From Granulicella mallensis MP5ACTX8 (GTDB lineage: Bacteria; Acidobacteriota; Terriglobia; Terriglobales; Acidobacteriaceae): a stretch of 64,000 nt of DNA. This document shows, one piece after another, positions 1 through 64,000 of this stretch. How positions within the stretch are numbered: the first letter of the stretch is position 1; each line of letters begins with the position of its first letter. Location: positions 5,704,001 through 5,768,000 of the forward strand of contig NC_016631.1 of assembly GCF_000178955.2 (NCBI RefSeq), given 5' to 3'. The position numbers were made by a program, and so were the translations under genes. The notes beneath the pieces are model-generated. The model made no database searches, was not told where the DNA came from, and saw only the letters and a list, made by a program, of their open reading frames with translations.

Positions 1-169
1 ATTCAGGCATCTTGACTATTTTTAGTCTAGCCTAAAAGTCGGCGATAAGTACAGGATCAGCCCAAAATAGAGGGCTGTAAGCCCGATCTGTAGGCTACAT
101 CTCCCCTGCAAGGTCAGAGCTCAAGTTTTGTTTTGAAGGGGATCTGCCTAAAGACAGAAATGAAACGCG

Positions 170-201
170 AAAAGCCCCGCATCCTCGAAAGGATGCGGGG
201 C
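170..201 (-). terminator. Rho-independent terminator of rplU-rpmA
   Basis: Read on the minus strand, an 11-bp stem (GCCCCGCATCC / GGATGCGGGGC) with a 6-base loop is followed directly by TTTTCG. It lies about 30 bases past the rpmA stop codon. The remaining stretch 1-169 holds no gene or RNA that I recognise. Confidence 0.85.
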
Positions 202-231
202 CCTCGCTTTCAAACTGAAGTTTGAGAGAAC

Positions 232-495
232 TTACGCTGCGACGGTCGGCTCGATCGAGACGAAGCGACCGAGCTGTCCGCGATCGGCGAACTTGACCAC
301 GCCGCTGACCTTGGCGAAGAGCGTGTCGTCGCTGCCGCGACCGACGTTCTTGCCGGCCTTCAGCGGTGTGCCACGCTGGCGGACGAGAATCGATCCGCCG
401 GTGACGGTTTCTCCGCCGAAGCGCTTGACGCCGAGGCGCTGCGCGTTGGAGTCGCGACCATTTTTAGAGCTTCCTAGACCTTTTTTATGTGCCAT
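232..495 (-). CDS. rpmA: 50S ribosomal protein L27
   Basis: This is the 87-residue ribosomal protein L27 of the large subunit, whose N-terminal tail reaches the peptidyl-transferase centre. The start [16 protein letters not shown] and the core [17 protein letters not shown] are diagnostic, and the length is normal. It begins with MAHKKG, so the processed N-terminal extension seen in Firmicutes is absent. GAGG stands 7 bases before the ATG. It follows rplU by about 110 bases on the same strand and shares its terminator, the near-universal rplU-rpmA arrangement. Confidence 0.98.
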
Positions 496-607
496 TACAG
501 TGCCTCTTTCGCGCCGGGGCGCGCCCGCGCTTCTGAAATCATGCGGCTAAGCCGCGAATCCTATTTTGCCAACCTGAGAACCTGCTGTTCGCAGCCCCAG
601 GATGTAC

Positions 608-940
608 TTACTTGGCTTCAGCCTTGAAGCTCTTGCCGCCGACGAGGATCTCGTTGATCTTGACTTCAACGAAGCTCTGGCGATGGCCCTGCAGCTTCTT
701 GTACTGCTTCTTGCGCTTGTAGTGGAACACGAGAATCTTGTCGCCACGGCCTTCGCTGACGACCTCGGCCAGCACCTTCGCGCCGCCCAGATCCTGCTCA
801 AACTTGCCCTCTTCGCCGCTGACAGCAACAACGTCGGAGAACTCCAGCGTGCCGTTTTCGTGCTCGCTCTTCTCAATCCGGACGGTATCGCCGGGGGCCA
901 CGCGGTATTGCTTTCCACCGGTGCGAATGACTGCGTACAT
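608..940 (-). CDS. rplU: 50S ribosomal protein L21
   Basis: Ribosomal protein L21 of the large subunit, 110 residues. MYAVIRTGGKQYRV at the N-terminus and the HYKRKKQYKKLQGHRQ stretch near the C-terminus are family hallmarks. An in-frame ATG five codons upstream (955) exists, but MYAVI is the standard N-terminus and a GAGG sits 9 bases before the ATG at 940, so I use 940. It is first in the rplU-rpmA operon. The 240 bases between it and the divergent gene at 1181 must hold both promoters. Confidence 0.97.
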   Translation of the reverse strand: MYAVIRTGGKQYRVAPGDTVRIEKSEHENGTLEFSDVVAVSGEEGKFEQDLGGAKVLAEVVSEGRGDKILVFHYKRKKQYKKLQGHRQSFVEVKINEILVGGKSFKAEAK

Positions 941-1166
941 AACTTGAAACCTCATCGCCAGAGCGCAGAATGTCCCGCTCGGCTTTCCTCAGAAATACTG
1001 AATGTCTTGTCAGGAGGGCGGGGCTCGCCCGGCCGGCTTGGGCCTCGCAGCCTGTATCTCAGCCGCTACCCACCGGCCCTGTAGCCGAAGACACCGGCTA
1101 CATCGCCAAACTTCAAGAGTTTATCGGGAAATAGGGGTCCAGGTCAACAACTATTCATCTGGCCGA

Positions 1167-1172
1167 TATAAT
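1167..1172 (+). promoter_or_regulatory. TATAAT -10 box, leaderless-type promoter
   Basis: A consensus TATAAT ends 8 bases before the TTG start at 1181. The same CGATATAATCG context and spacing recur before the duplicate gene at 3850. Transcription would be expected to begin at or within a base or two of the start codon. No Shine-Dalgarno is visible, and no clear -35 hexamer is seen. Confidence 0.6.
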
Positions 1173-1180
1173 CGACCCCG

Positions 1181-2536
1181 TTGCCTACCGTGTCCGAGCC
1201 CTCTATACGCCCCGTGAGTTTCCGCGCCCCCCGGGTCATCTTCTGGGCCGGTTTCGCGCTTCGGATGGCCTGCATCCTCATCGGCCGCACCTATCGGATC
1301 CATCTTACCGGCGACCACTTCGACTACGGCTTCGAGGCCGGACGCATCGCCCGCTCCCTCGTGCAGGGCCACGGCTACGGCAATCCTTTCAACGGCTTCT
1401 CCGGCCCCACGGCCTGGCTCCCTCCCCTCTTTCCGCTGCTGATGGCGCTGGGTTTCAAGCTCTTCGGCGTCTACACGAACGGCGCGGCCATCTTCATCAT
1501 GGCGTGCGACAGCCTCTTCTCCGCCGCCGTAGCGCCGGCCATCTACGAGATCGCCGCGCGCTGCTTCGACGCCCACGGCCTCGCCCGACGCGCCTCCGAA
1601 AAAGCCGCCCCCGTAGCACTCTGGTCGGCGTGGCTCTGGGCCGTGTATCCGGCCGCTCTGCAGTTCGCCATCCACTGGCTTTGGGAGATGTCGCTCACCG
1701 CCTGCCTCTTCACCTGGGCCTTCGTCTTCGCGTTGCGCCTGCGGCACATCGGCGAGCCGGAAGCATCAAAACCAAGCCGCGACCTGGGACTCTGGGCCAT
1801 CTTTGGCCTGCTGTGGGGGCTCGTTACGCTCTCCAACTCCTCGCTGCTGCTCGTACTGCCCGCATGGATTCTCTGGATCCTGTGGCCGTCGAAGACCCTC
1901 CGTACTTTCAGCCCCAAAGCTGCCGGTGCCGTTCTTGCCTGCGTTGTCTTCGCTACCACGCTTGCCCCCTGGATCATCCGCAACGAGCACACGCTGCACG
2001 CCTTCATCCCCACGCGCGACAACTTCGGAGTCGAGCTCTTCAGGTCGGTAGAGCCTGGAAACGGCTCCCTCCCCTGGGGCACAGCCATGCCGCTCTGGCC
2101 CGGCGATCCCGAGTTCCAACGCTTCGTCCGGATGGGCGAAGTGGCCTATGGGCAGGCTAAGGGAGAAGAAGCCAAAGCTCTCATTCGCGCGTATCCGGGG
2201 GAGTTCGTGCGCCGGATTCGCGACCGCATGATCTTCTTCTGGGACGGCACACCGCACTCCCCCGAGGGCCATCCGCTGCTCGAGTACCTGCGGCTGTTGA
2301 GCTACAGCTTTCTCGGCACCTGCGGCCTGCTCGGCCTGCTCCTTGCCCTGAAACGGCGTGCGTCCGGCGCGTGGCCCATGGCGCTGGCCTTTTTGCTCGT
2401 CCCGCTGCCATACTATTTCGTGACCATGCAGGCACGATTTCGGCATCCCCTGGAGCCGCTGATCGCGGTGCTGGCGGTCTATCTTTTTCGGTCGACGCAA
2501 CCGCGTGCCGAGTTGCAACGGAAGGCGGCGCGGTGA
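1181..2536 (+). CDS. GT-C membrane glycosyltransferase-like protein (copy 1)
   Basis: A polytopic inner-membrane protein of 451 residues resembling the GT39/ArnT/PMT superfamily, which moves sugars from lipid-linked donors onto acceptors on the outer face of the membrane. After a short cytosolic start comes a first membrane segment, then a loop with an acidic DHFDYGFEAGRIA segment, the usual place for the catalytic acid, then roughly ten hydrophobic segments ending in LIAVLAVYLFRS. The TTG start at 1181 is 8 bases after TATAAT and is conserved in the paralogue at 3850; GTG at 1190 is the alternative. Its stop overlaps the start of the epimerase (GTGA). Donor and acceptor cannot be told from sequence. 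Confidence 0.75.
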   Translation: MPTVSEPSIRPVSFRAPRVIFWAGFALRMACILIGRTYRIHLTGDHFDYGFEAGRIARSLVQGHGYGNPFNGFSGPTAWLPPLFPLLMALGFKLFGVYTNGAAIFIMACDSLFSAAVAPAIYEIAARCFDAHGLARRASEKAAPVALWSAWLWAVYPAALQFAIHWLWEMSLTACLFTWAFVFALRLRHIGEPEASKPSRDLGLWAIFGLLWGLVTLSNSSLLLVLPAWILWILWPSKTLRTFSPKAAGAVLACVVFATTLAPWIIRNEHTLHAFIPTRDNFGVELFRSVEPGNGSLPWGTAMPLWPGDPEFQRFVRMGEVAYGQAKGEEAKALIRAYPGEFVRRIRDRMIFFWDGTPHSPEGHPLLEYLRLLSYSFLGTCGLLGLLLALKRRASGAWPMALAFLLVPLPYYFVTMQARFRHPLEPLIAVLAVYLFRSTQPRAELQRKAAR

Positions 2537-3588
2537 ACGATCGCAAAGAGTTTCTGGTCACCGGCGCCTCCGGCTTCTTCGGCGGCATCCTCAAGCAACG
2601 GCTGCTGGCGGAAGGCTTCGCCGTCACCAACATCGACCTCGTCGCCGACGCAGACTCCCACCCCGCGCTCACCAGCATCCAGGGCGACATCCGCGACGCA
2701 GCCCTGCTCGCCCGCACCTTCGCCGAGCACAAGTTCGAGGCAGTCTTTCACTGCGCCGCCATGCTGGCGCACGACGTCCAGGACGACAACCTGCTCTGGA
2801 GTTCCAACGTAGACGGTACGCGGCTCGTAGCCGAGGCCGCGCTGGCGGCAGGCGTGACGCGGTTCATCTTCATCTCGACGAACTGCCTGTGGGGTGAGGG
2901 CCTGGCACGCGAAGTAACAGAACAAGAGGTGCCCGCGCCCGTGGAACTCTACGGCCACTCGAAGCTGGCTGCAGAAAAGCAGCTCGATTCTCTGCGCTCG
3001 GAACACCCGGAGCTGCAGGTCATCACGCTGCGCTGCCCGACGATCATGGACAGCGGCCGGCTGGGTCTGCTCGCGATTCTGTTCGAGTTCATCGATGATG
3101 GGAAAAAGGTATGGGTGGTGGGGGACGGCTCCAACCGCTACCAGTTCATCTACGCGCAGGACCTCGCCACGGCCTGCCTCCAATGCCTCAACTACGCCGG
3201 ATCGAACCTGTTTCATATCGGGTCGGACCAGGTGCCGACGATGCGCGGCATGTACGAGAACGTGATCCGCACCGCGGGCAGTAGGTCGCGCGTGGCCTCC
3301 TTGCCCAAGGCTCCGACGATTGCGATGATGAAGCTCGCGCACAAGCTGAATATCTCTCCGCTGGGCCCCTATCACTACCGCATGATCGCCGAGAACTTCA
3401 TCTTCGATACCACCCGCATCCGCCACGAGTTGGGGTGGGCACCGACGTTTACGAACGAGCAGATGTTGCTGCGCTCCTTCGAGTACTACCGCGAACATCG
3501 CCGCGCCATCCACGAACGCACGGACGTGTCGGCCCACTCGAAGGCTGCGCCCATGGGGATCATCCGGTTGCTGAAGTGGCTCTCGTAA
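2533..3588 (+). CDS. NAD(P)-dependent epimerase/dehydratase (extended SDR)
   Basis: A soluble extended short-chain dehydrogenase of 351 residues that probably modifies a nucleotide sugar. The Rossmann motif TGASGFFGG lies near residue 10, the catalytic pair is in YGHSK (YxxxK), and ISTNCLWG supplies the upstream Ser/Thr. The open frame continues upstream, but the Rossmann strand begins at KEFLVTGASG, so GTG at 2533 is chosen. That GTG overlaps the TGA of the glycosyltransferase (GTGA), implying translational coupling. Lying between two duplicate glycosyltransferases, it probably supplies or remodels the sugar for surface glycan synthesis. The exact reaction is unknown. Confidence 0.85.
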   Translation: MNDRKEFLVTGASGFFGGILKQRLLAEGFAVTNIDLVADADSHPALTSIQGDIRDAALLARTFAEHKFEAVFHCAAMLAHDVQDDNLLWSSNVDGTRLVAEAALAAGVTRFIFISTNCLWGEGLAREVTEQEVPAPVELYGHSKLAAEKQLDSLRSEHPELQVITLRCPTIMDSGRLGLLAILFEFIDDGKKVWVVGDGSNRYQFIYAQDLATACLQCLNYAGSNLFHIGSDQVPTMRGMYENVIRTAGSRSRVASLPKAPTIAMMKLAHKLNISPLGPYHYRMIAENFIFDTTRIRHELGWAPTFTNEQMLLRSFEYYREHRRAIHERTDVSAHSKAAPMGIIRLLKWLS

Positions 3589-3616
3589 GCTACCCGATCG
3601 CGCAGAAACACTGGCA

Positions 3617-3810
3617 CTTGCTTTTCTGTTTGTCATTCGAGCGCAGCGAGCGAACCTGCTTCCTCCCGTTTTTTGCCATTGCCACCACAGGCGTTGTGCG
3701 TTAGCCCAAACCAAGCTCCAGTTCCAGCGCACATATTTCTGGGTGATATGAACGAAGAACGGGAGACAGCAGGTTCGCTCGCTGCGCTCGGAATGACAAC
3801 TAGAAAAGCA
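3617..3810. repeat. Long palindromic intergenic repeat, family A (copy 1)
   Basis: The outer arms are inverted: GTCATTCGAGCGCAGCGAG at the left and CTCGCTGCGCTCGGAATGAC at the right, extended by CGAACCTGCT/AGCAGGTTCG and by TTGCTTTTCT-like tails. They enclose about 110 bases that are conserved (CCAGTTCCAGCGC, GTTGTGCGT) in the copies at 41914 and 51492. No reading frame is conserved. It fills the gap between the epimerase and the second glycosyltransferase. Confidence 0.85.
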
Positions 3811-3835
3811 ACAGCAACGGCAAGGCAACGCCCGA

Positions 3836-3841
3836 TATAAT
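3836..3841 (+). promoter_or_regulatory. TATAAT -10 box, leaderless-type promoter (copy 2)
   Basis: CGATATAATCG is identical in context to the box before copy 1, again 8 bases before a TTG codon (3850). Conservation of box, spacing and start in both paralogues supports a real promoter rather than chance. Confidence 0.6.
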
Positions 3842-3849
3842 CGCCCCTA

Positions 3850-5208
3850 TTGCCAACCATGCCCGAGCCCACCATCCGTCGCCTCAACTTCCGCGCCCCC
3901 TGGGTCATCTTCTGGGTCGGTTTCGCACTTCGGATGGCCTGCATCCTCATCGGCCACACCTATCGCATCCGCACCACCCACGACCATTGGGAGTATGGCT
4001 TCGAGGCCGGGCGCATCGCGCGCTCCCTCGTTCTGGGCCGCGGCTACAGCAGCCCGTTCAACGGCCCCTCCGGCCCGACGGCATGGCTTCCACCGCTCTA
4101 TCCGTTGCTGATGGCCTTGGGCTTCAAGCTCTTCGGCGTCTATACAAATGCTGCGGCGATCTTCATCATGGCGTGCAACAGCGCCCTCTCAGCCGCCATC
4201 GCACCGGCACTCTACGAGATCGCAGCGCGCTGCTTTGACGCTTACGGCATCGCCCGCCGTGCCTCGATGAAGGCTGCCCCGGTAGCCCTCTGGTCGGCGT
4301 GGCTCTGGGCCGTCTATCCGGCGGCTCTGCAGTTCGCCATCCACTGGCTCTGGGAGATGTCGCTCACAGCCTGCCTCTTCACCTGGGCACTCGTCTTCTG
4401 CCTTCGCCTGCGACGCATCGGCGAACCGGAAGAGGTAGCGCCAAGGCCGGGCCGCGACTTTGTATTCTGGGCTGTCTTTGGGCTGCTGTGGGGGTTGACC
4501 GCTCTCTCCAATGCCTCCCTGGTACTGTGTCTTCCCGTATGGATTCTCTGGATTCTGTGGCCGCAAAAGAACCAGCCATCCCATCCCCCCTTGATGCAGT
4601 CCGTCGCAGGCGCTGCTCTCGCCTGTATCGTCGTCGTTGCAACCATGACGCCGTGGATCGTGCGCAACGAGCGTGCCTTTCACGCCTTCGTGCCGACGCG
4701 TTCCAACTTCGGCGTCGAGCTTTGGCAGAGTTCGCTTCCCTCCCACGACGCCTTTCCCTGGGGAGCCACCGTGCCCCTCTGGAGCGGCGATCCCGACTTC
4801 AAGCTCTACGCCAGGATGGGGGAGCTTAACTACTCGAAGATGCGCGGCGCCCAGGCCAAGGCGACGCTGCGTGCACATCCCGATGTGTTTCTGCGCCACA
4901 CGCTGCAGCGCATTCAGTTCTTCTGGTTCGGGGTTCCTCATACCGAACAGAAACACCGCTCGGAAGAGGTGGGCCGCATCTTCAGCTACAGCTTCTTGAG
5001 CGTCGCCGGACTGCTCGGCCTGGCCCTCGCGTTGAAACGAAGAGTTCCAGGAGCCTGGCTGATGGCGAGCGTCCTGCTGTTGACGCCGCTCGTGTACTAC
5101 ATGGTCGTCATCCAGGCGCGGTTCAGGCACCCGATCGAGCCCATCATCGCCGTCCTGTCCGTGTACCTCTTCCGCTCGACGACACCGCGTAAAAAAGCTG
5201 AGGCTTAG
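3850..5208 (+). CDS. GT-C membrane glycosyltransferase-like protein (copy 2)
   Basis: A 452-residue paralogue of the protein at 1181, aligned along its whole length with long identical blocks (GPTAWLPPL, ALGFKLFGVYTN, WSAWLWAVYPAALQFAI). It has the same topology: an acidic loop with DHWEYGFEAGRIARS followed by about ten membrane segments. ATG at 3859 is an alternative start, but TTG at 3850 keeps the promoter spacing and the shared MPT-PEP N-terminus. The two copies share promoter and direction and flank the epimerase, so this is a local tandem duplication that has diverged mainly in the large external loops, possibly for different acceptors. Confidence 0.75.
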   Translation: MPTMPEPTIRRLNFRAPWVIFWVGFALRMACILIGHTYRIRTTHDHWEYGFEAGRIARSLVLGRGYSSPFNGPSGPTAWLPPLYPLLMALGFKLFGVYTNAAAIFIMACNSALSAAIAPALYEIAARCFDAYGIARRASMKAAPVALWSAWLWAVYPAALQFAIHWLWEMSLTACLFTWALVFCLRLRRIGEPEEVAPRPGRDFVFWAVFGLLWGLTALSNASLVLCLPVWILWILWPQKNQPSHPPLMQSVAGAALACIVVVATMTPWIVRNERAFHAFVPTRSNFGVELWQSSLPSHDAFPWGATVPLWSGDPDFKLYARMGELNYSKMRGAQAKATLRAHPDVFLRHTLQRIQFFWFGVPHTEQKHRSEEVGRIFSYSFLSVAGLLGLALALKRRVPGAWLMASVLLLTPLVYYMVVIQARFRHPIEPIIAVLSVYLFRSTTPRKKAEA

Positions 5209-5244
5209 AGATAAAGATCTCTTTCTAAACCCACCCATACCCTC

Positions 5245-5391
5245 TCATCTCGACCGGAGGCGGCGTTCTTTGCCGCCATAGTGGAGAGACCTCTGTATTT
5301 TGCCCGTAGTAGCACTGCTGCTTCGAGCGAAATACAGGGGTCTCTCCACTACGCATGACATAAAGCCGTCATGCTCCGGTCGAGATGACAA
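5245..5391. repeat. Long palindromic intergenic repeat, family D (copy 1)
   Basis: The outer arms CATCTCGACCGGAG and CTCCGGTCGAGATG are inverted. Nested inside is a second inverted pair, GTGGAGAGACC(T)CTGTATTT and AAATACAGGGGTCTCTCCAC. A GGCGGCGTTCTTTGCCGCC hairpin follows the left arm and is shared with the shorter copy at 17214. It occupies the gap between glycosyltransferase copy 2 and the ABC ATPase, where it may end transcription. Confidence 0.8.
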
Positions 5392-5503
5392 GATATGGGT
5401 AATTTGAGAAAGACACTTTCCTTCCAAGCCCCCAACCCACAGGTGATAGAGTTCAAACACCGTAGTAGCAGTCGAATCCCTCACCGAGTCAGGGGCTTCT
5501 CGC

Positions 5504-6397
5504 ATGGCGCTTACGATCACAGGTCTGTCCAAGACCTATCCGAATGGTGTTCACGCTCTCAAGAACATCTCGCTCACTATCGGCAACAACATGTTCGGGC
5601 TGCTAGGTCCAAACGGCGCAGGCAAGAGTACGCTGATGCGTACCATCGCCACCCTGCAGGAGCCCGACAGCGGCACCATCTTTCTCGACGGCATCGACGT
5701 ACTCCAGCAGAAAGACGCCGTGCGCCAGACGCTCGGCTATCTGCCGCAGGAGTTCGGGGTCTACCCCAAGATGTCGGCGCTGGACATGCTCTCCCACCTT
5801 GCGGTGATGAAGGGCATTACCAACGCGGGTGAGCGCAAGGAGATCGTCGAAGCCCTGCTGAACCAGACGAACCTGTGGGCGTTCCGCAAGAAGGCGCTGA
5901 GCACCTACTCCGGCGGCATGAAGCAGCGGTTCGGCATCGCGCAGGCGCTGCTCGGCAAGCCCCGGCTCATCATCGTCGACGAGCCGACTGCCGGACTCGA
6001 TCCCGCCGAACGCAATCGCTTCCTCAACCTGCTCTCGTCCATCGGCCGGGACGTCACGGTGATCCTCTCGACGCACATCGTCGAAGACGTTCGCGAACTC
6101 TGCCCGCGCATGGCGATCATCGCCGCAGGAGAGTTGCTGCTGGAAGGCGCACCCAGCGAGGCGCTGGCCGCCTTGAACGGCAAGATCTGGTCGAAGGTCG
6201 TTGCCACCGATGACGAGCTGCGCGCTCTGGAATCGGAGCTGCGCGTCATCTCCAGCCACCTGGTCGCAGGCCAGCACGAGATTCGTGTCTTCGCCGACAG
6301 CGCCCCCGGCGAAGGCTTCCGCGCCGTGGATTCCGGTCTTGAGGACGTTTACTTCCTCAACCTGTCCAGCCAGTCCGCAGCCAAAGCAGCCAACTAA
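5504..6397 (+). CDS. ABC transporter ATP-binding protein
   Basis: The cytosolic ATPase of an ABC-2 type transporter, 297 residues. Walker A is GPNGAGKST at 35-43, the signature YSGGMKQ at 135-141, Walker B LIIVDE at 155-160, and the switch histidine lies in LSTHIVED. The C-terminal 80 residues look like the regulatory tail common in ABC-2 ATPases. The permease-peptidase gene follows after 24 bases, so the two very likely form one transporter. The substrate is unknown. Confidence 0.93.
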   Translation: MALTITGLSKTYPNGVHALKNISLTIGNNMFGLLGPNGAGKSTLMRTIATLQEPDSGTIFLDGIDVLQQKDAVRQTLGYLPQEFGVYPKMSALDMLSHLAVMKGITNAGERKEIVEALLNQTNLWAFRKKALSTYSGGMKQRFGIAQALLGKPRLIIVDEPTAGLDPAERNRFLNLLSSIGRDVTVILSTHIVEDVRELCPRMAIIAAGELLLEGAPSEALAALNGKIWSKVVATDDELRALESELRVISSHLVAGQHEIRVFADSAPGEGFRAVDSGLEDVYFLNLSSQSAAKAAN

Positions 6398-6421
6398 CCT
6401 CTTTCCGCACGGAGATCCGCG

Positions 6422-9400
6422 ATGAAACTCTTTTGGGAGTTCTTCTCCTTCGAGCTCAAGGTCCGGCTGAAGAGCCTGTCGACATACGTGTACTTTGCGA
6501 TGTGGTTCTTCTTCAGCTTCCTTTCCGTCGCCGCTGAGGACTTCATCACCACGGGCAACGGCAAACAGCTCCTCAATGGACCGTTCTCAAACACCATCCT
6601 GTACATGTTTTTCACGTTGTTCGGGACGATTGTTATTGCCGCTATCTTCGGCACATCGGTCCTGCGCGACTTTCAACGCGATACCTTCCAGTTGATCTTT
6701 ACAAAGCCGATTACGAAGTTTGCGTATCTCGGCGGCCGCTGGGCGGGATCGTTTGTCACCTGCGTCTTTGTGTTCTCGGGAATCGTCTTCGGCGAAGCGA
6801 TCGGATCGCTGATGCCCTGGGCCGATCACACCCGCATCGTTAGCGGCCATGCCTGGTGGTACCTGCAGCCGTTCCTGTCGATCGTGGTCGTGCAGATCTT
6901 CTTTCTCGGCTCGATCTTCTTCCTGGTGGCTGCGCTCTCGCGCAAGATTGTCATCGTCTACCTGCAGGGCATCGCGGTCCTGATGATCTACCTGCTGCTG
7001 CAGGCCGTGTTCGATGCGACGCGATCGCTCGAGCACTTCTGGTCCGGCATTCTCGATCCCATCGGATTGCAGCTTGCGAGCGTCATCGCGCGTTACTGGA
7101 CAGTCGCGGAGAAAAACTCGCAGCTCTTCTCCTGGTCCGCGCATGTAGGCAACGGCGTCTTTCTCTACAATCGGCTGCTTTGGATCGCCGTGGGTTTTGT
7201 CTCGCTGGGTGCGGTGTACCTATTCTTCCCCATGTCCGTCGAGGCGCTGACGGCAAAGTCGCAGGGACGGCGAGCGGCGAAGGCCAAGCGCGAAGAGGAA
7301 TCCGAGCTTCAGCCACGACGCTCTCTGGTGGCCGCACAGATGCCAAGTGTGCAGCAGAACTTCGGAAGCGGTCTCTGGTTCACGCAACTTGTCTCGATGA
7401 CACGCCTGCGCATCTCCAACATCACCCATGAGCTGCTGTTCTGGGCACTCGGCGTATTGATCGCTTTCTTTGCCCTGGTCAACGGCTACTTCGCAGGACA
7501 TGCACAGGAGACCAATGTCTGGCCCGTCACGTTCCTGATGCTGCAGTCCGTGGAGAACACGGCGGTCATTCTGCTCTTCGTGGTGGCGACCATCTATGCC
7601 GGAGAGCTGGTGTGGCGCGAACGGGATACGCGCTTTGCGGGCATCCATGACGCACTGCCCATGCGCGAGACAACGGATTGGCTCTCGAAGTTCTTCGCGC
7701 TGGCCTTCGTCGAAGTGGTTCTCCTGCTCGTGGTCATGGCCTGCGGCATCCTCATGCAGACCTTCTCAGGCTTCCATCAGTATGACCTCCTACAGTACTT
7801 CAAGGAGCTGTTCCTCATCGTCTTTCCCTCGGTGATGGGGATCGCCCTGCTCGCGTTCTTCGTGCAAACGGTGGTCTCCAACAAATTTCTCGGCCACGCC
7901 ATCGTCCTGGGCGTCTTCATCATGCAGCCGATTCTCAATCGCTGGAACATCGAGAACTCGCTGCTCGTGCCGACACAGAGCCCCCCGTACAGCTACTCCG
8001 ACATGAATGGCTACGGCCACTTCGTAGCGGCGCTGGCCTGGTCAACCGTTTATTGGACCTCGATCTTCGCATTTCTTGCCGTTCTCTCAATCGCGCTGGC
8101 GCGACGCGGCGCCGAGGATAGCTGGCGTGCACGCTGGGGTCAGGCGCGTCATCGCCTGCCAGGACTGACGCCCGCACTGGGGCTCTTCGTGCTGCTCGTT
8201 ATCGGCAGTGGAAGTTGGTACTTCTACAACACGCACGTCCTCAACACCTTCTATACACAGAAGCAGCTCCGCGATTTCCAGGCGCAGTACGAACGCGACT
8301 TCAAGAAGTACGAGCGCTTTCCGCAGCCGAAGATCACCTCCGTCGATGCGAACATCGATCTCGATCCCTATCACCGTTCGTTCTCCGGCACCGGTCACTT
8401 TGTGCTGCAGAACAAGACACCGAATCCCATCCAGCAGATCCACATCACCGACCAGAGGCAGTCGGTTGCCGACGTGCAGTTCGATCGGCCGTTTCACCAC
8501 ATCAGCAGTTCTTTCCGCGATCTCTATTCGATCTATCAACTCGAAACGCCGCTCGCGCCGGGTGAGAAGTTGAACATGACCTTCAAGGTCGGATATCAGT
8601 CGCATGGCTTCCGCGATGGCGGCGAGCGGCCCGAACTGGCCTACAGCGGCATGTTCTTTGACTCCAGCTACTTTCCAACCATCGGTTACAGCAACGATGT
8701 AGAGATCGACGACCCCCGCCGCCGCCGCGAAGAGAAGCTGCCGCTGCTCGAAGACCTTCCGCCGCGCGGCGATTCCCTGGGCAGCGTGACGAATCTCTTT
8801 ACCCCCACCTCTGACTGGATCAGCTATCGCACTACAGTCAGCACACCCGACGATCAGATCGCGCTCGCACCCGGATATCTGCAACGCGACTGGTATCAGA
8901 ACGATCGCCACTACTTCTCCTACGACATGGGCGACGTGAAGATTCTCGACTTCTTCTCGTACATCTCCGGCCGCTACACGGTAAAGAAGGAGAACTACAA
9001 GGGCACCAGCATCGAGGTCTACTACGACTACCACCATCCCTGGGATGTCGACGACATGATGCAGGGAGCACGCGCGGGACTTGACTACTACCAGGCCAAC
9101 TACAGCCCGTTCCAGTACAAACAATTCCGCATCATCGAGTTCCCGCGCTACCGCAGCTTCGCGCAGTCGTTCTCGAACACCTCTCCTTTCACCGAAACCT
9201 TCTTCCTCTCTCGCGTCCTCAACCCGAAGAAGGATATCGACTTCACCTACTTCGTTACCGCGCATGAACTCGCACACCAGTGGTGGGCCCACCAGCTCAT
9301 TGGCGGCCGCGTTGCCGGGTCGAACATGATGTCGGAGTCGCTGGCCGAATACTCTGCCCTGCGCGTGGCGCAGAAAAAGTATGGAGACGCGCAGATGCAC

Positions 9401-10060
9401 AGGTTCCTGTCCCATGAGCTCGACGGCTATCTGCGCGGACGCTCCGGCGAGACGCGCAAGGAGCCGCCGCTTGGGCAGGTGCAGCGCGAGTCCTACGTCT
9501 GGTACCAGAAGGGCAGCCTCATCCTCTACGCGCTCTCCGACTACATCGGAGAAGACAAGCTGAACCTTGCGCTGCATAACTTCCTAATGCAGTACCGCTA
9601 CGCCAATGCCGACGACTCACAGTCCGGTCCCTACCCGGACACAAGAATGCTCGAAGCTGCCCTGCGGGCCCAGACCCCTGCCGACCTGCAGTACTTCATC
9701 GACGACAGCTTCGAAAAAATCACCCTCTACGACAACAAGACGATCCAGGCGACCTCGCAGAAGACATCCGACGGCAAATACAAGGTCACGCTGGTCGTCG
9801 AAGGGAAGAAGGCTTACGCCGACGGCAACGGCGTCGAGACGCCTGCCTTCCTCAACGACCTGATCGATGTAGGCGTCTTCAGTGGCAAGAAGGACGAGGA
9901 GAAACCGCTGTCCGTGCGCAAAGAGCGCATTACCGGCGGCCGGCAGACCTTCGAGTTCCTCGTGGACGAGCCACCGACACGCGCTGGAATCGATCCCTAC
10001 AACAAGCTCATCGACCGGAATCTGGACGACAACTCCACCGACGTAGTGAACCAGAAGTAG
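6422..10060 (+). CDS. ABC-2 permease fused to M1-type metallopeptidase
   Basis: A 1212-residue fusion. Residues 1 to about 270 form one ABC-2 permease half with six or so membrane segments, and residues about 330-590 form a second set, so the protein could supply the whole membrane channel for the ATPase upstream. After a last membrane segment (LFVLLVIGSGSWYFY) comes a gluzincin domain: zinc motif HELAH at 948-952, then SESLAEY at 971-977 in place of the usual NEGFAEY, with the third ligand probably E972. The canonical GAMEN exopeptidase motif is not seen; IEFPRY occupies that region. Fusions of this layout are known in Acidobacteriota. The peptidase is expected outside the membrane. Whether it cleaves peptides handled by the transporter is not known. 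Confidence 0.9.
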   Translation: MKLFWEFFSFELKVRLKSLSTYVYFAMWFFFSFLSVAAEDFITTGNGKQLLNGPFSNTILYMFFTLFGTIVIAAIFGTSVLRDFQRDTFQLIFTKPITKFAYLGGRWAGSFVTCVFVFSGIVFGEAIGSLMPWADHTRIVSGHAWWYLQPFLSIVVVQIFFLGSIFFLVAALSRKIVIVYLQGIAVLMIYLLLQAVFDATRSLEHFWSGILDPIGLQLASVIARYWTVAEKNSQLFSWSAHVGNGVFLYNRLLWIAVGFVSLGAVYLFFPMSVEALTAKSQGRRAAKAKREEESELQPRRSLVAAQMPSVQQNFGSGLWFTQLVSMTRLRISNITHELLFWALGVLIAFFALVNGYFAGHAQETNVWPVTFLMLQSVENTAVILLFVVATIYAGELVWRERDTRFAGIHDALPMRETTDWLSKFFALAFVEVVLLLVVMACGILMQTFSGFHQYDLLQYFKELFLIVFPSVMGIALLAFFVQTVVSNKFLGHAIVLGVFIMQPILNRWNIENSLLVPTQSPPYSYSDMNGYGHFVAALAWSTVYWTSIFAFLAVLSIALARRGAEDSWRARWGQARHRLPGLTPALGLFVLLVIGSGSWYFYNTHVLNTFYTQKQLRDFQAQYERDFKKYERFPQPKITSVDANIDLDPYHRSFSGTGHFVLQNKTPNPIQQIHITDQRQSVADVQFDRPFHHISSSFRDLYSIYQLETPLAPGEKLNMTFKVGYQSHGFRDGGERPELAYSGMFFDSSYFPTIGYSNDVEIDDPRRRREEKLPLLEDLPPRGDSLGSVTNLFTPTSDWISYRTTVSTPDDQIALAPGYLQRDWYQNDRHYFSYDMGDVKILDFFSYISGRYTVKKENYKGTSIEVYYDYHHPWDVDDMMQGARAGLDYYQANYSPFQYKQFRIIEFPRYRSFAQSFSNTSPFTETFFLSRVLNPKKDIDFTYFVTAHELAHQWWAHQLIGGRVAGSNMMSESLAEYSALRVAQKKYGDAQMHRFLSHELDGYLRGRSGETRKEPPLGQVQRESYVWYQKGSLILYALSDYIGEDKLNLALHNFLMQYRYANADDSQSGPYPDTRMLEAALRAQTPADLQYFIDDSFEKITLYDNKTIQATSQKTSDGKYKVTLVVEGKKAYADGNGVETPAFLNDLIDVGVFSGKKDEEKPLSVRKERITGGRQTFEFLVDEPPTRAGIDPYNKLIDRNLDDNSTDVVNQK

Positions 10061-10086
10061 CGACGTGCGACACTGACTATCGACAG

Positions 10087-10548
10087 ATGAACGACACCAG
10101 AAACTCGCCCAAGATCCTCGTACAACGCCTTCACCCAGCGGCTCAGCTTCCGCGCTACGCCCACGCCGGGCCCTACGGTGATTTGGCTGCCGACCTCTTT
10201 GCCGCCGAAGCCGCAACACTGGCTCCCGTAGGCCAGCCGGGCAGCACGCAGGCCGTGCGCACGGGCCTGGCCATGGAGCTTCCCTCGACCCACGGCGCAT
10301 TGGTCGAAGACCGCTCCGGGCTGGCACTGCGTGGCATCACGACGCTGGCAGGCGTCATCGATCCGGGCTATCGCGGCGAGCTCAAGATCGTGCTGACGAA
10401 CCTCGCGCCTGAGGCCCAGACGGTTGCGCCCGGCCACCGCATCGCGCAGCTCCGCATCGTCGAACGCATCCAGGCCAGCTTTGAAGAGACCAACACGCTC
10501 GCCGAAACCCCTCGCAACAACGCAGGGTTTGGCTCGACGGGCGCTTAG
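10087..10548 (+). CDS. dut: dUTP diphosphatase
   Basis: Trimeric dUTPase of 153 residues, hydrolysing dUTP to dUMP and pyrophosphate in the cytosol, which keeps uracil out of DNA and feeds dTMP synthesis. The five family motifs are present in order: GPYGDLAADLFA (I), EDRSGLALRG (II), GVIDPGYRGELKIVLTN (III), GHRIAQLRI (IV) and RNNAGFGSTG (V). Motif II has EDRSG where PRSG is usual, and motif V has NNAG where GxGG is usual, so it is slightly divergent. It lies 26 bases after the permease-peptidase gene and may be cotranscribed with it. Confidence 0.9.
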   Translation: MNDTRNSPKILVQRLHPAAQLPRYAHAGPYGDLAADLFAAEAATLAPVGQPGSTQAVRTGLAMELPSTHGALVEDRSGLALRGITTLAGVIDPGYRGELKIVLTNLAPEAQTVAPGHRIAQLRIVERIQASFEETNTLAETPRNNAGFGSTGA

Positions 10549-10594
10549 CGTTCGCCAAGATGTACCCCCTGTTTCTTCAGCCTCCCCACAAAAT

Positions 10595-10812
10595 CGTCAT
10601 CCTGAGCGAAGCACCTCGCGCTTTTGCGAGGTGCGCAGTCGAAGGCCCCCGAGAGTGGTTATCTCACCCACGACGCTGGGACCTTTTCCACCTCGAAAAC
10701 CCAGGCTCGAAGGCTTGAGGTAGAAAGGGTCTGAGAGATATGGGCAAGAGGTTGGCCCTCGGGGTCCTTCGACTCCGCGTCCCAAAATCGGGACGCTCCG
10801 CTCAGGATGACG
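10595..10812. repeat. Long palindromic intergenic repeat, family C (copy 1)
   Basis: It begins CGTCATCCTGAGCGAAGC and ends GCTCAGGATGACG, an inverted pair. Inside are a CCTCGCGCTTTTGCGAGG hairpin and a TCGAAGG / CCTTCGA inverted pair. Related copies lie at 24927 (split by the IS110 element) and 27883. The right end runs directly into the GGAGGGGGC Shine-Dalgarno of the next gene. Confidence 0.85.
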
Positions 10813-10831
10813 GTTCCGTGGAGGGGGCAAG

Positions 10832-12397
10832 ATGAACGACGAATTCGCTAACAGGAACACCTCACCTGTCATGAACACCGCGTCCACAACAAACAAAGCA
10901 ATCACAGGCCTCTGCGGCGCGGCCCTCTGCCTCAGCCTGCTGACCGCCGTTATCGCCAGCAGCCACTGGCCCCTGATCGGGGACGCCTCGCTGATGCACT
11001 ACGTCGTGTTCCTGATGCACCGCGGACTATTGCCCTACAAGGACATCGCCGACATCAACCTGCCGGGGACGTACGCCTTTGAAGCGGCGGCCATGGCTCT
11101 CTTCGGAGAGGGCGCCATCGCCTGGCGCGTCTACGACTTCACCCTGCTGGGAGCAGCGCTCGGAGCCTGCTTTCTCCTGGCCGGACGAAACCGCTGGTTC
11201 GCCGCGCTGTTCGCCGGCTGCACCTTCGCTCTGGTTCATTTTCAGGATGGCCTCGAAGAAGGTGGGCAGCGCGATCTGCTGATCGCCGCCCTGCTGCTCT
11301 GGGCCTATGTCGCGCTGTTTGCCGCACTGCGAGGCAAACGGCCACTCCGGATGCTCCTGCTCTTCGGAGTCAGCCTCGGCGCTACATTCCTCGTCAAGCC
11401 GATATTGCTGCCGCTTAGCGGGCTCTTGTTGCTTCTGGTGGGAGTGGTCCGGTATCGGCGCGGGCAAAAGCTGGTACCGGGAATCGCAGCCGCACTCGCA
11501 GGGATGGCGATCCCCGGCATCTGTACGCTGCTCTGGCTGCAATCTCATGGGGTTCTATCCGCTTTTTGGACGTCCGCGCTGCCCTTGATTCGCCTCCATG
11601 CCAGCCTGGGAGACAGGTCTCTGGGTTTTCTGCTCGCTCATTGCCTGTCGCCGATCACGGCGCTCTGCCTGCTTTGGGCGGTCCTTCAGTTCACCGGACG
11701 TCCGGCGCTCACGACGGAGCGGATTGCCTTGCTGGTGGGCGTCTTCGGGACACTCCTTGCCTATGTCATGCAGGGAAAAGGCTTCACCTACCAGCGCTAT
11801 CCCCAGCTCGCGATCCTGCTGGTCCTGATTGGGCTGGATCTGGACGAGGCCCTGTTGAGCAAAGGCGTACGTCGATCCCTGGCGATGGCAACCTGCCTCC
11901 TGGGTTCCTTTTTTCTTGCGCCACGGTTTGCCTGGCTTACGACGACTTTCTCGGGCGTGACTCGTTTTCAAAACGCCCTCACAGAGCAACTCGATGCCGT
12001 AGCCAGCAGGGACCAACTCTCCGGTCAGGTTCAATGCCTGGATACCTTTGGCGGCTGCATCGGAACGCTCTACCAGATGCGCCTCCCGCAGAGCACTGGC
12101 TTCCTCTACGATTGCTACCTGTTCACCGATCCCTCCGCAGAGAGAGAGAGCTACCGTGCCGCGTTCTGGACAGCCTACAAAACAGCCCAGCCACGAGTTC
12201 TCGTTGTGACGAACCAGTTCTGTTTCTGGGACCCGCGTGGCTTCAAAAAGTTGGACGAATGGCCAGCCTTCGCCGCAGACCTCGACCAGAACTACCGGGA
12301 GCAATCCGAGTGGCGCTCAGACGTGCCGAACCACTTCTGGCACAGGCCTGAGATGCCGTTTCAATTCAGAATCTACGTGCGCAAAGAGCATCCCTAG
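10832..12397 (+). CDS. Polytopic membrane protein, GT39-like
   Basis: A 521-residue inner-membrane protein with about ten hydrophobic segments in the first 360 residues and a soluble C-terminal region of about 150 residues. The early external loop has the segment YKDIADINLPGTY, which recurs in bacterial GT-C/PMT-like proteins, so a lipid-linked sugar transferase is the best guess. It is not close in sequence to the two glycosyltransferases at 1181 and 3850. A strong Shine-Dalgarno (GGAGGGGGC) precedes ATG 10832. M14 is an internal alternative. Function is otherwise unknown. Confidence 0.65.
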   Translation: MNDEFANRNTSPVMNTASTTNKAITGLCGAALCLSLLTAVIASSHWPLIGDASLMHYVVFLMHRGLLPYKDIADINLPGTYAFEAAAMALFGEGAIAWRVYDFTLLGAALGACFLLAGRNRWFAALFAGCTFALVHFQDGLEEGGQRDLLIAALLLWAYVALFAALRGKRPLRMLLLFGVSLGATFLVKPILLPLSGLLLLLVGVVRYRRGQKLVPGIAAALAGMAIPGICTLLWLQSHGVLSAFWTSALPLIRLHASLGDRSLGFLLAHCLSPITALCLLWAVLQFTGRPALTTERIALLVGVFGTLLAYVMQGKGFTYQRYPQLAILLVLIGLDLDEALLSKGVRRSLAMATCLLGSFFLAPRFAWLTTTFSGVTRFQNALTEQLDAVASRDQLSGQVQCLDTFGGCIGTLYQMRLPQSTGFLYDCYLFTDPSAERESYRAAFWTAYKTAQPRVLVVTNQFCFWDPRGFKKLDEWPAFAADLDQNYREQSEWRSDVPNHFWHRPEMPFQFRIYVRKEHP

Positions 12398-12453
12398 AAC
12401 CCGCCATCGTTGTCAGTTGAGGCAGGAATTGCTGGTTTAGGGAGCCAGCGACA

Positions 12454-13080
12454 TCACGAAACCGGTCTCTCGAAGAGCTTCTTGAAAACGATCTCCTTGA
12501 AGTCAAGCAGCGGGGCATCGCTCTTCTCAGCGCGCATGCGCAGCAAGGCACCTTCCCAGCTATTCAGGAGAAACTTTGCCAACAACGATGCAGGGAATTG
12601 ACCGCTTATCTCCCGTTGACTCTGCGCCTCCGCAATACAAGTCTCAAGAAGCTCGCACCAGGCTCCAAAATGTTTGGTAAGGCCGTCACGTATCAGTGCA
12701 CTCTGGTCAGCAGCTTCAGCGCTGAAATTACCCATCAAACATCCACGAACGTACTGTGAGGTCCTGAAGGCCTCAATCCTGTCATCGAAGTACGCTTCCA
12801 ATCGCTCTCGTGGAGTGGCATCCGGATTGAGGAGAAAACTGCGCAGCCTTTCCTGGCCTCGATTGGAATAGGCATCAATCACCTCCGCCGCAAACGCCTC
12901 TTTACTCTGAAAGAAGTTGTAAAAGGACCCCTTGGGTATGTCGGCGGCCTCGACAATACTCTGTACGCTGGTCCCGCCATATCCGCTCGCGTGGATCGTC
13001 TGCACCCCCGCCTGAATAAGCTTCTCCCGGGTACCTGGTTTTGGCTTTGGCCCCCGTTTTGCGGGCGAACGAGAATCCAT
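12454..13080 (-). CDS. TetR/AcrR family transcriptional regulator
   Basis: A 208-residue repressor-type regulator. The N-terminal helix-turn-helix is clear: TREKLIQAGVQTIHASGY, then TSVQSIVEAADIPKGSFYNFF with the usual recognition helix and YNFF close. The ligand-binding half contains YVRGCLMGNFSAE, typical of the AcuR/LmrA-like branch. M11 (13080) is chosen because the ten residues before it look unlike the family. It is divergent from the metallo-beta-lactamase gene at 13230, and the 149 bases between hold a perfect inverted repeat, so it probably represses both genes until an inducer, perhaps the hydrolase substrate, binds. Confidence 0.88.
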   Translation of the reverse strand: MDSRSPAKRGPKPKPGTREKLIQAGVQTIHASGYGGTSVQSIVEAADIPKGSFYNFFQSKEAFAAEVIDAYSNRGQERLRSFLLNPDATPRERLEAYFDDRIEAFRTSQYVRGCLMGNFSAEAADQSALIRDGLTKHFGAWCELLETCIAEAQSQREISGQFPASLLAKFLLNSWEGALLRMRAEKSDAPLLDFKEIVFKKLFERPVS

Positions 13081-13156
13081 AGGTGTTCCAAGTCTATCTT
13101 CACGCACCATGAACAGAAAGTCATGATTTTACAGATCAAATAATACAAGACGACCA

Positions 13157-13176
13157 GTCATATTGTATTGTATGAC
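13157..13176. promoter_or_regulatory. Candidate TetR-family operator
   Basis: GTCATA-N8-TATGAC forms a perfect 6+6 inverted repeat, with an overlapping ATACAA/TTGTAT pair just to the left, in the AT-rich gap between the divergent regulator and hydrolase genes. Size and place fit a TetR dimer site. Confidence 0.5.
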
Positions 13177-13229
13177 TACATTATCCTCATCCCAAATTGA
13201 TCTTCGAATCTTCTGATCCTGGAGCGACT

Positions 13230-14099
13230 ATGAACGGAATCGATACAAATAACGGAAGCCTGAAATGGGAAGTATTTACCAGTAAACGCCCTGGTCTTAG
13301 CCGCGATCTCCCTCCTGGCAAAGAGGACTTGATGTGGGTGTCGAACTCGTCGACGCTCATCTACGGTGAGCGCGATGCTGTCCTTGTCGATACCTTTCTG
13401 ACCATCGACCAATCGCAGGCATTGCTGAATTGGGTCATCGCAAGTGGCAAGAATCTTACCGCGATCTACCTGACGCACGGTCATGGCGATCACGTGTTCG
13501 GAGTTGGTTCGATTCTGGAGCATTTCCCGAATGCGAAAGCCGTTGCAACCCCTGCAGTCGTTGAGGCCATACGTGCGCAAGTGTCGCCAACATCGCTGGA
13601 AGAGTTTTGGCGCAAACTTTTTCCTGGACAGATTCCGGAGCATCTCCCCGTTGCCGATCCTCTCGAGGACAATGAACTAGAGCTGGAAGGACACAAGCTG
13701 GTTCCGGTAGATACAGGTAAAACGGATACGGCCCAATCGACCTGCCTGCATGTCCCGTCGATCGGGCTGCTCGTCGGTGGAGACACGGTCTACAACGGAA
13801 TTCATCCCTACCTCGCGGAGACCAACACGGAGAGCCGGCGTGAATGGATCGCTACGCTCGATAAGCTCGAGGCGCTAAATCCCCGAGCCGTCATTGCCGG
13901 GCACAAGATTCCAGAAAATGAAGACGGGCCTCGCATCATCGCCGAAACGAGACAGTATCTTCGCGATTTCAATCGTCTCGATGAAACCACCCATACCGCC
14001 CGCGAGCTTTACGATGCAATGCTTGAACTCTACCCTGATCGCGTCAATCCAGGCTCCCTGTGGGGAGGCTCGAAGGCTGCTAAAAAAGGCGTCTCCTAG
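13230..14099 (+). CDS. MBL-fold metallo-hydrolase
   Basis: A 289-residue metallo-beta-lactamase-fold hydrolase with the zinc motif THGHGDH near residue 93 and further ligands expected at LLVGGDTVY (Asp) and AGHKIP (His). GGAG lies 5 bases before ATG 13230, which is why the longer frame beginning at 13197 is rejected. There is no signal peptide, so it should act in the cytosol. The divergent TetR gene suggests substrate-induced expression. The substrate cannot be named; lactonase, thioesterase or detoxifying roles are all possible in this fold. Confidence 0.85.
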   Translation: MNGIDTNNGSLKWEVFTSKRPGLSRDLPPGKEDLMWVSNSSTLIYGERDAVLVDTFLTIDQSQALLNWVIASGKNLTAIYLTHGHGDHVFGVGSILEHFPNAKAVATPAVVEAIRAQVSPTSLEEFWRKLFPGQIPEHLPVADPLEDNELELEGHKLVPVDTGKTDTAQSTCLHVPSIGLLVGGDTVYNGIHPYLAETNTESRREWIATLDKLEALNPRAVIAGHKIPENEDGPRIIAETRQYLRDFNRLDETTHTARELYDAMLELYPDRVNPGSLWGGSKAAKKGVS

Positions 14100-14146
14100 A
14101 GACGATTCAAAGAGACGATTCAAGTAGCCACCAGTCGTTCGATCGG

Positions 14147-14174
14147 CGAAGCCAGAGGTGCATCTCTGGCTTCG
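14147..14174. terminator. Hairpin between convergent genes, possible shared terminator
   Basis: CGAAGCCAGAG and CTCTGGCTTCG form an 11-bp perfect stem with a 6-base loop between two converging metallo-hydrolase genes. No T-run follows on either strand, so it may be a factor-dependent or weak bidirectional terminator. Confidence 0.45.
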
Positions 14175-14251
14175 CTAGCCTGTATGCAACTCTTTCCCGC
14201 ATCTCGCGAGGATGAACCCTATTCGCTCTCTCGCGGCACAATTCGCATGCC

Positions 14252-15229
14252 TTACCCCGCAACCACCGGCTTCCCTTTCTCATTCCACTCCACATACGCC
14301 GCCGGAACCTGGTGATCGTGCGTGAACAACACCAGCCAGCGCTCGGGGATCGCCTGCGCCAGAAACCGTTTTCGCTGGGCGATGCAGGTAAGTGGATCGA
14401 GGTCATAGCCCATCACCCACGTTGGATCGAGATGGTGATGCGTCGGAATGAGGTCTCCGATGTAGCACGCATGCTCGCTCTGCGACTCCAGGTGCACCGC
14501 CAGCATGCTCGCCGTGTGGCCGGGGAAGGCTTCGACCCAGACACCGGGGACGATCTCGGTTGAGGTTTGAATTGTGACCGGAGGCAGCGATTGCGTCGCA
14601 GCCAGCCGCGGGTCTGTTGGAGTAAAGTCACCGGTGCCCTGCGGATCGAGCAGCGTGAGCTGGCCGCTGGCAATCAGCGGATCGTAGTTCGGCCCGAGAT
14701 AGCTGACCGCATCGCGCTCGAGCTGCAGCCGTCCATGCTCCAACTCTCCCGCCGCCGCGAAATAACGCGCATTCGGGAACGTTGGCGTCACGGAGCCATC
14801 GGGGTGCAGGGTCGTATTCCAGCCGCAATGGTCGAAGTGCAGATGCGTGTTGATCACATGCGTCACTTCATCGACGCGCACACCAGCAGCCGCCAGAGAG
14901 GCCGGTAGAAGCTCCTGGTTCGCGTGGATCTCACGCATCTTGGGCAGTTGTTTATTGCCGATGCCTGTCTCGATCAGCACCACGTGCTGCCCTGTCCGGA
15001 CGACGACCGTATTCAATCCCAGCAGGATACGGTTCAATTCGTCAGCGGGAGTGCGCTTCTGCCAGAGCGTCTTCGGCACGACGCCGAACATGGCGCCACC
15101 ATCGAGCAGATAGCTGCCGTCAGAACAAAATACGAGTTCGAAGTCGCCGAGAGTGCGGCGACCGCGAACAAGGTCCGCGTCTTGAGGGAGAGAAGCCGGG
15201 TGCACGTTGCCTGTCCTACTGGACATCAT
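14252..15229 (-). CDS. MBL-fold metallo-hydrolase (HLHFDH type)
   Basis: A 325-residue metallo-beta-lactamase-fold enzyme. NTHLHFDHCGWN carries the first zinc ligands, FPGHTASM the third histidine, CYIGDLIPTHHH the bridging aspartate, and LFTHDHQVP the last histidine. The long segment before the first motif (GAMFGVVPKTLWQ) is seen in the branch that includes quorum-quenching lactonase-like enzymes, but substrate is unproven. The start is ATGATG with no Shine-Dalgarno. A tandem GTCC-N4-GGAC repeat covers the start and the preceding gap. It is not a close paralogue of the hydrolase at 13230. Confidence 0.85.
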   Translation of the reverse strand: MMSSRTGNVHPASLPQDADLVRGRRTLGDFELVFCSDGSYLLDGGAMFGVVPKTLWQKRTPADELNRILLGLNTVVVRTGQHVVLIETGIGNKQLPKMREIHANQELLPASLAAAGVRVDEVTHVINTHLHFDHCGWNTTLHPDGSVTPTFPNARYFAAAGELEHGRLQLERDAVSYLGPNYDPLIASGQLTLLDPQGTGDFTPTDPRLAATQSLPPVTIQTSTEIVPGVWVEAFPGHTASMLAVHLESQSEHACYIGDLIPTHHHLDPTWVMGYDLDPLTCIAQRKRFLAQAIPERWLVLFTHDHQVPAAYVEWNEKGKPVVAG

Positions 15230-15263
15230 AGAACCACTGTCCTGATGGACATCCTATGAACCA
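15211..15263. promoter_or_regulatory. Tandem 26/27-bp operator-like repeat
   Basis: Two adjacent direct copies, 15211-15236 and 15237-15263, each have a perfect TGTCC-N4-GGACA inverted core (cores at 15213-15224 and 15239-15250) followed by ATCxTAxGAACCA. They lie across the start codon and immediate upstream region of the hydrolase gene. The form suggests two dimer sites for a regulator not identified here. Confidence 0.5.
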
Positions 15264-15270
15264 GAGAAGA

Positions 15271-15780
15271 CTAGGCTTGTGCCGCCTTGGCCGCAGCCGA
15301 TAACAGCTCGGCAGAGGCTGACGATTCAGCGAAATTGCCCACCCCGACCGGTGTCGTGAACGAGGAGTCGAACTCGCTCGCGGCGACTGCCAGTTCCAGA
15401 GCAGCACTGGCTTCGGCGATCTGTCTGGCGGGGGAATCCATATTCGTGACCGCCGTCACCGCTGAAGGCACACGCTTCAACTGGAAGCAGGAACGGCAAA
15501 GTACGGGTCGACCCTGGGTTGGCTTAAACGGAACGGTGGTCTCGATACTGCAAGCCGAGCACTTGGTCCGTGTTTCGGTGCGGGATAACGGCAACGCCGC
15601 TGCTGCCGCCACGTCCGGGTTCGCAGACCGTCCCAGACCAGCTCGCTTTGCCTTACAGAGCTTGCAGCGTTTGGGGTCGTTCTTGAACTGTTTGTCGAAG
15701 AAAAAAAGCTGCTCGCCGGCAGTAAAGACAAATTCATTGCCGCAATCACAGCACTTAAGGAGCCTATCGATGAATTCCAT
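15271..15780 (-). CDS. Zinc-ribbon protein with two CxxC pairs of knuckles
   Basis: A 169-residue protein. The first zinc ribbon has CCDCG near residue 10 and CKLCK near 40, with FTAGEQLFFFDKQ between, matching the bacterial probable zinc-ribbon domain. A second ribbon is formed by KCSAC and LCRSC around residues 73-97. The last 60 residues are Ala/Ser-rich and probably disordered. Start M18 of the open frame (15780) is chosen for its AGAAGG Shine-Dalgarno and because the ribbon starts immediately after it. Proteins of this sort are common in Acidobacteriota and Chloroflexota; no function is established. It lies upstream of the hydrolase gene on the same strand. Confidence 0.75.
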   Translation of the reverse strand: MEFIDRLLKCCDCGNEFVFTAGEQLFFFDKQFKNDPKRCKLCKAKRAGLGRSANPDVAAAAALPLSRTETRTKCSACSIETTVPFKPTQGRPVLCRSCFQLKRVPSAVTAVTNMDSPARQIAEASAALELAVAASEFDSSFTTPVGVGNFAESSASAELLSAAAKAAQA

Positions 15781-15942
15781 TGCGCCTTCTCCCACCGTGC
15801 GGGATAAGGATGAAGCGCGTCCGGAGATCATTGAGCCCCGAATGCGGATTCAAGCCTAGGTTTGCATATCGATTACATGTCGACAACGGGGCCCGATGAA
15901 CGGTAAGGACGGCACAGGTTCAAGCCATCCGGATACAGAGAA

Positions 15943-15969
15943 GGAGGAGATGCAACCTGCATCTCCTCC
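15943..15969 (-). terminator. Strong hairpin, probable rpsU terminator
   Basis: GGAGGAGATGCA and TGCATCTCCTCC form a perfect 12-bp stem with a 3-base loop. On the minus strand TTCTCTG follows, a weak U-tract. It lies about 100 bases past the rpsU stop. Confidence 0.55.
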
Positions 15970-16065
15970 CTTACTTGCACATCAGTTATGCACTGAAAAC
16001 GATTTCACTACTTTTCAATATCAGAGCCAGCCTGATACGGCTGGTCCCTGTTTCCTGCGTTGAAA

Positions 16066-16263
16066 TTAGTCTTGTTCTTTACGAACCTTTTTCCGATTGC
16101 GCTTGCGTGCGAGTGCTTCCTTTACACGCTTTTTCTCGCCTGGTTTCAGGTAGAAAGAGTGACGCTTGACCTCCTTGATGATGTCTTCCGTCTGCACCTT
16201 GCGCTTGAAACGGCGCAGTGCATTCTCAAGGGGTTCGCCTTCTTGAACGCGAACTTCTGCCAA
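16066..16263 (-). CDS. rpsU: 30S ribosomal protein S21
   Basis: Small-subunit protein S21, 65 residues, with EVRVQEGEPLENALRRFKR at the N-terminus and a very basic C-terminal helix. An upstream ATG would give a 92-residue protein, but the 27 extra residues are unrelated to S21. A consensus GGAGGT sits exactly 9 bases before a TTG codon at 16263, so the true start is TTG, giving MAEVRVQEG. It is monocistronic here. Confidence 0.95.
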   Translation of the reverse strand: MAEVRVQEGEPLENALRRFKRKVQTEDIIKEVKRHSFYLKPGEKKRVKEALARKRNRKKVRKEQD

Positions 16264-16526
16264 GTTGTATACACCTCCAGACCTGCCAAAGTGGGCCTCA
16301 CTATCATATCCGTACTCAACCTGTCTGGCCACAGGAAAGTGCAATGAAATGCAATTATTGCAATTAAGTGCTACTTCTTCTTTGCGCTCAAAAAGCCCTG
16401 CTCAGGGATACGATTTAGAATCGCGCCTCCTTTTCTTCAGCAATTTTCCTTGTTTTCTTCAATTTAGGCTCGAAGGCGTTGCGGCGGTTGCGGCTCAGGC
16501 GTCTACAGGGGGGGAGAGAGCGGCAT

Positions 16527-16557
16527 GCAGGTGTTTCTCCTCAGGAAAAACACCTGC
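16527..16557. terminator. Hairpin in the rpsU / carbonic-anhydrase-like intergenic region
   Basis: GCAGGTGTTT and AAACACCTGC form a 10-bp stem with an 11-base loop, about 50 bases before the divergent gene at 16610. It has no T-run on the plus strand. The role is uncertain. The rest of 16264-16596 is AT-richer promoter-type sequence for rpsU with nothing else recognised. Confidence 0.3.
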
Positions 16558-16596
16558 ACGCTCTTCCGTGGGTAACAGGTAAAGTCGAAACCTCTC

Positions 16597-16602
16597 TAGA
16601 CT
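16597..16602 (+). promoter_or_regulatory. TAGACT -10-like box, leaderless-type promoter
   Basis: TAGACT ends 7 bases before ATG 16610, and no Shine-Dalgarno precedes the ATG. The same hexamer and nearly the same spacing occur before hisS. The -35 is not clear. Confidence 0.45.
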
Positions 16603-16609
16603 TGTACTT

Positions 16610-17134
16610 ATGATCCGACCCCATCGAGGACATCATCCCGCAGTGCCTGCATCCGCTTATGTCGATCTCTCCGCCCAGGTGATCGGAGACGTGACTCTGG
16701 GCGAAAACGCCAGCGTCTGGATGAACGCCGTACTGCGCGGCGATGTGCACTCCATCACCATCGGCACGGGTTCCAACGTTCAGGACTGTGCCGTGCTTCA
16801 CGGCATGAAGGGTCTCTATCCGGTCATCGTCGGAGAGCGGGTGACCATCGGTCACAACGCCACCGTGCACGGCTGTGTGCTCGAAGACGATGTGCTGATC
16901 GGTATCGGCGCCATCATCCTGAACGGCGCGCATATCGGTGCCGGATCGATCGTTGCCGCCGGGGCTGTCATACCGGAGCGTACAGTTATTCCGCCGCGTA
17001 GCCTTGTCGCGGGCGTTCCCGGCAAAGTGCGCCGGTCGATCAGTGATAACGACTTCGAGATGATCCAAGGCTATGCCCGGAACTATCTCGAATACACCAA
17101 GGCCTACCTGGCCGAAACCCAGACGACGCTATAG
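16610..17134 (+). CDS. Gamma-carbonic-anhydrase-like left-handed beta-helix protein
   Basis: A 174-residue cytosolic protein of the YrdA/PaaY/gamma-carbonic-anhydrase family, a trimer of left-handed beta-helices. Hexapeptide repeats run from VIGDVTLGENASVW through IVAAGAVIP, then come ARGVP-like LVAGVPGKVRR and a C-terminal helix. The metal-binding positions look intact: the histidine in VLHGM and the two in TIGHNATVHGC. Carbonic anhydrase or thioesterase-like activity is known in the family, but many members are uncharacterised. ATG 16610 follows a -10-like box by 7 bases. Confidence 0.88.
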   Translation: MIRPHRGHHPAVPASAYVDLSAQVIGDVTLGENASVWMNAVLRGDVHSITIGTGSNVQDCAVLHGMKGLYPVIVGERVTIGHNATVHGCVLEDDVLIGIGAIILNGAHIGAGSIVAAGAVIPERTVIPPRSLVAGVPGKVRRSISDNDFEMIQGYARNYLEYTKAYLAETQTTL

Positions 17135-17213
17135 CAGGCAGATACGCCGAATGGATTCGTGAGAGCGATTCCCGCAAGGGGTAGAAAGCTTTTCCAAAGT
17201 TACCCAGACCTTG

Positions 17214-17290
17214 CCATCTCGACCGAAGCATAACGGCTTCATGTCATCCACTGCGGCGGCAAAGAACGCCGCCTCCGGTCGAGATGACAG
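17214..17290. repeat. Palindromic intergenic repeat, family D (copy 2, short)
   Basis: CATCTCGACCG and CGGTCGAGATG form the outer arms, enclosing the GGCGGCAAAGAACGCCGCC hairpin, the reverse complement of the one in the copy at 5245. It lies between two convergent genes (17134 and 17344), so it may act as a terminator. Confidence 0.75.
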
Positions 17291-17343
17291 TTCTGTAGGG
17301 AATTCGAAATGAACTCTCTACACCTCTATGTAAGCGATCTGCG

Positions 17344-17751
17344 CTAGGCCGAGCGCCCGTTGGTAAGGCTCAGCAGGTTGCCGTCCGGATCGCGAAACCA
17401 GGCGACCTTGAACTCTCCCGCGCTGCCATCCGGCTGGTCCCCGACGTGGATATCTCCCCGGACCGCAAGGCCGGGAATATTCGTGTAGTGCTCGAAGGAG
17501 ACACCGCGCGATTTCAGGGTAGCAATCATCGCCTCAATCTCTTCCCCTACAGACCAGGTAGCGGCTGTCGCCTGGTTGGTTCCTGCAAACTCGGATTGGT
17601 AGACGTAGAGCATTACATTGCCGGAACGAAAGTCGATGAGCCCTTCCATCTCCGAAACCTGCGTGAGGCCGAGGGTCTCGGCATAGAAACGGCGCGCCGC
17701 TTCAAGATCGCGGACGGCAAGATTCAAGGCTGGGCTATGGGTTCCGAGCAT
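17344..17751 (-). CDS. VOC-family (glyoxalase/bleomycin-resistance fold) protein
   Basis: A 135-residue vicinal-oxygen-chelate fold protein: LNLAVRDLEAARRFYAETLGL opens the first beta-alpha-beta module and VAWFRDPDGNLLSLTN closes the second. Two of the usual metal ligand sites are altered (no His in the first strand), so catalysis is uncertain. GGAG lies 6 bases before the ATG. No partner gene suggests a substrate; members act as dioxygenases, epimerases, glyoxalases or binding proteins. Confidence 0.82.
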   Translation of the reverse strand: MLGTHSPALNLAVRDLEAARRFYAETLGLTQVSEMEGLIDFRSGNVMLYVYQSEFAGTNQATAATWSVGEEIEAMIATLKSRGVSFEHYTNIPGLAVRGDIHVGDQPDGSAGEFKVAWFRDPDGNLLSLTNGRSA

Positions 17752-17873
17752 GAGGGGCTCCTTGGCTTTCTACTCTCTATGGGATGGAGGTGCACGGTCC
17801 CGGGTTGGCGCGGTTTCGCTATGAATGTCTACTCTTGCGTGTATCTTTCGGATACAGGTCTTCTGTCTACGTA

Positions 17874-20800
17874 ATGAAGAATCGACGTCCGCTCGTCTCG
17901 TCCGCCCTTGTCTCCGCACTCTGCTGCGCCCTGTCCGCTTCGGCACAAGCGCCCTCCTCTCCGCCGCCTGCAAAGGCCGATTACACCCATGAATCTGCCA
18001 TCATCGAAAAGATGGACCGCGTCTATCGCTATGCCGCCGACGGCACCGGGTCAAAGGACATCTCCGCCATCGTAGAGATACGCGATGAGGCGGCGGTCAA
18101 AAGCTGGAGTGTGCTCCCCCTCCCTTTCGCCTCCAGCTCCGAACACGTCGTGATCGACTACATCCGCGTTCGCCGTGCCGATGGAACCATCGTCGAAACG
18201 CCGCCCTCCGATGCACAGGAGCTGCCTGCGGCTGTCACACGGGAAGCGCCTTTCTACAGCGACCTCAAGGAAGATCAGATTCCTGTGCGCAGTCTGCGAG
18301 CCGGCGACCATCTTGAGTACAAGGTGCGAATCCTGCGCACGCATCCGGAGGCGCCCGGCCACTTCTGGGGGGAGGAGATCTTCTTCACTCCGTCCCTGGG
18401 CAAGGTAGTGCTCGAAGAAAGTGTCGAGCTCCATGTGCCCGCCTCCGTCTATGTGCAGGTCTGGAGCCCGAAGTATAAGGCGACGAGCACAGAGACGGCA
18501 GACGAACACGTCTACCGCTGGCAGAGCTCTCAACTGCTCCCTGTCGCCGGCAAAAACAACAACGAACTCCTGCGCATGGAGAAAGATCCTCCCACCGAAA
18601 ATGGGGCTACACTGCCGCACATCGCCTGGTCGAACTTCCATACCTGGCAGGAGGTCGGAGCGTGGTATCGCGGCATGGAGGGCACACGGATCGCGCCCGA
18701 CGATGAGGTTCGCGCACGCGTCACCGAACTGACCGCAGGCAAGACGACAGAGGATGAAAAGGCCCGCGCGATCTATGGATTCGTCGCGCCGCAGGTGCGG
18801 TACATCGGCGTTGCCTTTGGGGTTGGGCGATATCAGCCGCATGAGGCCTCCGACATCCTGCGCAACCAGTACGGCGATTGCAAGGACAAGCACACGCTGC
18901 AGGCCGCGATGCTCTCCGCTGCCGGCATCTCCTCCGATGCGGCGTTGATTGGAGCCAACGTTGCATTCACGCCGGACCTGCCCTCACCCGGCTGGTTCAA
19001 CCACGTCATCACGGTGGCGCATGTGAACGGCAAGCCGGTCTGGCTGGATGCCACCGCCGAGGTAGCGCCGTACCAACTGCTATTGCCGGTTCTGCGCGGC
19101 AAACAGGCCCTGGTTATTCCCGCCACTGGCGATGCCTATCTCGCCACCACACCCAAGGACCCGCCCTTCCCTCTCGAAGATCATTTCGTGGCTACAGGCA
19201 CACTCGACGAGAAAGGGGTCTCGCACTCTCACATCGTGATGAACCTCCGCGGCGACAACGAGATTCCCTACCGGCAGGCGGTCCGCTCCGTATCCCCGGC
19301 ACAGTGGGACGAGCTGATGCAGCGCATTTCCTATGCGATTGGCTACGCCGGGAAAGTGACCAACACGGAGTTCTCGCGGCCTGACGACACCACCACTCCC
19401 TTTCATGTCGCCTACGACTACGAGCGCGAGAAGGCCGGAGACTGGGAGAATCTGCGGATCGTCCCCCAGTTTCCGCCGATCGAGCTGGGCCCTGTCGACG
19501 AGAAGAACCTGCCCATCCTGCCCATCGAACTCGGGAAGCCCCATGTCGAAACGGCGCATGCGGTGATGAAACTCCCCGCAGGCTGGGACGCCGAGTTGCC
19601 TGCACCCATCCATGCAAAGGCAGCCTTCGCGACGCTCGACAAGACCTACAAGTTCGAAAACGGAACCGTGATCGCAGACCGCCGTTTCGAGGTTCTGACG
19701 GACAAGCTTCCAGCCGCCGACTGGCGCAACTATCAGAAGTGGTACAAAGACGCGGGTATGGAAGGCGAAACCTACATCCAGCTCCTTCGCACCGGCGGCA
19801 GTGGCCGTGCCGCAATTGAATACAACGATGAGGCCGCGAAGCTGATCCATGAGGCTTTTCAACTGGAGCAATCTCAATCGTGGGAGCAGGCCCATGAAAA
19901 GCTCGATGCCGCGAGAGCCTTGAATCCCAACCAGGCGTATTTGTGGAGCAACTACGGGGATCTTGCCGCTCACTATGGCAAAGCCAATGAGGCTATCGCC
20001 GACTATAACCGCGAGATCGGCGACCATCCCACGGAGGATGTTCCCTATCGTCTATTGGCTGCCACCCAATTAGCGCGGCACAATACGGCGGATGCGGCCA
20101 GGACCCTGCATCTGCTGCTGCAGCAACATCCCGGAGATGAAGTGGGATCGGAGATGCTCGCCTCGCTTCTTATGTCGGATAAGGACTATCCCAGCGCCGA
20201 AGCCACTCTGCGCTCGAGCATCGAGGCCAACAGCAAGAGTCTGCGGTTGAAGTTGATGCTGGCCACGGCCCTTCTGCACGATGAGAAGAAAGAGGAAGCC
20301 GGGGTACTGCTGCGCGAAGTCGCCAACAAGAGCGACGATGCAGGCCTGCTGAATGACTCCGCCTACGAGCTGGCCGACAACACCCTCGACCTTGCGCTGG
20401 CCGACGAAGCAGCGCAGCGGTCGCTGGGCATCCTCGCAGATCAATCGTCGGGCCATGCAGGCTCCTCCCGTGAGGCACTCGCTCGCTCCTCGCTGCTGAT
20501 CGCTGCGTGGGACACGGCGGGATGGATACTCTTCGACCAGGACAAAGCTGCCCAGGCCGAACCTCTGTTGCGTGCGGCCTGGCGCAACGGCATGTCCATG
20601 GAGTGTGGCTATCATCTCGGTATGGCTCTCGAAAAAGAGGGCCACGCCGCAGAAGCCGCCAACATCTATCACCTGGCTGAAAGCGGCGAGCCCGGAGACA
20701 ATCAGGACGTGGATTTGCGGCTGATCTCTAACCGGCTCTCCGCGCTGGCAAAGACGGGCATCCATCCCGAGGGAGGAGATGCCAAAGCGGCGCTACTGAA

Positions 20801-21071
20801 GACGCGCACCTTCAAGCTTGAGAATGTCAGCGTCCCCAAGAAAGGTTTGGCGACCTTCGAGATCGAATTTTCAGCACAACGCACCGAAACAGTGCGCTTC
20901 GTACACGGAGATGAGGGGCTGAAATCGATGGGGGATGCCATCCAGCATCTCGATTTCAAAGCCGCCATTCCAGCGGACAGCCAGGCAAGGTTGATTCGTC
21001 GCGGCATCCTGAGTTGCTCATCTACCTGCGAGTTCGTACTCATGCCTCCAGAGGAAGCGCTGACGGATTAG
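17874..21071 (+). CDS. Secreted DUF3857 / transglutaminase-like / TPR protein
   Basis: A 1065-residue exported protein. A signal peptide (LVSALCCALSASAQA) is followed by a DUF3857 beta domain at about 40-290, a transglutaminase-like domain with a complete Cys336-His377-Asp392 triad (YGDCKDKHT, WFNHVITV, VWLDAT), a beta-rich region, and from about 640 a long run of tetratricopeptide repeats (EAFQLEQSQSWEQAHEKLDAARALNP and successors), then a short beta C-terminus. This architecture is frequent in Acidobacteriota and Bacteroidota; the role is unknown, with periplasmic peptide cleavage or cross-linking as candidates. The start is set at M31 of the open frame, where the signal peptide begins. Confidence 0.88.
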   Translation: MKNRRPLVSSALVSALCCALSASAQAPSSPPPAKADYTHESAIIEKMDRVYRYAADGTGSKDISAIVEIRDEAAVKSWSVLPLPFASSSEHVVIDYIRVRRADGTIVETPPSDAQELPAAVTREAPFYSDLKEDQIPVRSLRAGDHLEYKVRILRTHPEAPGHFWGEEIFFTPSLGKVVLEESVELHVPASVYVQVWSPKYKATSTETADEHVYRWQSSQLLPVAGKNNNELLRMEKDPPTENGATLPHIAWSNFHTWQEVGAWYRGMEGTRIAPDDEVRARVTELTAGKTTEDEKARAIYGFVAPQVRYIGVAFGVGRYQPHEASDILRNQYGDCKDKHTLQAAMLSAAGISSDAALIGANVAFTPDLPSPGWFNHVITVAHVNGKPVWLDATAEVAPYQLLLPVLRGKQALVIPATGDAYLATTPKDPPFPLEDHFVATGTLDEKGVSHSHIVMNLRGDNEIPYRQAVRSVSPAQWDELMQRISYAIGYAGKVTNTEFSRPDDTTTPFHVAYDYEREKAGDWENLRIVPQFPPIELGPVDEKNLPILPIELGKPHVETAHAVMKLPAGWDAELPAPIHAKAAFATLDKTYKFENGTVIADRRFEVLTDKLPAADWRNYQKWYKDAGMEGETYIQLLRTGGSGRAAIEYNDEAAKLIHEAFQLEQSQSWEQAHEKLDAARALNPNQAYLWSNYGDLAAHYGKANEAIADYNREIGDHPTEDVPYRLLAATQLARHNTADAARTLHLLLQQHPGDEVGSEMLASLLMSDKDYPSAEATLRSSIEANSKSLRLKLMLATALLHDEKKEEAGVLLREVANKSDDAGLLNDSAYELADNTLDLALADEAAQRSLGILADQSSGHAGSSREALARSSLLIAAWDTAGWILFDQDKAAQAEPLLRAAWRNGMSMECGYHLGMALEKEGHAAEAANIYHLAESGEPGDNQDVDLRLISNRLSALAKTGIHPEGGDAKAALLKTRTFKLENVSVPKKGLATFEIEFSAQRTETVRFVHGDEGLKSMGDAIQHLDFKAAIPADSQARLIRRGILSCSSTCEFVLMPPEEALTD

Positions 21072-21085
21072 GGTCAAACTACATT

Positions 21086-21268
21086 CTTGTTGTTGTTTTT
21101 CTTGTTGTCATTCCCGCAGGGAATCTGCTGCTTGTTCGTACCCCGGTAGGTAGAGATGCAAGGGGCATGGTTCGATTCGTGCCCCTTCCAGCATTGCCTC
21201 GCAAAATATCGGGGCTGTGCCGACAGACAGCAGATTCCCTGCGGGAATGACAACAAGAAAAGCAAAGT
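21086..21268. repeat. Long palindromic intergenic repeat, family B (copy 1)
   Basis: CTTGTTGTCATTCCCGCAGGGAATCTGCT-type left arm and its inverse at the right (cores GTCATTCCCGCAGGGAATC and GATTCCCTGCGGGAATGAC), enclosing about 110 bases with a GGGGC...GCCCC pair. A half copy is at 40219. It occupies most of the gap between the TPR protein and the ferritin gene. Confidence 0.85.
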
Positions 21269-21367
21269 CTCCCTAATCTACACGGCGGGCTACGGTTCGT
21301 CCGTTCGGCGCATCTGAGAGGACAGGAATAAAGCACGCACAGAAACGATTGAGAGGAAGAAGTAGTT

Positions 21368-21838
21368 ATGCCAAAAGAAAAAGAGACGCACGCCATCACC
21401 CGCGAGAAGCTGATCGACCTGCTCAACGAAGATCTGCAACGCGAGTTTCAGGCGGTTATTGCCTACGTGAACTACTCGCAGGTGCTCAAGGGCGCAGCTT
21501 ACATGAACATCGCCGCCGAGCTTGCCGTCCACGCCAAGGAAGAGCTCGACCATGCGCTGATCCTCTCCGACCAGATCGACTATCTGGGTGGTACGCCGGC
21601 CGTGACGGCCAAGCCCGTGAAGACCAGCGATAAGGCCGAGGAGATGCTCAGGTTCGACCTCGACAATGAAGTCGAGACGATCCGCAACTACCGCCGCCGG
21701 GTAAAGCAGGCCGATGAACTCAATGAGTTTGCCCTGAGCGAGCAGATCCGCGAGATTCTGATGCAGGAGCAGGATCACCTGACGTCACTGGCGACCGCCC
21801 TGGGGATCGATCCGCCGAATCCCGGGATTGCCGATTAG
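21368..21838 (+). CDS. Ferritin-like protein (bacterioferritin-like)
   Basis: A 156-residue four-helix-bundle protein of the ferritin-like superfamily. Metal-ligand positions are visible: Glu in LQREFQAVIAYVNYSQ, Glu and His in HAKEELDHALI, Glu in LDNEVETIRNYRRR, and Glu with His in LMQEQDHLTSL, the pattern of a di-iron centre. Expected to be a cytosolic iron-storing or oxidative-stress protein; no haem-binding methionine could be assigned with confidence. AGGAAGAAG precedes the ATG. There is no neighbour in a clear operon. Confidence 0.85.
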   Translation: MPKEKETHAITREKLIDLLNEDLQREFQAVIAYVNYSQVLKGAAYMNIAAELAVHAKEELDHALILSDQIDYLGGTPAVTAKPVKTSDKAEEMLRFDLDNEVETIRNYRRRVKQADELNEFALSEQIREILMQEQDHLTSLATALGIDPPNPGIAD

Positions 21839-21991
21839 TACAAGCAGGAAGGACGCGGCTTCCATTTCGCCCAATCTTCCCTCTGCCGTTGTGACGCCAT
21901 GCGTTGCAACGGCATATTTTTTTAAGACTCGGATTGGGGACTAACCGCTGTTATTGTAAGGGATGGCGCACCGAACGGAGAACGTCATATT

Positions 21992-22822
21992 ATGCCGAAG
22001 GTTTTCATCCCCGCCGGAAAATTGAGCGGAAAAAAGAGGTCTTTTCAGTCGATAGTGGCCGACATTCGACATGCAGTATTTTCCGTTGTTCGTCAGCGGC
22101 CAACCGGAAATGGCATGTTTCAAACCATTCCAGTTGGGTCTGGTTTTTTTGTAAGTCCCTCTGTGTTTGTGACCTGCTGGCATGTGATTGACGATCCAAA
22201 GAACCCTCATTTGCCGAATGACAGATATGCTCTCGTCAACAATTTGGATGGCAAGCATTCAATTCAGTACGACATAACAGGAGGCGTAGGAAAAGATATC
22301 CACCTTTTCCCTCACCAAGATTTTGCAATTATTCTGTGCCACGCAAAGGCGGATCAAGCATATCTACCGATCGGATATGCGTACCTTCCTGTTGGATCGG
22401 AGATTGGTGTCGCGGGCTATCCCCTACCCTCCATCAAAGTGAATCCTGATGGAACGGCAGATATAGCAGGACTGGTATACAGAGTCGCGAAAGGAACTGC
22501 TACGGCCGTATACCGTACAAACTGGGATTCTGGGGACGGCTATCCATTAACCGACACGGAAGTAGTGGAGGTAAATTTCTTTTTTGTTCCTGGTAACAGC
22601 GGTGGGCCTATTTTTGACGCCGAGACAGGACGTGCATTCGCTTATGTCAAAGGCATATCTACGCCAAAAATTAACGAGTTTCTAGATACAGCCTCACCCT
22701 CTGTGCAACTTCCCTCGCACGTAACCAGGGAATATATAACAGGAATTAGAGCTGTTTACTCTATCGGTTTGCCGTTAGATCGCGTACGGGCGCAATTGGA
22801 GCAGTTTGGGGTGAAATTGTAG
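21992..22822 (+). CDS. Trypsin-like serine protease, likely acquired
   Basis: A 276-residue S1/HtrA-fold protease domain with a complete triad: His64 in VTCWHVID, Asp110 in HQDFAII, Ser203 in PGNSGGPIF. It has no signal peptide, membrane segment or PDZ domain, so it should be cytosolic. The base composition is clearly more AT-rich than the neighbours and codon choice differs (many TAT, ATA, AAA), which suggests horizontal transfer. Stand-alone cytosolic trypsin-like domains occur in some bacterial defence modules, but no partner gene is adjacent, so that link is only a guess. Confidence 0.82.
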   Translation: MPKVFIPAGKLSGKKRSFQSIVADIRHAVFSVVRQRPTGNGMFQTIPVGSGFFVSPSVFVTCWHVIDDPKNPHLPNDRYALVNNLDGKHSIQYDITGGVGKDIHLFPHQDFAIILCHAKADQAYLPIGYAYLPVGSEIGVAGYPLPSIKVNPDGTADIAGLVYRVAKGTATAVYRTNWDSGDGYPLTDTEVVEVNFFFVPGNSGGPIFDAETGRAFAYVKGISTPKINEFLDTASPSVQLPSHVTREYITGIRAVYSIGLPLDRVRAQLEQFGVKL

Positions 22823-23276
22823 TAATGTCGCTAACGGAACCAATCCTGCCATTGGTAATAGCAGGTTGATGGCTACTTGGCATAGGGGCGCACGTTGACA
22901 AGTTGCCCGGATGGATACGTGCAAATCCCAAGCTCCCGCCCTGAGAGTCACTAAAACTCATCCAGCTTCCGTGCCTACGATTCGACATGCCACCTACCTC
23001 TTCATCGCAAAATCGCATTAAAAAGCGCTCTAAAATCGAGTCGTCAAAACGCGCTTTAATCATTATCGATTGTTTCGATCAAAAAGACAACGACTTATCC
23101 ACAGAAATCTAGATTTTCATGTGCAAATCTATTGACTTGAGGATGTCTTTAATTGTAGACGAAGCAAAAGCGAAGATCGGCCACCTACGAACTACGCTGC
23201 CCTGTCGTAGCAAACTCTAGGCCTGTGAATCACTTATCTGTGTCAATCTGTAATTTCAGTCACAACGGCGTGATTT
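22823..23276. other. AT-rich intergenic stretch
   Basis: 454 bases without a convincing gene. A 100-codon minus frame (22761-23063) overlaps the protease 3' end and shows no family signal. A 34-codon plus frame at about 23118-23222 (starting MCKSIDLRMSLIVDEAK) is too short to support. Composition matches the protease gene, so the stretch is probably the tail of the same acquired segment. Confidence 0.5.
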
Positions 23277-23612
23277 TTAAGAACGAGCCGCTTTCGTAGA
23301 GAGCCAGTAGGCGATGGCTCCGAGCTGCGCGAGGACGATCAGTTCGATATCGAACGTAAAGCTGGCAAAGCTCGGCGAGGCATGCGGGGCCAGGACAAAC
23401 AGGACGATCGCCAGCACCACCATCGCAACGATGGCAGCGATGCGGCCCACGCGAACCGCAGGACGAGCGGTGCGCTGCTGCGGCAGCGAGGCCACAACAC
23501 GAGCGGCGAAGTCCGCGGGAATCGCCAGGGGTGGCAGCTCGGGGCTGCGCTCCAGCGAGCGGGTCATCGCTGCTTCGAACTCCTCTTGCGGATTGTGTGT
23601 GTTCGTCGTCAT
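23277..23612 (-). CDS. Small membrane protein, probable anti-sigma partner
   Basis: A 111-residue protein with a cytosolic N-terminal 50 residues and two hydrophobic segments (VGRIAAIVAMVVLAIVLFVL and FDIELIVLAQLGAIAYWL). Its ATG overlaps the stop of the ECF sigma factor by 4 bases (ATGA), so the two are translationally coupled. By position it should be the membrane-held regulator of that sigma factor, but it has no recognisable zinc-binding anti-sigma (HxxxCxxC) motif, so this is inference from context. Confidence 0.65.
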   Translation of the reverse strand: MTTNTHNPQEEFEAAMTRSLERSPELPPLAIPADFAARVVASLPQQRTARPAVRVGRIAAIVAMVVLAIVLFVLAPHASPSFASFTFDIELIVLAQLGAIAYWLSTKAARS

Positions 23613-24253
23613 ACCTTCCCTGCCATTATCGCCCCTGTTGCGGGGCCGTTGCTACTGCCTTCTTTTGGATGCGGCTGCACGGCCAGGCGGCTTCGCAGTC
23701 TCTCGCTGAGCCGTTTGCGCCCGCGGTGCAGATGCGTGCGTACCGTGTTGATCGGCAACCCAAGAGCCACGGCAATGCCCTCATAGCTGCACTCCTCCTG
23801 GTGGTAGAGCACCAGCACCGAACGCTCGATCTCGGGCAGAGCCAGCAGTTCGGCATCGACCGCGCTTTGCATTTCGGCGTCGGAGAGCCGCTGCTCGGGG
23901 GTGCGAGCGTGCTCACTGGCGAGACTGTCGCCCGCAAAGTTTTCAATCCAGCCGCTCGACTCCTCTTCTCCTTCAGGAGATAGCGGCTCAGAAGCCAGAT
24001 GGGTGCGCTCCTTGCGGCGGCGCTTCCATTCGTCCTGCGCGAGGTTTACGACGATGCGATAGAGGTAGGTCGAGATCGTCGCATCGCCGCGAAAGTCCGG
24101 CAGCGCGCGGTAGAGGCGAAAAAACGCCTCCTGCGCGAGGTCTTCGACATGCGGGCCACCGCCGGTCATGCGCGTAAGCGTGCGGAAGACGAGCCCCTGA
24201 TGTTCGCGGACAAGAGCTTCAAAGTTCTCCGGAGATGAGAGATCGGCACGCAC
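23609..24253 (-). CDS. RNA polymerase ECF sigma factor
   Basis: A 214-residue sigma-70 family factor with regions 2 and 4 only. Region 2 is visible as ALVREHQGLVFRTLTRM and VEDLAQEAFFRLYRAL, with promoter-melting residues in ISTYLYRIVVNLAQDEWKRR. Region 4 is LLALPEIERSVLVLYHQEECSYEGIAVALGL then TVRTHLHRGRKRL, the helix-turn-helix. An acidic linker of about 40 residues joins them. The start is GTG at 24253. It is coupled to the small membrane protein downstream. The regulon is unknown. Confidence 0.93.
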   Translation of the reverse strand: MRADLSSPENFEALVREHQGLVFRTLTRMTGGGPHVEDLAQEAFFRLYRALPDFRGDATISTYLYRIVVNLAQDEWKRRRKERTHLASEPLSPEGEEESSGWIENFAGDSLASEHARTPEQRLSDAEMQSAVDAELLALPEIERSVLVLYHQEECSYEGIAVALGLPINTVRTHLHRGRKRLSERLRSRLAVQPHPKEGSSNGPATGAIMAGKV

Positions 24254-24391
24254 GTGTCTGAACCGGGTAAGACTTCAGCATGCGCCAAAAGTTTCACATA
24301 CGGCAATGAAACTTTACGAGGGGTCCACAGTCGAAGGGGGCATAAGAATTCGGCTGCGGCGCAGGACGCCACGGCCCCGAGGAGAAGTGAG

Positions 24392-24868
24392 ATGGTAATG
24401 GAAATGAGTTCGGAGTTTATGAACAGCCCGTTTGTCATTCCTGTAGCCGGTTGCCTGACTGGATTGGGGATTGCCGTCGCCGGGATCTGGTCCGGTGTGC
24501 GCACTCGCGAGATACAGAGCCAGGAGCGGCTGGCAGCGATCGCCAGGGGTGTCCCCATTCCCCCAACCACCGAGGAACTGGCCATCATCCATGGCAAACC
24601 TTCCGTAGACAGCACCCGCCGGCGCGGCAATGTACGCCGTGGAGGCATCGTTCTGCTGGGCACTGCGTTTGGGCTGATTCTCTTCTTTATCACGCTCGCC
24701 GCAGTCTTGCAGGAGCGCAACGTGCTTTGCGGCGCAGCAGTCGGGTTGATTCCATTCGGCATCGGTGTCGGACTGCTGATCGACGCACGCATCCAGACGC
24801 GCGAGATCGAAGAAGCAACGGCTCAGGGCGCAGGGTTCAGGGCTCAGGGTTCAGAAGGCACGCGCTAG
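24392..24868 (+). CDS. DUF6249-like membrane protein
   Basis: A 158-residue inner-membrane protein: one hydrophobic segment (FVIPVAGCLTGLGIAVAGIW), a cytosolic stretch REIQSQERLAAIARGVPIPP typical of DUF6249, then two more hydrophobic segments. GGAGAAG precedes ATG 24392; ATG 24398 is nearly as good. The last dozen residues (GAGFRAQGSEG) are encoded by a simple AGGGCTCAGGG-type repeat and are probably not conserved. It is divergent from the ECF sigma gene, so it may be a target of that sigma factor. No function is known. Confidence 0.7.
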   Translation: MVMEMSSEFMNSPFVIPVAGCLTGLGIAVAGIWSGVRTREIQSQERLAAIARGVPIPPTTEELAIIHGKPSVDSTRRRGNVRRGGIVLLGTAFGLILFFITLAAVLQERNVLCGAAVGLIPFGIGVGLLIDARIQTREIEEATAQGAGFRAQGSEGTR

Positions 24869-24926
24869 ATAGCGGCTGACGAATCGGGGATAACGACGAA
24901 TCACATATTTTGTTCCCCCACAGAGA

Positions 24927-25139
24927 TGTCATCCTGAGCGAAGCGCCTCGCGCTTTTTGCGAGGTGCGCAGTCGAAGGACCCCGAAGGACTTGATCTCGC
25001 CGATGGTGTTGGGATCTTTCCGGCACGAACGTCCAGGCTCAAGCGCGTGAGGTAGAAAAGAGGTAAAGGGTATAGGCAAAATCGTAACCCTCGGGGTCCT
25101 TCGACTCCGCGTCCCCAAAAGCTGGGACGCTACGCTCAG
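24927..25139. repeat. Family C palindromic repeat, split by IS110 element (copy 2, left part)
   Basis: It begins GTCATCCTGAGCGAAGC and runs to ACGCTCAG at 25139, where the expected GATGACG is displaced. GATGACGATTCTGTGGGG resumes at 26389. Joining the two restores an end matching the copies at 10595 and 27883, which gives a precise empty site. Confidence 0.9.
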
Positions 25140-25235
25140 CGACTGTCTGTGCTGTCAAGAGAGGGTTATGGGAAAGCGGAAAACGATGAAGCCGTTTCCC
25201 TCTTTCCCACAACCTCTGCGGCTGTTGGGATTGAG

Positions 25236-26173
25236 TTAGACGGGGAGCGGTGGTGTTTGGAACTGTTGGCGAACTTGTCTGGCTTTGGCGTTGAGTCGTA
25301 CGAGGAGTTTGTGAGCCAAGGCGATACGAACGACCTTAGGGGGTTTGCCAGCGTCGCGGAGCCGTTGCTGAAAGGCGATGAAGTCGGGTTCGTGACGGCC
25401 TACGACGCTGGCGACGATGAAGAGGATTTCGCGGATGGAGGGGCGTCCGCCACGCACCACACGCCTGCCTTCGCGTTTTCCGCTGTCGCGGGCCAGGGGA
25501 GCGAGCCCGGCCAACTTGGAGATGGTCTTGTTGGACAGGGTGCCGATCTCGGGCATCTCGGCCATGAGCCGGGCCACGGTGCGGTCAGCCACGCCTTTGA
25601 TGGTGCGGAAGGCCTGATCCAATTGCTTCCATAGTGGATCGGCGGCGATGAGGGCGGCGATGGCGGCGGCCAACTGGTCCATCTGCCCCTTCAGGAACGC
25701 CAGCAACTGGTCGATGGCGGCCAGCACTTCGGTATCGGTGACCAGACGGCGCTGGTTCCGTTGCGCTGTGCGCACCTCGGTGAGCTGGCGCAGACGCGTG
25801 ACCTGGGCCCGCAACTGGCGTTGCCGCTGCGTCCCCAGCACGCTTGGCACGGGCTTGCGGACCTCCGCTACCAGGCAATCAGCCCCGCATCGATGGCATC
25901 GGTCTTCTCCGTTACCCCCATGCCTTCGGCGAACTGCCGCACAGACCGCGGGTTCAGAATCGCTACGGCCAGCCCCTCGCTCGCCAGCAAGGCGAACGGC
26001 TGTTGCTCGTAGCCCCCGGTGGCTTCCATCGCCACCAGCTGCACCTGATGGGCACGGCAGAATCCGGCCAGCTCTCCGATCCCTGCCACGCTGTTGTCAA
26101 ACGTCGCTGCCGCTCCCTCTCTGCCGATACGAACCGACAAGCTGAGGGAAGATACATCTACTCCACAAATCAT
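25236..26173 (-). pseudogene. IS110-family transposase (DEDD + Tnp20), one-base frameshift
   Basis: The N-terminal half (26173 to 25868) has the RuvC-like DEDD set: Asp6 in CGVDVS, Glu50 in VAMEATGG, Asp92 and Asp95 in EKTDAIDAGL. It ends early at LIAW-stop. The C-terminal half continues in another frame from VRKPVPSVLGTQRQ to 25236 and contains the helical linker, IKGVADRTVARLMAEMPEIG and the serine-bearing ARDSGKREGRR of the Tnp20 domain. Restoring one base at 25867-25869 (TGGTA-GCG to TGGTAxGCG) gives the usual IAWYAEVRKP, so this is a single-base deletion or a sequencing error. Repaired length would be about 312 residues, normal for the family. Confidence 0.9.
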
Positions 26174-26345
26174 GCGCGTCACGGTGTAACCTGCCTTGTA
26201 TGTGCGATTGCATAGTCTTCTGACTGTTCGGTCGTACCCTGACTTGGGCAGCGGTCCCTGGGCTGAGCGTCGGTGGTTGATCACCTCAGGATGAACGGGT
26301 GCCGTCCGCCCGTGGGGGAACCGATGCCTCGGTTCCCCCCTCTAC
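26174..26345 (-). ncRNA. Candidate bridge RNA of the IS110 element
   Basis: Noncoding sequence upstream of the transposase, read on the minus strand. First comes a strong hairpin (GGGGGAACCGA / TCGGTTCCCCC, plus coordinates 26314-26339). Next is a loop with TCATCCTGAG (26285-26294), identical to the target strand across the core, then a GGTG/CACC stem and ACGCTCAG (26263-26270), complementary to the other target half. Last is a loop with ACAGTC (26222-26227), matching the element's downstream end, and ATACAAG (26195-26201), complementary to the core and upstream end (CTTGTAT). Order and strand polarity are those of target- and donor-binding loops in IS621 bridge RNA. The RNA ends are estimates. 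Confidence 0.75.
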
Positions 26346-26513
26346 AACAGACTCTAACGAATGACTGTTGATCTCCTATAGATACAAGGATGACGATTCT
26401 GTGGGGGAGATGAGAAACAAAAGCGATGAGTGCATTGGTATTTGCTTTCGCTCTGCATCCGCTATCTCCGATGCATCAGGTGCTCCCTGAGCCCTGAGCC
26501 CTGAGCATTTCGA

Positions 26514-26519
26514 TAGACT
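26514..26519 (+). promoter_or_regulatory. TAGACT -10-like box before hisS
   Basis: TAGACT ends 8 bases before the hisS ATG, with no Shine-Dalgarno between. Same hexamer as at 16597. Confidence 0.45.
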
Positions 26520-26527
26520 AAAGGTCT

Positions 26528-27868
26528 ATGACTGATAGCAAGAACAAGCCCGCGCCGCGGCCCACCATCAAGGCCGTGCGCGGCACGCGTGACCTCCTTC
26601 CTGACCAGACCCCCCTGTGGAACCGCGTCGAAGCCACCGCCCGCGCCGTCTTTTCGCGCTACGGCTTCGGCGAGATCCGCACCCCCGTCTTTGAAGCCAC
26701 CGAACTGTTCGCGCGCGGCGTCGGCGAAGAGACCGATATCGTCTCGAAGGAGATGTTCACCTGGGAGGACCGCGCCCGCGCGGCCAGCGAAAAGGCCCAG
26801 AATCTGACCCTGCGGCCCGAGTCCACCGCCGGCGTGGTGCGCGCCTACATTGAGCACAAGCTCGGCGAGACAGGCCAGCTACAGAAGCTCTACTACATCG
26901 GCCCGCAATTCCGGCGCGAGCGTCCGCAGCGCGGACGGTACCGGCAGTTCTGGCAGATCGGCGCAGAGGTCATCGGGCCTCAGACCTCTGGCGCGGAATC
27001 TCCCCTACGCGACGCCGAGGTGCTGGAGATGCTTGCCAGCCTGCTCGACGAGCTGGGCATACGTGACTGGAAGCTAGAGCTGAACTCGGTTGGCAACGCC
27101 GAGGATCGTGCACGCTTCAACGTGGCCTTGCGCGAGGCGCTGGCCCCGGTAAAGGACCGGATGTGCCCTGACAACCAGCGCCGCGCCGAGACCAATCCCC
27201 TGCGCGTGCTCGACTCGAAGGAAGAGGCCGACCAGGAGATCATCAACGCGCTGCCGAAGATCGCCGACTACCTGGGCGATGAATCGCGCGAGCACTTTGA
27301 ACAGGTAAAGGCGGCCCTCGACGCCTGTGGCGTGCCTTACCACGTGAATCCGCGGCTGGTACGTGGACTGGATTACTACACGCGCACGACGTTTGAGTTC
27401 ACCGTGACCACCGGCCTCGGCACACAGAACGCGCTGCTCGGCGGCGGACGCTATGACGGACTCTCGGAGATGCTTGGCGGCCCAAAGGCTCCCGGAATCG
27501 GGTTTGCCATCGGCGAGGACCGCCTCATCCTCACGCTGCAGGCGCAGGCTGAGGCCGACGCGGCAGCCAGCGGCATCGCCCCCACAGAGCCGAAGCTAGA
27601 TGTTTACATCGCTCCGCTAGGCATAGCGCAGAATCCTGCCGCGCTCAAACTCGCCCGCGAACTGCGCCGCGAAGGGCTCTCGGTCGAAGTCGGCGATGGC
27701 AGTTTTAAGATCGGCAAGAGCTTCGGCTTTGCGGATAAACTCGCTCGCCACATCATCCTCCTTGGCGAAGACGAGGTCGTCACCAACGTGCTGACGGTGA
27801 AAACCTTCAGCACCGGGGAGCAGGTAAAGGTGAACCGAGACGTCCTCGCAGACACCCTACGCGGCTAA
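26528..27868 (+). CDS. hisS: Histidyl-tRNA synthetase
   Basis: Class II synthetase charging tRNA-His, 446 residues, cytosolic. Motif 1 region: GTRDLLPDQTPLW and FGEIRTPVFE. Motif 2: LTLRPESTAGVVRAY and QFRRERPQRGRYRQFWQ. Histidine-specific motif: LVRGLDYYTRTTFEF. Motif 3: GGGRYDGLSEMLGG and PGIGFAIGEDRL. A C-terminal anticodon-binding domain follows (LDVYIAPLG to the end). Length is normal. It stands alone on the plus strand just after the IS element, whose host repeat forms its upstream region. Confidence 0.97.
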   Translation: MTDSKNKPAPRPTIKAVRGTRDLLPDQTPLWNRVEATARAVFSRYGFGEIRTPVFEATELFARGVGEETDIVSKEMFTWEDRARAASEKAQNLTLRPESTAGVVRAYIEHKLGETGQLQKLYYIGPQFRRERPQRGRYRQFWQIGAEVIGPQTSGAESPLRDAEVLEMLASLLDELGIRDWKLELNSVGNAEDRARFNVALREALAPVKDRMCPDNQRRAETNPLRVLDSKEEADQEIINALPKIADYLGDESREHFEQVKAALDACGVPYHVNPRLVRGLDYYTRTTFEFTVTTGLGTQNALLGGGRYDGLSEMLGGPKAPGIGFAIGEDRLILTLQAQAEADAAASGIAPTEPKLDVYIAPLGIAQNPAALKLARELRREGLSVEVGDGSFKIGKSFGFADKLARHIILLGEDEVVTNVLTVKTFSTGEQVKVNRDVLADTLRG

Positions 27869-27882
27869 TATCGTCACAGAAG

Positions 27883-28104
27883 CGTCATCCTGAGCGGAGC
27901 GTCCCGGCCTTTGGGACGCGGAGTCGAAGGACCCCGAAGGTTGCAATCTTGCCCTCTCCCTTCGCACCTTTTCCACCTCAAACGCTCGAGCCTGGGCTTT
28001 CGGGGTGGAAAAGGTCCCAACCTCTTGGGCGAGATAAAGTCCCTCGGGGTCCTTCGACTCCGCACCTCGCAAAAAACGCGAGGCGCTACGCTCAGGATGA
28101 CGCC
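27883..28104. repeat. Long palindromic intergenic repeat, family C (copy 3)
   Basis: It starts CGTCATCCTGAGCGGAGCG and ends ACGCTCAGGATGACG. Internal GTCGAAGGACCCCGA and TCGGGGTCCTTCGAC are inverted. The order of the inner hairpins is reversed relative to copy 1, so this is an inverted insertion of the same element. Confidence 0.85.
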
Positions 28105-28206
28105 TTTGTGGCGGACTGAACAAGAACATTGGGAGACATCTGTCTGTCTTGGTTCTGCTCTAATTTTCATCCGCGCTTCATTCCTCTTTCCGCTAAGCTG
28201 CTTTTC

Positions 28207-28812
28207 ATGTACCGCAGAAGCTTTATCAGCGGCCTCTTTGCCACGGGTCTGCTTCCTACGCTCCCGACGAAACCCGGCACGCGTCTCTCCCAGGCCGCAC
28301 GCGATCAGGTCGGCGTAACGACCGGCTACGATCCGCATTACATACGCATTCCCTACCCCGGCGGCGATGTTCCCCGTTCTACCGGCGTATGCGCCGATGT
28401 CGTGGTCCGCGCCGGGCGCGATGGCCTGGGGCTCGACCTGCAAAAGCTCGTCCATGAAGACATGCTGCGCGACTTCGCCGCCTACCCCCACACCTGGGGC
28501 ATGACGCATCCCGACAGCAACATCGACCATCGCCGCGTGCTCAACCTGGAGGCCTTCTGGCGACGCACCGGCTGCGAGCTCTGGCATTCCTCCGGTGCAG
28601 CCGCGGGCAATGCCTTCCCCTCACCCCTTGCTCCCGGCGACATCCTGACCTGGCGGCTCAATGCACGGTTCCCGCATATCGGCATCGTGGTCGCCGACAG
28701 CCTGCTCAGTACACGCGTCGTGCACAACTGGGGCAATGGCGCGGAAGAGTCCTCGCTCTACATTTTTAGCCCGCATCGCGCCATCGGACACTATCGCTGG
28801 CCGAACGCGTAA
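28207..28812 (+). CDS. DUF1287-family secreted protein
   Basis: A 201-residue protein of the YijF/DUF1287 family. An N-terminal Arg-rich signal segment (MYRRSFISGLFATGLLPTLP) targets it for export. The conserved features are GYDPHYIRIPYPGGDVP, STGVCADVVVRAGR with a Cys, MTHPDSNIDHRRVLNL, and PHIGIVV plus VVHNWG with His residues, consistent with an NlpC/P60-like Cys-His hydrolase fold. A role in cell-wall hydrolysis is possible but unproven. Start ATG 28207 is chosen because the preceding residues in frame do not resemble the family. Confidence 0.82.
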   Translation: MYRRSFISGLFATGLLPTLPTKPGTRLSQAARDQVGVTTGYDPHYIRIPYPGGDVPRSTGVCADVVVRAGRDGLGLDLQKLVHEDMLRDFAAYPHTWGMTHPDSNIDHRRVLNLEAFWRRTGCELWHSSGAAAGNAFPSPLAPGDILTWRLNARFPHIGIVVADSLLSTRVVHNWGNGAEESSLYIFSPHRAIGHYRWPNA

Positions 28813-28823
28813 CAAGTCTTTCG

Positions 28824-28829
28824 TACAAT
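28824..28829 (+). promoter_or_regulatory. TACAAT -10 box before aspS
   Basis: TACAAT ends 9 bases before the GTG start of aspS. The leader would be about 0-3 bases and there is no Shine-Dalgarno. Confidence 0.5.
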
Positions 28830-28838
28830 AGATAAATT

Positions 28839-30695
28839 GTGACACTCGACTTTTTAGGCACCCTGCAGCGCACCCATATGTGCGGTGAGCTGCGCTCCTC
28901 CGACGCAGGCACAACCGTAACCCTGATGGGCTGGGTCAATCGACGCCGTGACCACGGCAATCTCATCTTCCTCGACGTGCGCGACCGCACCGGCATTACG
29001 CAGATCGTGCTCGACAAGGAAGCCTCCCCCGAGGCCCACGCGAAGGCCGAGGCCGCGCGGCCGGAGTACGTCGTCGCCGTTACGGGCAAGGTGCGCGTGC
29101 GCGGACAGGGGCTGGCGAACCCGAACATGGTCACCGGTGACATCGAGGTCGTCGGAAATGAGTTGCTGCTCCTGAACGAGGCGAAGACGCCTCCGTTTTC
29201 GCCCGCAGAAGACGCCATCGCCAATGAAGAGGTGCGGCTGAAGTACCGCTACCTCGACCTGCGCCGCGTCGAGATGCAGAAGAACTTCGCAGTGCGCTCG
29301 CGCGTTGCGATGGCTATCCGCAACTTCCTCGTCGAACAGGGCTTCCTCGAGATCGAGACGCCCTTCATGACGCGGTCCACGCCTGAAGGCGCGCGCGATT
29401 ACCTCGTGCCCAGCCGCGTTCACCCCGGCCACTTCTATGCGCTGCCGCAGTCGCCCCAGATCTTCAAGCAGATCCTGATGATCTCGGGCTTCGACAAGTA
29501 CTTCCAGATCGCACGCTGCTTCCGCGACGAAGACCTCCGCGCCGACCGCCAGCCCGAATTCACCCAGATCGATCTGGAGATGACCTTCCCAAGGCAGGAG
29601 ACGATCTTCCGCGTCGTCGAAGGCTTCCTGCAGACCGCGTTCAAGGCTGCAGGCATCGAGCTGGGCAATCAGCAGTTCGTGCAGATGACCTACGATCAGG
29701 CCATCGCCAGGTACGGCATCGACAAGCCCGACATGCGTCTGCCGGCCATGGTCGATCTCTCCGCCGAACTTACGGCTGAGCTGCGCGAGACCTTGAAGGT
29801 CGACCCCACGCTGCCGGTGCTGGGCTTCACCATTCCCCGGGTGGGCGAACTCAGCGGAACCGCGCGCAAAGCCCTCGTCAACGAGATTCGCGGCAGCTTC
29901 GGCGACTGCGGGCTCGACTTTCTGGACGTCTCCCGCCTGCGGACAAACGAGGCTTTCGTGCCTCTCGCAGAGGCGATTGCCGCGAAGCTTACCGCCGAGC
30001 AGATCGTCTTCAATGGCGAGAACTTCACCACCGAAGACCTGGCCGTCGTCATCACCCCGAAGCCTGGCACGCCAGCCAAGTGGAACCACGATCCTCAGTG
30101 GATCTGGAAGCGTGTTGGCGCGCTGCGCCTGGAGCTCGCGAAGAAGTACGCCGACAAGCACGGACTCTTCACGCAGACCGGCACCGCCGCCGACTTCAAG
30201 TTCCTCTGGGTCACCGACTTCCCGATGTACGAGTGGAACGAAGAGGCCAAGACCTGGGACGCGGCCCATCATCCCTTCACCTCGCCGCACGAGGACGACA
30301 TCACCAGCGGCCGCCTCGTGAACGACAAGGGCGCGGTCCGCGCGCTCGCCTATGACATCGTGCTCAACGGCACGGAGCTAGGCTCGGGATCGATCCGTAT
30401 CCATCGCCAGGACGTGCAGGCGGAGATCTTCCGCTCACTCGGCATGACCGACGAAGAGGCCAAGGCACGCTTCGGATTCTTCCTCGATGCGCTCGAGTAC
30501 GGCACACCGCCCCACGGTGGCATCGCGCTGGGCCTCGACCGCATCGTCATGATCCTTGCCGGAGCCTCGTCGCTGCGCGAGGTCATCGCCTTCCCGAAGA
30601 CGGCCAAGGCCATCGACCTGATGGTCGACGCTCCGACACCGGTGAGCGAACAGCAGATGCGGGAGTTGAGCCTGAGGACAGTGACGAGAAGCTAA
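28839..30695 (+). CDS. aspS: Aspartyl-tRNA synthetase, possibly non-discriminating
   Basis: Class IIb bacterial-type synthetase of 618 residues: N-terminal OB-fold anticodon domain (1-110), catalytic core with YLVPSRVHPGHFYALPQSPQ and FRDEDLRADRQPEFTQIDLE (motif 2), GAD insertion around 290-420, and motif 3 GLDRIVMILAG near the end. Residue 39 in RRRDHGN is His, and a Gly lies in the RVRGQG segment. These two positions are associated with the non-discriminating AspRS of Pseudomonas that also charges tRNA-Asn. If so, this cell would make Asn-tRNA through GatCAB. The start is GTG 28839. Confidence 0.95.
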   Translation: MTLDFLGTLQRTHMCGELRSSDAGTTVTLMGWVNRRRDHGNLIFLDVRDRTGITQIVLDKEASPEAHAKAEAARPEYVVAVTGKVRVRGQGLANPNMVTGDIEVVGNELLLLNEAKTPPFSPAEDAIANEEVRLKYRYLDLRRVEMQKNFAVRSRVAMAIRNFLVEQGFLEIETPFMTRSTPEGARDYLVPSRVHPGHFYALPQSPQIFKQILMISGFDKYFQIARCFRDEDLRADRQPEFTQIDLEMTFPRQETIFRVVEGFLQTAFKAAGIELGNQQFVQMTYDQAIARYGIDKPDMRLPAMVDLSAELTAELRETLKVDPTLPVLGFTIPRVGELSGTARKALVNEIRGSFGDCGLDFLDVSRLRTNEAFVPLAEAIAAKLTAEQIVFNGENFTTEDLAVVITPKPGTPAKWNHDPQWIWKRVGALRLELAKKYADKHGLFTQTGTAADFKFLWVTDFPMYEWNEEAKTWDAAHHPFTSPHEDDITSGRLVNDKGAVRALAYDIVLNGTELGSGSIRIHRQDVQAEIFRSLGMTDEEAKARFGFFLDALEYGTPPHGGIALGLDRIVMILAGASSLREVIAFPKTAKAIDLMVDAPTPVSEQQMRELSLRTVTRS

Positions 30696-30762
30696 CGACA
30701 GATCAGGCACTTTGGATCCGTCCGTCCAACCGGCTGATGATGCGACCACGCCAGTCGCGTCA

Positions 30763-31155
30763 TCAGGTGGTTGCGACTGGTGGCGCAAGCCGGCCGCCCC
30801 CGAAGGAGCTACTGGCGCGATCAATCTCGCCGAAGAACACCATCACATCGTTCGGATCAGTGCCGGCATCAGCGAGCGCTTCGACCAAGGTTGCCAGCAG
30901 ACGCGTCTTCCTGGCGGTGTCAGTCCCGGACGACACAAGAACCTCGATCATCAACATCTTCTCTGTCCGGGGTTTTGGCAAACCGGGGTAGTTGAGATCG
31001 ACTTTCAGGTCGTCCGGCTCAAGACAAAGAAAACGTTGGAACATGTCGTCCTCGGGATATCCTGCCTTGACGCTTGCTGCATGGATGGCCCGAGAGATCG
31101 CTTTTTTTTCGTCAGCGGTCCTGCCCGTTTTCATCGTCACGGTAAATAATGGCAT
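30763..31155 (-). CDS. Tautomerase-superfamily protein
   Basis: A 130-residue protein starting MPLFTVTMKTGRT, so the catalytic Pro1 expected of the tautomerase superfamily is present once the Met is removed. The second beta-alpha-beta unit starts at KMLMIEVLVSSGTDTARKTRLL. This longer type joins two 4-oxalocrotonate tautomerase-like units. GGAGAG lies before the ATG. The substrate is unknown. It converges with aspS; the 67-base gap has no clear terminator. Confidence 0.82.
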   Translation of the reverse strand: MPLFTVTMKTGRTADEKKAISRAIHAASVKAGYPEDDMFQRFLCLEPDDLKVDLNYPGLPKPRTEKMLMIEVLVSSGTDTARKTRLLATLVEALADAGTDPNDVMVFFGEIDRASSSFGGGRLAPPVATT

Positions 31156-31316
31156 GAGAATCTCTCCATCAGGAAGGATGCAGATCTGGGCATTCCAGCC
31201 TGACCGAGCCTCTGATCCCGAATGAACTCAAAGTGATTTTTAGCTGAGAATACCGGACGCCTCGAACGTGATTGTCTTCGAGCATGAGTTCGCTATTCAA
31301 GTACCCCATATTTATT

Positions 31317-32159
31317 TCAGTTCATCCACCGCTTATCGTGCGGGTCCCGTGCATTTCCATCGGGATCGATATATCTCCCGCTCGGGTCGATGCTTACATC
31401 CTTGCCCTGCTCGCGCATGTAAACCGCAAACTTCTTGGCAGCGCGGCGACGCTTGGCGCGATAGCGGGAGTTGCGTATTCGGAACCACTTCTCCGACACG
31501 GCAAAGTTCAGTCCGCGCTTCGGTGCAAGCATCAGGTATCCATAGCCACAGAGCGCCGTGCACAGTGCCGTGAGCGCGTCGAAGCGGTCGCCGCCGATCA
31601 GTACGATGGCGAGATAAAACAGCAGGTAGATCGCTACCAGGTACTTAGCCTTGAGCTTGAAGATGAAGTTGAAGCGGATCTCTTCGTTGGCATGAAAACG
31701 CGCATACGCCAGCATGATGGCGAGCACAGCGGGCCAGAGCCCTGAGGCGCGGTGGGAGATGTCGAAAGCCGGGACGTGCGGCCCCAGAACATAGGCAATC
31801 AGAACGATCAGTAGCCCACCGCCGATCGTCGAGACCAGGAAATACTCCTTGAACCAACTCGACCCGCGATCATCCTCCAGCGTCGAGCCGAAGAACCAGA
31901 TCGACAACAGGGCAAACAGTAAGCTGAGAATGCCGTCCATCATGAAGGGCCAGCTGACGAGCTGCCAGATCATGCCATGCCGCAGATCCTCCGGATGCAG
32001 CATGAGATGGTCCATCAAAAGTGCTTCAACAGGCCGCAGGAGAAGTGCCAGCGCCAGCATCACGAAAAAGGCGATCAGCGCCGTCAGGATGATCTGCCGC
32101 GTGACGCCGCGAAATGGCGGCAACGCGAGCATAATGGGACTGTTCGAACGAAAAGCCAT
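31317..32159 (-). CDS. Rhomboid-like membrane protein, probably inactive
   Basis: A 280-residue protein with about six membrane segments from 20 to 225 and a basic cytosolic tail (RYRAKRRRAAKK). The layout resembles rhomboids: a WQLVSWPFMMDG segment with FFGSTLEDDRGSSWF after it, and RASGLWPAVLAIMLAY in the place of GxSG. The following segments have no histidine in the usual position (CTALCGYGYLML), so a Ser-His dyad is unlikely; a pseudoprotease or DUF1751/TMEM115-like scaffold is more probable. It begins 9 bases after the M28 peptidase stop, so they are cotranscribed. Confidence 0.65.
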   Translation of the reverse strand: MAFRSNSPIMLALPPFRGVTRQIILTALIAFFVMLALALLLRPVEALLMDHLMLHPEDLRHGMIWQLVSWPFMMDGILSLLFALLSIWFFGSTLEDDRGSSWFKEYFLVSTIGGGLLIVLIAYVLGPHVPAFDISHRASGLWPAVLAIMLAYARFHANEEIRFNFIFKLKAKYLVAIYLLFYLAIVLIGGDRFDALTALCTALCGYGYLMLAPKRGLNFAVSEKWFRIRNSRYRAKRRRAAKKFAVYMREQGKDVSIDPSGRYIDPDGNARDPHDKRWMN

Positions 32160-32168
32160 GCAACTTCC

Positions 32169-33662
32169 TTACTGCCGTGCGGGCAGGGGCGGTACGGGTA
32201 GAGAACGATGTCCGGCCGCATCGACGGAACGGACGCCGAAGAGCACATTGTCCTTACTGACATTCAGTTGGATGCGCGTCGCCGATCCTGCGTTCTGTAC
32301 ATGCGTCCAGAGCATGCTGGCCGAGTCGCGCCACACCACCTCATAGGTCGTGCCCGGGGGTGCAAAGGCCGGAGCCTCCCAGACCAGTTCGCTATTGTTG
32401 TCGAGGGCCGTGGTCAGCACGCGTACATGCTGCGGCTCACCAGGCGCCGAGGCCAGCGTGGCGAGCATCATCGAGTTCATCCGCGCAACGTCGGCCACGT
32501 AGTTGAAATCGACGAACTTGAGCAGATCGCCGTACTCGACGCCGCCTTCCGTACGCAGCGTCTGGTGCTGGTGATTGAAGTTTTCGCGCCACTCGGTAAA
32601 GCGTACAGCCGCAAAGCCTTCGCCGTTGAAGCTGGTATGGTCGCCGCCACGCAGATAGCGATCGCGGCGCAGGATCAGCACGGGGTGAAACGCCGGCGCC
32701 AGCAGCACCGCATGGCTCCGGGCCATGCCCGGAGCGGCGGGAGGAGCGTGGCGAGCCGTCGACTTGAAGTACACAGGAGCAAGCTCCGCGACCTGGCGAG
32801 CCAGTTCACGTGAGGGAGAGTCGTTTTCCGCTCCCAGGGAGAGAATCTGCCGCTGCTGCTCGGGCGTCGCGCTCGCCGGTACTCCCTCGGAGAAGACGCG
32901 CACGGCGGTCTTGTCCTGCATGAGTTCGCCCGGAGTGGTGTCCCCACCGACGATATCGTTATTCAGCACGGCCACCAGAGGCCAGCCCTGGGCCTTCGCA
33001 AGTTGCGCCAGGTGCTTGGAGCCATTCAATCCCTGCTCTTCTCCCGCAACCGCAACGAAAACGATGGTCCCCGGCAGCTTGAGCCTGGAGAGCGCCCGGG
33101 CCGACTCGATCGACACGGCTACGCCGCTGGCGTCGTCGTTCGCTCCGGGGGCGGCCGAGTGTGAGTCCATTACATCCGTCACGCGCGAGTCGTAGTGGCC
33201 GGTGACCAGGACCCAGGGCGCGGCCTTATCGGCGGACGTCCCCTTCAGGATGGCGTAGACGTTCGTCAGCTTCGTGGGCTTCAGGATGCGGGACTGCGGC
33301 CCATTGCCTCCCGGCTCCGTGAACTCGTCGCGCTTGACCTCGAGGCATCCGCCGCACTGCGCGGAGATGGAGCGAAACTCCGATTCGATCCAGTCCGCCG
33401 CCGCATTGATCCCCTGCCCTGCCGGCAGATCGGTGTCCATGCTGGAGAGGGTGCTGCGCGTACCGAAGCTGACCAGCTTCGCGATGTCCGCCTGCACATG
33501 GGTCGGGGAGATGCCCGCAAGCACGGCGGCGATGGCCGGATCGGCCGAGGGAGCTCCGAGTGGGGTTCCAGCAGCCATTGTCTGGACCCCTGTTTGGGCC
33601 CCGCAAACGACGGTTGTGGCCATGCCCAGAAGCATGCCTCCGATGCCTAACATCCGGTTCAT
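32169..33662 (-). CDS. M28-family metallopeptidase, secreted
   Basis: A 497-residue exported zinc aminopeptidase-like protein. After a signal peptide ending near VVCGAQ comes the di-zinc site: VTGHYDSRVTD (His, Asp), GANDDASGV (bridging Asp), AGEEQGL (catalytic Glu and ligand Glu), LNNDIVGGD (Asp), and GDHTSFNGEGFAAVRF (His). A short beta domain (fibronectin-like) ends the protein. ATG 33662 has GGAG 7 bases upstream, so it is preferred to the two upstream ATG codons in frame. It should hydrolyse peptides in the periplasm or outside the cell. It is followed by the rhomboid-like gene. Confidence 0.9.
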   Translation of the reverse strand: MNRMLGIGGMLLGMATTVVCGAQTGVQTMAAGTPLGAPSADPAIAAVLAGISPTHVQADIAKLVSFGTRSTLSSMDTDLPAGQGINAAADWIESEFRSISAQCGGCLEVKRDEFTEPGGNGPQSRILKPTKLTNVYAILKGTSADKAAPWVLVTGHYDSRVTDVMDSHSAAPGANDDASGVAVSIESARALSRLKLPGTIVFVAVAGEEQGLNGSKHLAQLAKAQGWPLVAVLNNDIVGGDTTPGELMQDKTAVRVFSEGVPASATPEQQRQILSLGAENDSPSRELARQVAELAPVYFKSTARHAPPAAPGMARSHAVLLAPAFHPVLILRRDRYLRGGDHTSFNGEGFAAVRFTEWRENFNHQHQTLRTEGGVEYGDLLKFVDFNYVADVARMNSMMLATLASAPGEPQHVRVLTTALDNNSELVWEAPAFAPPGTTYEVVWRDSASMLWTHVQNAGSATRIQLNVSKDNVLFGVRSVDAAGHRSLPVPPLPARQ

Positions 33663-33817
33663 TCGTAATCTCCGTCTCATCTTCCAGCCAGCCGTCCACA
33701 CTAAGGTGTTGACGAGCCGCAAGCGTCCCGCTAGAACTAGTGAAAGCTGCTTTGGCAGCCGCTGGCTCCATCGTACAAGGCGAAGGCGGCTCGAAACTAT
33801 GGCAGGGGGAGAGGTTT

Positions 33818-34024
33818 ATGTCAGTCGTATGCCCAGAGTGCGACAATCCGCTGGATATTGACGCGGAAGATGTCGAAGAAGGTGAGATCATCCAGTGTGA
33901 TGAGTGCGGCACCGATCTAGAGGTCGTCTCAAGCGATCCACTGGAGATTGCGCCAGTGGACGAGGAAGGTTATGACGATGAGGATGATCTGCACGGAGAT
34001 GATGACGAGGATGAGGATGAGTAA
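33818..34024 (+). CDS. LysW-like acidic zinc-ribbon protein
   Basis: A 68-residue protein. [32 protein letters not shown] has two CxxC knuckles of the LysW/ArgW type, the small carrier whose C-terminal Glu is loaded with amino-adipate or glutamate in lysine/arginine biosynthesis. Here the tail is an extended run of Asp/Glu ending in Glu, not the usual EDWGE. No lysine or arginine biosynthetic gene is nearby. It could therefore be a relative with another role. It overlaps the next gene by 8 bases (ATGAGTAA). Start M27 of the open frame is used, with AGGGGGAGAGG upstream. Confidence 0.8.
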
Positions 34025-34430
34025 ACCCGGTGCCTGGCGCCGGGCGATTCTTGCAACCAGCCTCAAACGAAACAAGCTCGCTGTAGTCGGTCTCGCCATC
34101 GCGCTGGGTATCCTGCCAGCCGGTATGGCGCTTCGCGGCACCATGGCAGCAGCGCAACAGCACGGCCCTGTACAGAGGCTTGTAGAGGGCAAAGTCGAAA
34201 CCAAGGACGGTGCGGGAATCAAAGGTGCCATCGTGTACCTGAAGGACACCCGGACCCTTGCCATCAAGAGCTTCATCGCCGACGATGCTGGCAGCTTCCG
34301 CTTCGGACAGCTTTCGACCAGCACCGACTATGAGATTTGGGCGGAGCTCAACGGCAAAAAATCCAAGACCAAGAGCATCAGCTCCTTCGACAACAAGAAT
34401 TATTTCAACTTCACATTGCTGATCGGTTGA
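34017..34430 (+). CDS. Membrane-anchored carboxypeptidase-regulatory-like protein
   Basis: A 137-residue protein with a basic N-terminus, one hydrophobic segment ([20 protein letters not shown]) acting as signal anchor or cleaved signal (AAAQQ follows), then a beta-sandwich: [58 protein letters not shown]. This is the carboxypeptidase-D regulatory fold common in Acidobacteriota surface proteins. Its ATG overlaps the end of the LysW-like gene, so the two are coupled. A role in extracellular binding is guessed. Confidence 0.75.
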
Positions 34431-34442
34431 AGCCTACACGTT

Positions 34443-34466
34443 GCCATCCGGCCTGTGCCGGATGGC
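34443..34466 (+). terminator. Hairpin after the LysW-like operon
   Basis: GCCATCCGGC and GCCGGATGGC form a perfect 10-bp stem with a CTGT loop, 13 bases past the stop at 34430. A short delayed TTTT occurs about 12 bases later, so it is a weak intrinsic terminator at best. Confidence 0.5.
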
Positions 34467-34507
34467 CAGCGCTGTAGATTTTCCTGTAAAAGCGAAACTT
34501 AGGCGAA

Positions 34508-34513
34508 TATAAT
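34508..34513 (+). promoter_or_regulatory. TATAAT -10 box before the Y-family polymerase gene
   Basis: GAATATAATCGCC carries a consensus -10, 15 bases before ATG 34529, giving a leader of about 8-9 bases, too short for a Shine-Dalgarno. The TATAATCG context is the same as at 1167 and 3836. No LexA-type palindrome is evident. Confidence 0.5.
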
Positions 34514-34528
34514 CGCCTGAGTGATCCT

Positions 34529-35851
34529 ATGGCTGATGCCGCCCATCCCGATCTCTTCAGCTTCCTGCATATCGACCTGAACTCCTTCTTCGCCTCGGTC
34601 GAACAGCAACTGCATCCCGAATATCGCGGCAAACCTACGGCGGTGGTACCCACCATGGCCGACACCACCTGCTGCATCGCCGCCAGCTACGAGGCCAAAG
34701 CTCTCGGCATCAAGACCGGGACACGTGTCGGGGACGCGAAGAAGATCTGCCCGGAGATCATTCTCGTCAACGGCGACCACGCCGAATACTCCAGGTTCTC
34801 GCACGCCATTGCGGTCGCGGTCGAGGGTGTCTGCCCGGTCGCACACACGCCCTCCATCGACGAGATGGTCTGTCAGCTCATGGGACGCGAACGCCAGCCT
34901 CCCGCCGCCCGCCAGATCGCACTCGCGATCAAGCAGGCCATCAAGGACAAAGTCGGCGAGACGCTGCGCTGCTCCATCGGCATGGCGCCGAACCGCTATC
35001 TCGCCAAGATCGCCAGCGATATGCAGAAGCCGGACGGGCTCATCGGCCTGTTGCCCTCACAGTTGCCACGGGCTCTCGCTCACCTGGAGTTACGTGACCT
35101 TCCCGGGGTTGGCGCGCGGACGGAGGTTCGGCTGAAGGCCAAGGGCGTCAACACCATGACGGACCTCCTGGCACTCGACCGCAACGGCATGCACAAGCTC
35201 ATGGACTCGGTGTGGGGCGACCGCATGTACCACTGGCTGCGCGGGCACGATACCGGCGACAACGGCGCACCGGTCCCGAGCGAGCTCCAGAAGTCCCTCG
35301 GCCACTCCCATGTGCTCGCTCCCGAGCATCGCTCCCAGGAAGGGGCCTGGGCCGTCGCTCACAAGCTGCTGCATAAGGGCGCCATGCGCCTGCGGATGGA
35401 GAAGTTCTACACCAGCTCCCTCTCGGTGACGATCAAGTACGCCCTCACGCGCGAGGAGACCGCACGAGTCTCCAAAACCAAGCAGCATACCAGCGGCATT
35501 CGGCACGCGGGCTGGGGCATGGAGGCCCGCTTTCGTCCCTGCCAGGACACCCTGTCGCTTCTGGAAGCGCTGCAAGGCTGCTGGAAGCAGCGGCCCCAGG
35601 AAGACCTGCATCAGAAGCCGTTCTTCGTCGGCGTCACGATGCGCAACCTCATTCCCGAGGACGAGATGCAGACGAGGCTCTTTGAAGAGCCGGGCAATCG
35701 CTCCCAGCTCTCAGCCACCATGGACAAGCTGAATCTGAAGTACGGCCATACCACCCTGCACTTCGCCGGCATGCTGACGGCGAAAGAGGCAGCCCCCACG
35801 CGTATCGCGTTTACGCAGATTCCTGTGCAGTATGGAACCGACTGGATGTAG
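34529..35851 (+). CDS. Y-family DNA polymerase (DinB/Pol IV-like)
   Basis: A 440-residue translesion polymerase. The metal-binding motif HIDLNSFFASVEQ lies at about 14-26, the fingers segment AASYEAKALGIKTGTRV at about 51-67, and the second acidic motif SIDEM near 109. LRDLPGVGARTEVRLKAKGV is the helix-hairpin-helix of the thumb. The little-finger domain covers about 255-420. It resembles DinB but lies on a branch of longer Acidobacteriota homologues, so I do not give a symbol. It is likely error-prone synthesis across damage; no imuA or dnaE2 is nearby. Confidence 0.9.
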   Translation: MADAAHPDLFSFLHIDLNSFFASVEQQLHPEYRGKPTAVVPTMADTTCCIAASYEAKALGIKTGTRVGDAKKICPEIILVNGDHAEYSRFSHAIAVAVEGVCPVAHTPSIDEMVCQLMGRERQPPAARQIALAIKQAIKDKVGETLRCSIGMAPNRYLAKIASDMQKPDGLIGLLPSQLPRALAHLELRDLPGVGARTEVRLKAKGVNTMTDLLALDRNGMHKLMDSVWGDRMYHWLRGHDTGDNGAPVPSELQKSLGHSHVLAPEHRSQEGAWAVAHKLLHKGAMRLRMEKFYTSSLSVTIKYALTREETARVSKTKQHTSGIRHAGWGMEARFRPCQDTLSLLEALQGCWKQRPQEDLHQKPFFVGVTMRNLIPEDEMQTRLFEEPGNRSQLSATMDKLNLKYGHTTLHFAGMLTAKEAAPTRIAFTQIPVQYGTDWM

Positions 35852-35853
35852 AT

Positions 35854-36405
35854 CTAGGCCTCGGGATCTCCGGCGGGAGAAGACCAGCGTGCCAGAGGCT
35901 TCCGCACGTACACCACAATGGTCTCGGCAATGCGGTCATGCACGCACTGGCGGTTGCGGTTGATGTAGTACTGCACGAAGCCAAAGCCGCCTTCGAGCAA
36001 CGAAGCACCATAGCCTAGGGCGCGTTCGATCGACTGCCACCAGCCGACCTCTTTGTGCGTCAGCGACATCACCCGGATACCCATCAAATACTTGCCCGGA
36101 GTCTGCCCCTTACCCAGCTTCAAGGCCACCCCAAAGTACAGCACGGACTCTGCCAGCTCCTCAATCTTGTGCCCCGCCTCCATCATGAACCAGCCGAAGG
36201 TGCCTGCGACAGCCTCGTCAGAGCCGTGGTGCCTCAAGAAACCGAACGGCGCCCGGAGAATGGCCACAATCAAAAAATCGATGAGGAGCGCCCAGCTACG
36301 GCGGCGAAAGCTCGCCAGCGGCAATCCATCGAGTTCATCCATCCGATGCGTCTCATGCGCACGGAAGCTCCGCTTCTCGGTTAAGCGTTTCAGGTTTTTC
36401 AGCAT
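35854..36405 (-). CDS. RDD-family membrane protein
   Basis: A 183-residue protein with the RDD signature: ASFRRRSWALLIDFLIVAIL (Arg, Asp) in the first segment and a later QTPGKYLMGIRVMS ahead of RALGYGASLLEG. It has two or three membrane segments and ends cytosolic. Function of the family is mostly unknown; some members are Na+/H+ antiporters. ATG 36405 is preferred because a TAAAGT hexamer ends 7 bases before it, echoing the leaderless pattern; a GTG at 36426 is the alternative. It converges with the polymerase gene with only 2 bases between stops. Confidence 0.78.
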   Translation of the reverse strand: MLKNLKRLTEKRSFRAHETHRMDELDGLPLASFRRRSWALLIDFLIVAILRAPFGFLRHHGSDEAVAGTFGWFMMEAGHKIEELAESVLYFGVALKLGKGQTPGKYLMGIRVMSLTHKEVGWWQSIERALGYGASLLEGGFGFVQYYINRNRQCVHDRIAETIVVYVRKPLARWSSPAGDPEA

Positions 36406-36574
36406 GCTATCTACTTTAGCCGACACTTAACCGGCTTTCGTGACACTTTTCGTAAACGGCGGCGATCCTGAAAAGAACCACATGACAAACGTCACCCCGC
36501 TTTGCTGACGACACTCACTGCCTTTTGATCTCGCGCACTTCGATACTCAGTCCTGTAATCCCAAGGAGCAAGCG

Positions 36575-37552
36575 ATGAGCGTCACAGCAGCATTCCCCGA
36601 AACCAGACAGGCCACTAACTCCCGCGACACCGTTGCCTCCCTGGGCAACATCACCAAGCGCTACAGCAATGGCGTGGTCGCACTCGATGGACTATCCCTC
36701 TCCCTGCGGCGCGGCGAGATCGTCGCCCTGCTGGGACCGAACGGCGCAGGCAAGTCCACCGCCGTAAAGCTGATGATGGGCCTCAGCACGCCGACAGCGG
36801 GAGACGTCCGCATCTTCGGCGCGGACCCACGTAACGCCGCCGCGCGCATCCGCACCGGAGTGATGCTGCAGGTGGGCCGCGCCCCCGAGATGCTGCGCGT
36901 TCGCGAGCACCTCGCGATCTTTCGCGGCTACTACCCCAACCCAATGCCCTACGCCGAGATCGTCAAAGCCGCCGGTCTGGAAGGAATCGAGGCTCGCATG
37001 TTCGGCCAGCTCTCCGGCGGCCAGAAGCAGCGCGTGCTCTTCGGCATGGCACTCGCGGGCGACCCCGACCTCATCTTCCTCGACGAGCCGACCGTCGGGC
37101 TCGACATCGAAGCCCGGCGCGGCATGTGGGCGCAGATTCGCGACCTCGCGGCTCGCGGCAAGACCGTGCTGCTCACGACGCACTACCTCGAAGAGGCCGA
37201 CGCACTCGCTCATCGCATCGTGGTCATCAACAAGGGACGCGTGGTGTGCGAGGGCACGCCTGCCGAGGTGAAGTCGATGGGCGCAGGGTTGGCCAGTCCG
37301 AACGGCACGAGTCCTGGCGTAAATGGCGTAAAGATCATCCGCTGCGTGACTACGCTCACCAGCGAACATCTGCTCGCGATGCCCGGCGTCTCGGCTGTCG
37401 AACCGCACGGCAATCTCACAATCGTCACCAGCACGCAGCCCGAATCCACACTGCGCGAGATGCTCGCTCTCGACCAGCAGCTTCACGCCCTCGAAGTACA
37501 AAGCCCCGCGCTGGAAGACGCCTTCCTGGCCCTCACCGCAGACCCCTCCTAG
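36575..37552 (+). CDS. ABC exporter ATP-binding protein
   Basis: A 325-residue ATPase: Walker A GPNGAGKST at 54-62, signature QLSGGQKQR, Walker B DLIFLDEPTVGLD, switch LTTHYLEEAD. The C-terminal 90 residues form the regulatory domain seen in DrrA/YadG-like exporters. AAGGAG stands before ATG 36575. The permease gene follows after 66 bases and a two-component system after that, so the exporter is probably induced by the signal sensed by the kinase, as for antimicrobial-efflux units in Firmicutes. The substrate is unknown. Confidence 0.92.
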   Translation: MSVTAAFPETRQATNSRDTVASLGNITKRYSNGVVALDGLSLSLRRGEIVALLGPNGAGKSTAVKLMMGLSTPTAGDVRIFGADPRNAAARIRTGVMLQVGRAPEMLRVREHLAIFRGYYPNPMPYAEIVKAAGLEGIEARMFGQLSGGQKQRVLFGMALAGDPDLIFLDEPTVGLDIEARRGMWAQIRDLAARGKTVLLTTHYLEEADALAHRIVVINKGRVVCEGTPAEVKSMGAGLASPNGTSPGVNGVKIIRCVTTLTSEHLLAMPGVSAVEPHGNLTIVTSTQPESTLREMLALDQQLHALEVQSPALEDAFLALTADPS

Positions 37553-37618
37553 CTCATCGCCTCAAAGCTCGACGCTCAAAACCAACCCCGACAGCCAACG
37601 CCCCCTACGGAGAACCCC

Positions 37619-38425
37619 ATGTCGACCACCACTCTTTCCGCTCCCACCATCCCCGCCAACGATCTCACGCGCAGTCTTCCTATCTTTGCCCGCGAGGCGC
37701 GCTTCGAGTTCGTCCGCCTGCTGCGCACACGCACTTTTTCCCTCTCCGTCATCGGCTTCCCGGTGATGTTCTACGTGCTCTTCGGTCTGCTGATGAACCG
37801 GGGAGAGAGCCTGGGCGGAATCACCGTTGCCAAGTACATGCTGGGCGGTTACGCGGTCTTCGGACTGGTCGGAGCTGCGCTCTTCGGGATCGGTGTCGGA
37901 ATGGCCGCGGACTTCAGCGCCGGCTGGCTGGAGCTCAAGCGCGCCAGTCCCATGCCGCCGCTGGCGTATCTGCTGGCCAAGTGCTGCACAGCAATGGCCT
38001 TTGGAGCCATCATCGTCAGCCTGCTGGCGGTGCTGGGAATCTCCTTCGGACACGTCCACCTGACGCTCGACGAGTACGCCCACATGATCGCCTTCAGCCT
38101 GGCCGGTGCCATTCCCTTCGCCAGCCTCGGCCTGGTCGTCGCCCTGGTCGTGCCCTTCAACTCCGCGCCCGGCATCGCCAACCTCATCTACCTGCCGATG
38201 AGCTTCTGCAGTGGCCTGTGGGTTCCCTTCCAACTCCTGCCGCACGCGGTAAAGGCGATCGCGCCCTTTCTGCCGACGTATCATCTGGCGCAGCTCATGC
38301 TCGGCGCACTCGGCGCGCCCTCGTCCGGCACCGCCAGCAGCCACTGGTCGAACCTCCTGGGTTTTACCCTGCTGATGCTCGGCATCGCGTGGATCGCCTT
38401 CCGCCGCAGGGAGCAGAATGCCTAG
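37619..38425 (+). CDS. ABC-2 type permease
   Basis: A 268-residue inner-membrane permease with six hydrophobic segments and the ABC-2 signature region LIYLPMSFCSGLWVPFQLLPHAVK near 205-230. It partners the ATPase just upstream. One large alternative frame on the same strand (37126-38451) overlaps both genes and is a GC-rich shadow. Confidence 0.9.
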   Translation: MSTTTLSAPTIPANDLTRSLPIFAREARFEFVRLLRTRTFSLSVIGFPVMFYVLFGLLMNRGESLGGITVAKYMLGGYAVFGLVGAALFGIGVGMAADFSAGWLELKRASPMPPLAYLLAKCCTAMAFGAIIVSLLAVLGISFGHVHLTLDEYAHMIAFSLAGAIPFASLGLVVALVVPFNSAPGIANLIYLPMSFCSGLWVPFQLLPHAVKAIAPFLPTYHLAQLMLGALGAPSSGTASSHWSNLLGFTLLMLGIAWIAFRRREQNA

Positions 38426-38467
38426 CTGGAATTTGCCGCCGCGCGGCGTAAACTTCAGAGGCCAGCC

Positions 38468-39565
38468 ATGATGAACGCAAAGACCATTTCGATGCGGCAG
38501 AAGGGCGCCTGGATATGGTTTGCCTATACCGGGTTCATCTTCATCGAGCCAATCGTGGAGCCGAGTTGGCATCGCTGGCTCATCGCGCTCGCGAGCCTGG
38601 CCGTCTTCGTCGTTATCTTCACGATCTATGTACGCGCTGTGGATTGCGGCAGCCGCCTTGTCTACTGGATGATCGCAGCCACCTTCGCTCTGGGGCTCAT
38701 TACCTTTCCGTGGAATGGCGGCGCCTCGACGTTTTTCGTATATACCGCCGCCTTCCTTCCCTTCAGTGTTCGCTCCACGAAGCGCGTGCTATTCCTCTTT
38801 CTCGTCGAGGCGCTCTGCATTCTTGCCGAATCTCATTTCTTCTATCACGGCCTGGCTAACGGATTCTTCGCTATCTTCCTTCTCCTCATCGTCGGCGGCA
38901 GCAACATCTTCTTCGCGGAACAGCGGCGAGCCGAAAACAGGCTTCATGCTGCGCAGGAAGAGAACATTGCCCTGGCCGCGGTCGCCGAACGCGAGCGCAT
39001 TGCACGCGACCTGCACGACGTGCTCGGCCATACACTGAGCGTCATCGTCCTGAAGGCCGAACTGGCAGGGAGACTCATCGAGCGCGATCCGCAACGCGCA
39101 GCCACAGAGATCGGCGACGTTGAACGCACGGCACGCACCGCACTCGCCGAGGTGCGCGAGGCCATCGGGGGTTACCGCGCTCGTGGACTGGCGGCTGAAA
39201 TCGAGACTGCGCGGCGCACTCTCGATGCCGCCGGAGTCAAGCTGACCGTCGAAAACAACATGGGCAACTCCAAGCTCGCGGCCACCGAAGAGACGGTACT
39301 AGCTCTGGCGCTACGCGAGGCCGTGACCAATATCGTTCGTCATGCGCAGGCGAAGAATTGCCGTCTGCGCTTCGTCTCCGAGAACGGGCAGCGCCGTCTC
39401 CTCATAGAGGACGATGGTGAGCACGCACTGGTTCGCGAAGGCAATGGTCTGCGCGGAATGCGCGAGCGCATAGAAGCGTTGGGAGGCAGCCTGCGCCTGG
39501 AACGCGAACGCGGCACACGGTTGTTTATCGAGCTTCCATTGCGCGCTGAGGGTGTGGTCTCGTGA
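38468..39565 (+). CDS. Sensor histidine kinase (HisKA_3, NarL-partner type)
   Basis: A 365-residue membrane kinase. Five or six hydrophobic segments fill residues 15-150, with very short loops, as in intramembrane-sensing DesK/LiaS-like kinases. The HisKA_3 box RERIARDLHDVLGHTLSVI contains the phospho-acceptor His183. The ATPase domain has EAVTNIVRHAQAKNC (N box), LIEDDGEH (G1-like) and GNGLRGMRERIEALGG (G2). Its TGA overlaps the GTG of the response regulator (GTGA). Confidence 0.92.
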   Translation: MMNAKTISMRQKGAWIWFAYTGFIFIEPIVEPSWHRWLIALASLAVFVVIFTIYVRAVDCGSRLVYWMIAATFALGLITFPWNGGASTFFVYTAAFLPFSVRSTKRVLFLFLVEALCILAESHFFYHGLANGFFAIFLLLIVGGSNIFFAEQRRAENRLHAAQEENIALAAVAERERIARDLHDVLGHTLSVIVLKAELAGRLIERDPQRAATEIGDVERTARTALAEVREAIGGYRARGLAAEIETARRTLDAAGVKLTVENNMGNSKLAATEETVLALALREAVTNIVRHAQAKNCRLRFVSENGQRRLLIEDDGEHALVREGNGLRGMRERIEALGGSLRLERERGTRLFIELPLRAEGVVS

Positions 39566-40185
39566 GCGCAGCGGGTAAGAAAATTCGGGTCCTGCTCGCT
39601 GAAGACCAGACCATGCTGCGCGGCGCGCTCGCCGCCCTGCTCGAACTTGAACCCGATATCTGCGTGATTGCGCAGGCAGCCAACGGCCGCGAGGCCCAGC
39701 GACTCGCGCGCGAGTTCACTCCCGACGTCGTCGTCACCGATATCGAGATGCCCGAGATGACGGGGCTCGAGTTCGCCGCTGCGTTGAAGGAGAGCGAGTC
39801 GAAGTCGCGGGTGATCATCCTGACCACCTTCGCGCGCCCCGGCTATCTGCGCCGCGCACTCGATGCCGGAGCCCGTGGCTATCTGCTGAAAGAACGTCCC
39901 GCGAGCGAACTTGCCGAAGCCATCCGCCGCGTTCACGCCGGTCTCCGCGCGGTCGATCCGGCGCTGGCCGCCGAGGCCTGGAGCGCAGACGAGGATCCCC
40001 TCAGCGAGCGCGAACGCCGCATCCTGCAACGCGCCGGCGATGGCCGTTCCTCTGCCGAGATCGCCGCCGAGCTGCGGCTCTCGGAGGGCACCGTGCGCAA
40101 CTATCTCTCTGAAGCCATCGCCAAGCTCGGTGCGGCAAACCGTGTGGACGCCGCCAGAATTGCGCGCGCGCGAGGCTGGTTGTAA
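39562..40185 (+). CDS. NarL/FixJ-type response regulator
   Basis: A 207-residue DNA-binding regulator. The receiver domain has the acid pair in LLAEDQ, phospho-acceptor Asp60 in VVVTDIEMPEM, Thr in ILTTF and Lys in YLLKERP. The LuxR-type helix-turn-helix is LSERERRILQRAGDGRSSAEIAAEL...SEGTVRNYLSEAIAKLG. It is coupled to the kinase gene and is the likely activator of the upstream ABC exporter. Confidence 0.94.
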   Translation: MSAAGKKIRVLLAEDQTMLRGALAALLELEPDICVIAQAANGREAQRLAREFTPDVVVTDIEMPEMTGLEFAAALKESESKSRVIILTTFARPGYLRRALDAGARGYLLKERPASELAEAIRRVHAGLRAVDPALAAEAWSADEDPLSERERRILQRAGDGRSSAEIAAELRLSEGTVRNYLSEAIAKLGAANRVDAARIARARGWL

Positions 40186-40218
40186 TGTCTCGTTTAATAT
40201 CTCTATCCAAGGGTTCGC

Positions 40219-40259
40219 ATTTGCTTTTCTTTCTGTCATTCCCGCAGGGAATCTGCTTC
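40219..40259. repeat. Family B repeat, half copy
   Basis: TTTGCTTTTCTTTCTGTCATTCCCGCAGGGAATCTGCTTCT-type sequence matches the left arm of the family B element at 21086 without its right arm. It abuts the gluQ start, so a complete element may have been cut down here. Confidence 0.6.
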
Positions 40260-40271
40260 TAAGGCCAGGGT

Positions 40272-41093
40272 ATGAGTCCATCCACTTACATCGGACGCCT
40301 TGCGCCTTCGCCCACGGGCCTCTTGCACCTGGGCCACGCACGCACCTTCTGGATCGCCTATGAACGTGCCCGCGCCGCCAACGGCAAGCTCTGGCTGCGC
40401 GACGAAGACCTCGACCCGCAACGCTCGCGTGCAGACTTCGCGGCAGCGATGCGCGAAGATCTGCAGTGGCTCGGCATCACCTGGGACGCGGAGATGCGCC
40501 AGAGCGAGCGCATCGCGCTTTACCGGGAGGCCATGGAGAAGCTGCTTCGCGAGGGCTTCGTCTATCCCTGCACCTGCAGCCGAAAGGATCTGCAACAAGC
40601 CACCCAGGCCCCACACGAAGATAGCGAGGATGAGCCGATCTACAACGGGCGCTGTCGATCCTCCTCTGCGCCAATAGCAGCGCTCGCACCGAACACCAAC
40701 TATCGCTTCCGCGTTCCCGACGGCGAAGCCCTTCGTTTCATCGACGCGCACGCCGGGCCACAGAGTTTTGTCGCCGGTTGCGATGCGAATGCGGATTTTG
40801 GCGACTTCCTCGTATGGCGCAAGGATGGCCTCCCCAGCTATCAGCTCGCCTGCGTCGTAGACGATGCGGCCATGCGCATCACCGAAGTGGTGCGCGGGCG
40901 TGATCTCCTCAAATCGACAGCGCGGCAGATTCTGCTGCAACGCGCCCTCGGGTTTAGCACTCCGGGCTACTTCCACTGCGACCTGATGCGCGACGATACG
41001 GGCGTTCGCCTCGCCAAACGTCATGATGCGCTGAGTCTGCGCGCGATGCGCGAGGCTGGTTTGTCGACGCAGGATGTACGTGAGCGCTTTTAG
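40272..41093 (+). CDS. gluQ: Glutamyl-Q tRNA(Asp) synthetase
   Basis: A 273-residue truncated GluRS paralogue, lacking the anticodon-binding domain, that attaches glutamate to the queuosine base of tRNA-Asp. YIGRLAPSPTGLLHLGHART is the first class I signature (HLGH). The zinc site is formed by YPCTCSRKD and YNGRC. VVRGRDLL and GYFHCDLMRDDTGVRLAKRHDA give the KMSKS-equivalent. It implies that the cell makes queuosine-modified tRNA. Confidence 0.92.
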   Translation: MSPSTYIGRLAPSPTGLLHLGHARTFWIAYERARAANGKLWLRDEDLDPQRSRADFAAAMREDLQWLGITWDAEMRQSERIALYREAMEKLLREGFVYPCTCSRKDLQQATQAPHEDSEDEPIYNGRCRSSSAPIAALAPNTNYRFRVPDGEALRFIDAHAGPQSFVAGCDANADFGDFLVWRKDGLPSYQLACVVDDAAMRITEVVRGRDLLKSTARQILLQRALGFSTPGYFHCDLMRDDTGVRLAKRHDALSLRAMREAGLSTQDVRERF

Positions 41094-41149
41094 GGGTATT
41101 TCAAGAAAGCACGTATACCTCTCGTAAAGCCGTCTTTTGCTGTTGCTTG

Positions 41150-41196
41150 TTTTTCGTCGTCATCCTGAGCCGTAGGCTCAGGATGACGACGAAAAA
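41150..41196. repeat. Perfect 22-bp palindrome, minimal family C unit
   Basis: TTTTTCGTCGTCATCCTGAG extended by CC, a 3-base GTA loop, and the exact inverse ending in GACGAAAAA. On either strand the hairpin is flanked by a T-run, so it would work as a bidirectional intrinsic terminator after gluQ. It contains the CATCCTGAG element end in both orientations. Confidence 0.85.
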
Positions 41197-41253
41197 CAGA
41201 CAACCACCCACCTCTCCACCCAAATCTGCATCTCACCCGGAGTGAGGTGAGAC

Positions 41254-41889
41254 ATGCGTAATGCTTTCAAAGCCGCAACCATCCTATGCGCGGCGACACT
41301 CCTATCGACCGGCTGCAAAAAGACCGCCGACAACACCCTCAACTACAAGAGCGCTATCGACACCTACTACGCAGCGCACCCCTCCTGCCTCTGGCCGCAG
41401 CCCATCCAGTTTCCTGCGCAGGTCGACACCTCTGACACGAGCAAGACCGCTCCCTATGACGCGCTCTTCGATCAGGGGCTTCTCACAAGAAACGCCAGCG
41501 AGAAGAAGGTGCTCATCATCGCAACCAAGCGAGTCACCAACTACGATCTGAGCGATAACGGACGCAGCACGTGGACCGCAGACACAACGCAACCGGGCTT
41601 CGGCAACTTCTGCTATGGACACCGCACGGTGCAGTCGATCGACAGTGCCTCTCCCAACAGTGGTCAGCCGGGTGCGACGACCCAGGTAAGCTACCACTTC
41701 GGCTTCTCGGGCGCGCCCGCATGGGCACAGGCCGCGGAGACACAGAACGCCTTCCCACATGTAAAGGACGACCTCTCGAACGGCAGTGCAACCGCCACCC
41801 TCGTGGACACCAGCAATGGATGGCAGGTCCAGCCGCCGGCAACAAGCTCTCAGCCGGTTACAGGCGCGGACGGCAAGATCGTGGAGTAG
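41254..41889 (+). CDS. Putative lipoprotein, function unknown
   Basis: A 211-residue secreted protein with a type II signal peptide: basic start MRNAFKAA, hydrophobic core and lipobox LLSTGC, giving a lipid-modified Cys near residue 21. The mature part has no recognised domain; it contains FGNFCYGHRTVQSID and VSYHFGFSGAPAWA segments that look beta-rich. GAGGTGAGAC precedes the ATG. I do not recognise a family. Confidence 0.7.
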   Translation: MRNAFKAATILCAATLLSTGCKKTADNTLNYKSAIDTYYAAHPSCLWPQPIQFPAQVDTSDTSKTAPYDALFDQGLLTRNASEKKVLIIATKRVTNYDLSDNGRSTWTADTTQPGFGNFCYGHRTVQSIDSASPNSGQPGATTQVSYHFGFSGAPAWAQAAETQNAFPHVKDDLSNGSATATLVDTSNGWQVQPPATSSQPVTGADGKIVE

Positions 41890-41913
41890 TGGAGAAAAGC
41901 AACTGTCTTTTGC

Positions 41914-42112
41914 CTTTGCTTTTCTTGTTGTCATTCCGAGCGTAGCGAGCGAATCTGCTTCCTCCCGTTCTTCGGTCGCATCACCCAGAAATACACGCGC
42001 TATAACGGAGACCGGCTTGAACGGGCGCACAACGTTTGCGGTGATACTGGCGAAAAGCGGGAGGAAGCAGATTCACTCGCTGCGCTCGGAATGACAAACC
42101 AGAAAAGCAAAG
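41914..42112. repeat. Long palindromic intergenic repeat, family A (copy 2)
   Basis: Arms GTCATTCCGAGCGTAGCGAG and CTCGCTGCGCTCGGAATGAC flank about 115 bases with the shared CACAACGTTTGCGGTGA core. It sits between the convergent lipoprotein and S9 peptidase genes. Confidence 0.85.
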
Positions 42113-42118
42113 CAACTG

Positions 42119-44497
42119 CTACTCGCTAGCCGACGGCCCATACATCGCACGAATCATCTCCGACCACGGCTTCGTCTCATAGTTCTCCGGAGGCACGCCT
42201 CCCGCAAGATTGCGCACAAAGTAATCCCAGCGGCGACGCATCACATACGGCGTTGCTTCACCGTAGCCATGGTGCGCGTTCGGAATCATCAGAAGATCGA
42301 AGTTCTTGTTGGCTTTGATGAGCGCGTCGACCACGAGCAGCGTGTTGTTCATCGGCACGTTGTCGTCCATCGTTCCGTGCGTAAGCATTAGGTGGCCCTT
42401 CAGGTTCTTCGCGTAGTTCTCATTGGCCTGGGCATCGTAGTTGCTCTTGCCGTCGGGTGAGATCACTTCGAGGCCGGCCCACTTCTCATCCCAGTCGTCT
42501 TCATACTCGCGATTGTCGTGGTTGCCGCTCTCAGCCCAGCCGACTTTATAGAAGTCGGGGTAATGGAACATCGCATTCACCGTGGCATTGCCACCGCCGG
42601 AGTGTCCCCAGACGCCCACGCGATCGAGATCGATCCAGGAGAAGCGTGACGCAAGCTCTTTGATCCCCGCAACCTGGTCGGGAATCGTATCGTCCGATAG
42701 ATCCGCTGCGGTCGAAGCGTGCTCGTCGTGGAAGCTCTTGGAGCGGAACGGCGTACCCAGAGCGTCGATGCAAACTACGACAAAACCCAGGTCGGCCAGC
42801 GACTGATTATCGAGGTGTGCCGCCGAGAAGCTACGTGCGCCGCAGGAACCCGTATAAGGCCCCGCATAGACGTAGTTCACAATCGGATACTTCTTCGTCT
42901 CGTCGAAGAACGTCGGCTTCCATAGAAAGCCGTAGAGCGGCGTCTGGCCGTCGCGCGCCTTCACTGTAATCGGAGTGGGCGGCTTCCATCCCGCTGCAAG
43001 AAGCTGCGAGATATCCTGGTGCGCCAGCGTTACCAGCACCTTGCCGGTGTTGTCGCGCAGCACGGAGGTCTGTGGCGTCTGCACGGTCGAATAGACATCG
43101 ACGAACGTGCTGCTGTCCGGCGACGGCGTGATGACGTGGTCGGCCATCTTCGGCGTCAGCAACTGCTGGTGCTGGCCGTCGAAGTCAGCGCGATAGTACT
43201 TCACGAAGTAGGGATCGTCTTCCTTCTCTTTGCCGGTAGCCAGGAAGTAGAGCACGCGGTTCTTTGTGTCGACCTGCGACAACTGGTTCACCGGGCCTTC
43301 GCCGTGCGTGATCTGGTTCTTCAGCTTGCCCGTGGTCAGGTCATAGAGATAAAGCTGGCCCCAATTATCGCGCTCCGAGTACCAGACGAACTCGTTGGAC
43401 TCCGGCAGATAACGCCAGCTCACCTTGCCCTGGCCCGACTCGTAGTACGTCGGCACATGCTCGTGGTAAACCTCCCGCACCGCGCCGGTCTCCGTATCGG
43501 CCACCCGGAACCAGGCGTCCTTGTGGTCGCGCGAGCTGGAGACAAAGGCAAGGTGCTTGCCGTCAGGGGCGAACTGGACGTCGTCCCAGCCCGAGCCACC
43601 GCTGCAACTTACGTCGTCGCAGATGGTGCTGCGGTGCTGGTCGGGCGGCATCTTCAGGCGCGTCATCCTGGCTGTATCCACGTCGATGACCACCCGCTGA
43701 ATCGTCGTGACATCTTTGTCGCCCGCCAGAGGATACTTCCACTCGTCAAGCTGCGGGTGCCGGTTCGTGACGGGCACCAGGTACAGGCTGCCGGTCTTGC
43801 GCTGGTCCTGCTGGAAGGTCGCAATCTTCTTCGAGTCCGGAGACCATACGACGATAGGAGCGTCGGAGTGCGTCCAGCCGGCGTTATCGGTGGCGTAGCC
43901 GAAGTCCTTTACGCCGTCCCTGGTGAGCTGGCGCTCCTCGCCGGTGGCTTCCACCCGCACCCACAGGTTGTTGTCCCGGATAAATGCCGCGAGCTTCTTG
44001 TCGGGCGAGAGGTCAAACGGAGCTTTGCTGCCGGCAGGCTTCCCTGCCGCAGGTTTCGGGGCGGTCACCGCCGTGCAGGCCACGACCGCCGCGTCGCAGT
44101 GAAACTTGTTCCAGCCCAGATCGACGGTAAAGCCCCCGCCAGCCGCATCGGGCGTATAGCCGGTCACCCCGAGGTGTTTGGCCGAAACCGCCCGCTTGCT
44201 CACCGCGGTCAAGGCCGTGGCCAGTTTGGCATTGTCGAAGGCCGGGGCCTGCGTTCCGTGGGCCGGGTCGGCGAGCCTGTAGACCACCCCCTCCGGGTCC
44301 GGATCGCTGTAAAAGACGCGGCCATCGGGCAGATACTCGATGCCGCTGATGGTGTGATGCACCAGGCTGTGGACGTTGTACGCCATCCACCGTTCGGCCT
44401 GAGCATAATCGTGGGCCGTGTAGACCTGCTGTGCGGCGAGAGGGAAAGCGGTAAGAACGAGGGCTGCGGCAAGGAGCGAAACGGGGCGCTTAGGCAT
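42119..44497 (-). CDS. S9-family prolyl oligopeptidase / dipeptidyl peptidase IV-like, secreted
   Basis: A 792-residue exported serine peptidase. A signal peptide (LLAAALVLTAFPLAAQQ) is followed by an eight-bladed DPPIV-type propeller at about 60-500 and an alpha/beta hydrolase domain. The triad is visible: Ser633 in WGHSGGGN, the Asp pair 711-712 in GTMDDNVP, and His in NAHHGYGE. It probably trims dipeptides from extracellular or periplasmic peptides. The longer frame starting at 44611 is rejected since the signal peptide begins at M39. A 506-codon plus-strand frame (43019-44539) is its shadow. Confidence 0.9.
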   Translation of the reverse strand: MPKRPVSLLAAALVLTAFPLAAQQVYTAHDYAQAERWMAYNVHSLVHHTISGIEYLPDGRVFYSDPDPEGVVYRLADPAHGTQAPAFDNAKLATALTAVSKRAVSAKHLGVTGYTPDAAGGGFTVDLGWNKFHCDAAVVACTAVTAPKPAAGKPAGSKAPFDLSPDKKLAAFIRDNNLWVRVEATGEERQLTRDGVKDFGYATDNAGWTHSDAPIVVWSPDSKKIATFQQDQRKTGSLYLVPVTNRHPQLDEWKYPLAGDKDVTTIQRVVIDVDTARMTRLKMPPDQHRSTICDDVSCSGGSGWDDVQFAPDGKHLAFVSSSRDHKDAWFRVADTETGAVREVYHEHVPTYYESGQGKVSWRYLPESNEFVWYSERDNWGQLYLYDLTTGKLKNQITHGEGPVNQLSQVDTKNRVLYFLATGKEKEDDPYFVKYYRADFDGQHQQLLTPKMADHVITPSPDSSTFVDVYSTVQTPQTSVLRDNTGKVLVTLAHQDISQLLAAGWKPPTPITVKARDGQTPLYGFLWKPTFFDETKKYPIVNYVYAGPYTGSCGARSFSAAHLDNQSLADLGFVVVCIDALGTPFRSKSFHDEHASTAADLSDDTIPDQVAGIKELASRFSWIDLDRVGVWGHSGGGNATVNAMFHYPDFYKVGWAESGNHDNREYEDDWDEKWAGLEVISPDGKSNYDAQANENYAKNLKGHLMLTHGTMDDNVPMNNTLLVVDALIKANKNFDLLMIPNAHHGYGEATPYVMRRRWDYFVRNLAGGVPPENYETKPWSEMIRAMYGPSASE

Positions 44498-44617
44498 AGT
44501 GATCGAGATAAGGGTACCGCGACAGGGCTCTTCAGCTAAAATCAAAGAGCAGCAAACACAGCAGAAAGCAGCCTGCGATGTGGTGCAAATTCCATATCCA
44601 GCGGCACCCAACGACGC

Positions 44618-46102
44618 GTGGCCCTCGAACTCTTCAATACTCTCTCCGGAAAAATCGAACCGTTATTTGCCTCTGACGGACACGCGCTGCGCTTTTATTG
44701 TTGCGGCCCCACGGTCTATGACTACGGTCACATCGGCAACTTCCGCACGTTCCTGCACGTAGACATGCTGCGCCGTACCGCGCGGCTCTACGGCATGGGC
44801 CTGCACCACGTGATGAACATCACCGATGTCGATGACAAGATCATCCGCAATGCCGGCAACGCCGGCCTGCCCATCGGCGAGTACACGGCCAAGTTCGAGC
44901 GCGCGTTCTTCGAAGACATGGACGCCCTCGGCGTCGAGCGCCCCGAGCAGATCGCGCGTGCGACCGAGAATATCGGCGACATGGTCACGCTCATCGAGCG
45001 GCTTGCGGCCCAGGACATCGCCTACAAGGCCGAGGACGGCTCGTGGTACTTCCGTATCGCGCGCTTCCCGGAGTACGGCAAGCTCTCCAAGAAGGATTTC
45101 GAGGGCATTGAGGACGGCGCGCGCGTCGACGTCGATGAATACGACAAGGACGCCGCCCGCGACTTCGCGCTCTGGAAGGCCACCAAGCCCGGCGAGACGA
45201 GCTGGGATACCGCGCTCGGCAAAGGCCGTCCCGGCTGGCACATCGAGTGCTCCGCGATGGCCATGAAGTACCTCGGCGACAGCTTCGACCTGCACGCCGG
45301 CGGCGAAGACCTGATGTTCCCGCACCACGAGAACGAGATCGCGCAGAGCGAGTGCGCCACGCATCAGCCGTTTGCGCGGCACTGGTTCCATGTGCGCTTC
45401 CTGCTGGTCGAAGGCAAGAAGATGTCGAAGTCCGAGGGCAACTTCTACACCCTTCGCGACCTGCTGCTGAAGGGCCATCGCGCCTCGGCGATCCGGTTTC
45501 TGCTGCTGAGCGTGCCCTACCGCCACCAGCTCAACTTCACCTTTGACGGCCTTACCGAATCGACCAACGCCGTCGAGCGCCTGCGCACGTTCTACGCCCG
45601 GATTCGTGACGGCAAGTGGCCGGAGAGCGCTCCCGCGGACGACAGTGTCGCCTCCGCCATTCGCCTGGGCGATGAGAAATTCACCGCTGCCCTGGGCAAT
45701 GACCTGAACACCGCCGAAGCGCGGGCCGCAATCTTCGACGTGCTACGCGCAGTCAACAGCGCCGCCGACCAGTCGAAGCTCGTCCGCACCGATGCCGACG
45801 CGATGCTGACCCTGCTGGCAAAGTTCGATTCGATCTTCGCGGTGCTTGAAGACCACGATGCCGAGCTCACCCGCGCCGCCATTGCCTGGGCGGAGTCCGA
45901 AGGACGCCTCGGCGAGGCCGACGCCTCCCTGCTCGCAACGCTGAGCCTGAGCGACGCGGACATTGACGCCCTGGTCGCCGAGCGTACCCTGGCCAAGAAG
46001 CAGCGCAACTTCGCCCGCGCCGACGCCGTCCGCAATGAGCTTCTCGAAAAGGGCATCATCCTTGAGGATTCGAAGGATGGCGTGCGCTGGAAGCGGAAGT
46101 AA
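44618..46102 (+). CDS. cysS: Cysteinyl-tRNA synthetase
   Basis: Class I synthetase of 494 residues. CCGPTVYDYGHIGNFRTFLHVDML holds the HIGH motif and the first zinc Cys. WHIECSAMAMKYLGDSFDLHAGGEDLMFPHHENEIAQSE carries the other zinc ligands. KKMSKSEGNF is KMSKS. The C-terminal RNFARADAVRNELLEKGIILEDSKDGVRWKR is the family end. The start is GTG 44618, the only one fitting the normal N-terminus. Confidence 0.97.
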   Translation: MALELFNTLSGKIEPLFASDGHALRFYCCGPTVYDYGHIGNFRTFLHVDMLRRTARLYGMGLHHVMNITDVDDKIIRNAGNAGLPIGEYTAKFERAFFEDMDALGVERPEQIARATENIGDMVTLIERLAAQDIAYKAEDGSWYFRIARFPEYGKLSKKDFEGIEDGARVDVDEYDKDAARDFALWKATKPGETSWDTALGKGRPGWHIECSAMAMKYLGDSFDLHAGGEDLMFPHHENEIAQSECATHQPFARHWFHVRFLLVEGKKMSKSEGNFYTLRDLLLKGHRASAIRFLLLSVPYRHQLNFTFDGLTESTNAVERLRTFYARIRDGKWPESAPADDSVASAIRLGDEKFTAALGNDLNTAEARAAIFDVLRAVNSAADQSKLVRTDADAMLTLLAKFDSIFAVLEDHDAELTRAAIAWAESEGRLGEADASLLATLSLSDADIDALVAERTLAKKQRNFARADAVRNELLEKGIILEDSKDGVRWKRK

Positions 46103-46151
46103 TAGAACCGTTATAAGTCGCTATATGTCCTTGCTAAGGGCGCATAGCGGC

Positions 46152-46658
46152 TTATTCACCTCGCTCGGCTTTCTGTTTCTTTCGCTGCGCATCTCGATCC
46201 AGGAAGAATTGAATCAACTTTCTGCTGGCGCGAAAATTCGTACTCTGCAGCCGCCGTATCGCATCGGATAAATCGGCAAAACCGTGTTCAGCGGCAAGAT
46301 CAAGAATGCCCAAGGTCCCTTGAATGGGAATATTGCGCCGAGATGCTTCAATCCGCGCTGCTTCGTCATCGACGAGCAACGCATCGGCATCAAGCTCTTC
46401 GGCCAGTGCAATCGCCTCGCGCTCTCCCAGGCCAAGACTGGATGGAAAGATTGGCAACGGCAGGCCAGGGGATCGAACCGCAATCCACTCTGGAAGTTGT
46501 TCCATCCATATGCGAACAGACTGTGGGGTATCTGGCTGTGTGAGTTCGCTGACTACTCCAGGCGGAATAACGATACCGCCATACAGAACATTCAACAGGC
46601 TTGCTTCTTCAATGAGCACAAGGTAACGCAGAGGACCGGAATCGGCGATGACAATCAT
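46152..46658 (-). CDS. PIN-domain toxin (DUF3368)
   Basis: A 168-residue PIN-fold ribonuclease-like protein. Acidic residues of the active site are in VIADSGPL (Asp6), VVSELTQ (Glu), LGLGEREAIALAEEL (Glu) and ALLVDDEAAR (Asp). DUF3368 proteins pair with UPF0175 proteins, and one lies 8 bases upstream. It is expected to cut RNA when free of the antitoxin. It converges with cysS. Confidence 0.87.
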   Translation of the reverse strand: MIVIADSGPLRYLVLIEEASLLNVLYGGIVIPPGVVSELTQPDTPQSVRIWMEQLPEWIAVRSPGLPLPIFPSSLGLGEREAIALAEELDADALLVDDEAARIEASRRNIPIQGTLGILDLAAEHGFADLSDAIRRLQSTNFRASRKLIQFFLDRDAQRKKQKAERGE

Positions 46659-46666
46659 CGGTTACG

Positions 46667-46960
46667 CTACCCGCGAAACGTGCCGGGTTCTTCCTCGCGT
46701 TGCTTCCAGAGCCTTTTACCAGTTTCCAACTCCCGTTGAATGTCATCCGTCGAATATTCGAACCACACGTCGCGCTGTTTCAGAAAGCCATCTAACTCGT
46801 ATCGACCAAGCCCTAGAAGACTAGCGAGTTGATGCTCGGTCAGCCGATGTGCCCGATACGCCTCTACCGCCATATCTTCTAATGCAACGCGCGCTGGATC
46901 GTGGCCAGCGGGAATCATCTGGCGGGCAAGGTCATCCGGTAATTCAACGGTCACTTGCAT
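46667..46960 (-). CDS. UPF0175-family antitoxin
   Basis: A 97-residue protein with the UPF0175 layout: VTVELPDDLARQM at the start, EDMAVEAYRAHRLTEHQLASLLGLGRYELDGFLKQRDV as a helix-turn-helix-like middle, and an acidic-basic tail. It is upstream of the PIN gene with 8 bases between, the order usual for this toxin-antitoxin type, and probably represses the pair. Confidence 0.86.
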   Translation of the reverse strand: MQVTVELPDDLARQMIPAGHDPARVALEDMAVEAYRAHRLTEHQLASLLGLGRYELDGFLKQRDVWFEYSTDDIQRELETGKRLWKQREEEPGTFRG

Positions 46961-47000
46961 GACGGTAGCTTATCACTGCTGGCAACCTGCTGAACCAGCC

Positions 47001-47954
47001 TTACTCCACCGCGTCGCCAGCCATCCCCACGATCTCTCGCTTCGTTCGATTGACCCGGCTGAGCACCACCGTCGCCACCCCACAAACGACCACCGCCATG
47101 CCCAGGATCTCCGTCTTCGCCAGCCGCTCATGCAGAAATAACACCCCGAGCAGCACAGCGATCACTGGATTCACAAACGCATAGGTCGCCACCTTCGTAA
47201 CCGCGACGTTCTGCAGCAGATACGTAAAGGCAACCAGGCCGAACAGCGAGCCGAAGATCGACAGGTAGACGACCGCCCCGAAGCCAGGCCACGTCCACAC
47301 CATGCGATGCAAGCTACCACTCCCCACGGCGATCAGGGCATTGAAGACGCCCGCCGCTCCGATCTGCCATCCGGTGGCGACCAGCGTGTCCGCCTTGAAA
47401 TGGAATCTCCGCGACAGCACCGAACCAATGCCGAACGACAGCGCCGCTCCTAACAGCACCAGCACTCCCAATAGCGGCCTGGAATAGCCTGCCAGCTCCG
47501 CGCCTTGATGCAGCGACGGCCACACCAGCATCACGATGCCGAAAGTCCCAAGCAGTGTGCCTGCCCATCCGCGCTTGTTCAGCGCATCGCCGCCGGGCAG
47601 GGCCATCTCCATCAGGGCAATCATGATCGGCATGGTGGACACAATCAGCGACGCAAACCCCGAGGGCACCATCTTCTCGCCCCACGTGAGCAGCATGTTG
47701 TTGCCGGACATGAAGAGCAATCCCACCACTACCAGCTTCCACGCCTCCCCTTTCGGCACGCGCAGACTCTTCTTCCCGACAAAGCAGATCAACAGGATCA
47801 ATATCGCCGTAATCAGCGACCGTGCGCCCGACACCACCGGCACGGGTAGATGCTCGCCCGCAATGTGGATCGCCGTATAGGTCGATCCCCAGAACAGATA
47901 CACGCTGGCAAAGGCCAGCAGAACCAGTGTGGATTTGGGCAGCTTGGAAGACAT
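47001..47954 (-). CDS. EamA/DMT-family transporter
   Basis: A 317-residue inner-membrane protein with ten hydrophobic segments in two EamA repeats: FASVYLFWGSTYTAIHIAGE opens the first and WQIGAAGVFNALIAVGSG the second, with AFVNPVIAVLLGVLFLHERL near the end. Drug/metabolite exporters of this family export amino acids or other small molecules. ATG 47954 is used rather than the upstream TTG/ATG frame. The substrate is unknown. Confidence 0.87.
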   Translation of the reverse strand: MSSKLPKSTLVLLAFASVYLFWGSTYTAIHIAGEHLPVPVVSGARSLITAILILLICFVGKKSLRVPKGEAWKLVVVGLLFMSGNNMLLTWGEKMVPSGFASLIVSTMPIMIALMEMALPGGDALNKRGWAGTLLGTFGIVMLVWPSLHQGAELAGYSRPLLGVLVLLGAALSFGIGSVLSRRFHFKADTLVATGWQIGAAGVFNALIAVGSGSLHRMVWTWPGFGAVVYLSIFGSLFGLVAFTYLLQNVAVTKVATYAFVNPVIAVLLGVLFLHERLAKTEILGMAVVVCGVATVVLSRVNRTKREIVGMAGDAVE

Positions 47955-47967
47955 TTCCTTCCATGCT

Positions 47968-48006
47968 ACGGGACAAAAGAAACGGCCGCCCAGTTGGGCG
48001 GCCGTT
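47968..48006 (-). terminator. Rho-independent terminator of the TonB-receptor gene
   Basis: On the minus strand, AACGGCCGCCC and GGGCGGCCGTT form an 11-bp perfect stem with a 4-base loop, followed by TCTTTTGT. It begins about 20 bases past the receptor stop and before the EamA start. Confidence 0.85.
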
Positions 48007-48026
48007 CTCTGTCGCAATACAACGGT

Positions 48027-50753
48027 TTAGAAGTTGAACGAGATCTCCCCCGTCACCGTGCGCGGAGACACATAGTGCGTGCCCGAGAACGTCGAGAGGA
48101 AGTTATAGAGTGCGTACTTGTTGGTCACGTTGATCGCCGTCACACGGGCGCCGATCCTGTAGTGTGCGTCATCGCCGAAGTGGTAGACGTTGTCGTCGCC
48201 CAGGGCCATGTCGAACAGGTTACGCGAAGCCACGCGGGGCGGATTGTGGTCCGCATCCTCCGTGCCAGGCGCGGGGATGGTGACCAGCTTCGAAGAAAGG
48301 CCAGCGGCATCGCAGCTCAGGAAGCCCTGTGCCTGCGTGGCTTTTACACCGTCGCAGGTCAACCCGGCCTGAAACTGCTGGTCCGCATCCAGACCGCTCA
48401 AGTCGATTGTGGGTACGCCATTCACAATCTTGGAGGTACCGTCGCAGTCCGTGTTCGAGTCCTGCGCAGCCGTTGTGAAGCACGGCACAGCACCGGCAAC
48501 CAGACCACTGTCGAACTTCCAGTTGAAGGAGTAATAGAGGCTCTTGCGGAACGGCATCTTGTACTCAACATGCGTCGTCTCGTTGAACTTCTCGTCGTGA
48601 TCGATGCGGAACGGCACTGAATCCGCCGCGGTGATCGTGCTCGTCGGAACCGCACCCACGCCGCCAAGCTGCGGGGTGAAGAAACGCGCCGCCACCGAAG
48701 ACATCGTGACACGTGCCGACAGGCCCTTGACCTCAGTCAGAGTGCCGCTGACAGCGACGCCCGGAATCTTCGAGTTCTGCCATTCGATGGGGAACGTGAT
48801 GGGCGTTGCACCCAGTACGCTGAAGTCATACGCGTTGTGGGTGTACTTCCAGATATACTCGCCGTCGATGACGAAGTGGCGGCCGATACCCTGCTGCAGG
48901 CCGGCATGGAACTCGTTGCGGAAGCCGGGATTGAACGGCACCGCAATGCACGAACCATACTGCTGCGAGAAGATGCCGTTGAGCACGGGATCGAGGCAGC
49001 CCTGGCTGGAGAGCACAAGGTTCTCGTTGAAGGGTGTCTCCTGCGTACGAGCGTACGAAACGCGCAGCACCGTGTTCGTCTTCTTGACGTTATAGGAGAT
49101 GCCCGCGCGGGGCTCAGCCTGACGCTGGATGGCGAGACCGTTGTAGAAGTCGCCACGGATACCGGCATTGAACAGCCAGTTGCCGATGGTGATCTGGTCC
49201 TGCGCGTAGAGTGCAAGCTGCTTCACATCGGTCTGGCCGTGCCAGGCGTAGAACTTGCCGCCGCGCGTCAGGTCGAAGGGAAAGAGCACGGGGTTGAAGT
49301 TCGGGTTCGGATTCGCGCAGGGGTTCGGGTTGCCGGGAAGCGCGTTGCTGTTGTCGTCCAGGCACGGAGCATTCAGCGTGGGATCAACCAGGGCAAGCTG
49401 ATCGTTCTCACGCAGGAAGGTCTGCGCATACATGCCGCCGATCTTCACGTTGTTGATGCCCCTCACATACGACCAGTCGGAGTGAACGCCAGCATTGGTC
49501 AAAGAGCGCTGCTGCGCCACGCTCTCCTGCTGCAGGTTCGCAGGGCCAAGGTCCGACAGAGGATTGTTGCTCGGATAGTAGTTGTACGCGTCGCGGCGGA
49601 TATACGGACCGAAGTTGAAGACGCTGTACGCGCCGATGGTACGGGTATAGGTCGGCGCCAGGTCGAACGTCTCGATCTTCGAGCGCTGATCAGTTACCGT
49701 GGGATTCTCGCCACTCTGCACGAAGCCGAACTGCGAGTCGAAGCTGTTCGGCGTCTGGAACCACGAGCGTGTGTACTGCACGTTGGTGTGGATCGAGCTC
49801 ACGTTGCTGAGCTGATAGTCGAAGCGATCGAAGAAGTTCTCTTCGTTGCCCTTGTCGTGATACACAGCAAACTCCGGCGCGTCGAGGAAGCGTCCCGACT
49901 CAAGCCCGTTGGCCGCGATGAAGTTGCCCCAGTTCTTGCCGCCGTAGGCGAGATCGAAGGCGAGGTTCCCGGAACCGAACGTTCCGTACGACAGGGTGAT
50001 AGCACCGGTCGGCTTCAGCACACCCTGGCCTGAACGGGTGGTTGCCTTCACCACGAGGCTGGTCTTATCGCCATACTCAGCCGGAGGAGCGCCTTCGATT
50101 ACCTCGAGGGACTGCACAGCCGCTGCCGGAACCTGGTTGGAGAAGACCTTGCTCTGCTGATCGGTGATGGGCTGGCCATCAATGTTGAACGAGTTCTCCG
50201 CGTGGTCTCCGAGGCCGTGCATCAGGCCGTTGGAGTCTGCCGCAACGCCCGGGGAAGCCAGCGTGACGATCGAGCTCAACTCGGACGAGGCGCTCTCGAG
50301 CGGCAGGTGATCAATCATCGAGCGGTCGATGTCGGTGTGCGCCGTGGGGTCGTTCTCAACAAGGTCGGAAGGCGCGTCTACATCGACACTGGTCGTCGAA
50401 CCGGCCACCTGCAGTTTGACCGGAAGCGTGATCTGCACCACCGAGTTCACCTGAACAAGCTTATTGAAGGGCTGGAATCCGCTGCCCGTCACACCAAGGC
50501 GATAGGGGTTGAAGGGAATATTGACGAAGCGAAACTGTCCGGTCGTGTCTGTTGTTACCGTGCGGCTATAGCCGCTTACCGGGTTGGCCAGAACAACGGT
50601 GGCATTGGCGATGGCAGCGCCGGTCGAATCGGTCACAGTGCCGGCGACGTTGCCGGAGGTGCTCTGGGCAAGTGCCGCACCGGCGGCGAAGGCCATCAGC
50701 AGGCCCAACACAAACGTGATGGCAAATATTCGGGGAAAGGGGGATCTTTGCAT
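48027..50753 (-). CDS. TonB-dependent receptor, Oar-like, with carboxypeptidase-regulatory domain
   Basis: A 908-residue outer-membrane protein. A signal peptide (FVLGLLMAFAAGAALAQ) is followed by a carboxypeptidase-regulatory beta-sandwich at 35-120 (GNVAGTVTDSTGAAIANATV), a plug domain at about 130-240 (SFNIDGQPITDQQSKVF, VEVIEGAPPAEYGDKTS-like), and a long beta-barrel ending in aromatic NF (ISFNF). This is the form widespread in Acidobacteriota. AGGAG stands 10 bases before ATG 50753. The DUF2946-like gene lies just upstream on the same strand, which suggests metal, possibly copper, uptake, but carbohydrate or siderophore substrates cannot be excluded. Confidence 0.9.
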   Translation of the reverse strand: MQRSPFPRIFAITFVLGLLMAFAAGAALAQSTSGNVAGTVTDSTGAAIANATVVLANPVSGYSRTVTTDTTGQFRFVNIPFNPYRLGVTGSGFQPFNKLVQVNSVVQITLPVKLQVAGSTTSVDVDAPSDLVENDPTAHTDIDRSMIDHLPLESASSELSSIVTLASPGVAADSNGLMHGLGDHAENSFNIDGQPITDQQSKVFSNQVPAAAVQSLEVIEGAPPAEYGDKTSLVVKATTRSGQGVLKPTGAITLSYGTFGSGNLAFDLAYGGKNWGNFIAANGLESGRFLDAPEFAVYHDKGNEENFFDRFDYQLSNVSSIHTNVQYTRSWFQTPNSFDSQFGFVQSGENPTVTDQRSKIETFDLAPTYTRTIGAYSVFNFGPYIRRDAYNYYPSNNPLSDLGPANLQQESVAQQRSLTNAGVHSDWSYVRGINNVKIGGMYAQTFLRENDQLALVDPTLNAPCLDDNSNALPGNPNPCANPNPNFNPVLFPFDLTRGGKFYAWHGQTDVKQLALYAQDQITIGNWLFNAGIRGDFYNGLAIQRQAEPRAGISYNVKKTNTVLRVSYARTQETPFNENLVLSSQGCLDPVLNGIFSQQYGSCIAVPFNPGFRNEFHAGLQQGIGRHFVIDGEYIWKYTHNAYDFSVLGATPITFPIEWQNSKIPGVAVSGTLTEVKGLSARVTMSSVAARFFTPQLGGVGAVPTSTITAADSVPFRIDHDEKFNETTHVEYKMPFRKSLYYSFNWKFDSGLVAGAVPCFTTAAQDSNTDCDGTSKIVNGVPTIDLSGLDADQQFQAGLTCDGVKATQAQGFLSCDAAGLSSKLVTIPAPGTEDADHNPPRVASRNLFDMALGDDNVYHFGDDAHYRIGARVTAINVTNKYALYNFLSTFSGTHYVSPRTVTGEISFNF

Positions 50754-50936
50754 GAAAACGAAACTCCTGTCTGTTGAAACGCAGACTCCGGACATCGCGA
50801 GATGCGGTCCGTGGTCTTCTGCCGCGCGGGTTGGCGTGGGAGAAGAGCCTCTGAAGGGAAGATGACGCCAGCGGCGCTTAGCCACGCTCTGATTTAGGAG
50901 CGCAACCATCTTCGAAAGTCGAAAAAGATGAAGGGA

Positions 50937-51308
50937 CTAGAGAGTTTTCAGAGCAGGAGGGGGCCTGCTGAACATCGCAAAGTGCCACTGACTGACCGGC
51001 ACATGGTCGATCGCCGTCGCCAGCCTGCATTCCATCAGCACCAGGCCAACCGCAGCGAGATGGGAGTCCACCGGGAGCGACAGATGCATCGCCACGCAGA
51101 GCGGGCAGTTGATCTCCCCGCCTGGAACCTGTGAATTATCGGCTGCGGAGCCTACCTGCGCTGCGTGATGCGGCAGCCAGTCACCATGGACGTGTGCCGC
51201 CTGGGCAGAGCTGGTAAAGCCGAGCAGCAGAGCGCACAGAAGAGCCAGAACGCGCAGCCAAGTAGGGTGCGCAGGGGCATTCGCTCCGCGTTTGATTCGT
51301 TTCGTCAA
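50937..51308 (-). CDS. Small secreted DUF2946-like His/Cys protein
   Basis: A 123-residue protein: basic start, signal segment VLALLCALLLGFTSSAQA, then AHVHGDWLPHHAAQ and a CPLCVAMH knuckle, the pattern of DUF2946 proteins, which are often found near copper or TonB genes. The open frame starts with TTG at 51308 without a good Shine-Dalgarno, so the exact start is uncertain. It is followed after 183 bases by the TonB-dependent receptor. Metal binding is inferred from His/Cys content only. Confidence 0.6.
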   Translation of the reverse strand: MTKRIKRGANAPAHPTWLRVLALLCALLLGFTSSAQAAHVHGDWLPHHAAQVGSAADNSQVPGGEINCPLCVAMHLSLPVDSHLAAVGLVLMECRLATAIDHVPVSQWHFAMFSRPPPALKTL

Positions 51309-51491
51309 AGGATTGCTGGGCAGCGATGCGAGACACCGCTCTCCCTAGTATGACGCAAGTGAGGCCGCGCTGGTCTCATTTTAGCGCTAGGCCGGGCCAC
51401 TGCACCCCAGAAGCTACCCCGGAAAGACCGTAAATATAGCGGTATTCGCCATTTTGTGGGGGATGAATTTGCGTTTGCATTCGCAATTATC

Positions 51492-51698
51492 TTTGCTTTT
51501 GCTTTTCTGGTTGTCATTCCGAGCGCAGCGAGCGAACCTGCTGTCTCCTGTTCTTTGTTCGTACCCGCCAGAAATTATGCGCGCGCTGGAACTGGAGTTT
51601 GGTTTGAGCTCACGCACAACGTTTGCGGTGACAATGGCGAAAAGCGGGAGACAGCAGGTTCGCTCGCTGCGCTCGGAATGACAACCAAAAAAGCAAAG
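51492..51698. repeat. Long palindromic intergenic repeat, family A (copy 3)
   Basis: TTGTCATTCCGAGCGCAGCG and CGCTGCGCTCGGAATGACAA arms, extended by GCGAACCTGCTGTCTCC / GGAGACAGCAGGTTCGC, enclose about 100 bases with GGAACTGGAG and CACAACGTTTGCGGTGA, as in the other copies. It lies in the 438-base gap before etfA; the rest of the gap (51309-51491) shows nothing recognisable. Confidence 0.85.
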
Positions 51699-51746
51699 AC
51701 AACTACAAAAGCAAAGACAAAACAGCCCGGGCAATCTCCCCAATCC

Positions 51747-52721
51747 TTACGCCGCCCCCTTGATCGCCCTCGTCAACGCCGGTACGACCTCAAACAGATC
51801 GCCCACCACCCCTATATCCGCAATCTCGAAGATCGGAGCATCGGCATCCTTGTTGATCGCGATGACTGTCTTCGCCCCCTTCATCCCGACGAGATGTTGA
51901 ATGGCTCCCGAGATACCAACCGCCAGGTACAGCTTGGGTGCAACGGTCTGGCCGGAGCTTCCAACCTGACGTTCCATCGGCAGCCAGCCCGCGTCACAGA
52001 TCGGCCGCGATGCCGCCAGCTCTGCACCAAGTGCAGCGGCAAGCTCTTCGGCGAGCCCAAGATTCTCCTGCTCGCCGATCCCGCGCCCCACGCTGACGAT
52101 CACCTGAGCGGCGGAGAGATCGACCGTCTGCGTGGCCTCACGGAAGGGCTCACTCGGCTTGGTGCGCAACTGTGCGGCCTCAAGCTGAGGCACAAAGGTC
52201 TTCACTTCGCACGAGCCTGCCTCTACCTCATCGGCGCGAAAACTGCCCGCCTGCACTGAGACCAGGCAGACACCATCACCCTTGTGCGCGTACTCCGCAT
52301 TCAGCTTGCCCTGCATCCATTGGCGCACGAACACCGGGCCCGAATGGATTCCCGTCACATCGCTGATGAGCACCTGCCCCAGCCGCGTCGCGAGCGCGGG
52401 CGCGTAGTCGCGCACCTGATACGTGTGCGGGAATACGACATACCGCGGCTGCGTCTCAGCAATGAGCTGTTGCAGCGCAGCCACCCAGGCATCCGCAGTG
52501 TAGTGGGCCAGCAAAGCATGACCGGCAGCCCAGGCACCCGCAAGCTTCTTCGTCGCAAGCTCGGCGGAGAGCGGCGCAATCCCTGCATCTTCGCCCAGGA
52601 CAACGGCAGAGCACGGAACGCCAAGCTCTGCTGCCAGCTTCTGCCCTGCAGCCAGAGCCTCCAGGCTGATGCGATGCCATCCGGCATCGCCCTTCTGTTC
52701 CATCACGACCAGGACGCTCAT
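51747..52721 (-). CDS. etfA: Electron transfer flavoprotein, alpha subunit
   Basis: A 324-residue FAD-binding subunit. The C-terminal FAD domain has YLAVGISGAIQHLVGMKGA and AINKDADAPIFEIADIGVVGD, the family signature. The N-terminal domain starts MSVLVVMEQKGDAG. Together with EtfB it carries electrons from acyl-CoA and other dehydrogenases to the quinone pool. Its ATG overlaps the etfB stop by 4 bases. No dehydrogenase or ETF-QO gene lies nearby. Confidence 0.95.
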   Translation of the reverse strand: MSVLVVMEQKGDAGWHRISLEALAAGQKLAAELGVPCSAVVLGEDAGIAPLSAELATKKLAGAWAAGHALLAHYTADAWVAALQQLIAETQPRYVVFPHTYQVRDYAPALATRLGQVLISDVTGIHSGPVFVRQWMQGKLNAEYAHKGDGVCLVSVQAGSFRADEVEAGSCEVKTFVPQLEAAQLRTKPSEPFREATQTVDLSAAQVIVSVGRGIGEQENLGLAEELAAALGAELAASRPICDAGWLPMERQVGSSGQTVAPKLYLAVGISGAIQHLVGMKGAKTVIAINKDADAPIFEIADIGVVGDLFEVVPALTRAIKGAA

Positions 52722-53497
52722 AGAACCTTTACCTCAAACTTCAGCTTCTCGACGATCTTCGTCGCAATCTCATCGGCCGAACCGGTCAACATCTCCGTCC
52801 GCTTCACGCGCTCCGGAGGAGCGACCTTCACCACCTCGTCGACACGTGCGCCAGCGGCCACGGCTTCAACCTCGCGCGTCTCTTTCGACTTGGCTTTCTT
52901 GATTCCCATCAGCGTGGCATAGCGCAGCTTGTTGCCGCCGGACTGGATCGTCAGCAAGGCGGGCAGCGGCATCTCGATGTGCTGGAACCAGCCATCTTCG
53001 AGCTCACGCTTGACCTTGATTCCTGCTCCGGCGCGCTCTACTTGCAACACCAGCGTCGCGTGCGGCACCCCCAGCAGCTCCGCCACCACAACGCCGGTCT
53101 GTCCCGCCCCGAGATCGTCCGACTGCAAGCCCGTCAGTACCAGGTCAGGCGACTCCGCCTTGATCGCCTCGGCCAGCAGCTTCGCCACGCCCAGCGTGTC
53201 GCGCGAAGGCAGGGCACCTTCCCCCTCCTCCGGCGTAACGACATGGATCGCGCGGTCCGCGCCCTTCGCCAGCGCTTCGCGCAGCGTGCTCGTCACACGC
53301 TCCGGCCCGGCGCAGAGTACGACCACTTCCCCCTCGCCGTCGCGCTCCTTCAACTGCAACGCCTCTTCCAGCGCATACGCATCGGGTTCGTTCATCGTCC
53401 ATGCAACATCGCTCTCGTCGACGCTGCGGCCATCCGCCGCAACCCGTACAGCGGCATCCCGCTCAGGAACCTGCTTCACTGCTACAACGATCTTCAT
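52718..53497 (-). CDS. etfB: Electron transfer flavoprotein, beta subunit
   Basis: A 259-residue AMP-binding subunit starting MKIVVAVKQVPERDAAV, with VVVLCAGPERVTSTLREALAKGADRAIHV and the signature VKRELEDGWFQHIEMPLPALLTIQSG. ATG 53497 has GAGGGG upstream and matches the family N-terminus better than the GTG two codons before it. First gene of the etfBA pair. Confidence 0.95.
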   Translation of the reverse strand: MKIVVAVKQVPERDAAVRVAADGRSVDESDVAWTMNEPDAYALEEALQLKERDGEGEVVVLCAGPERVTSTLREALAKGADRAIHVVTPEEGEGALPSRDTLGVAKLLAEAIKAESPDLVLTGLQSDDLGAGQTGVVVAELLGVPHATLVLQVERAGAGIKVKRELEDGWFQHIEMPLPALLTIQSGGNKLRYATLMGIKKAKSKETREVEAVAAGARVDEVVKVAPPERVKRTEMLTGSADEIATKIVEKLKFEVKVL

Positions 53498-53676
53498 CGG
53501 CACCCCTCAACATCCATTAGACGCAACCGGTTAGCCTACCGCATCGGAGGCTCCGTCGTCTCTGCCGGACGCTCCAACCTCCAAAGCTCTTCATGCCGGA
53601 AGTTGTAGAGAGAGCAGGAACAGGGCTCCGGAAAAGGTGAAGAGCAGATGAGAGTGAGAGAAACTGGAGCTTCTGT

Positions 53677-56600
53677 CTATTGAACAGTCAGCGTCAGGTT
53701 AGCCGAACTCTTCGCTCCTGTGGCCGCATCCATTGCGGTCATTACCAGAGCATAATTCTGTGCAGTCGGGGATGAACTGGAAGAACCATGATTGCCACCG
53801 CAACCGCTCAAACTCAACATGGCTCCCAATGACAATGTCGCTATAGCCAGCATTACCGATAGGCGCAATAGCTGCCGCTTTCGCAACGATGTCATCCCTG
53901 CCAAGGGCAGGATCAACAGCGCAAATGCCATCGTGGCCAGAGACCCTTTCAAGGGTGAGTTCTCATTCCGGGCGGTCTGGGCATTGCTGGTCTGGATGGT
54001 CAGGGTGACCGTGGTCGCTCCACTACCGGCCGGAAGTGTCACCGGAGAGAAGGTCGCTGTCGCCCCTGTAGGCAGACCCGTTACGCCGAACGCCACCGTG
54101 TTGGGGAACTTTGTCCCGGCTCCAGGCGTCAGGGTAAGGCTGTAACTTACCATTCCACCCGCAGTCGTCGTAGCACTGGCAGGACTCGAACCCGAGGCAA
54201 GCGTAAAGACGTCTGCAGTTACGGTAAAGCTGGTGGTCGCAGATGCCACACCATAGTTACCGATGCGTTCCTGGTTGGCGCTTAGAACGACCGTACCTAC
54301 CCCGGTGAGCGTAACCGTCGAACCGGAGATAGTTGCCGGCCCACTGACCACTGCATAAGTTACCGCTCCGCCGGAAGCCGAAGTTGCACTTACCGTAAAG
54401 GGTGCGGTGCCATACGTCTGTGAGGGGATCGCTGCGAAGCTCAACGCGGGCACGATGGGCGCAACGGTAAAGCTGGTGGTTATCGTTATCTCCTCATAGT
54501 TGACAGTGGCTAACTGCGTGGCGCTCAGAACTACAGTACCTATCCCGGTAAGCGTAACCGTCGAACCGGAGAGGGTTGCCGGCCCATCGATCACGGTATA
54601 GAACACCGCTCCACTGGAGGCCGAGGTTGCACTTACCGTAAAGGGCGCGGTGCCATACGTCTGCGGAGCGATCTCCGCAAAGCTCAGCGCAGGTACTCCG
54701 GGGGCAACGGTGAAACTGGCGATTGCTGTCGCTGGGCCGTAGTTTCCACTGGCTGCCTGACTGGCGCTTAGAACTACATCACCTGCTCCGGTGAGGGTAA
54801 CCGTCGAGCCAGAGATGGTTGCCGGTCCACTGACCACGGCATAGGTCACGGCTCCACTGGAAGCCGAAGTTGCACTTACCGTAAAGGGCGCGGTGCCATA
54901 CATTCGCCCGAGAATCGTTGCAAAGCTCAGCACAGGCGCTGGTGGCGCCGTCCCACTCAATGCAATGCTCTGCACCGCATAATTTGGCGCTACGGCATTA
55001 AGGCTGTTATCCGTCAGCACCAGGGCTCCGGAAGAGGTCCCTCCAGTGGTTGGAACAAAGTTGATGGGCAGCAGGCAGGAGCCACCCGCTACCAGGGTTC
55101 CGGCCGTTGAGGCGCTGGCTCCCACAAGAGGACAGGCCGTCGTTCCCGTGCTGTCCAAACTAAAGTTGGCCGAGATGCTCGGATTATTTCCCGAAGCTGG
55201 AATGGGGAAGCTCAATGGAGCATTGCCGATGTTCTCGACTGTTACCGTCTGGACGCTGCTGGTGGGATTCGCAGGCGTGGTCGTGAAGCTGAGGCTCGGT
55301 GGATTAGCGAAATTCAGCTCCCATGCCGCGCTACCATCAGCGCTCGAGGCAAAGACATTCCCGATACCATCCACTGCCACTCCCAGAACATGATTCAGGC
55401 CGCCTGCTACCGTACTTTGGGTGTAACTGCTCCCCGAAGGCGTCTCCTTGACGATCTGGTTATTGCCGGTATCCGCGATATACACGTTGCCGCTGCCGTC
55501 GACAGACACCGCATGGGGCTGATTCAGCCCGCTACCAAGCGTGCTCTGGGTGTAGCTGCCGTTGGACAAGGTCTCCATCAACACCTGGTTGTTTGTGGTA
55601 TCGCCGAGATAGACATTTCCTTGTTCGTCCACGGCGATTCCGGAGGCATTAACGGCCTTGGCAATGGTGCTCTGAGTGTAAGCGCCTGCGGTCAGAGTCT
55701 CCTTCAACACCCCGTCTGTAGGGCTGGCAATATAGACATTTCCGTTCCCATCAACCGCGACCGATTCGACATTGCCCAGGTTGGTGAATGCGACACTTTG
55801 CGCATAGCCGCCACCGCTCGCCGGAGTCTCTTCCAGCACCTCCGCGGCATCCTGATCCGCAATGTAAACATTTCCGGCCCCATCGACTGCGACCCCAACG
55901 GGATACGCCAGACCGGTAGCTACCGTGCTCTGGGTGAAGCTCCCGTTGGATAAGGTCTCCTTCACAACCGAGTTCTGAGGACTGTTGCTACTGACAGCAT
56001 TCGCGATATAAAGATCTCCCGCTGTATCCGCCGCCAGGGCATAGGGATTGGTCACATTGCTGAGAGATAAGGTGCTCTGGGTACCAGGCTGGAAGTTCAC
56101 TTGAGGCCCCAGTCCGGTGCCATGAACATACCCCGTGGCAATTACATTCCCCGAGCTGGACTGCAGTTCCGCCGCCCCATACCTAGGCCCAGCTAAGCCC
56201 GGCTTCAAGACCACATCCACGGTGCAGCTATCGCCCGCAGCATGTTGGAAGGTCGTTCCAAACGTGCTGCAGGTTCCTGTACCGGCATCGGTAAAATCCA
56301 GACCCGTTTGGCCCTGGGTCAGCACCACGGGGGCGCCAATCGTACCTGCTGTGTCGAGGGTAAAGATCAGGGAAACAGGCGAGCTTGAACTGCCAACGCT
56401 GACCATGCCGAAGTCTCCGGCTGATGGAGTGACCTTCAACAGACTGTTGGAAGTAGCCACAAAGACATTGCCGCCAACATCCACTGCAATATAGATCGGA
56501 ACTACATCAAAATAACTACTACTACCAACCAGGCTTTGAACGTAACTGCCATTTGATGGCGTCTCCTTCAATATCTGGCTTGCCTCCGCATCTCCGGCGG

Positions 56601-57384
56601 TACCGTAGACGGAGATATAAACGTTGTTGCTACCGTCCACTACAACACTACTGACAGAACTCAGGCCACTGACGATCGTGGTTTGGATGTAGCTACCGCC
56701 TGACAGCGTCTCTTTAAAGACCTGATTGCTGCCCGTGTCTCCAATGTAGACATTCCCACTTCTGTCAACAGCCAAAGTAATGGGCGTAGAAAGATTACTT
56801 CCGATTGTGCTCTCAACGTAGCCATTTCCCGAAGGTGTCTCTTTTAACACGCGGCTGTTTAGCGGATCGGCTATAAAGATATCTCCGCTCGCATCTACCG
56901 CAATATTCAACCTAAAACCTAGGTTGCTGCGGACCGTGCTCTGGGTATAGCTGCCGTTCGACAATGTTTCTTTTAATGCCCTGCCGTTATTCGAATCGGC
57001 AATATAGACGTTCCCGCTCGCATCTACTGCAACTCCGGTGGGCGAGCTCAGGCCGCTGCCGATTGCGGTTTCGGTGTAGCTACCGCTCGATAGCGTTTCC
57101 TTGACAACCCGATTATTAGAAGTATCAGCAATATATAAGCTGCCGTTCGCATCCACAACGATCTGATGGGGATTATTAAGGCCTGCGATAGGCAACGTGA
57201 CTTGCGACCCACTGAAATGCGCAGTCTGCGCATAAGCGCCTGAAGATGCCACTCCTGCAATCATAGACAGAACAGCGCCCATTCCGGCAACGGCACAATT
57301 CTTCCATAAAGGACGAATAAAGGAGTTAGCGGAGATAGTGCGAGGACGCAGGAAGGCAGAGAAGGTGTTCAACAGAGACTCCAC
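53677..57384 (-). CDS. Giant secreted NHL-repeat protein with tandem beta domains
   Basis: A 1235-residue surface protein. After a signal segment (VAGMGAVLSMIAGVASSGAYAQ) come about thirteen NHL-type repeats in two blocks (about 60-330 and 440-690), each with a variant of GVAVDASGNVYIADSNN and KETLSNGSYTQS. They are separated and followed by choice-of-anchor or HYDIN-like domains (VTVENIGNAPLSF). Then come three 81-residue repeats starting PxLSFAxI-x4-YGTAPFTVSATSAS, a PilZ-unlike beta domain, a hydrophobic segment with TSLRKRQLL, a lipobox-like LSLSGCGG, and a short beta tail. Probable adhesin or cell-surface scaffold; propellers formed by the repeats may bind polymers. The start is GTG 57384. 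Confidence 0.85.
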   Translation of the reverse strand: MESLLNTFSAFLRPRTISANSFIRPLWKNCAVAGMGAVLSMIAGVASSGAYAQTAHFSGSQVTLPIAGLNNPHQIVVDANGSLYIADTSNNRVVKETLSSGSYTETAIGSGLSSPTGVAVDASGNVYIADSNNGRALKETLSNGSYTQSTVRSNLGFRLNIAVDASGDIFIADPLNSRVLKETPSGNGYVESTIGSNLSTPITLAVDRSGNVYIGDTGSNQVFKETLSGGSYIQTTIVSGLSSVSSVVVDGSNNVYISVYGTAGDAEASQILKETPSNGSYVQSLVGSSSYFDVVPIYIAVDVGGNVFVATSNSLLKVTPSAGDFGMVSVGSSSSPVSLIFTLDTAGTIGAPVVLTQGQTGLDFTDAGTGTCSTFGTTFQHAAGDSCTVDVVLKPGLAGPRYGAAELQSSSGNVIATGYVHGTGLGPQVNFQPGTQSTLSLSNVTNPYALAADTAGDLYIANAVSSNSPQNSVVKETLSNGSFTQSTVATGLAYPVGVAVDGAGNVYIADQDAAEVLEETPASGGGYAQSVAFTNLGNVESVAVDGNGNVYIASPTDGVLKETLTAGAYTQSTIAKAVNASGIAVDEQGNVYLGDTTNNQVLMETLSNGSYTQSTLGSGLNQPHAVSVDGSGNVYIADTGNNQIVKETPSGSSYTQSTVAGGLNHVLGVAVDGIGNVFASSADGSAAWELNFANPPSLSFTTTPANPTSSVQTVTVENIGNAPLSFPIPASGNNPSISANFSLDSTGTTACPLVGASASTAGTLVAGGSCLLPINFVPTTGGTSSGALVLTDNSLNAVAPNYAVQSIALSGTAPPAPVLSFATILGRMYGTAPFTVSATSASSGAVTYAVVSGPATISGSTVTLTGAGDVVLSASQAASGNYGPATAIASFTVAPGVPALSFAEIAPQTYGTAPFTVSATSASSGAVFYTVIDGPATLSGSTVTLTGIGTVVLSATQLATVNYEEITITTSFTVAPIVPALSFAAIPSQTYGTAPFTVSATSASGGAVTYAVVSGPATISGSTVTLTGVGTVVLSANQERIGNYGVASATTSFTVTADVFTLASGSSPASATTTAGGMVSYSLTLTPGAGTKFPNTVAFGVTGLPTGATATFSPVTLPAGSGATTVTLTIQTSNAQTARNENSPLKGSLATMAFALLILPLAGMTSLRKRQLLRLSVMLAIATLSLGAMLSLSGCGGNHGSSSSSPTAQNYALVMTAMDAATGAKSSANLTLTVQ
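54208..54936 (-). repeat. Three tandem 243-bp in-frame repeats within the NHL protein
   Basis: The segment CCATACG(T/A) recurs at 54411, 54654 and 54897, exactly 243 bases apart, and long blocks around it are almost identical. Each unit encodes 81 residues of a beta-sandwich. Such exact periodicity permits gain or loss of units by recombination. Confidence 0.85.
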
Positions 57385-57767
57385 GAAAACAAGTTGAAGT
57401 TACGCAATCGGCGCCACATTGCTTCAAGGTTGAAGACGCAACGCCACAAATAAAGTGCAATCTCTGTCAGATGAAACCGGCTGCGGGACTCATTGTTTCT
57501 GTACACAGGAAACCTGGCCCGTAGTTACAATCCAGCAACAATTCTTCTAGTGATCGGCCTAGACACGGTACCACGGACATTCCAGCCTTCGCTACACCCT
57601 TCGTGTGAATCAGCGGAGGTACGAGGTTTCGGAAAAGCTGAAAACACGATTCGTTCAAAACTCGCTTCGCAAATCGAGCTCCACTGAACGGAGTTCAATA
57701 ATTTCGCACGTTTTCGCTTGTACCTCTCCAATACAAAGGAGACGCTCGTAATAGAGGACAACAGAAG
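57385..57767. other. Intergenic region between divergent NHL and amidase genes
   Basis: 383 bases without a supportable gene. It must hold the promoters of both flanking genes. A TTGTAC...TACAAA pair near 57718-57737 is a possible amidase promoter. No operator or RNA is recognised. Confidence 0.4.
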
Positions 57768-59336
57768 ATGGCAAAGCTTTCGCGACGGGACTTCACGGCG
57801 CTCTGTGGTGGTGCGCTGGCGGCAGGTGGATTGATGGCCTCGTGGCCGCTCGGCGCGGAGGCCGAGGCCATGGCAGACGACAAGCTGACCACCATGACCC
57901 TGTCCGAAGCTTCGGCTGCCATCCGGAATCGCAGCGTCACCCCAACCCAGCTGACGAAGGCTGTCCTGGGACGCATCGCCGTCTACGATCCCAAGCTGAA
58001 CTCCTACATCACCGTGATGGGCAGAGAAGCTTTGAAACAAGCCGCCCAACTGGATGAGGAACAGAAGGCGGGCAAGTTTCGCGGGCCGTTACACGGCATT
58101 CCCATCGCCCTGAAGGACAACATCGACACCGCAGGCACCCGCACAACAGCGGCCAGTGGCGTCTTCCAGAAGCGCATCCCGACCGAAGACGCCACCATTG
58201 TGCGCAAGCTGAAAGCCTCGGGCGCGATCATCCTGGGCAAGCTGAACCTCCATGAATTCGCACTGGGCTGTACGGGCGATGTCTCCTACTTTGGGCCGAC
58301 ACGCAATCCCTGGGCCCTCGATCGGGTAACCGGCGGATCTTCGGCGGGCTCCGGCGCTGCTGTTGCCGGGGACCTCTGCTTTGCGGCGCTGGGGACCGAT
58401 ACCGGCGGCAGCATCCGGGTGCCTTCGTCGTGGTGCGGTATCGCCGGACTGAAGCCGACAACCGGACTCGTCTCGATCCGCGGCATCATCCCCTGCGCCG
58501 CCTCACTGGATCACTGCGGACCGATGGCGCGCTCCGTGGAAGACGTCGCTCTGATGCTGGGAGAGATGACGGGTTATGACAACCTCGACATCTTCAGCGT
58601 GCAGCACGGGCCCGAAGACTACACGAAGGCCATGAAGCAGCCGGTCTCGAGCTTCAAACTCGGCGCGCCCGCCGAGTTCTACGACCACATGGAGCCCGAG
58701 GTCGCAGCAGCCATCGCCGCTGCCTGCGAGGTCCTGTCCAAACTGACTGCCGGCATCACCTCGCATGCGCCTTTGCCGGACATGCCGGAGGGCAACAACT
58801 TCTTCATGCAGCTCGGCGATACGGCCTCTTACCATGAGCCTCTGTTTAAAGGCGCCCCAACGGCCTACATGCCGCCCACGCGGATGCAGTTGGAGAGGAT
58901 GATCCAGGGAGGCAGCGCCGTGGATAGTGCCCGCGCCCATGATGAACTGGCCCTGATTCGCAGAACCGTGGATGCAGCCTTTACCGATATCGACCTCGTC
59001 GTCATGCCGACCATCCGCAATCTTCCGCCCACCATCAACGACTCGCTGGCAGCAGAGATGGGGACGAAGAAGCCGCGGGTCTATGACTTCTTCGCAGCGC
59101 CCTCGGGCTGCACCAACACGGCTCCGTTCGATGTCTACGGTCTCCCCGCACTCACGATCCCCTGCGGCTTCAGCACCAGCGGCCTGCCCATCGGACTGAT
59201 GATCGCCGGGCCGCACTTTGCCGAAGGCAAGGTGCTCGCCCTGGGCTATGCCTACCAGCAGGCCACGGACTGGCATAAACGCAAGCCGACGCTTACGCCG
59301 GACATGGTGCCTCCGTCGATCGTAGAAGCTTCGTAA
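57768..59336 (+). CDS. Amidase-signature enzyme with Tat signal
   Basis: A 522-residue amidase-signature hydrolase. The catalytic Lys is in IALKDNIDTAGT, the cis-Ser and nucleophile region in GGSSAGSGAAVAG and GTDTGGSIRVPSSWCG, so the Ser-cisSer-Lys triad is complete. The N-terminus SRRDFTALCGGALAAGG is a twin-arginine signal, so it is exported folded. It hydrolyses amide bonds; GatA is excluded by the export signal and by the lack of gatB/gatC. The substrate is unknown. Confidence 0.9.
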   Translation: MAKLSRRDFTALCGGALAAGGLMASWPLGAEAEAMADDKLTTMTLSEASAAIRNRSVTPTQLTKAVLGRIAVYDPKLNSYITVMGREALKQAAQLDEEQKAGKFRGPLHGIPIALKDNIDTAGTRTTAASGVFQKRIPTEDATIVRKLKASGAIILGKLNLHEFALGCTGDVSYFGPTRNPWALDRVTGGSSAGSGAAVAGDLCFAALGTDTGGSIRVPSSWCGIAGLKPTTGLVSIRGIIPCAASLDHCGPMARSVEDVALMLGEMTGYDNLDIFSVQHGPEDYTKAMKQPVSSFKLGAPAEFYDHMEPEVAAAIAAACEVLSKLTAGITSHAPLPDMPEGNNFFMQLGDTASYHEPLFKGAPTAYMPPTRMQLERMIQGGSAVDSARAHDELALIRRTVDAAFTDIDLVVMPTIRNLPPTINDSLAAEMGTKKPRVYDFFAAPSGCTNTAPFDVYGLPALTIPCGFSTSGLPIGLMIAGPHFAEGKVLALGYAYQQATDWHKRKPTLTPDMVPPSIVEAS

Positions 59337-59403
59337 AAAGAACCAGGGCACGGAAATGCCCTGCGATCACACAGCATCGCGGATATGCGATCCTGAAATA
59401 GCG

Positions 59404-59730
59404 ATGCACAGCTCCATCACAAACCGCAGCAAGGCCGCAGCGTTACTGCTCTGCGCTTTGCTGGTTGTGATGAGCATCGTCTCGCCGATATGTCCCACCT
59501 GCGATGGCTTTGGAGGCTGGCACAGCAACCATGCCCCGCTTGCCGACAAGCAGGCGCCGCCTGTGAACGACACCTGCAATGGAGTCTGTTCCTGCTGCGG
59601 CTTTCACTGGCTGCCACCCCAGCAGACGCAGTTATTTACAGTCGCTGTCGTAACGATCGTTCCTGTCTTGTGGAAGGAACATTACCCGACACACGATACC
59701 CCGCCTCCTTTCCTGCCCCCTCGCGCTTAG
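59404..59730 (+). CDS. Small secreted Cys-rich protein
   Basis: A 108-residue protein with a signal segment (AAALLLCALLVVMSIVSP), then CPTCDG, a His-containing WHSNHAP, CNGVCSCCGFHW, and a C-terminal hydrophobic stretch TVAVVTIVPVLW. Two Cys clusters suggest metal binding. It lies 66 bases before the outer-membrane barrel gene and in a block with MerC-like and ArsB-like genes. I know no family name; a DUF2946-like relative is possible. Confidence 0.65.
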   Translation: MHSSITNRSKAAALLLCALLVVMSIVSPICPTCDGFGGWHSNHAPLADKQAPPVNDTCNGVCSCCGFHWLPPQQTQLFTVAVVTIVPVLWKEHYPTHDTPPPFLPPRA

Positions 59731-59796
59731 CCCAGAACAGAAATCGCAACACACGCTTCGGCGTGCGATCTCACTTCTTTCTGGAGCCTGAAATTT

Positions 59797-60603
59797 ATGA
59801 CACAACTTCGCTGCGCCCTTCTCGGGGCGGCTACCCTGCTCTGCATGGCGCAGATGCGGGCACAAACTCCTACCGTGGAAACACCAGAGGCCAATCCGGG
59901 CCGCCCTACCGTCTCCACGCCCGCGACACTCACTCCCGTGGGATATCTTCAATTTGAAAACGGTGGTCTCTACGCCCAGACATCGCCCGAATTCAAAACG
60001 CGATTCGGCATCAATCAGGTTACGAAACTCGCCGTGACCTCTCGCCTGCAGTTGCTGGCGCTCTCAGAACCGTTCGTCCACGCAACGGGAGCGGAGGTCT
60101 CAGGAGACCGCCCGGGCGAGGTCTTTGCCGGATTACAAGCAGTGGCTCTATCGGGAACAGGCCACACTCCCACGGTGAGCCTCAGCTATATCCGCCGGCT
60201 CTACGAAAGCCCCGCACCGGAGATCGATATCGGCACCTTCCGGCAGAGCGCGCTTTTCCTGGTAAGCAACGATCTCGGCGGATTCCACTTCGACGTGAAC
60301 GGCGTCTTCTCCGAACAAGCGGAAGGAACCGTTCGTCGCGGGCAATTCGGTCAAACGCTTTCGGTCTCTCACCCGCTGGCCCGGTTCACGATCTCAGGAG
60401 AACTCTGGCACTTTACGCAGCCGCTCACGAGAGGGAACGCCGTCGGCAACCTATGGGCAGGGTCATATCCAATCAGGAAGAATCTGGTCGTAGATGCAGG
60501 CTTCGACCATGGACTCACCTCGACCTCGACGCATTGGGAGGAGTTCGCAGGATTCACGTATGTTCTGCCTCATCGGCTCTGGGGAGGGCGGGAAAAGCAT
60601 TAG
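59797..60603 (+). CDS. Outer-membrane beta-barrel protein (transporter/MetA-like)
   Basis: A 268-residue exported protein: signal peptide ending MAQMRAQ, a Pro/Thr-rich linker, then alternating hydrophobic strands (VGYLQFENGGLYA, FGINQVTKLAVTSRLQLLAL, PTVSLSYIRRLYES, FTISGELWHFTQPL, WEEFAGFTYVL) characteristic of the putative MetA-pathway/outer-membrane transport family. It is probably a small porin. It lies after the Cys-rich secreted gene, so it may be cotranscribed. Confidence 0.72.
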   Translation: MTQLRCALLGAATLLCMAQMRAQTPTVETPEANPGRPTVSTPATLTPVGYLQFENGGLYAQTSPEFKTRFGINQVTKLAVTSRLQLLALSEPFVHATGAEVSGDRPGEVFAGLQAVALSGTGHTPTVSLSYIRRLYESPAPEIDIGTFRQSALFLVSNDLGGFHFDVNGVFSEQAEGTVRRGQFGQTLSVSHPLARFTISGELWHFTQPLTRGNAVGNLWAGSYPIRKNLVVDAGFDHGLTSTSTHWEEFAGFTYVLPHRLWGGREKH

Positions 60604-60649
60604 GACCTAACAACGCTCGCGCCCTAAAGAATCAGATCGGAAGCTAATC

Positions 60650-60905
60650 AGGAACATAGCGCGAAGCGCGTTCCCTGACGCTTTAGCGTCAGGGAGTCGG
60701 AGGGAGCCGTAGCCTTTAGACTACGGTAGCAAGGTCAGGCGAGAATCGGGCTTCAGTCTCGGGCCTTTTGTTCGCAGCCAAAAGAAGGCCCGGGCCTAAA
60801 GGCCACATCTTTGCCAAGCCTGAATTCCGTAGCCTAAAGGCCACGGCTCCCTCCGAACCGCGACGCTCAAGCGTCACGGTGTGACGCTTCGCGCTGTTGT
60901 GAACG
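60650..60905. repeat. Complex palindromic intergenic region
   Basis: 29-base inverted arms at 60698-60726 and 60827-60855 (CGGAGGGAGCCGT and ACGGCTCCCTCCG ends) enclose GGGCCTTTTG...AAAAGAAGGCCC. Outside lies CCCTGACGC-TTTA-GCGTCAGGG on the left and a GACGCTCAAGCGTC hairpin on the right. The region is flanked by GCGCGAAGCGCG and GACGCTTCGCGC. Arrangement differs from families A-D. It fills most of the 412-base gap between the barrel and MerC-like genes. Confidence 0.8.
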
Positions 60906-61015
60906 CGCCTGATTCAACAAATTTTATGATTCATCCGACAGAAACCCTTTGGCATCGTAGAAAAAACTTCCAGGTATTGCTAACAGGAGCACATTCTCGA
61001 TACCCTAGAAACATC

Positions 61016-61438
61016 ATGCGCCTGCAACCGGAAATCGCTCTCGAACCAACCGCAACCGCATGGCCCGACCGCGTCGGGATATGGGCATCCGTCCTTTGCG
61101 TCGTTCACTGCCTGATCACACCCATCCTGCTTTCGATGTCGACGGTCTTTGTGCACTTCCTTCCGTCGGAGGAGCGAACGCATCGGTCGCTGGCGCTGAT
61201 GATTGCGCTCATCGGAACGATTGCCCTCATCAGGGGATTCCGCACTCATCGGCGGGCGCGGGTGATTCTCCTAATGGTTGCAGGACTGGGTTGCATCTTC
61301 TTCGCTGCCTTTGCAGGAGACCGGCTGCCTGGCCACTGGATCGAAGTGGCAATCACCTTTCTCGGCAGCCTCCTCATGATTTCAGCGCACCGCCTGAATC
61401 ACACGTTCTGCAAAGACTGCGCCTGCTCAAGCCGGTAA
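61016..61438 (+). CDS. MerC-domain membrane protein
   Basis: A 140-residue protein with four hydrophobic segments. The MerC signature lies in the first: WASVLCVVHCLITPILLS, with the Cys and His-Cys pair used for mercury handling in MerC, and CKDCACSSR at the C-terminus supplies a second Cys cluster. Unlike true mer operons, no merA/merR is present, so the metal is uncertain. ATG 61016 is chosen since the frame upstream runs through the repeat region. Confidence 0.8.
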   Translation: MRLQPEIALEPTATAWPDRVGIWASVLCVVHCLITPILLSMSTVFVHFLPSEERTHRSLALMIALIGTIALIRGFRTHRRARVILLMVAGLGCIFFAAFAGDRLPGHWIEVAITFLGSLLMISAHRLNHTFCKDCACSSR

Positions 61439-61441
61439 AAG

Positions 61442-62722
61442 TTACGAGCCGTGCAGCAGCAGGTGCATCGCGATAGCACCCCCCAGCGCGACGAATAGAG
61501 CAATAGGCATAGCGACGATGCCGACCTTCAGGAAATCCCAAAAGCTCACATCCAGCTTCTCCTTGCGCAGGGCGAGCAGCCAGAGGATGGTTGCGAGCGA
61601 TCCTGTGACGGAAAGGTTGGGCCCCAGATCAATTCCGATCAGCACCGCATTCGCGAGCAAGCCCTTCGCCTGTGCAGCATGCAAGGTCGCCCCTGCAATC
61701 AAACCGAGCGGAAGATTGTTCACGAGATTGTTCGCAATGCCTACCGCGTACCCGACGACCAGGGTGCCTGCTACCGCGGGAAGGTTTTGCGCCCAGGCCA
61801 GCCAGGTCTGCGTCAACTTCAGCGCGCCCTGGCTCTCGACCGCGTCCACCAGGAGAAACAATCCTGCGACGAGAACCAAGGTTCCCCAACTAATCTCGGC
61901 GGCCAGCTTGAGCGGGTTGCTCTTCGCCTTGATCGAAACAATGGCTGTAATCACCAGGGCCGCAAGGCAGGTAGGAAGTCCCAAATCCTTCCTCATCGCC
62001 GAGGCCGTCAGAAGAACGGCGATCATCACAGCCAGACCCGAGAGGACCAGCTTGCCGTTCGTGCTGAGAGGCGCGTCCTCAGCCTCGCTATCGATCGTCT
62101 CGCAGAGTTCTTTGCGAAACAGGAAGCGCATTACAAGATAGGTTGCGCCAATCGAAAGCAGCGACGGCACCCCAAACAAGGCGAGCCATTGTCCGAGCGG
62201 TGGCATCCCCGTATGGAAGACCACGAGGTTTGCGGGATTGGAGATCGGCAGCACGAACGACGCGGCATTCGCGATCAGGGCGCAGATAAAGAGATACGGA
62301 AGAGGTTGAATCTTTGCCTTCCGTATGGCGGTCAGAATCGCAGGTGTAAGAACCACCGCCGTCGCATCGTTCGACATGAAGATCGTGACCAGCGTTCCGA
62401 CGGCATACACCATCGTGAACAGCCGCGTACAGGAGCCCTTCGCACTTCGCACCGCGACCGATGAAACCCAGTCGAAGACGCCTTGCTCGCGTGCCAGTTC
62501 GGAGAGCAGCATCATGCCGATCAGGAAGAGATAGACGTCCGATCCCTCGGCCACGGCGTGCCCCGCAAGTGGCAGCGGAACGAGACGAAGAGCAACCAGC
62601 AGCAAAGCCCCACCGCTGATCCAATAGACCTCCGCAATGCCACGCGGGCGCACCAGCATCAGCAGGATGCTGAGCACCACGATGAGTGGCAAGAGAATAT
62701 GAGCTAGAGCAGGAGTAGGCAC
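61442..62722 (-). CDS. ArsB/NhaD-type anion permease
   Basis: A 426-residue inner-membrane carrier of the ion-transporter superfamily with about eleven segments. FMSNDATAVVLTPAIL and LPISNPANLVV, then NNLVNNLPLGLIAG and IDLGPNLSVTGSLATILWL, are the paired signature loops of arsenite permease ArsB. It probably extrudes arsenite/antimonite or carries another anion; no arsR or arsC is in the window, so the substrate is open. It converges with the MerC-like gene with 3 bases between stops. Confidence 0.82.
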   Translation of the reverse strand: MPTPALAHILLPLIVVLSILLMLVRPRGIAEVYWISGGALLLVALRLVPLPLAGHAVAEGSDVYLFLIGMMLLSELAREQGVFDWVSSVAVRSAKGSCTRLFTMVYAVGTLVTIFMSNDATAVVLTPAILTAIRKAKIQPLPYLFICALIANAASFVLPISNPANLVVFHTGMPPLGQWLALFGVPSLLSIGATYLVMRFLFRKELCETIDSEAEDAPLSTNGKLVLSGLAVMIAVLLTASAMRKDLGLPTCLAALVITAIVSIKAKSNPLKLAAEISWGTLVLVAGLFLLVDAVESQGALKLTQTWLAWAQNLPAVAGTLVVGYAVGIANNLVNNLPLGLIAGATLHAAQAKGLLANAVLIGIDLGPNLSVTGSLATILWLLALRKEKLDVSFWDFLKVGIVAMPIALFVALGGAIAMHLLLHGS

Positions 62723-62793
62723 CTAACCTTTTCTCCCGTACTTCAGTGCCCTCTCAACATGGCATCGTTGCAAAGAGTTTTCAGGCTCGCGAT

Positions 62794-64000
62794 TCATGCG
62801 GCCACTCCGGAAGGTGTCTTGGTTGAGGCTGGCTTGCTGCCAGCAGGGTCATCCTGTCTCAAGGTCTCCGGGATACCGAAAAGCAGCACCAGCACAGCGA
62901 ATATCGCTACCGCACCGAGGGAAAGGAAAGAGACGCTGTAACTAAAGTGTTGAATGATCTTCCCTCCAAAGGAAGTGCTGAGCGCCGCGCCCAACCCAAC
63001 GGCAGTAGCCAATCCTCCCTGTGCGAGATTGAAGCGGCCGGTGCCGCGCGTGCGATCCGCGACGACAAGCACCGAGACCACACCGAAGATGGCGTTCGCG
63101 ACACCATCGAGTAGCTGGATTGCGATAAGACCACCCTTGTTATGCGTCAGCGTATAGAGCAGCGCGCGAAACGGAAGCACACCGAAGCCCAGCAGCAGAA
63201 GAGGCTTTCTCCCGATACGATTCGCGAACCGGCCGATCGAAGAGGCAGAGAGCATAATCACAACCTGCGTGACCACAATGCAGGCGGACATGAACGGAGC
63301 AGCCGACGCACGCGCCCCTCCGGAGAGCATCTCACCAAGCTGCGGAAGCATGGCAGCGTTTGCGAAATGAAAGAGAAAAGCGCAGACCATAAAAAGCAGG
63401 AGAACCCTGTCGCCAAGAAGCGTCTGCATAACAGATGCAGTAGTTCCAGGCTCTCCCCCTTCAAGCCTCTCGCATCCTCCGCGTGCCAGTTCATAGTCAA
63501 TGTCATCACGCCGAATGGACGTCACCGAAAGAACCGTAGGAATCGTCAGGACAGCCGCGGAGATAAAGATAGTGCGGTTCCCCAGAAAGTGACTGACCAC
63601 GGCGATGAGAAGAGCACAGAAGACATTTCCCGCCGAGTTGAAGGATTGATTCTTTCCAAACTGCCGGTCGAAGAGAGACACGCCGACCAGCCCCATCGTG
63701 ATCGCCGCGAGTGTGGGCGCGAGGAATGGCCCAGCGCCGCCGATGAGAACCTGCGACGTATAGACCGCCCAGGGCTCGGCAGTCAGGCTCAGCAGAATTG
63801 CGCCCAGGGCGAGCACACCGCAGCCACAGATGAGAATCATCCGCTTGGAGCGCAGCTTATCGACCAGGGCACCTGCAGGGGTCTGCAGGGCAACGGTGAT
63901 GATGCCACCCAGCGTAAGGGCAACACCAACCCGTCCCGGCGCCCACCCTGCACCGGCGAGATAGGCGGCCAGAAAGGGACCGAGCCCGGTCTGCACATCG
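62794..64000 (-). CDS. MFS transporter, 5' end outside the window
   Basis: A major-facilitator protein of which 401 codons are visible; the frame is open to the window edge and the sequence begins within the first membrane segment (DVQTGLGPFLAAYLAG), so the start lies beyond 64000. Eleven or so membrane segments and a DRxxRKP-type loop equivalent (FANRIGRKPLL) are present. The C-terminus is complete (SKPASTKTPSG). Likely a small-molecule efflux carrier. Its stop is 71 bases from the ArsB-like start, same strand, so they may form an operon. Confidence 0.85.
   Translation of the reverse strand, partial: DVQTGLGPFLAAYLAGAGWAPGRVGVALTLGGIITVALQTPAGALVDKLRSKRMILICGCGVLALGAILLSLTAEPWAVYTSQVLIGGAGPFLAPTLAAITMGLVGVSLFDRQFGKNQSFNSAGNVFCALLIAVVSHFLGNRTIFISAAVLTIPTVLSVTSIRRDDIDYELARGGCERLEGGEPGTTASVMQTLLGDRVLLLFMVCAFLFHFANAAMLPQLGEMLSGGARASAAPFMSACIVVTQVVIMLSASSIGRFANRIGRKPLLLLGFGVLPFRALLYTLTHNKGGLIAIQLLDGVANAIFGVVSVLVVADRTRGTGRFNLAQGGLATAVGLGAALSTSFGGKIIQHFSYSVSFLSLGAVAIFAVLVLLFGIPETLRQDDPAGSKPASTKTPSGVAA

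What the first reader, a model, noticed from the sequence alone, without database searches (positions are those of the whole stretch)
26174..26345. Noncoding strip of the IS110 element reads as a bridge RNA whose guides match its own target and ends
Read on the transposase strand: a 5' hairpin; loop 1 with TCATCCTGAG (10/10 identical to the target strand across the CT core) and ACGCTCAG (8/8 complementary to the other half); loop 2 with ACAGTC (matches the downstream element end) and ATACAAG (7/7 complementary to CT plus the upstream end). Order and polarity are those of target and donor guides in IS621. I found these by comparing the reconstructed empty site and the element ends with the noncoding region. 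Four independent matches in the correct order are unlikely by chance.
Basis: partly seen in the sequence, partly recalled or inferred. Interest (0 to 1): 0.92.

Follow-up and report, generated by a model that had tools for sequence, protein, structure and literature searches.

The report
Bridge RNA of an IS110 element
A jumping gene in a soil bacterium carries a small RNA whose two loops spell out where it lands and what its own ends look like; this is a clear new example of a mechanism described in 2024, here on a copy whose enzyme gene looks broken.

Summary
The noncoding strip at 26172-26342 (minus) has the anatomy of an IS110-group bridge RNA. The four guide matches exist as written. A covariance model built without any sequence from this genome finds the strip as its only hit below E 1 in the window (E 2e-27). 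Across 16 distinct target loops, guide letters follow each element's own flanks (138.1 of 160; 77.3 +/- 8.3 after re-pairing; 0 of 20,000 reach it). Scoring every column window of the RNA alignment picks the same two places. All four copies found in the genome sit in the same kind of palindromic repeat, split at the same CT. Two corrections: the end (GAG) of the '10/10' guide is not conserved, and the 6-letter left donor guide is a changed form of an 8-letter guide kept in relatives. The transposase here is frameshifted, yet a copy differing by one base sits at another site, which suggests mobilisation in trans by an intact cousin. Verdict: new member of a known kind; RNA expression and activity are untested.

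The parts
25140..26388 (-). IS110-group element, 1249 bp counting one CT core
   Evidence: Four copies in the genome with the same junctions
26172..26342 (-). Bridge RNA (covariance-model limits)
   Evidence: Held-out model R2: 134.4 bits, E 2.1e-27; next hit E 1.4
26314..26339 (-). 5' hairpin of the bridge RNA (main part)
   Evidence: Helix 1: 9 of 11 pairs show changes on both sides across 18 sequences, 94.9% of cells paired
26288..26294 (-). Left target guide TCATC+CT (literal match runs on to 26285)
   Evidence: best of 296 column windows
26263..26269 (-). Right target guide CGCTCAG, pairs with CT+GAGCG
   Evidence: best of 296 column windows
26222..26227 (-). Left donor guide ACAGTC, shortened match compared with ACAGTCGC of relatives
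   Evidence: loci whose right end begins ATAGTCG have ATAGTCGC in the guide (L086, L089, L090, L093)
26195..26201 (-). Right donor guide ATACAAG, pairs with CT+TGTAT
26389..26393 (-). Left half of target site (TCATC), outside the element
25133..25137 (-). Right half of target site (GAGCG), outside the element
26387..26388 (-). Left CT core
25138..25139 (-). Right CT core
25140..25146 (-). Left donor ACAGTCG (right end of the element)
25153..25158 (-). -35-like TTGACA at the right end; would join TATCTA at 26384-26379 with a 17-base spacer if the element circularises
   Evidence: Read; promoter activity inferred
25868..26173 (-). N-terminal transposase frame (DEDD/RuvC-like), ends at TAG after ...DAGLIAW
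   Evidence: PF01548 3.3e-15
25236..25850 (-). C-terminal transposase frame, in another frame
   Evidence: PF02371 1.5e-14

Best explanation
This is an IS110-group insertion sequence with a bridge RNA in its left noncoding end. In the excised circle the two ends join and build a promoter (TTGACA, 17 bases, TATCTA). That promoter transcribes an RNA of about 170 nt. Loop 1 pairs with both strands of the target: TCATC-CT through the left guide, CT-GAGCG through the right guide. Loop 2 pairs with the element's own joined ends (ACAGTCG-CT-TGTATC). The DEDD/serine transposase then exchanges strands at the shared CT, placing the element in the end of a palindromic genomic repeat. Shown here by sequence: the element limits, the target, the RNA structure, guide-target covariation and the donor guide match. 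Inferred from IS621: the promoter, the circle, the transcript and the recombination steps. This particular copy probably cannot make full-length transposase and, if it moves, depends on the intact cousins in the same genome (inferred).
For: Held-out covariance model hit. Guide-to-own-target matches 138.1 of 160 against 77.3 +/- 8.25 re-paired, 0 of 20,000. Column scan on 17 sequences: left guide 69 of 85 matches, next best window 46 of 80; right guide 79 of 85, next best 47 of 80. RNA structure: 94.1% of cells paired, 14 of 35 pairs with changes on both sides, 0 of 500 shuffles reach it on any of five measures, slid versions pair at 27.1 to 51.1%. Four of four genome copies in the same kind of site. 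The transposase of sister copy L007 matches solved IS621 (7.7e-28) and ISCro4 (6.7e-30) transposases. Both Pfam domains are present in the window copy. Donor guide changes with the donor end in L086, L089, L090 and L093. R1 also gives weaker hits in the distant IS110 loci, some directly upstream of the transposase match (e.g. L085 1311-1481, E 8e-4).
Against: No Rfam match at gathering score, and only chance-level ones on the other strand below it. The models find real IS621 only weakly (E 9e-4 in a 2.9-kb search with R2; E 0.11 with R1). The re-pairing test does not correct for shared ancestry; the column scan does so only in part. Some guides mismatch their flanks: own matches are 11 of 16 at -5 and 9.6 of 16 at -4, and the -1 position carries no signal (P 0.12); the G095 left guide reads CC where the core is CT, and that of L089 also ends CC and is one base longer. 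This copy's left donor guide differs from its donor end at three of nine positions. The right donor guide's unbroken fit ranges from 3 to 7 letters among relatives. No transcript was observed.
Confidence: 0.95

Rival explanations
1. The conserved strip is a transposase leader: a cis-regulatory RNA structure controlling translation, and the matches to target and ends are chance or copied flank.
For: The RNA ends at the transposase start codon (26172 against ATG at 26173), so it may also influence translation.
Against: A leader would not change with each element's own insertion site.
Confidence: 0.03
2. Target choice is by protein recognition of the palindromic repeat end, and the RNA merely resembles it.
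For: All four genome copies use one repeat family, so within this genome the two readings cannot be told apart.
Against: Related transposases (59-77% identical over the best segment for the full-length loci used here) use different targets, each following its own RNA loop.
Confidence: 0.02

Closest known systems
IS621 and its bridge RNA (E. coli; Nature 2024, PMC11208160 seen in passages; PMC11208158 seen only in the listing with the start of its abstract)
   Same: RNA in the left end upstream of the transposase; 5' hairpin; target loop then donor loop; guide order; CT core; TGTAT left end; insertion into palindromic repeats; DEDD plus serine transposase.
   Different: Left target guide 5+2 (+1) letters against IS621's nine (7+2); right target guide of about 7 letters against IS621's 4 (the paper says some orthologues have longer ones); different 5' hairpin sequence; target TCATC-CT-GAGCG against ATCAGGC-CT-AC; transposase of this copy frameshifted.
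ISCro4 (PDB 9t56)
   Same: IS110-family transposase, closest solved protein by sequence.
   Different: Only the protein was compared.
IS1111 group
   Same: Part of the IS110 family, with bridge RNA (PMC11208160, passage).
   Different: Its RNA lies mostly in the right end; here it is in the left end.

Membership tests
IS110-group bridge RNA element | DEDD/RuvC-like plus Transposase_20 domains | tested here: met
   PF01548 and PF02371 in the window's two frames; sister copies L006/L007 have one open frame over the whole length, and L007's protein matches IS621 over residues 4-291
IS110-group bridge RNA element | Structured ncRNA in the left end, same strand as the transposase | tested here: met
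IS110-group bridge RNA element | Loop 1 covaries with the target on both sides of the core | tested here: met
IS110-group bridge RNA element | Loop 2 pairs with both donor ends | tested here: met
   Left donor guide fits 8 or 9 letters in most relatives, 6 of 9 in this copy; right donor guide fits 7 letters here, 3-7 unbroken in relatives. Donor ends vary little, so covariation rests on one change (ACAGTC/ATAGTC)
IS110-group bridge RNA element | Short core (CT) shared by target and donor | tested here: met
   Same CT at both junctions in 4 of 4 copies
IS110-group bridge RNA element | Junction promoter formed on circularisation | tested here: inconclusive
   TTGACA-17-TATCTA read from the joined ends; activity not tested
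IS110-group bridge RNA element | RNA is transcribed and directs recombination | not testable with these tools
   Needs RNA-seq and a recombination assay
Rfam families | Match at gathering score | tested here: not met
   0 matches in the window; two sub-threshold hits, both on the other strand

The most novel reading that the evidence does not exclude
The window element is non-autonomous. It has a frameshifted transposase and a donor guide that no longer fits its own end well, but it still jumped after breaking, because an intact cousin about 76% identical in the same genome shares the same target guides and the same donor ends and supplies protein, and perhaps RNA, in trans. Internally deleted or truncated relatives (L035, L036) in other Acidobacteria would make this a recurring bridge-RNA parasite relationship.
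Probability: 0.5. Interest if true: 0.5.

Novelty: new member of a known kind. Interest (0 to 1): 0.38.

Why it matters
It gives readable bridge-RNA guides in a cluster of elements that spans Acidobacteria and Alphaproteobacteria and keeps nearly one donor sequence while changing target loops, which is natural retargeting. It offers compact systems with about 12 bp of predicted target specificity. The two broken copies offer a natural test of whether bridge-RNA elements work in trans.

Tried and rejected
Rfam at gathering and relaxed thresholds gave nothing useful. The raw model match of IS621 is too weak to count as family proof by itself. The first fold of the donor loop by RNAalifold (CGAC/GTCG) was replaced by a stem that pairs GUCACG with CGUGAC; that choice used my recalled knowledge of IS621. 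A programmed frameshift was considered: by eye I see no usual slippery heptamer at TGG-TAG, and L018 is shifted the other way nearby, so simple breakage is likelier, but low-level frameshifting is not excluded. Segmental duplication as the source of the second copy was considered: flanks outside the repeat differ, so transposition is likelier. Three paper searches (listings only) and passages of PMC5900883 ('IS110' occurs 0 times there) showed no description of this element; ISfinder was not available, so I do not claim it is unlisted.

Rows left out of the guide test: the more distant IS110 loci (L024-L027, L034, L057, L064-L085), partial, duplicate or re-fetched loci (L005-L007, L021, L022, L028, L029, L031-L033, L037, L039, L040, L042, L044, L046-L056, L058-L063, L097), and L020 and L036 (no right flank). 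L023 was left out of models R1 and R2 because of an insertion. A looser plasmid search (E 1e-35) listed 772 records, the best place of each below 60% identity; none beyond L086 was used.

Full report
WHERE IT IS. The window is bases 5704001-5768000 of a 6,237,577-base genome in one contig. That length equals the one given in the abstract of the Granulicella mallensis MP5ACTX8 genome paper (PMC3910553; abstract and outline, passages, where the body gives another figure), so the host is very probably that soil acidobacterium; this is my inference. The element lies on the minus strand, 26388-25140, beside a gene whose product reads like a histidyl-tRNA synthetase (ORF 26528-27868; name from recall, no family search run).

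THE OBSERVATION. The element is bounded by TCATC-CT|TGTATC and ACAGTCG-CT|GAGCG. In 20,000 dinucleotide shuffles of the strip none held all four core guides and one held three or more. The region 26174-26388 folds better than shuffles (z -3.45).

COPIES IN THE SAME GENOME. A DNA search found four: the window copy, one differing by a single base over 1249, and two cousins at 76%. All four interrupt the same kind of palindromic repeat at the same CT. The 12-letter site TCATCCTGAGCG occurs 225 times in the genome, against 1 for the reversed control pattern. Of the 100 places that call listed, 68 form 34 inverted pairs with starts 202-222 bases apart; the other 125 places were not listed. One intact repeat in the window, 10597-10810, folds as a long hairpin (z -9.07). 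The element thus lands in the ends of an interspersed palindromic repeat, as IS621 does in REP elements (PMC11208160, passages).

RELATIVES WITH OTHER TARGETS. One scan of genome contigs gave 20 loci. Genome searches had matches in 9 of 200 (order, E 1e-30), 8 of 396 (phylum, E 1e-40), 8 of 8 reached through my loci (E 1e-30), 6 of 397 (E 1e-60) and 1 of 249 (E 1e-60, the query's own genome only); searches also count the centre genome, and the sets overlap. A plasmid search at E 1e-60 gave one record. From these I examined 37 loci by script; 36 gave a left end by pattern and 1 (L021) did not. They hold 18 distinct target loops, 16 with both flanks known.

COVARIATION OF GUIDES AND TARGETS. At five positions on each side of the core, guides match their own flanks at 138.1 of 160 positions, against 77.3 (sd 8.25, maximum 115.4) in 20,000 re-pairings; with wobble pairs 147.1 against 93.4. 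The innermost left position is nearly constant and carries no signal (P 0.12); -4, -5 and right position 4 are weaker (P 0.02, 0.01 and 0.02). To check that this is not just kinship, I scored every usable 5-column window of the RNA alignment, in both senses, against the flanks (17 of the 19 aligned sequences, those with both flanks). The left guide is the best of 296 windows for the left flank (69 of 85; next 46 of 80) and the right guide is the best of 296 for the right flank (79 of 85; next 47 of 80). For example, CT-CCGGG in the five G095 copies, CT-CACCC in four of five G676 copies (CT-CTCCC in the fifth) and CT-CAGGA in L008 go with right guides whose reverse complements read CTCCGGG, CTCACCC and CTCAGAA.

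DONOR LOOP. The left end TGTATC (TTTATC in L020) and the right end ACAGTCG-CT are nearly constant. In L086, L089, L090 and L093 the right end is ATAGTCG-CT and the guide is ATAGTCGCT. In the window copy the guide reads ACAGTCAGA and fits only six of nine; of 36 loci, 33 read ACAGTCGC or ATAGTCGC, and L004 reads AGAGTCGC. IS621's own guide ends in CA too (ACAGTATCA in L098), so a mismatch at the last core letter is normal. The right donor guide fits CTTGTAT in the window; among relatives its unbroken fit is 3 to 7 letters, and the IS621 paper describes a discontinuous pairing there (passage).

STRUCTURE. On 18 sequences, 94.1% of cells of my stated structure pair; 14 of 35 pairs have changes on both sides; none of 500 shuffles reaches the observed value on any of the five measures; slid versions pair at 27.1 to 51.1%. 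The structure was drawn by me with knowledge of these sequences and of IS621, which favours it on the percentage. A model from 16 relatives without this genome (R2) finds 26172-26342 minus with 134.4 bits, E 2.1e-27, next hit E 1.4. R1, built with the window copy, finds the four genome copies and a fifth place only at E 1.75. R2 on IS621 gives E 9e-4 at the right place. R1 also gave weak hits on the opposite strand (window 26311-26409, E 0.17) and in distant IS110 loci.

THE PROTEIN. PF01548 and PF02371 lie in different frames in the window. The sister copies have one open frame of 368 codons, and the transposase part of L007 matches solved IS621 and ISCro4 transposases. The window copy and its twin share the shift after ...DAGLIAW and the altered donor guide, yet sit at different sites. 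The simplest reading is that they were moved by the cousin's machinery; that is inference, and a move before the break followed by gene conversion is not excluded.

MECHANISM AND STATUS. I commit to the bridge-RNA mechanism (0.95). Shown by sequence: limits, target, RNA fold, guide-target covariation. Not shown: transcript, circle, recombination. Kind: established in 2024, so a new member. Small differences from IS621: shorter left target guide, longer right target guide, and the base after the core in the left guide equals the first right-target base in 17 of 17, which may instead reflect pairing between the two guides inside the RNA.

Noticed in passing
window 10597-10810, 27885-28100, 24929-26393 (interrupted by the element): Interspersed palindromic repeat of about 214 bases with inverted TCATCCTGAGCG ends; 225 exact end sites in the genome.
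   Followed up: partly
window 25868-25850: One-base frameshift between the two transposase domains, shared with the copy at genome 5501879-5503133; L018 is shifted in nearly the same place in the opposite direction.
   Followed up: partly
L035 from 1297, 742 bases: Internally deleted relative that keeps both ends and the RNA, in the same kind of target.
   Followed up: partly
L036 1296-1863: Truncated relative whose transposase frame runs at an internal CT directly into target-like GAGCG; the contig ends close by, so misassembly is possible.
   Followed up: partly
L023 about 1411-1460: Duplicated 18-base unit carrying a second copy of the left donor guide in the Microvirga element.
   Followed up: no
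window 26287 (base after the core in the left guide): This base equals the first right-target base in 17 of 17 sequences.
   Followed up: partly
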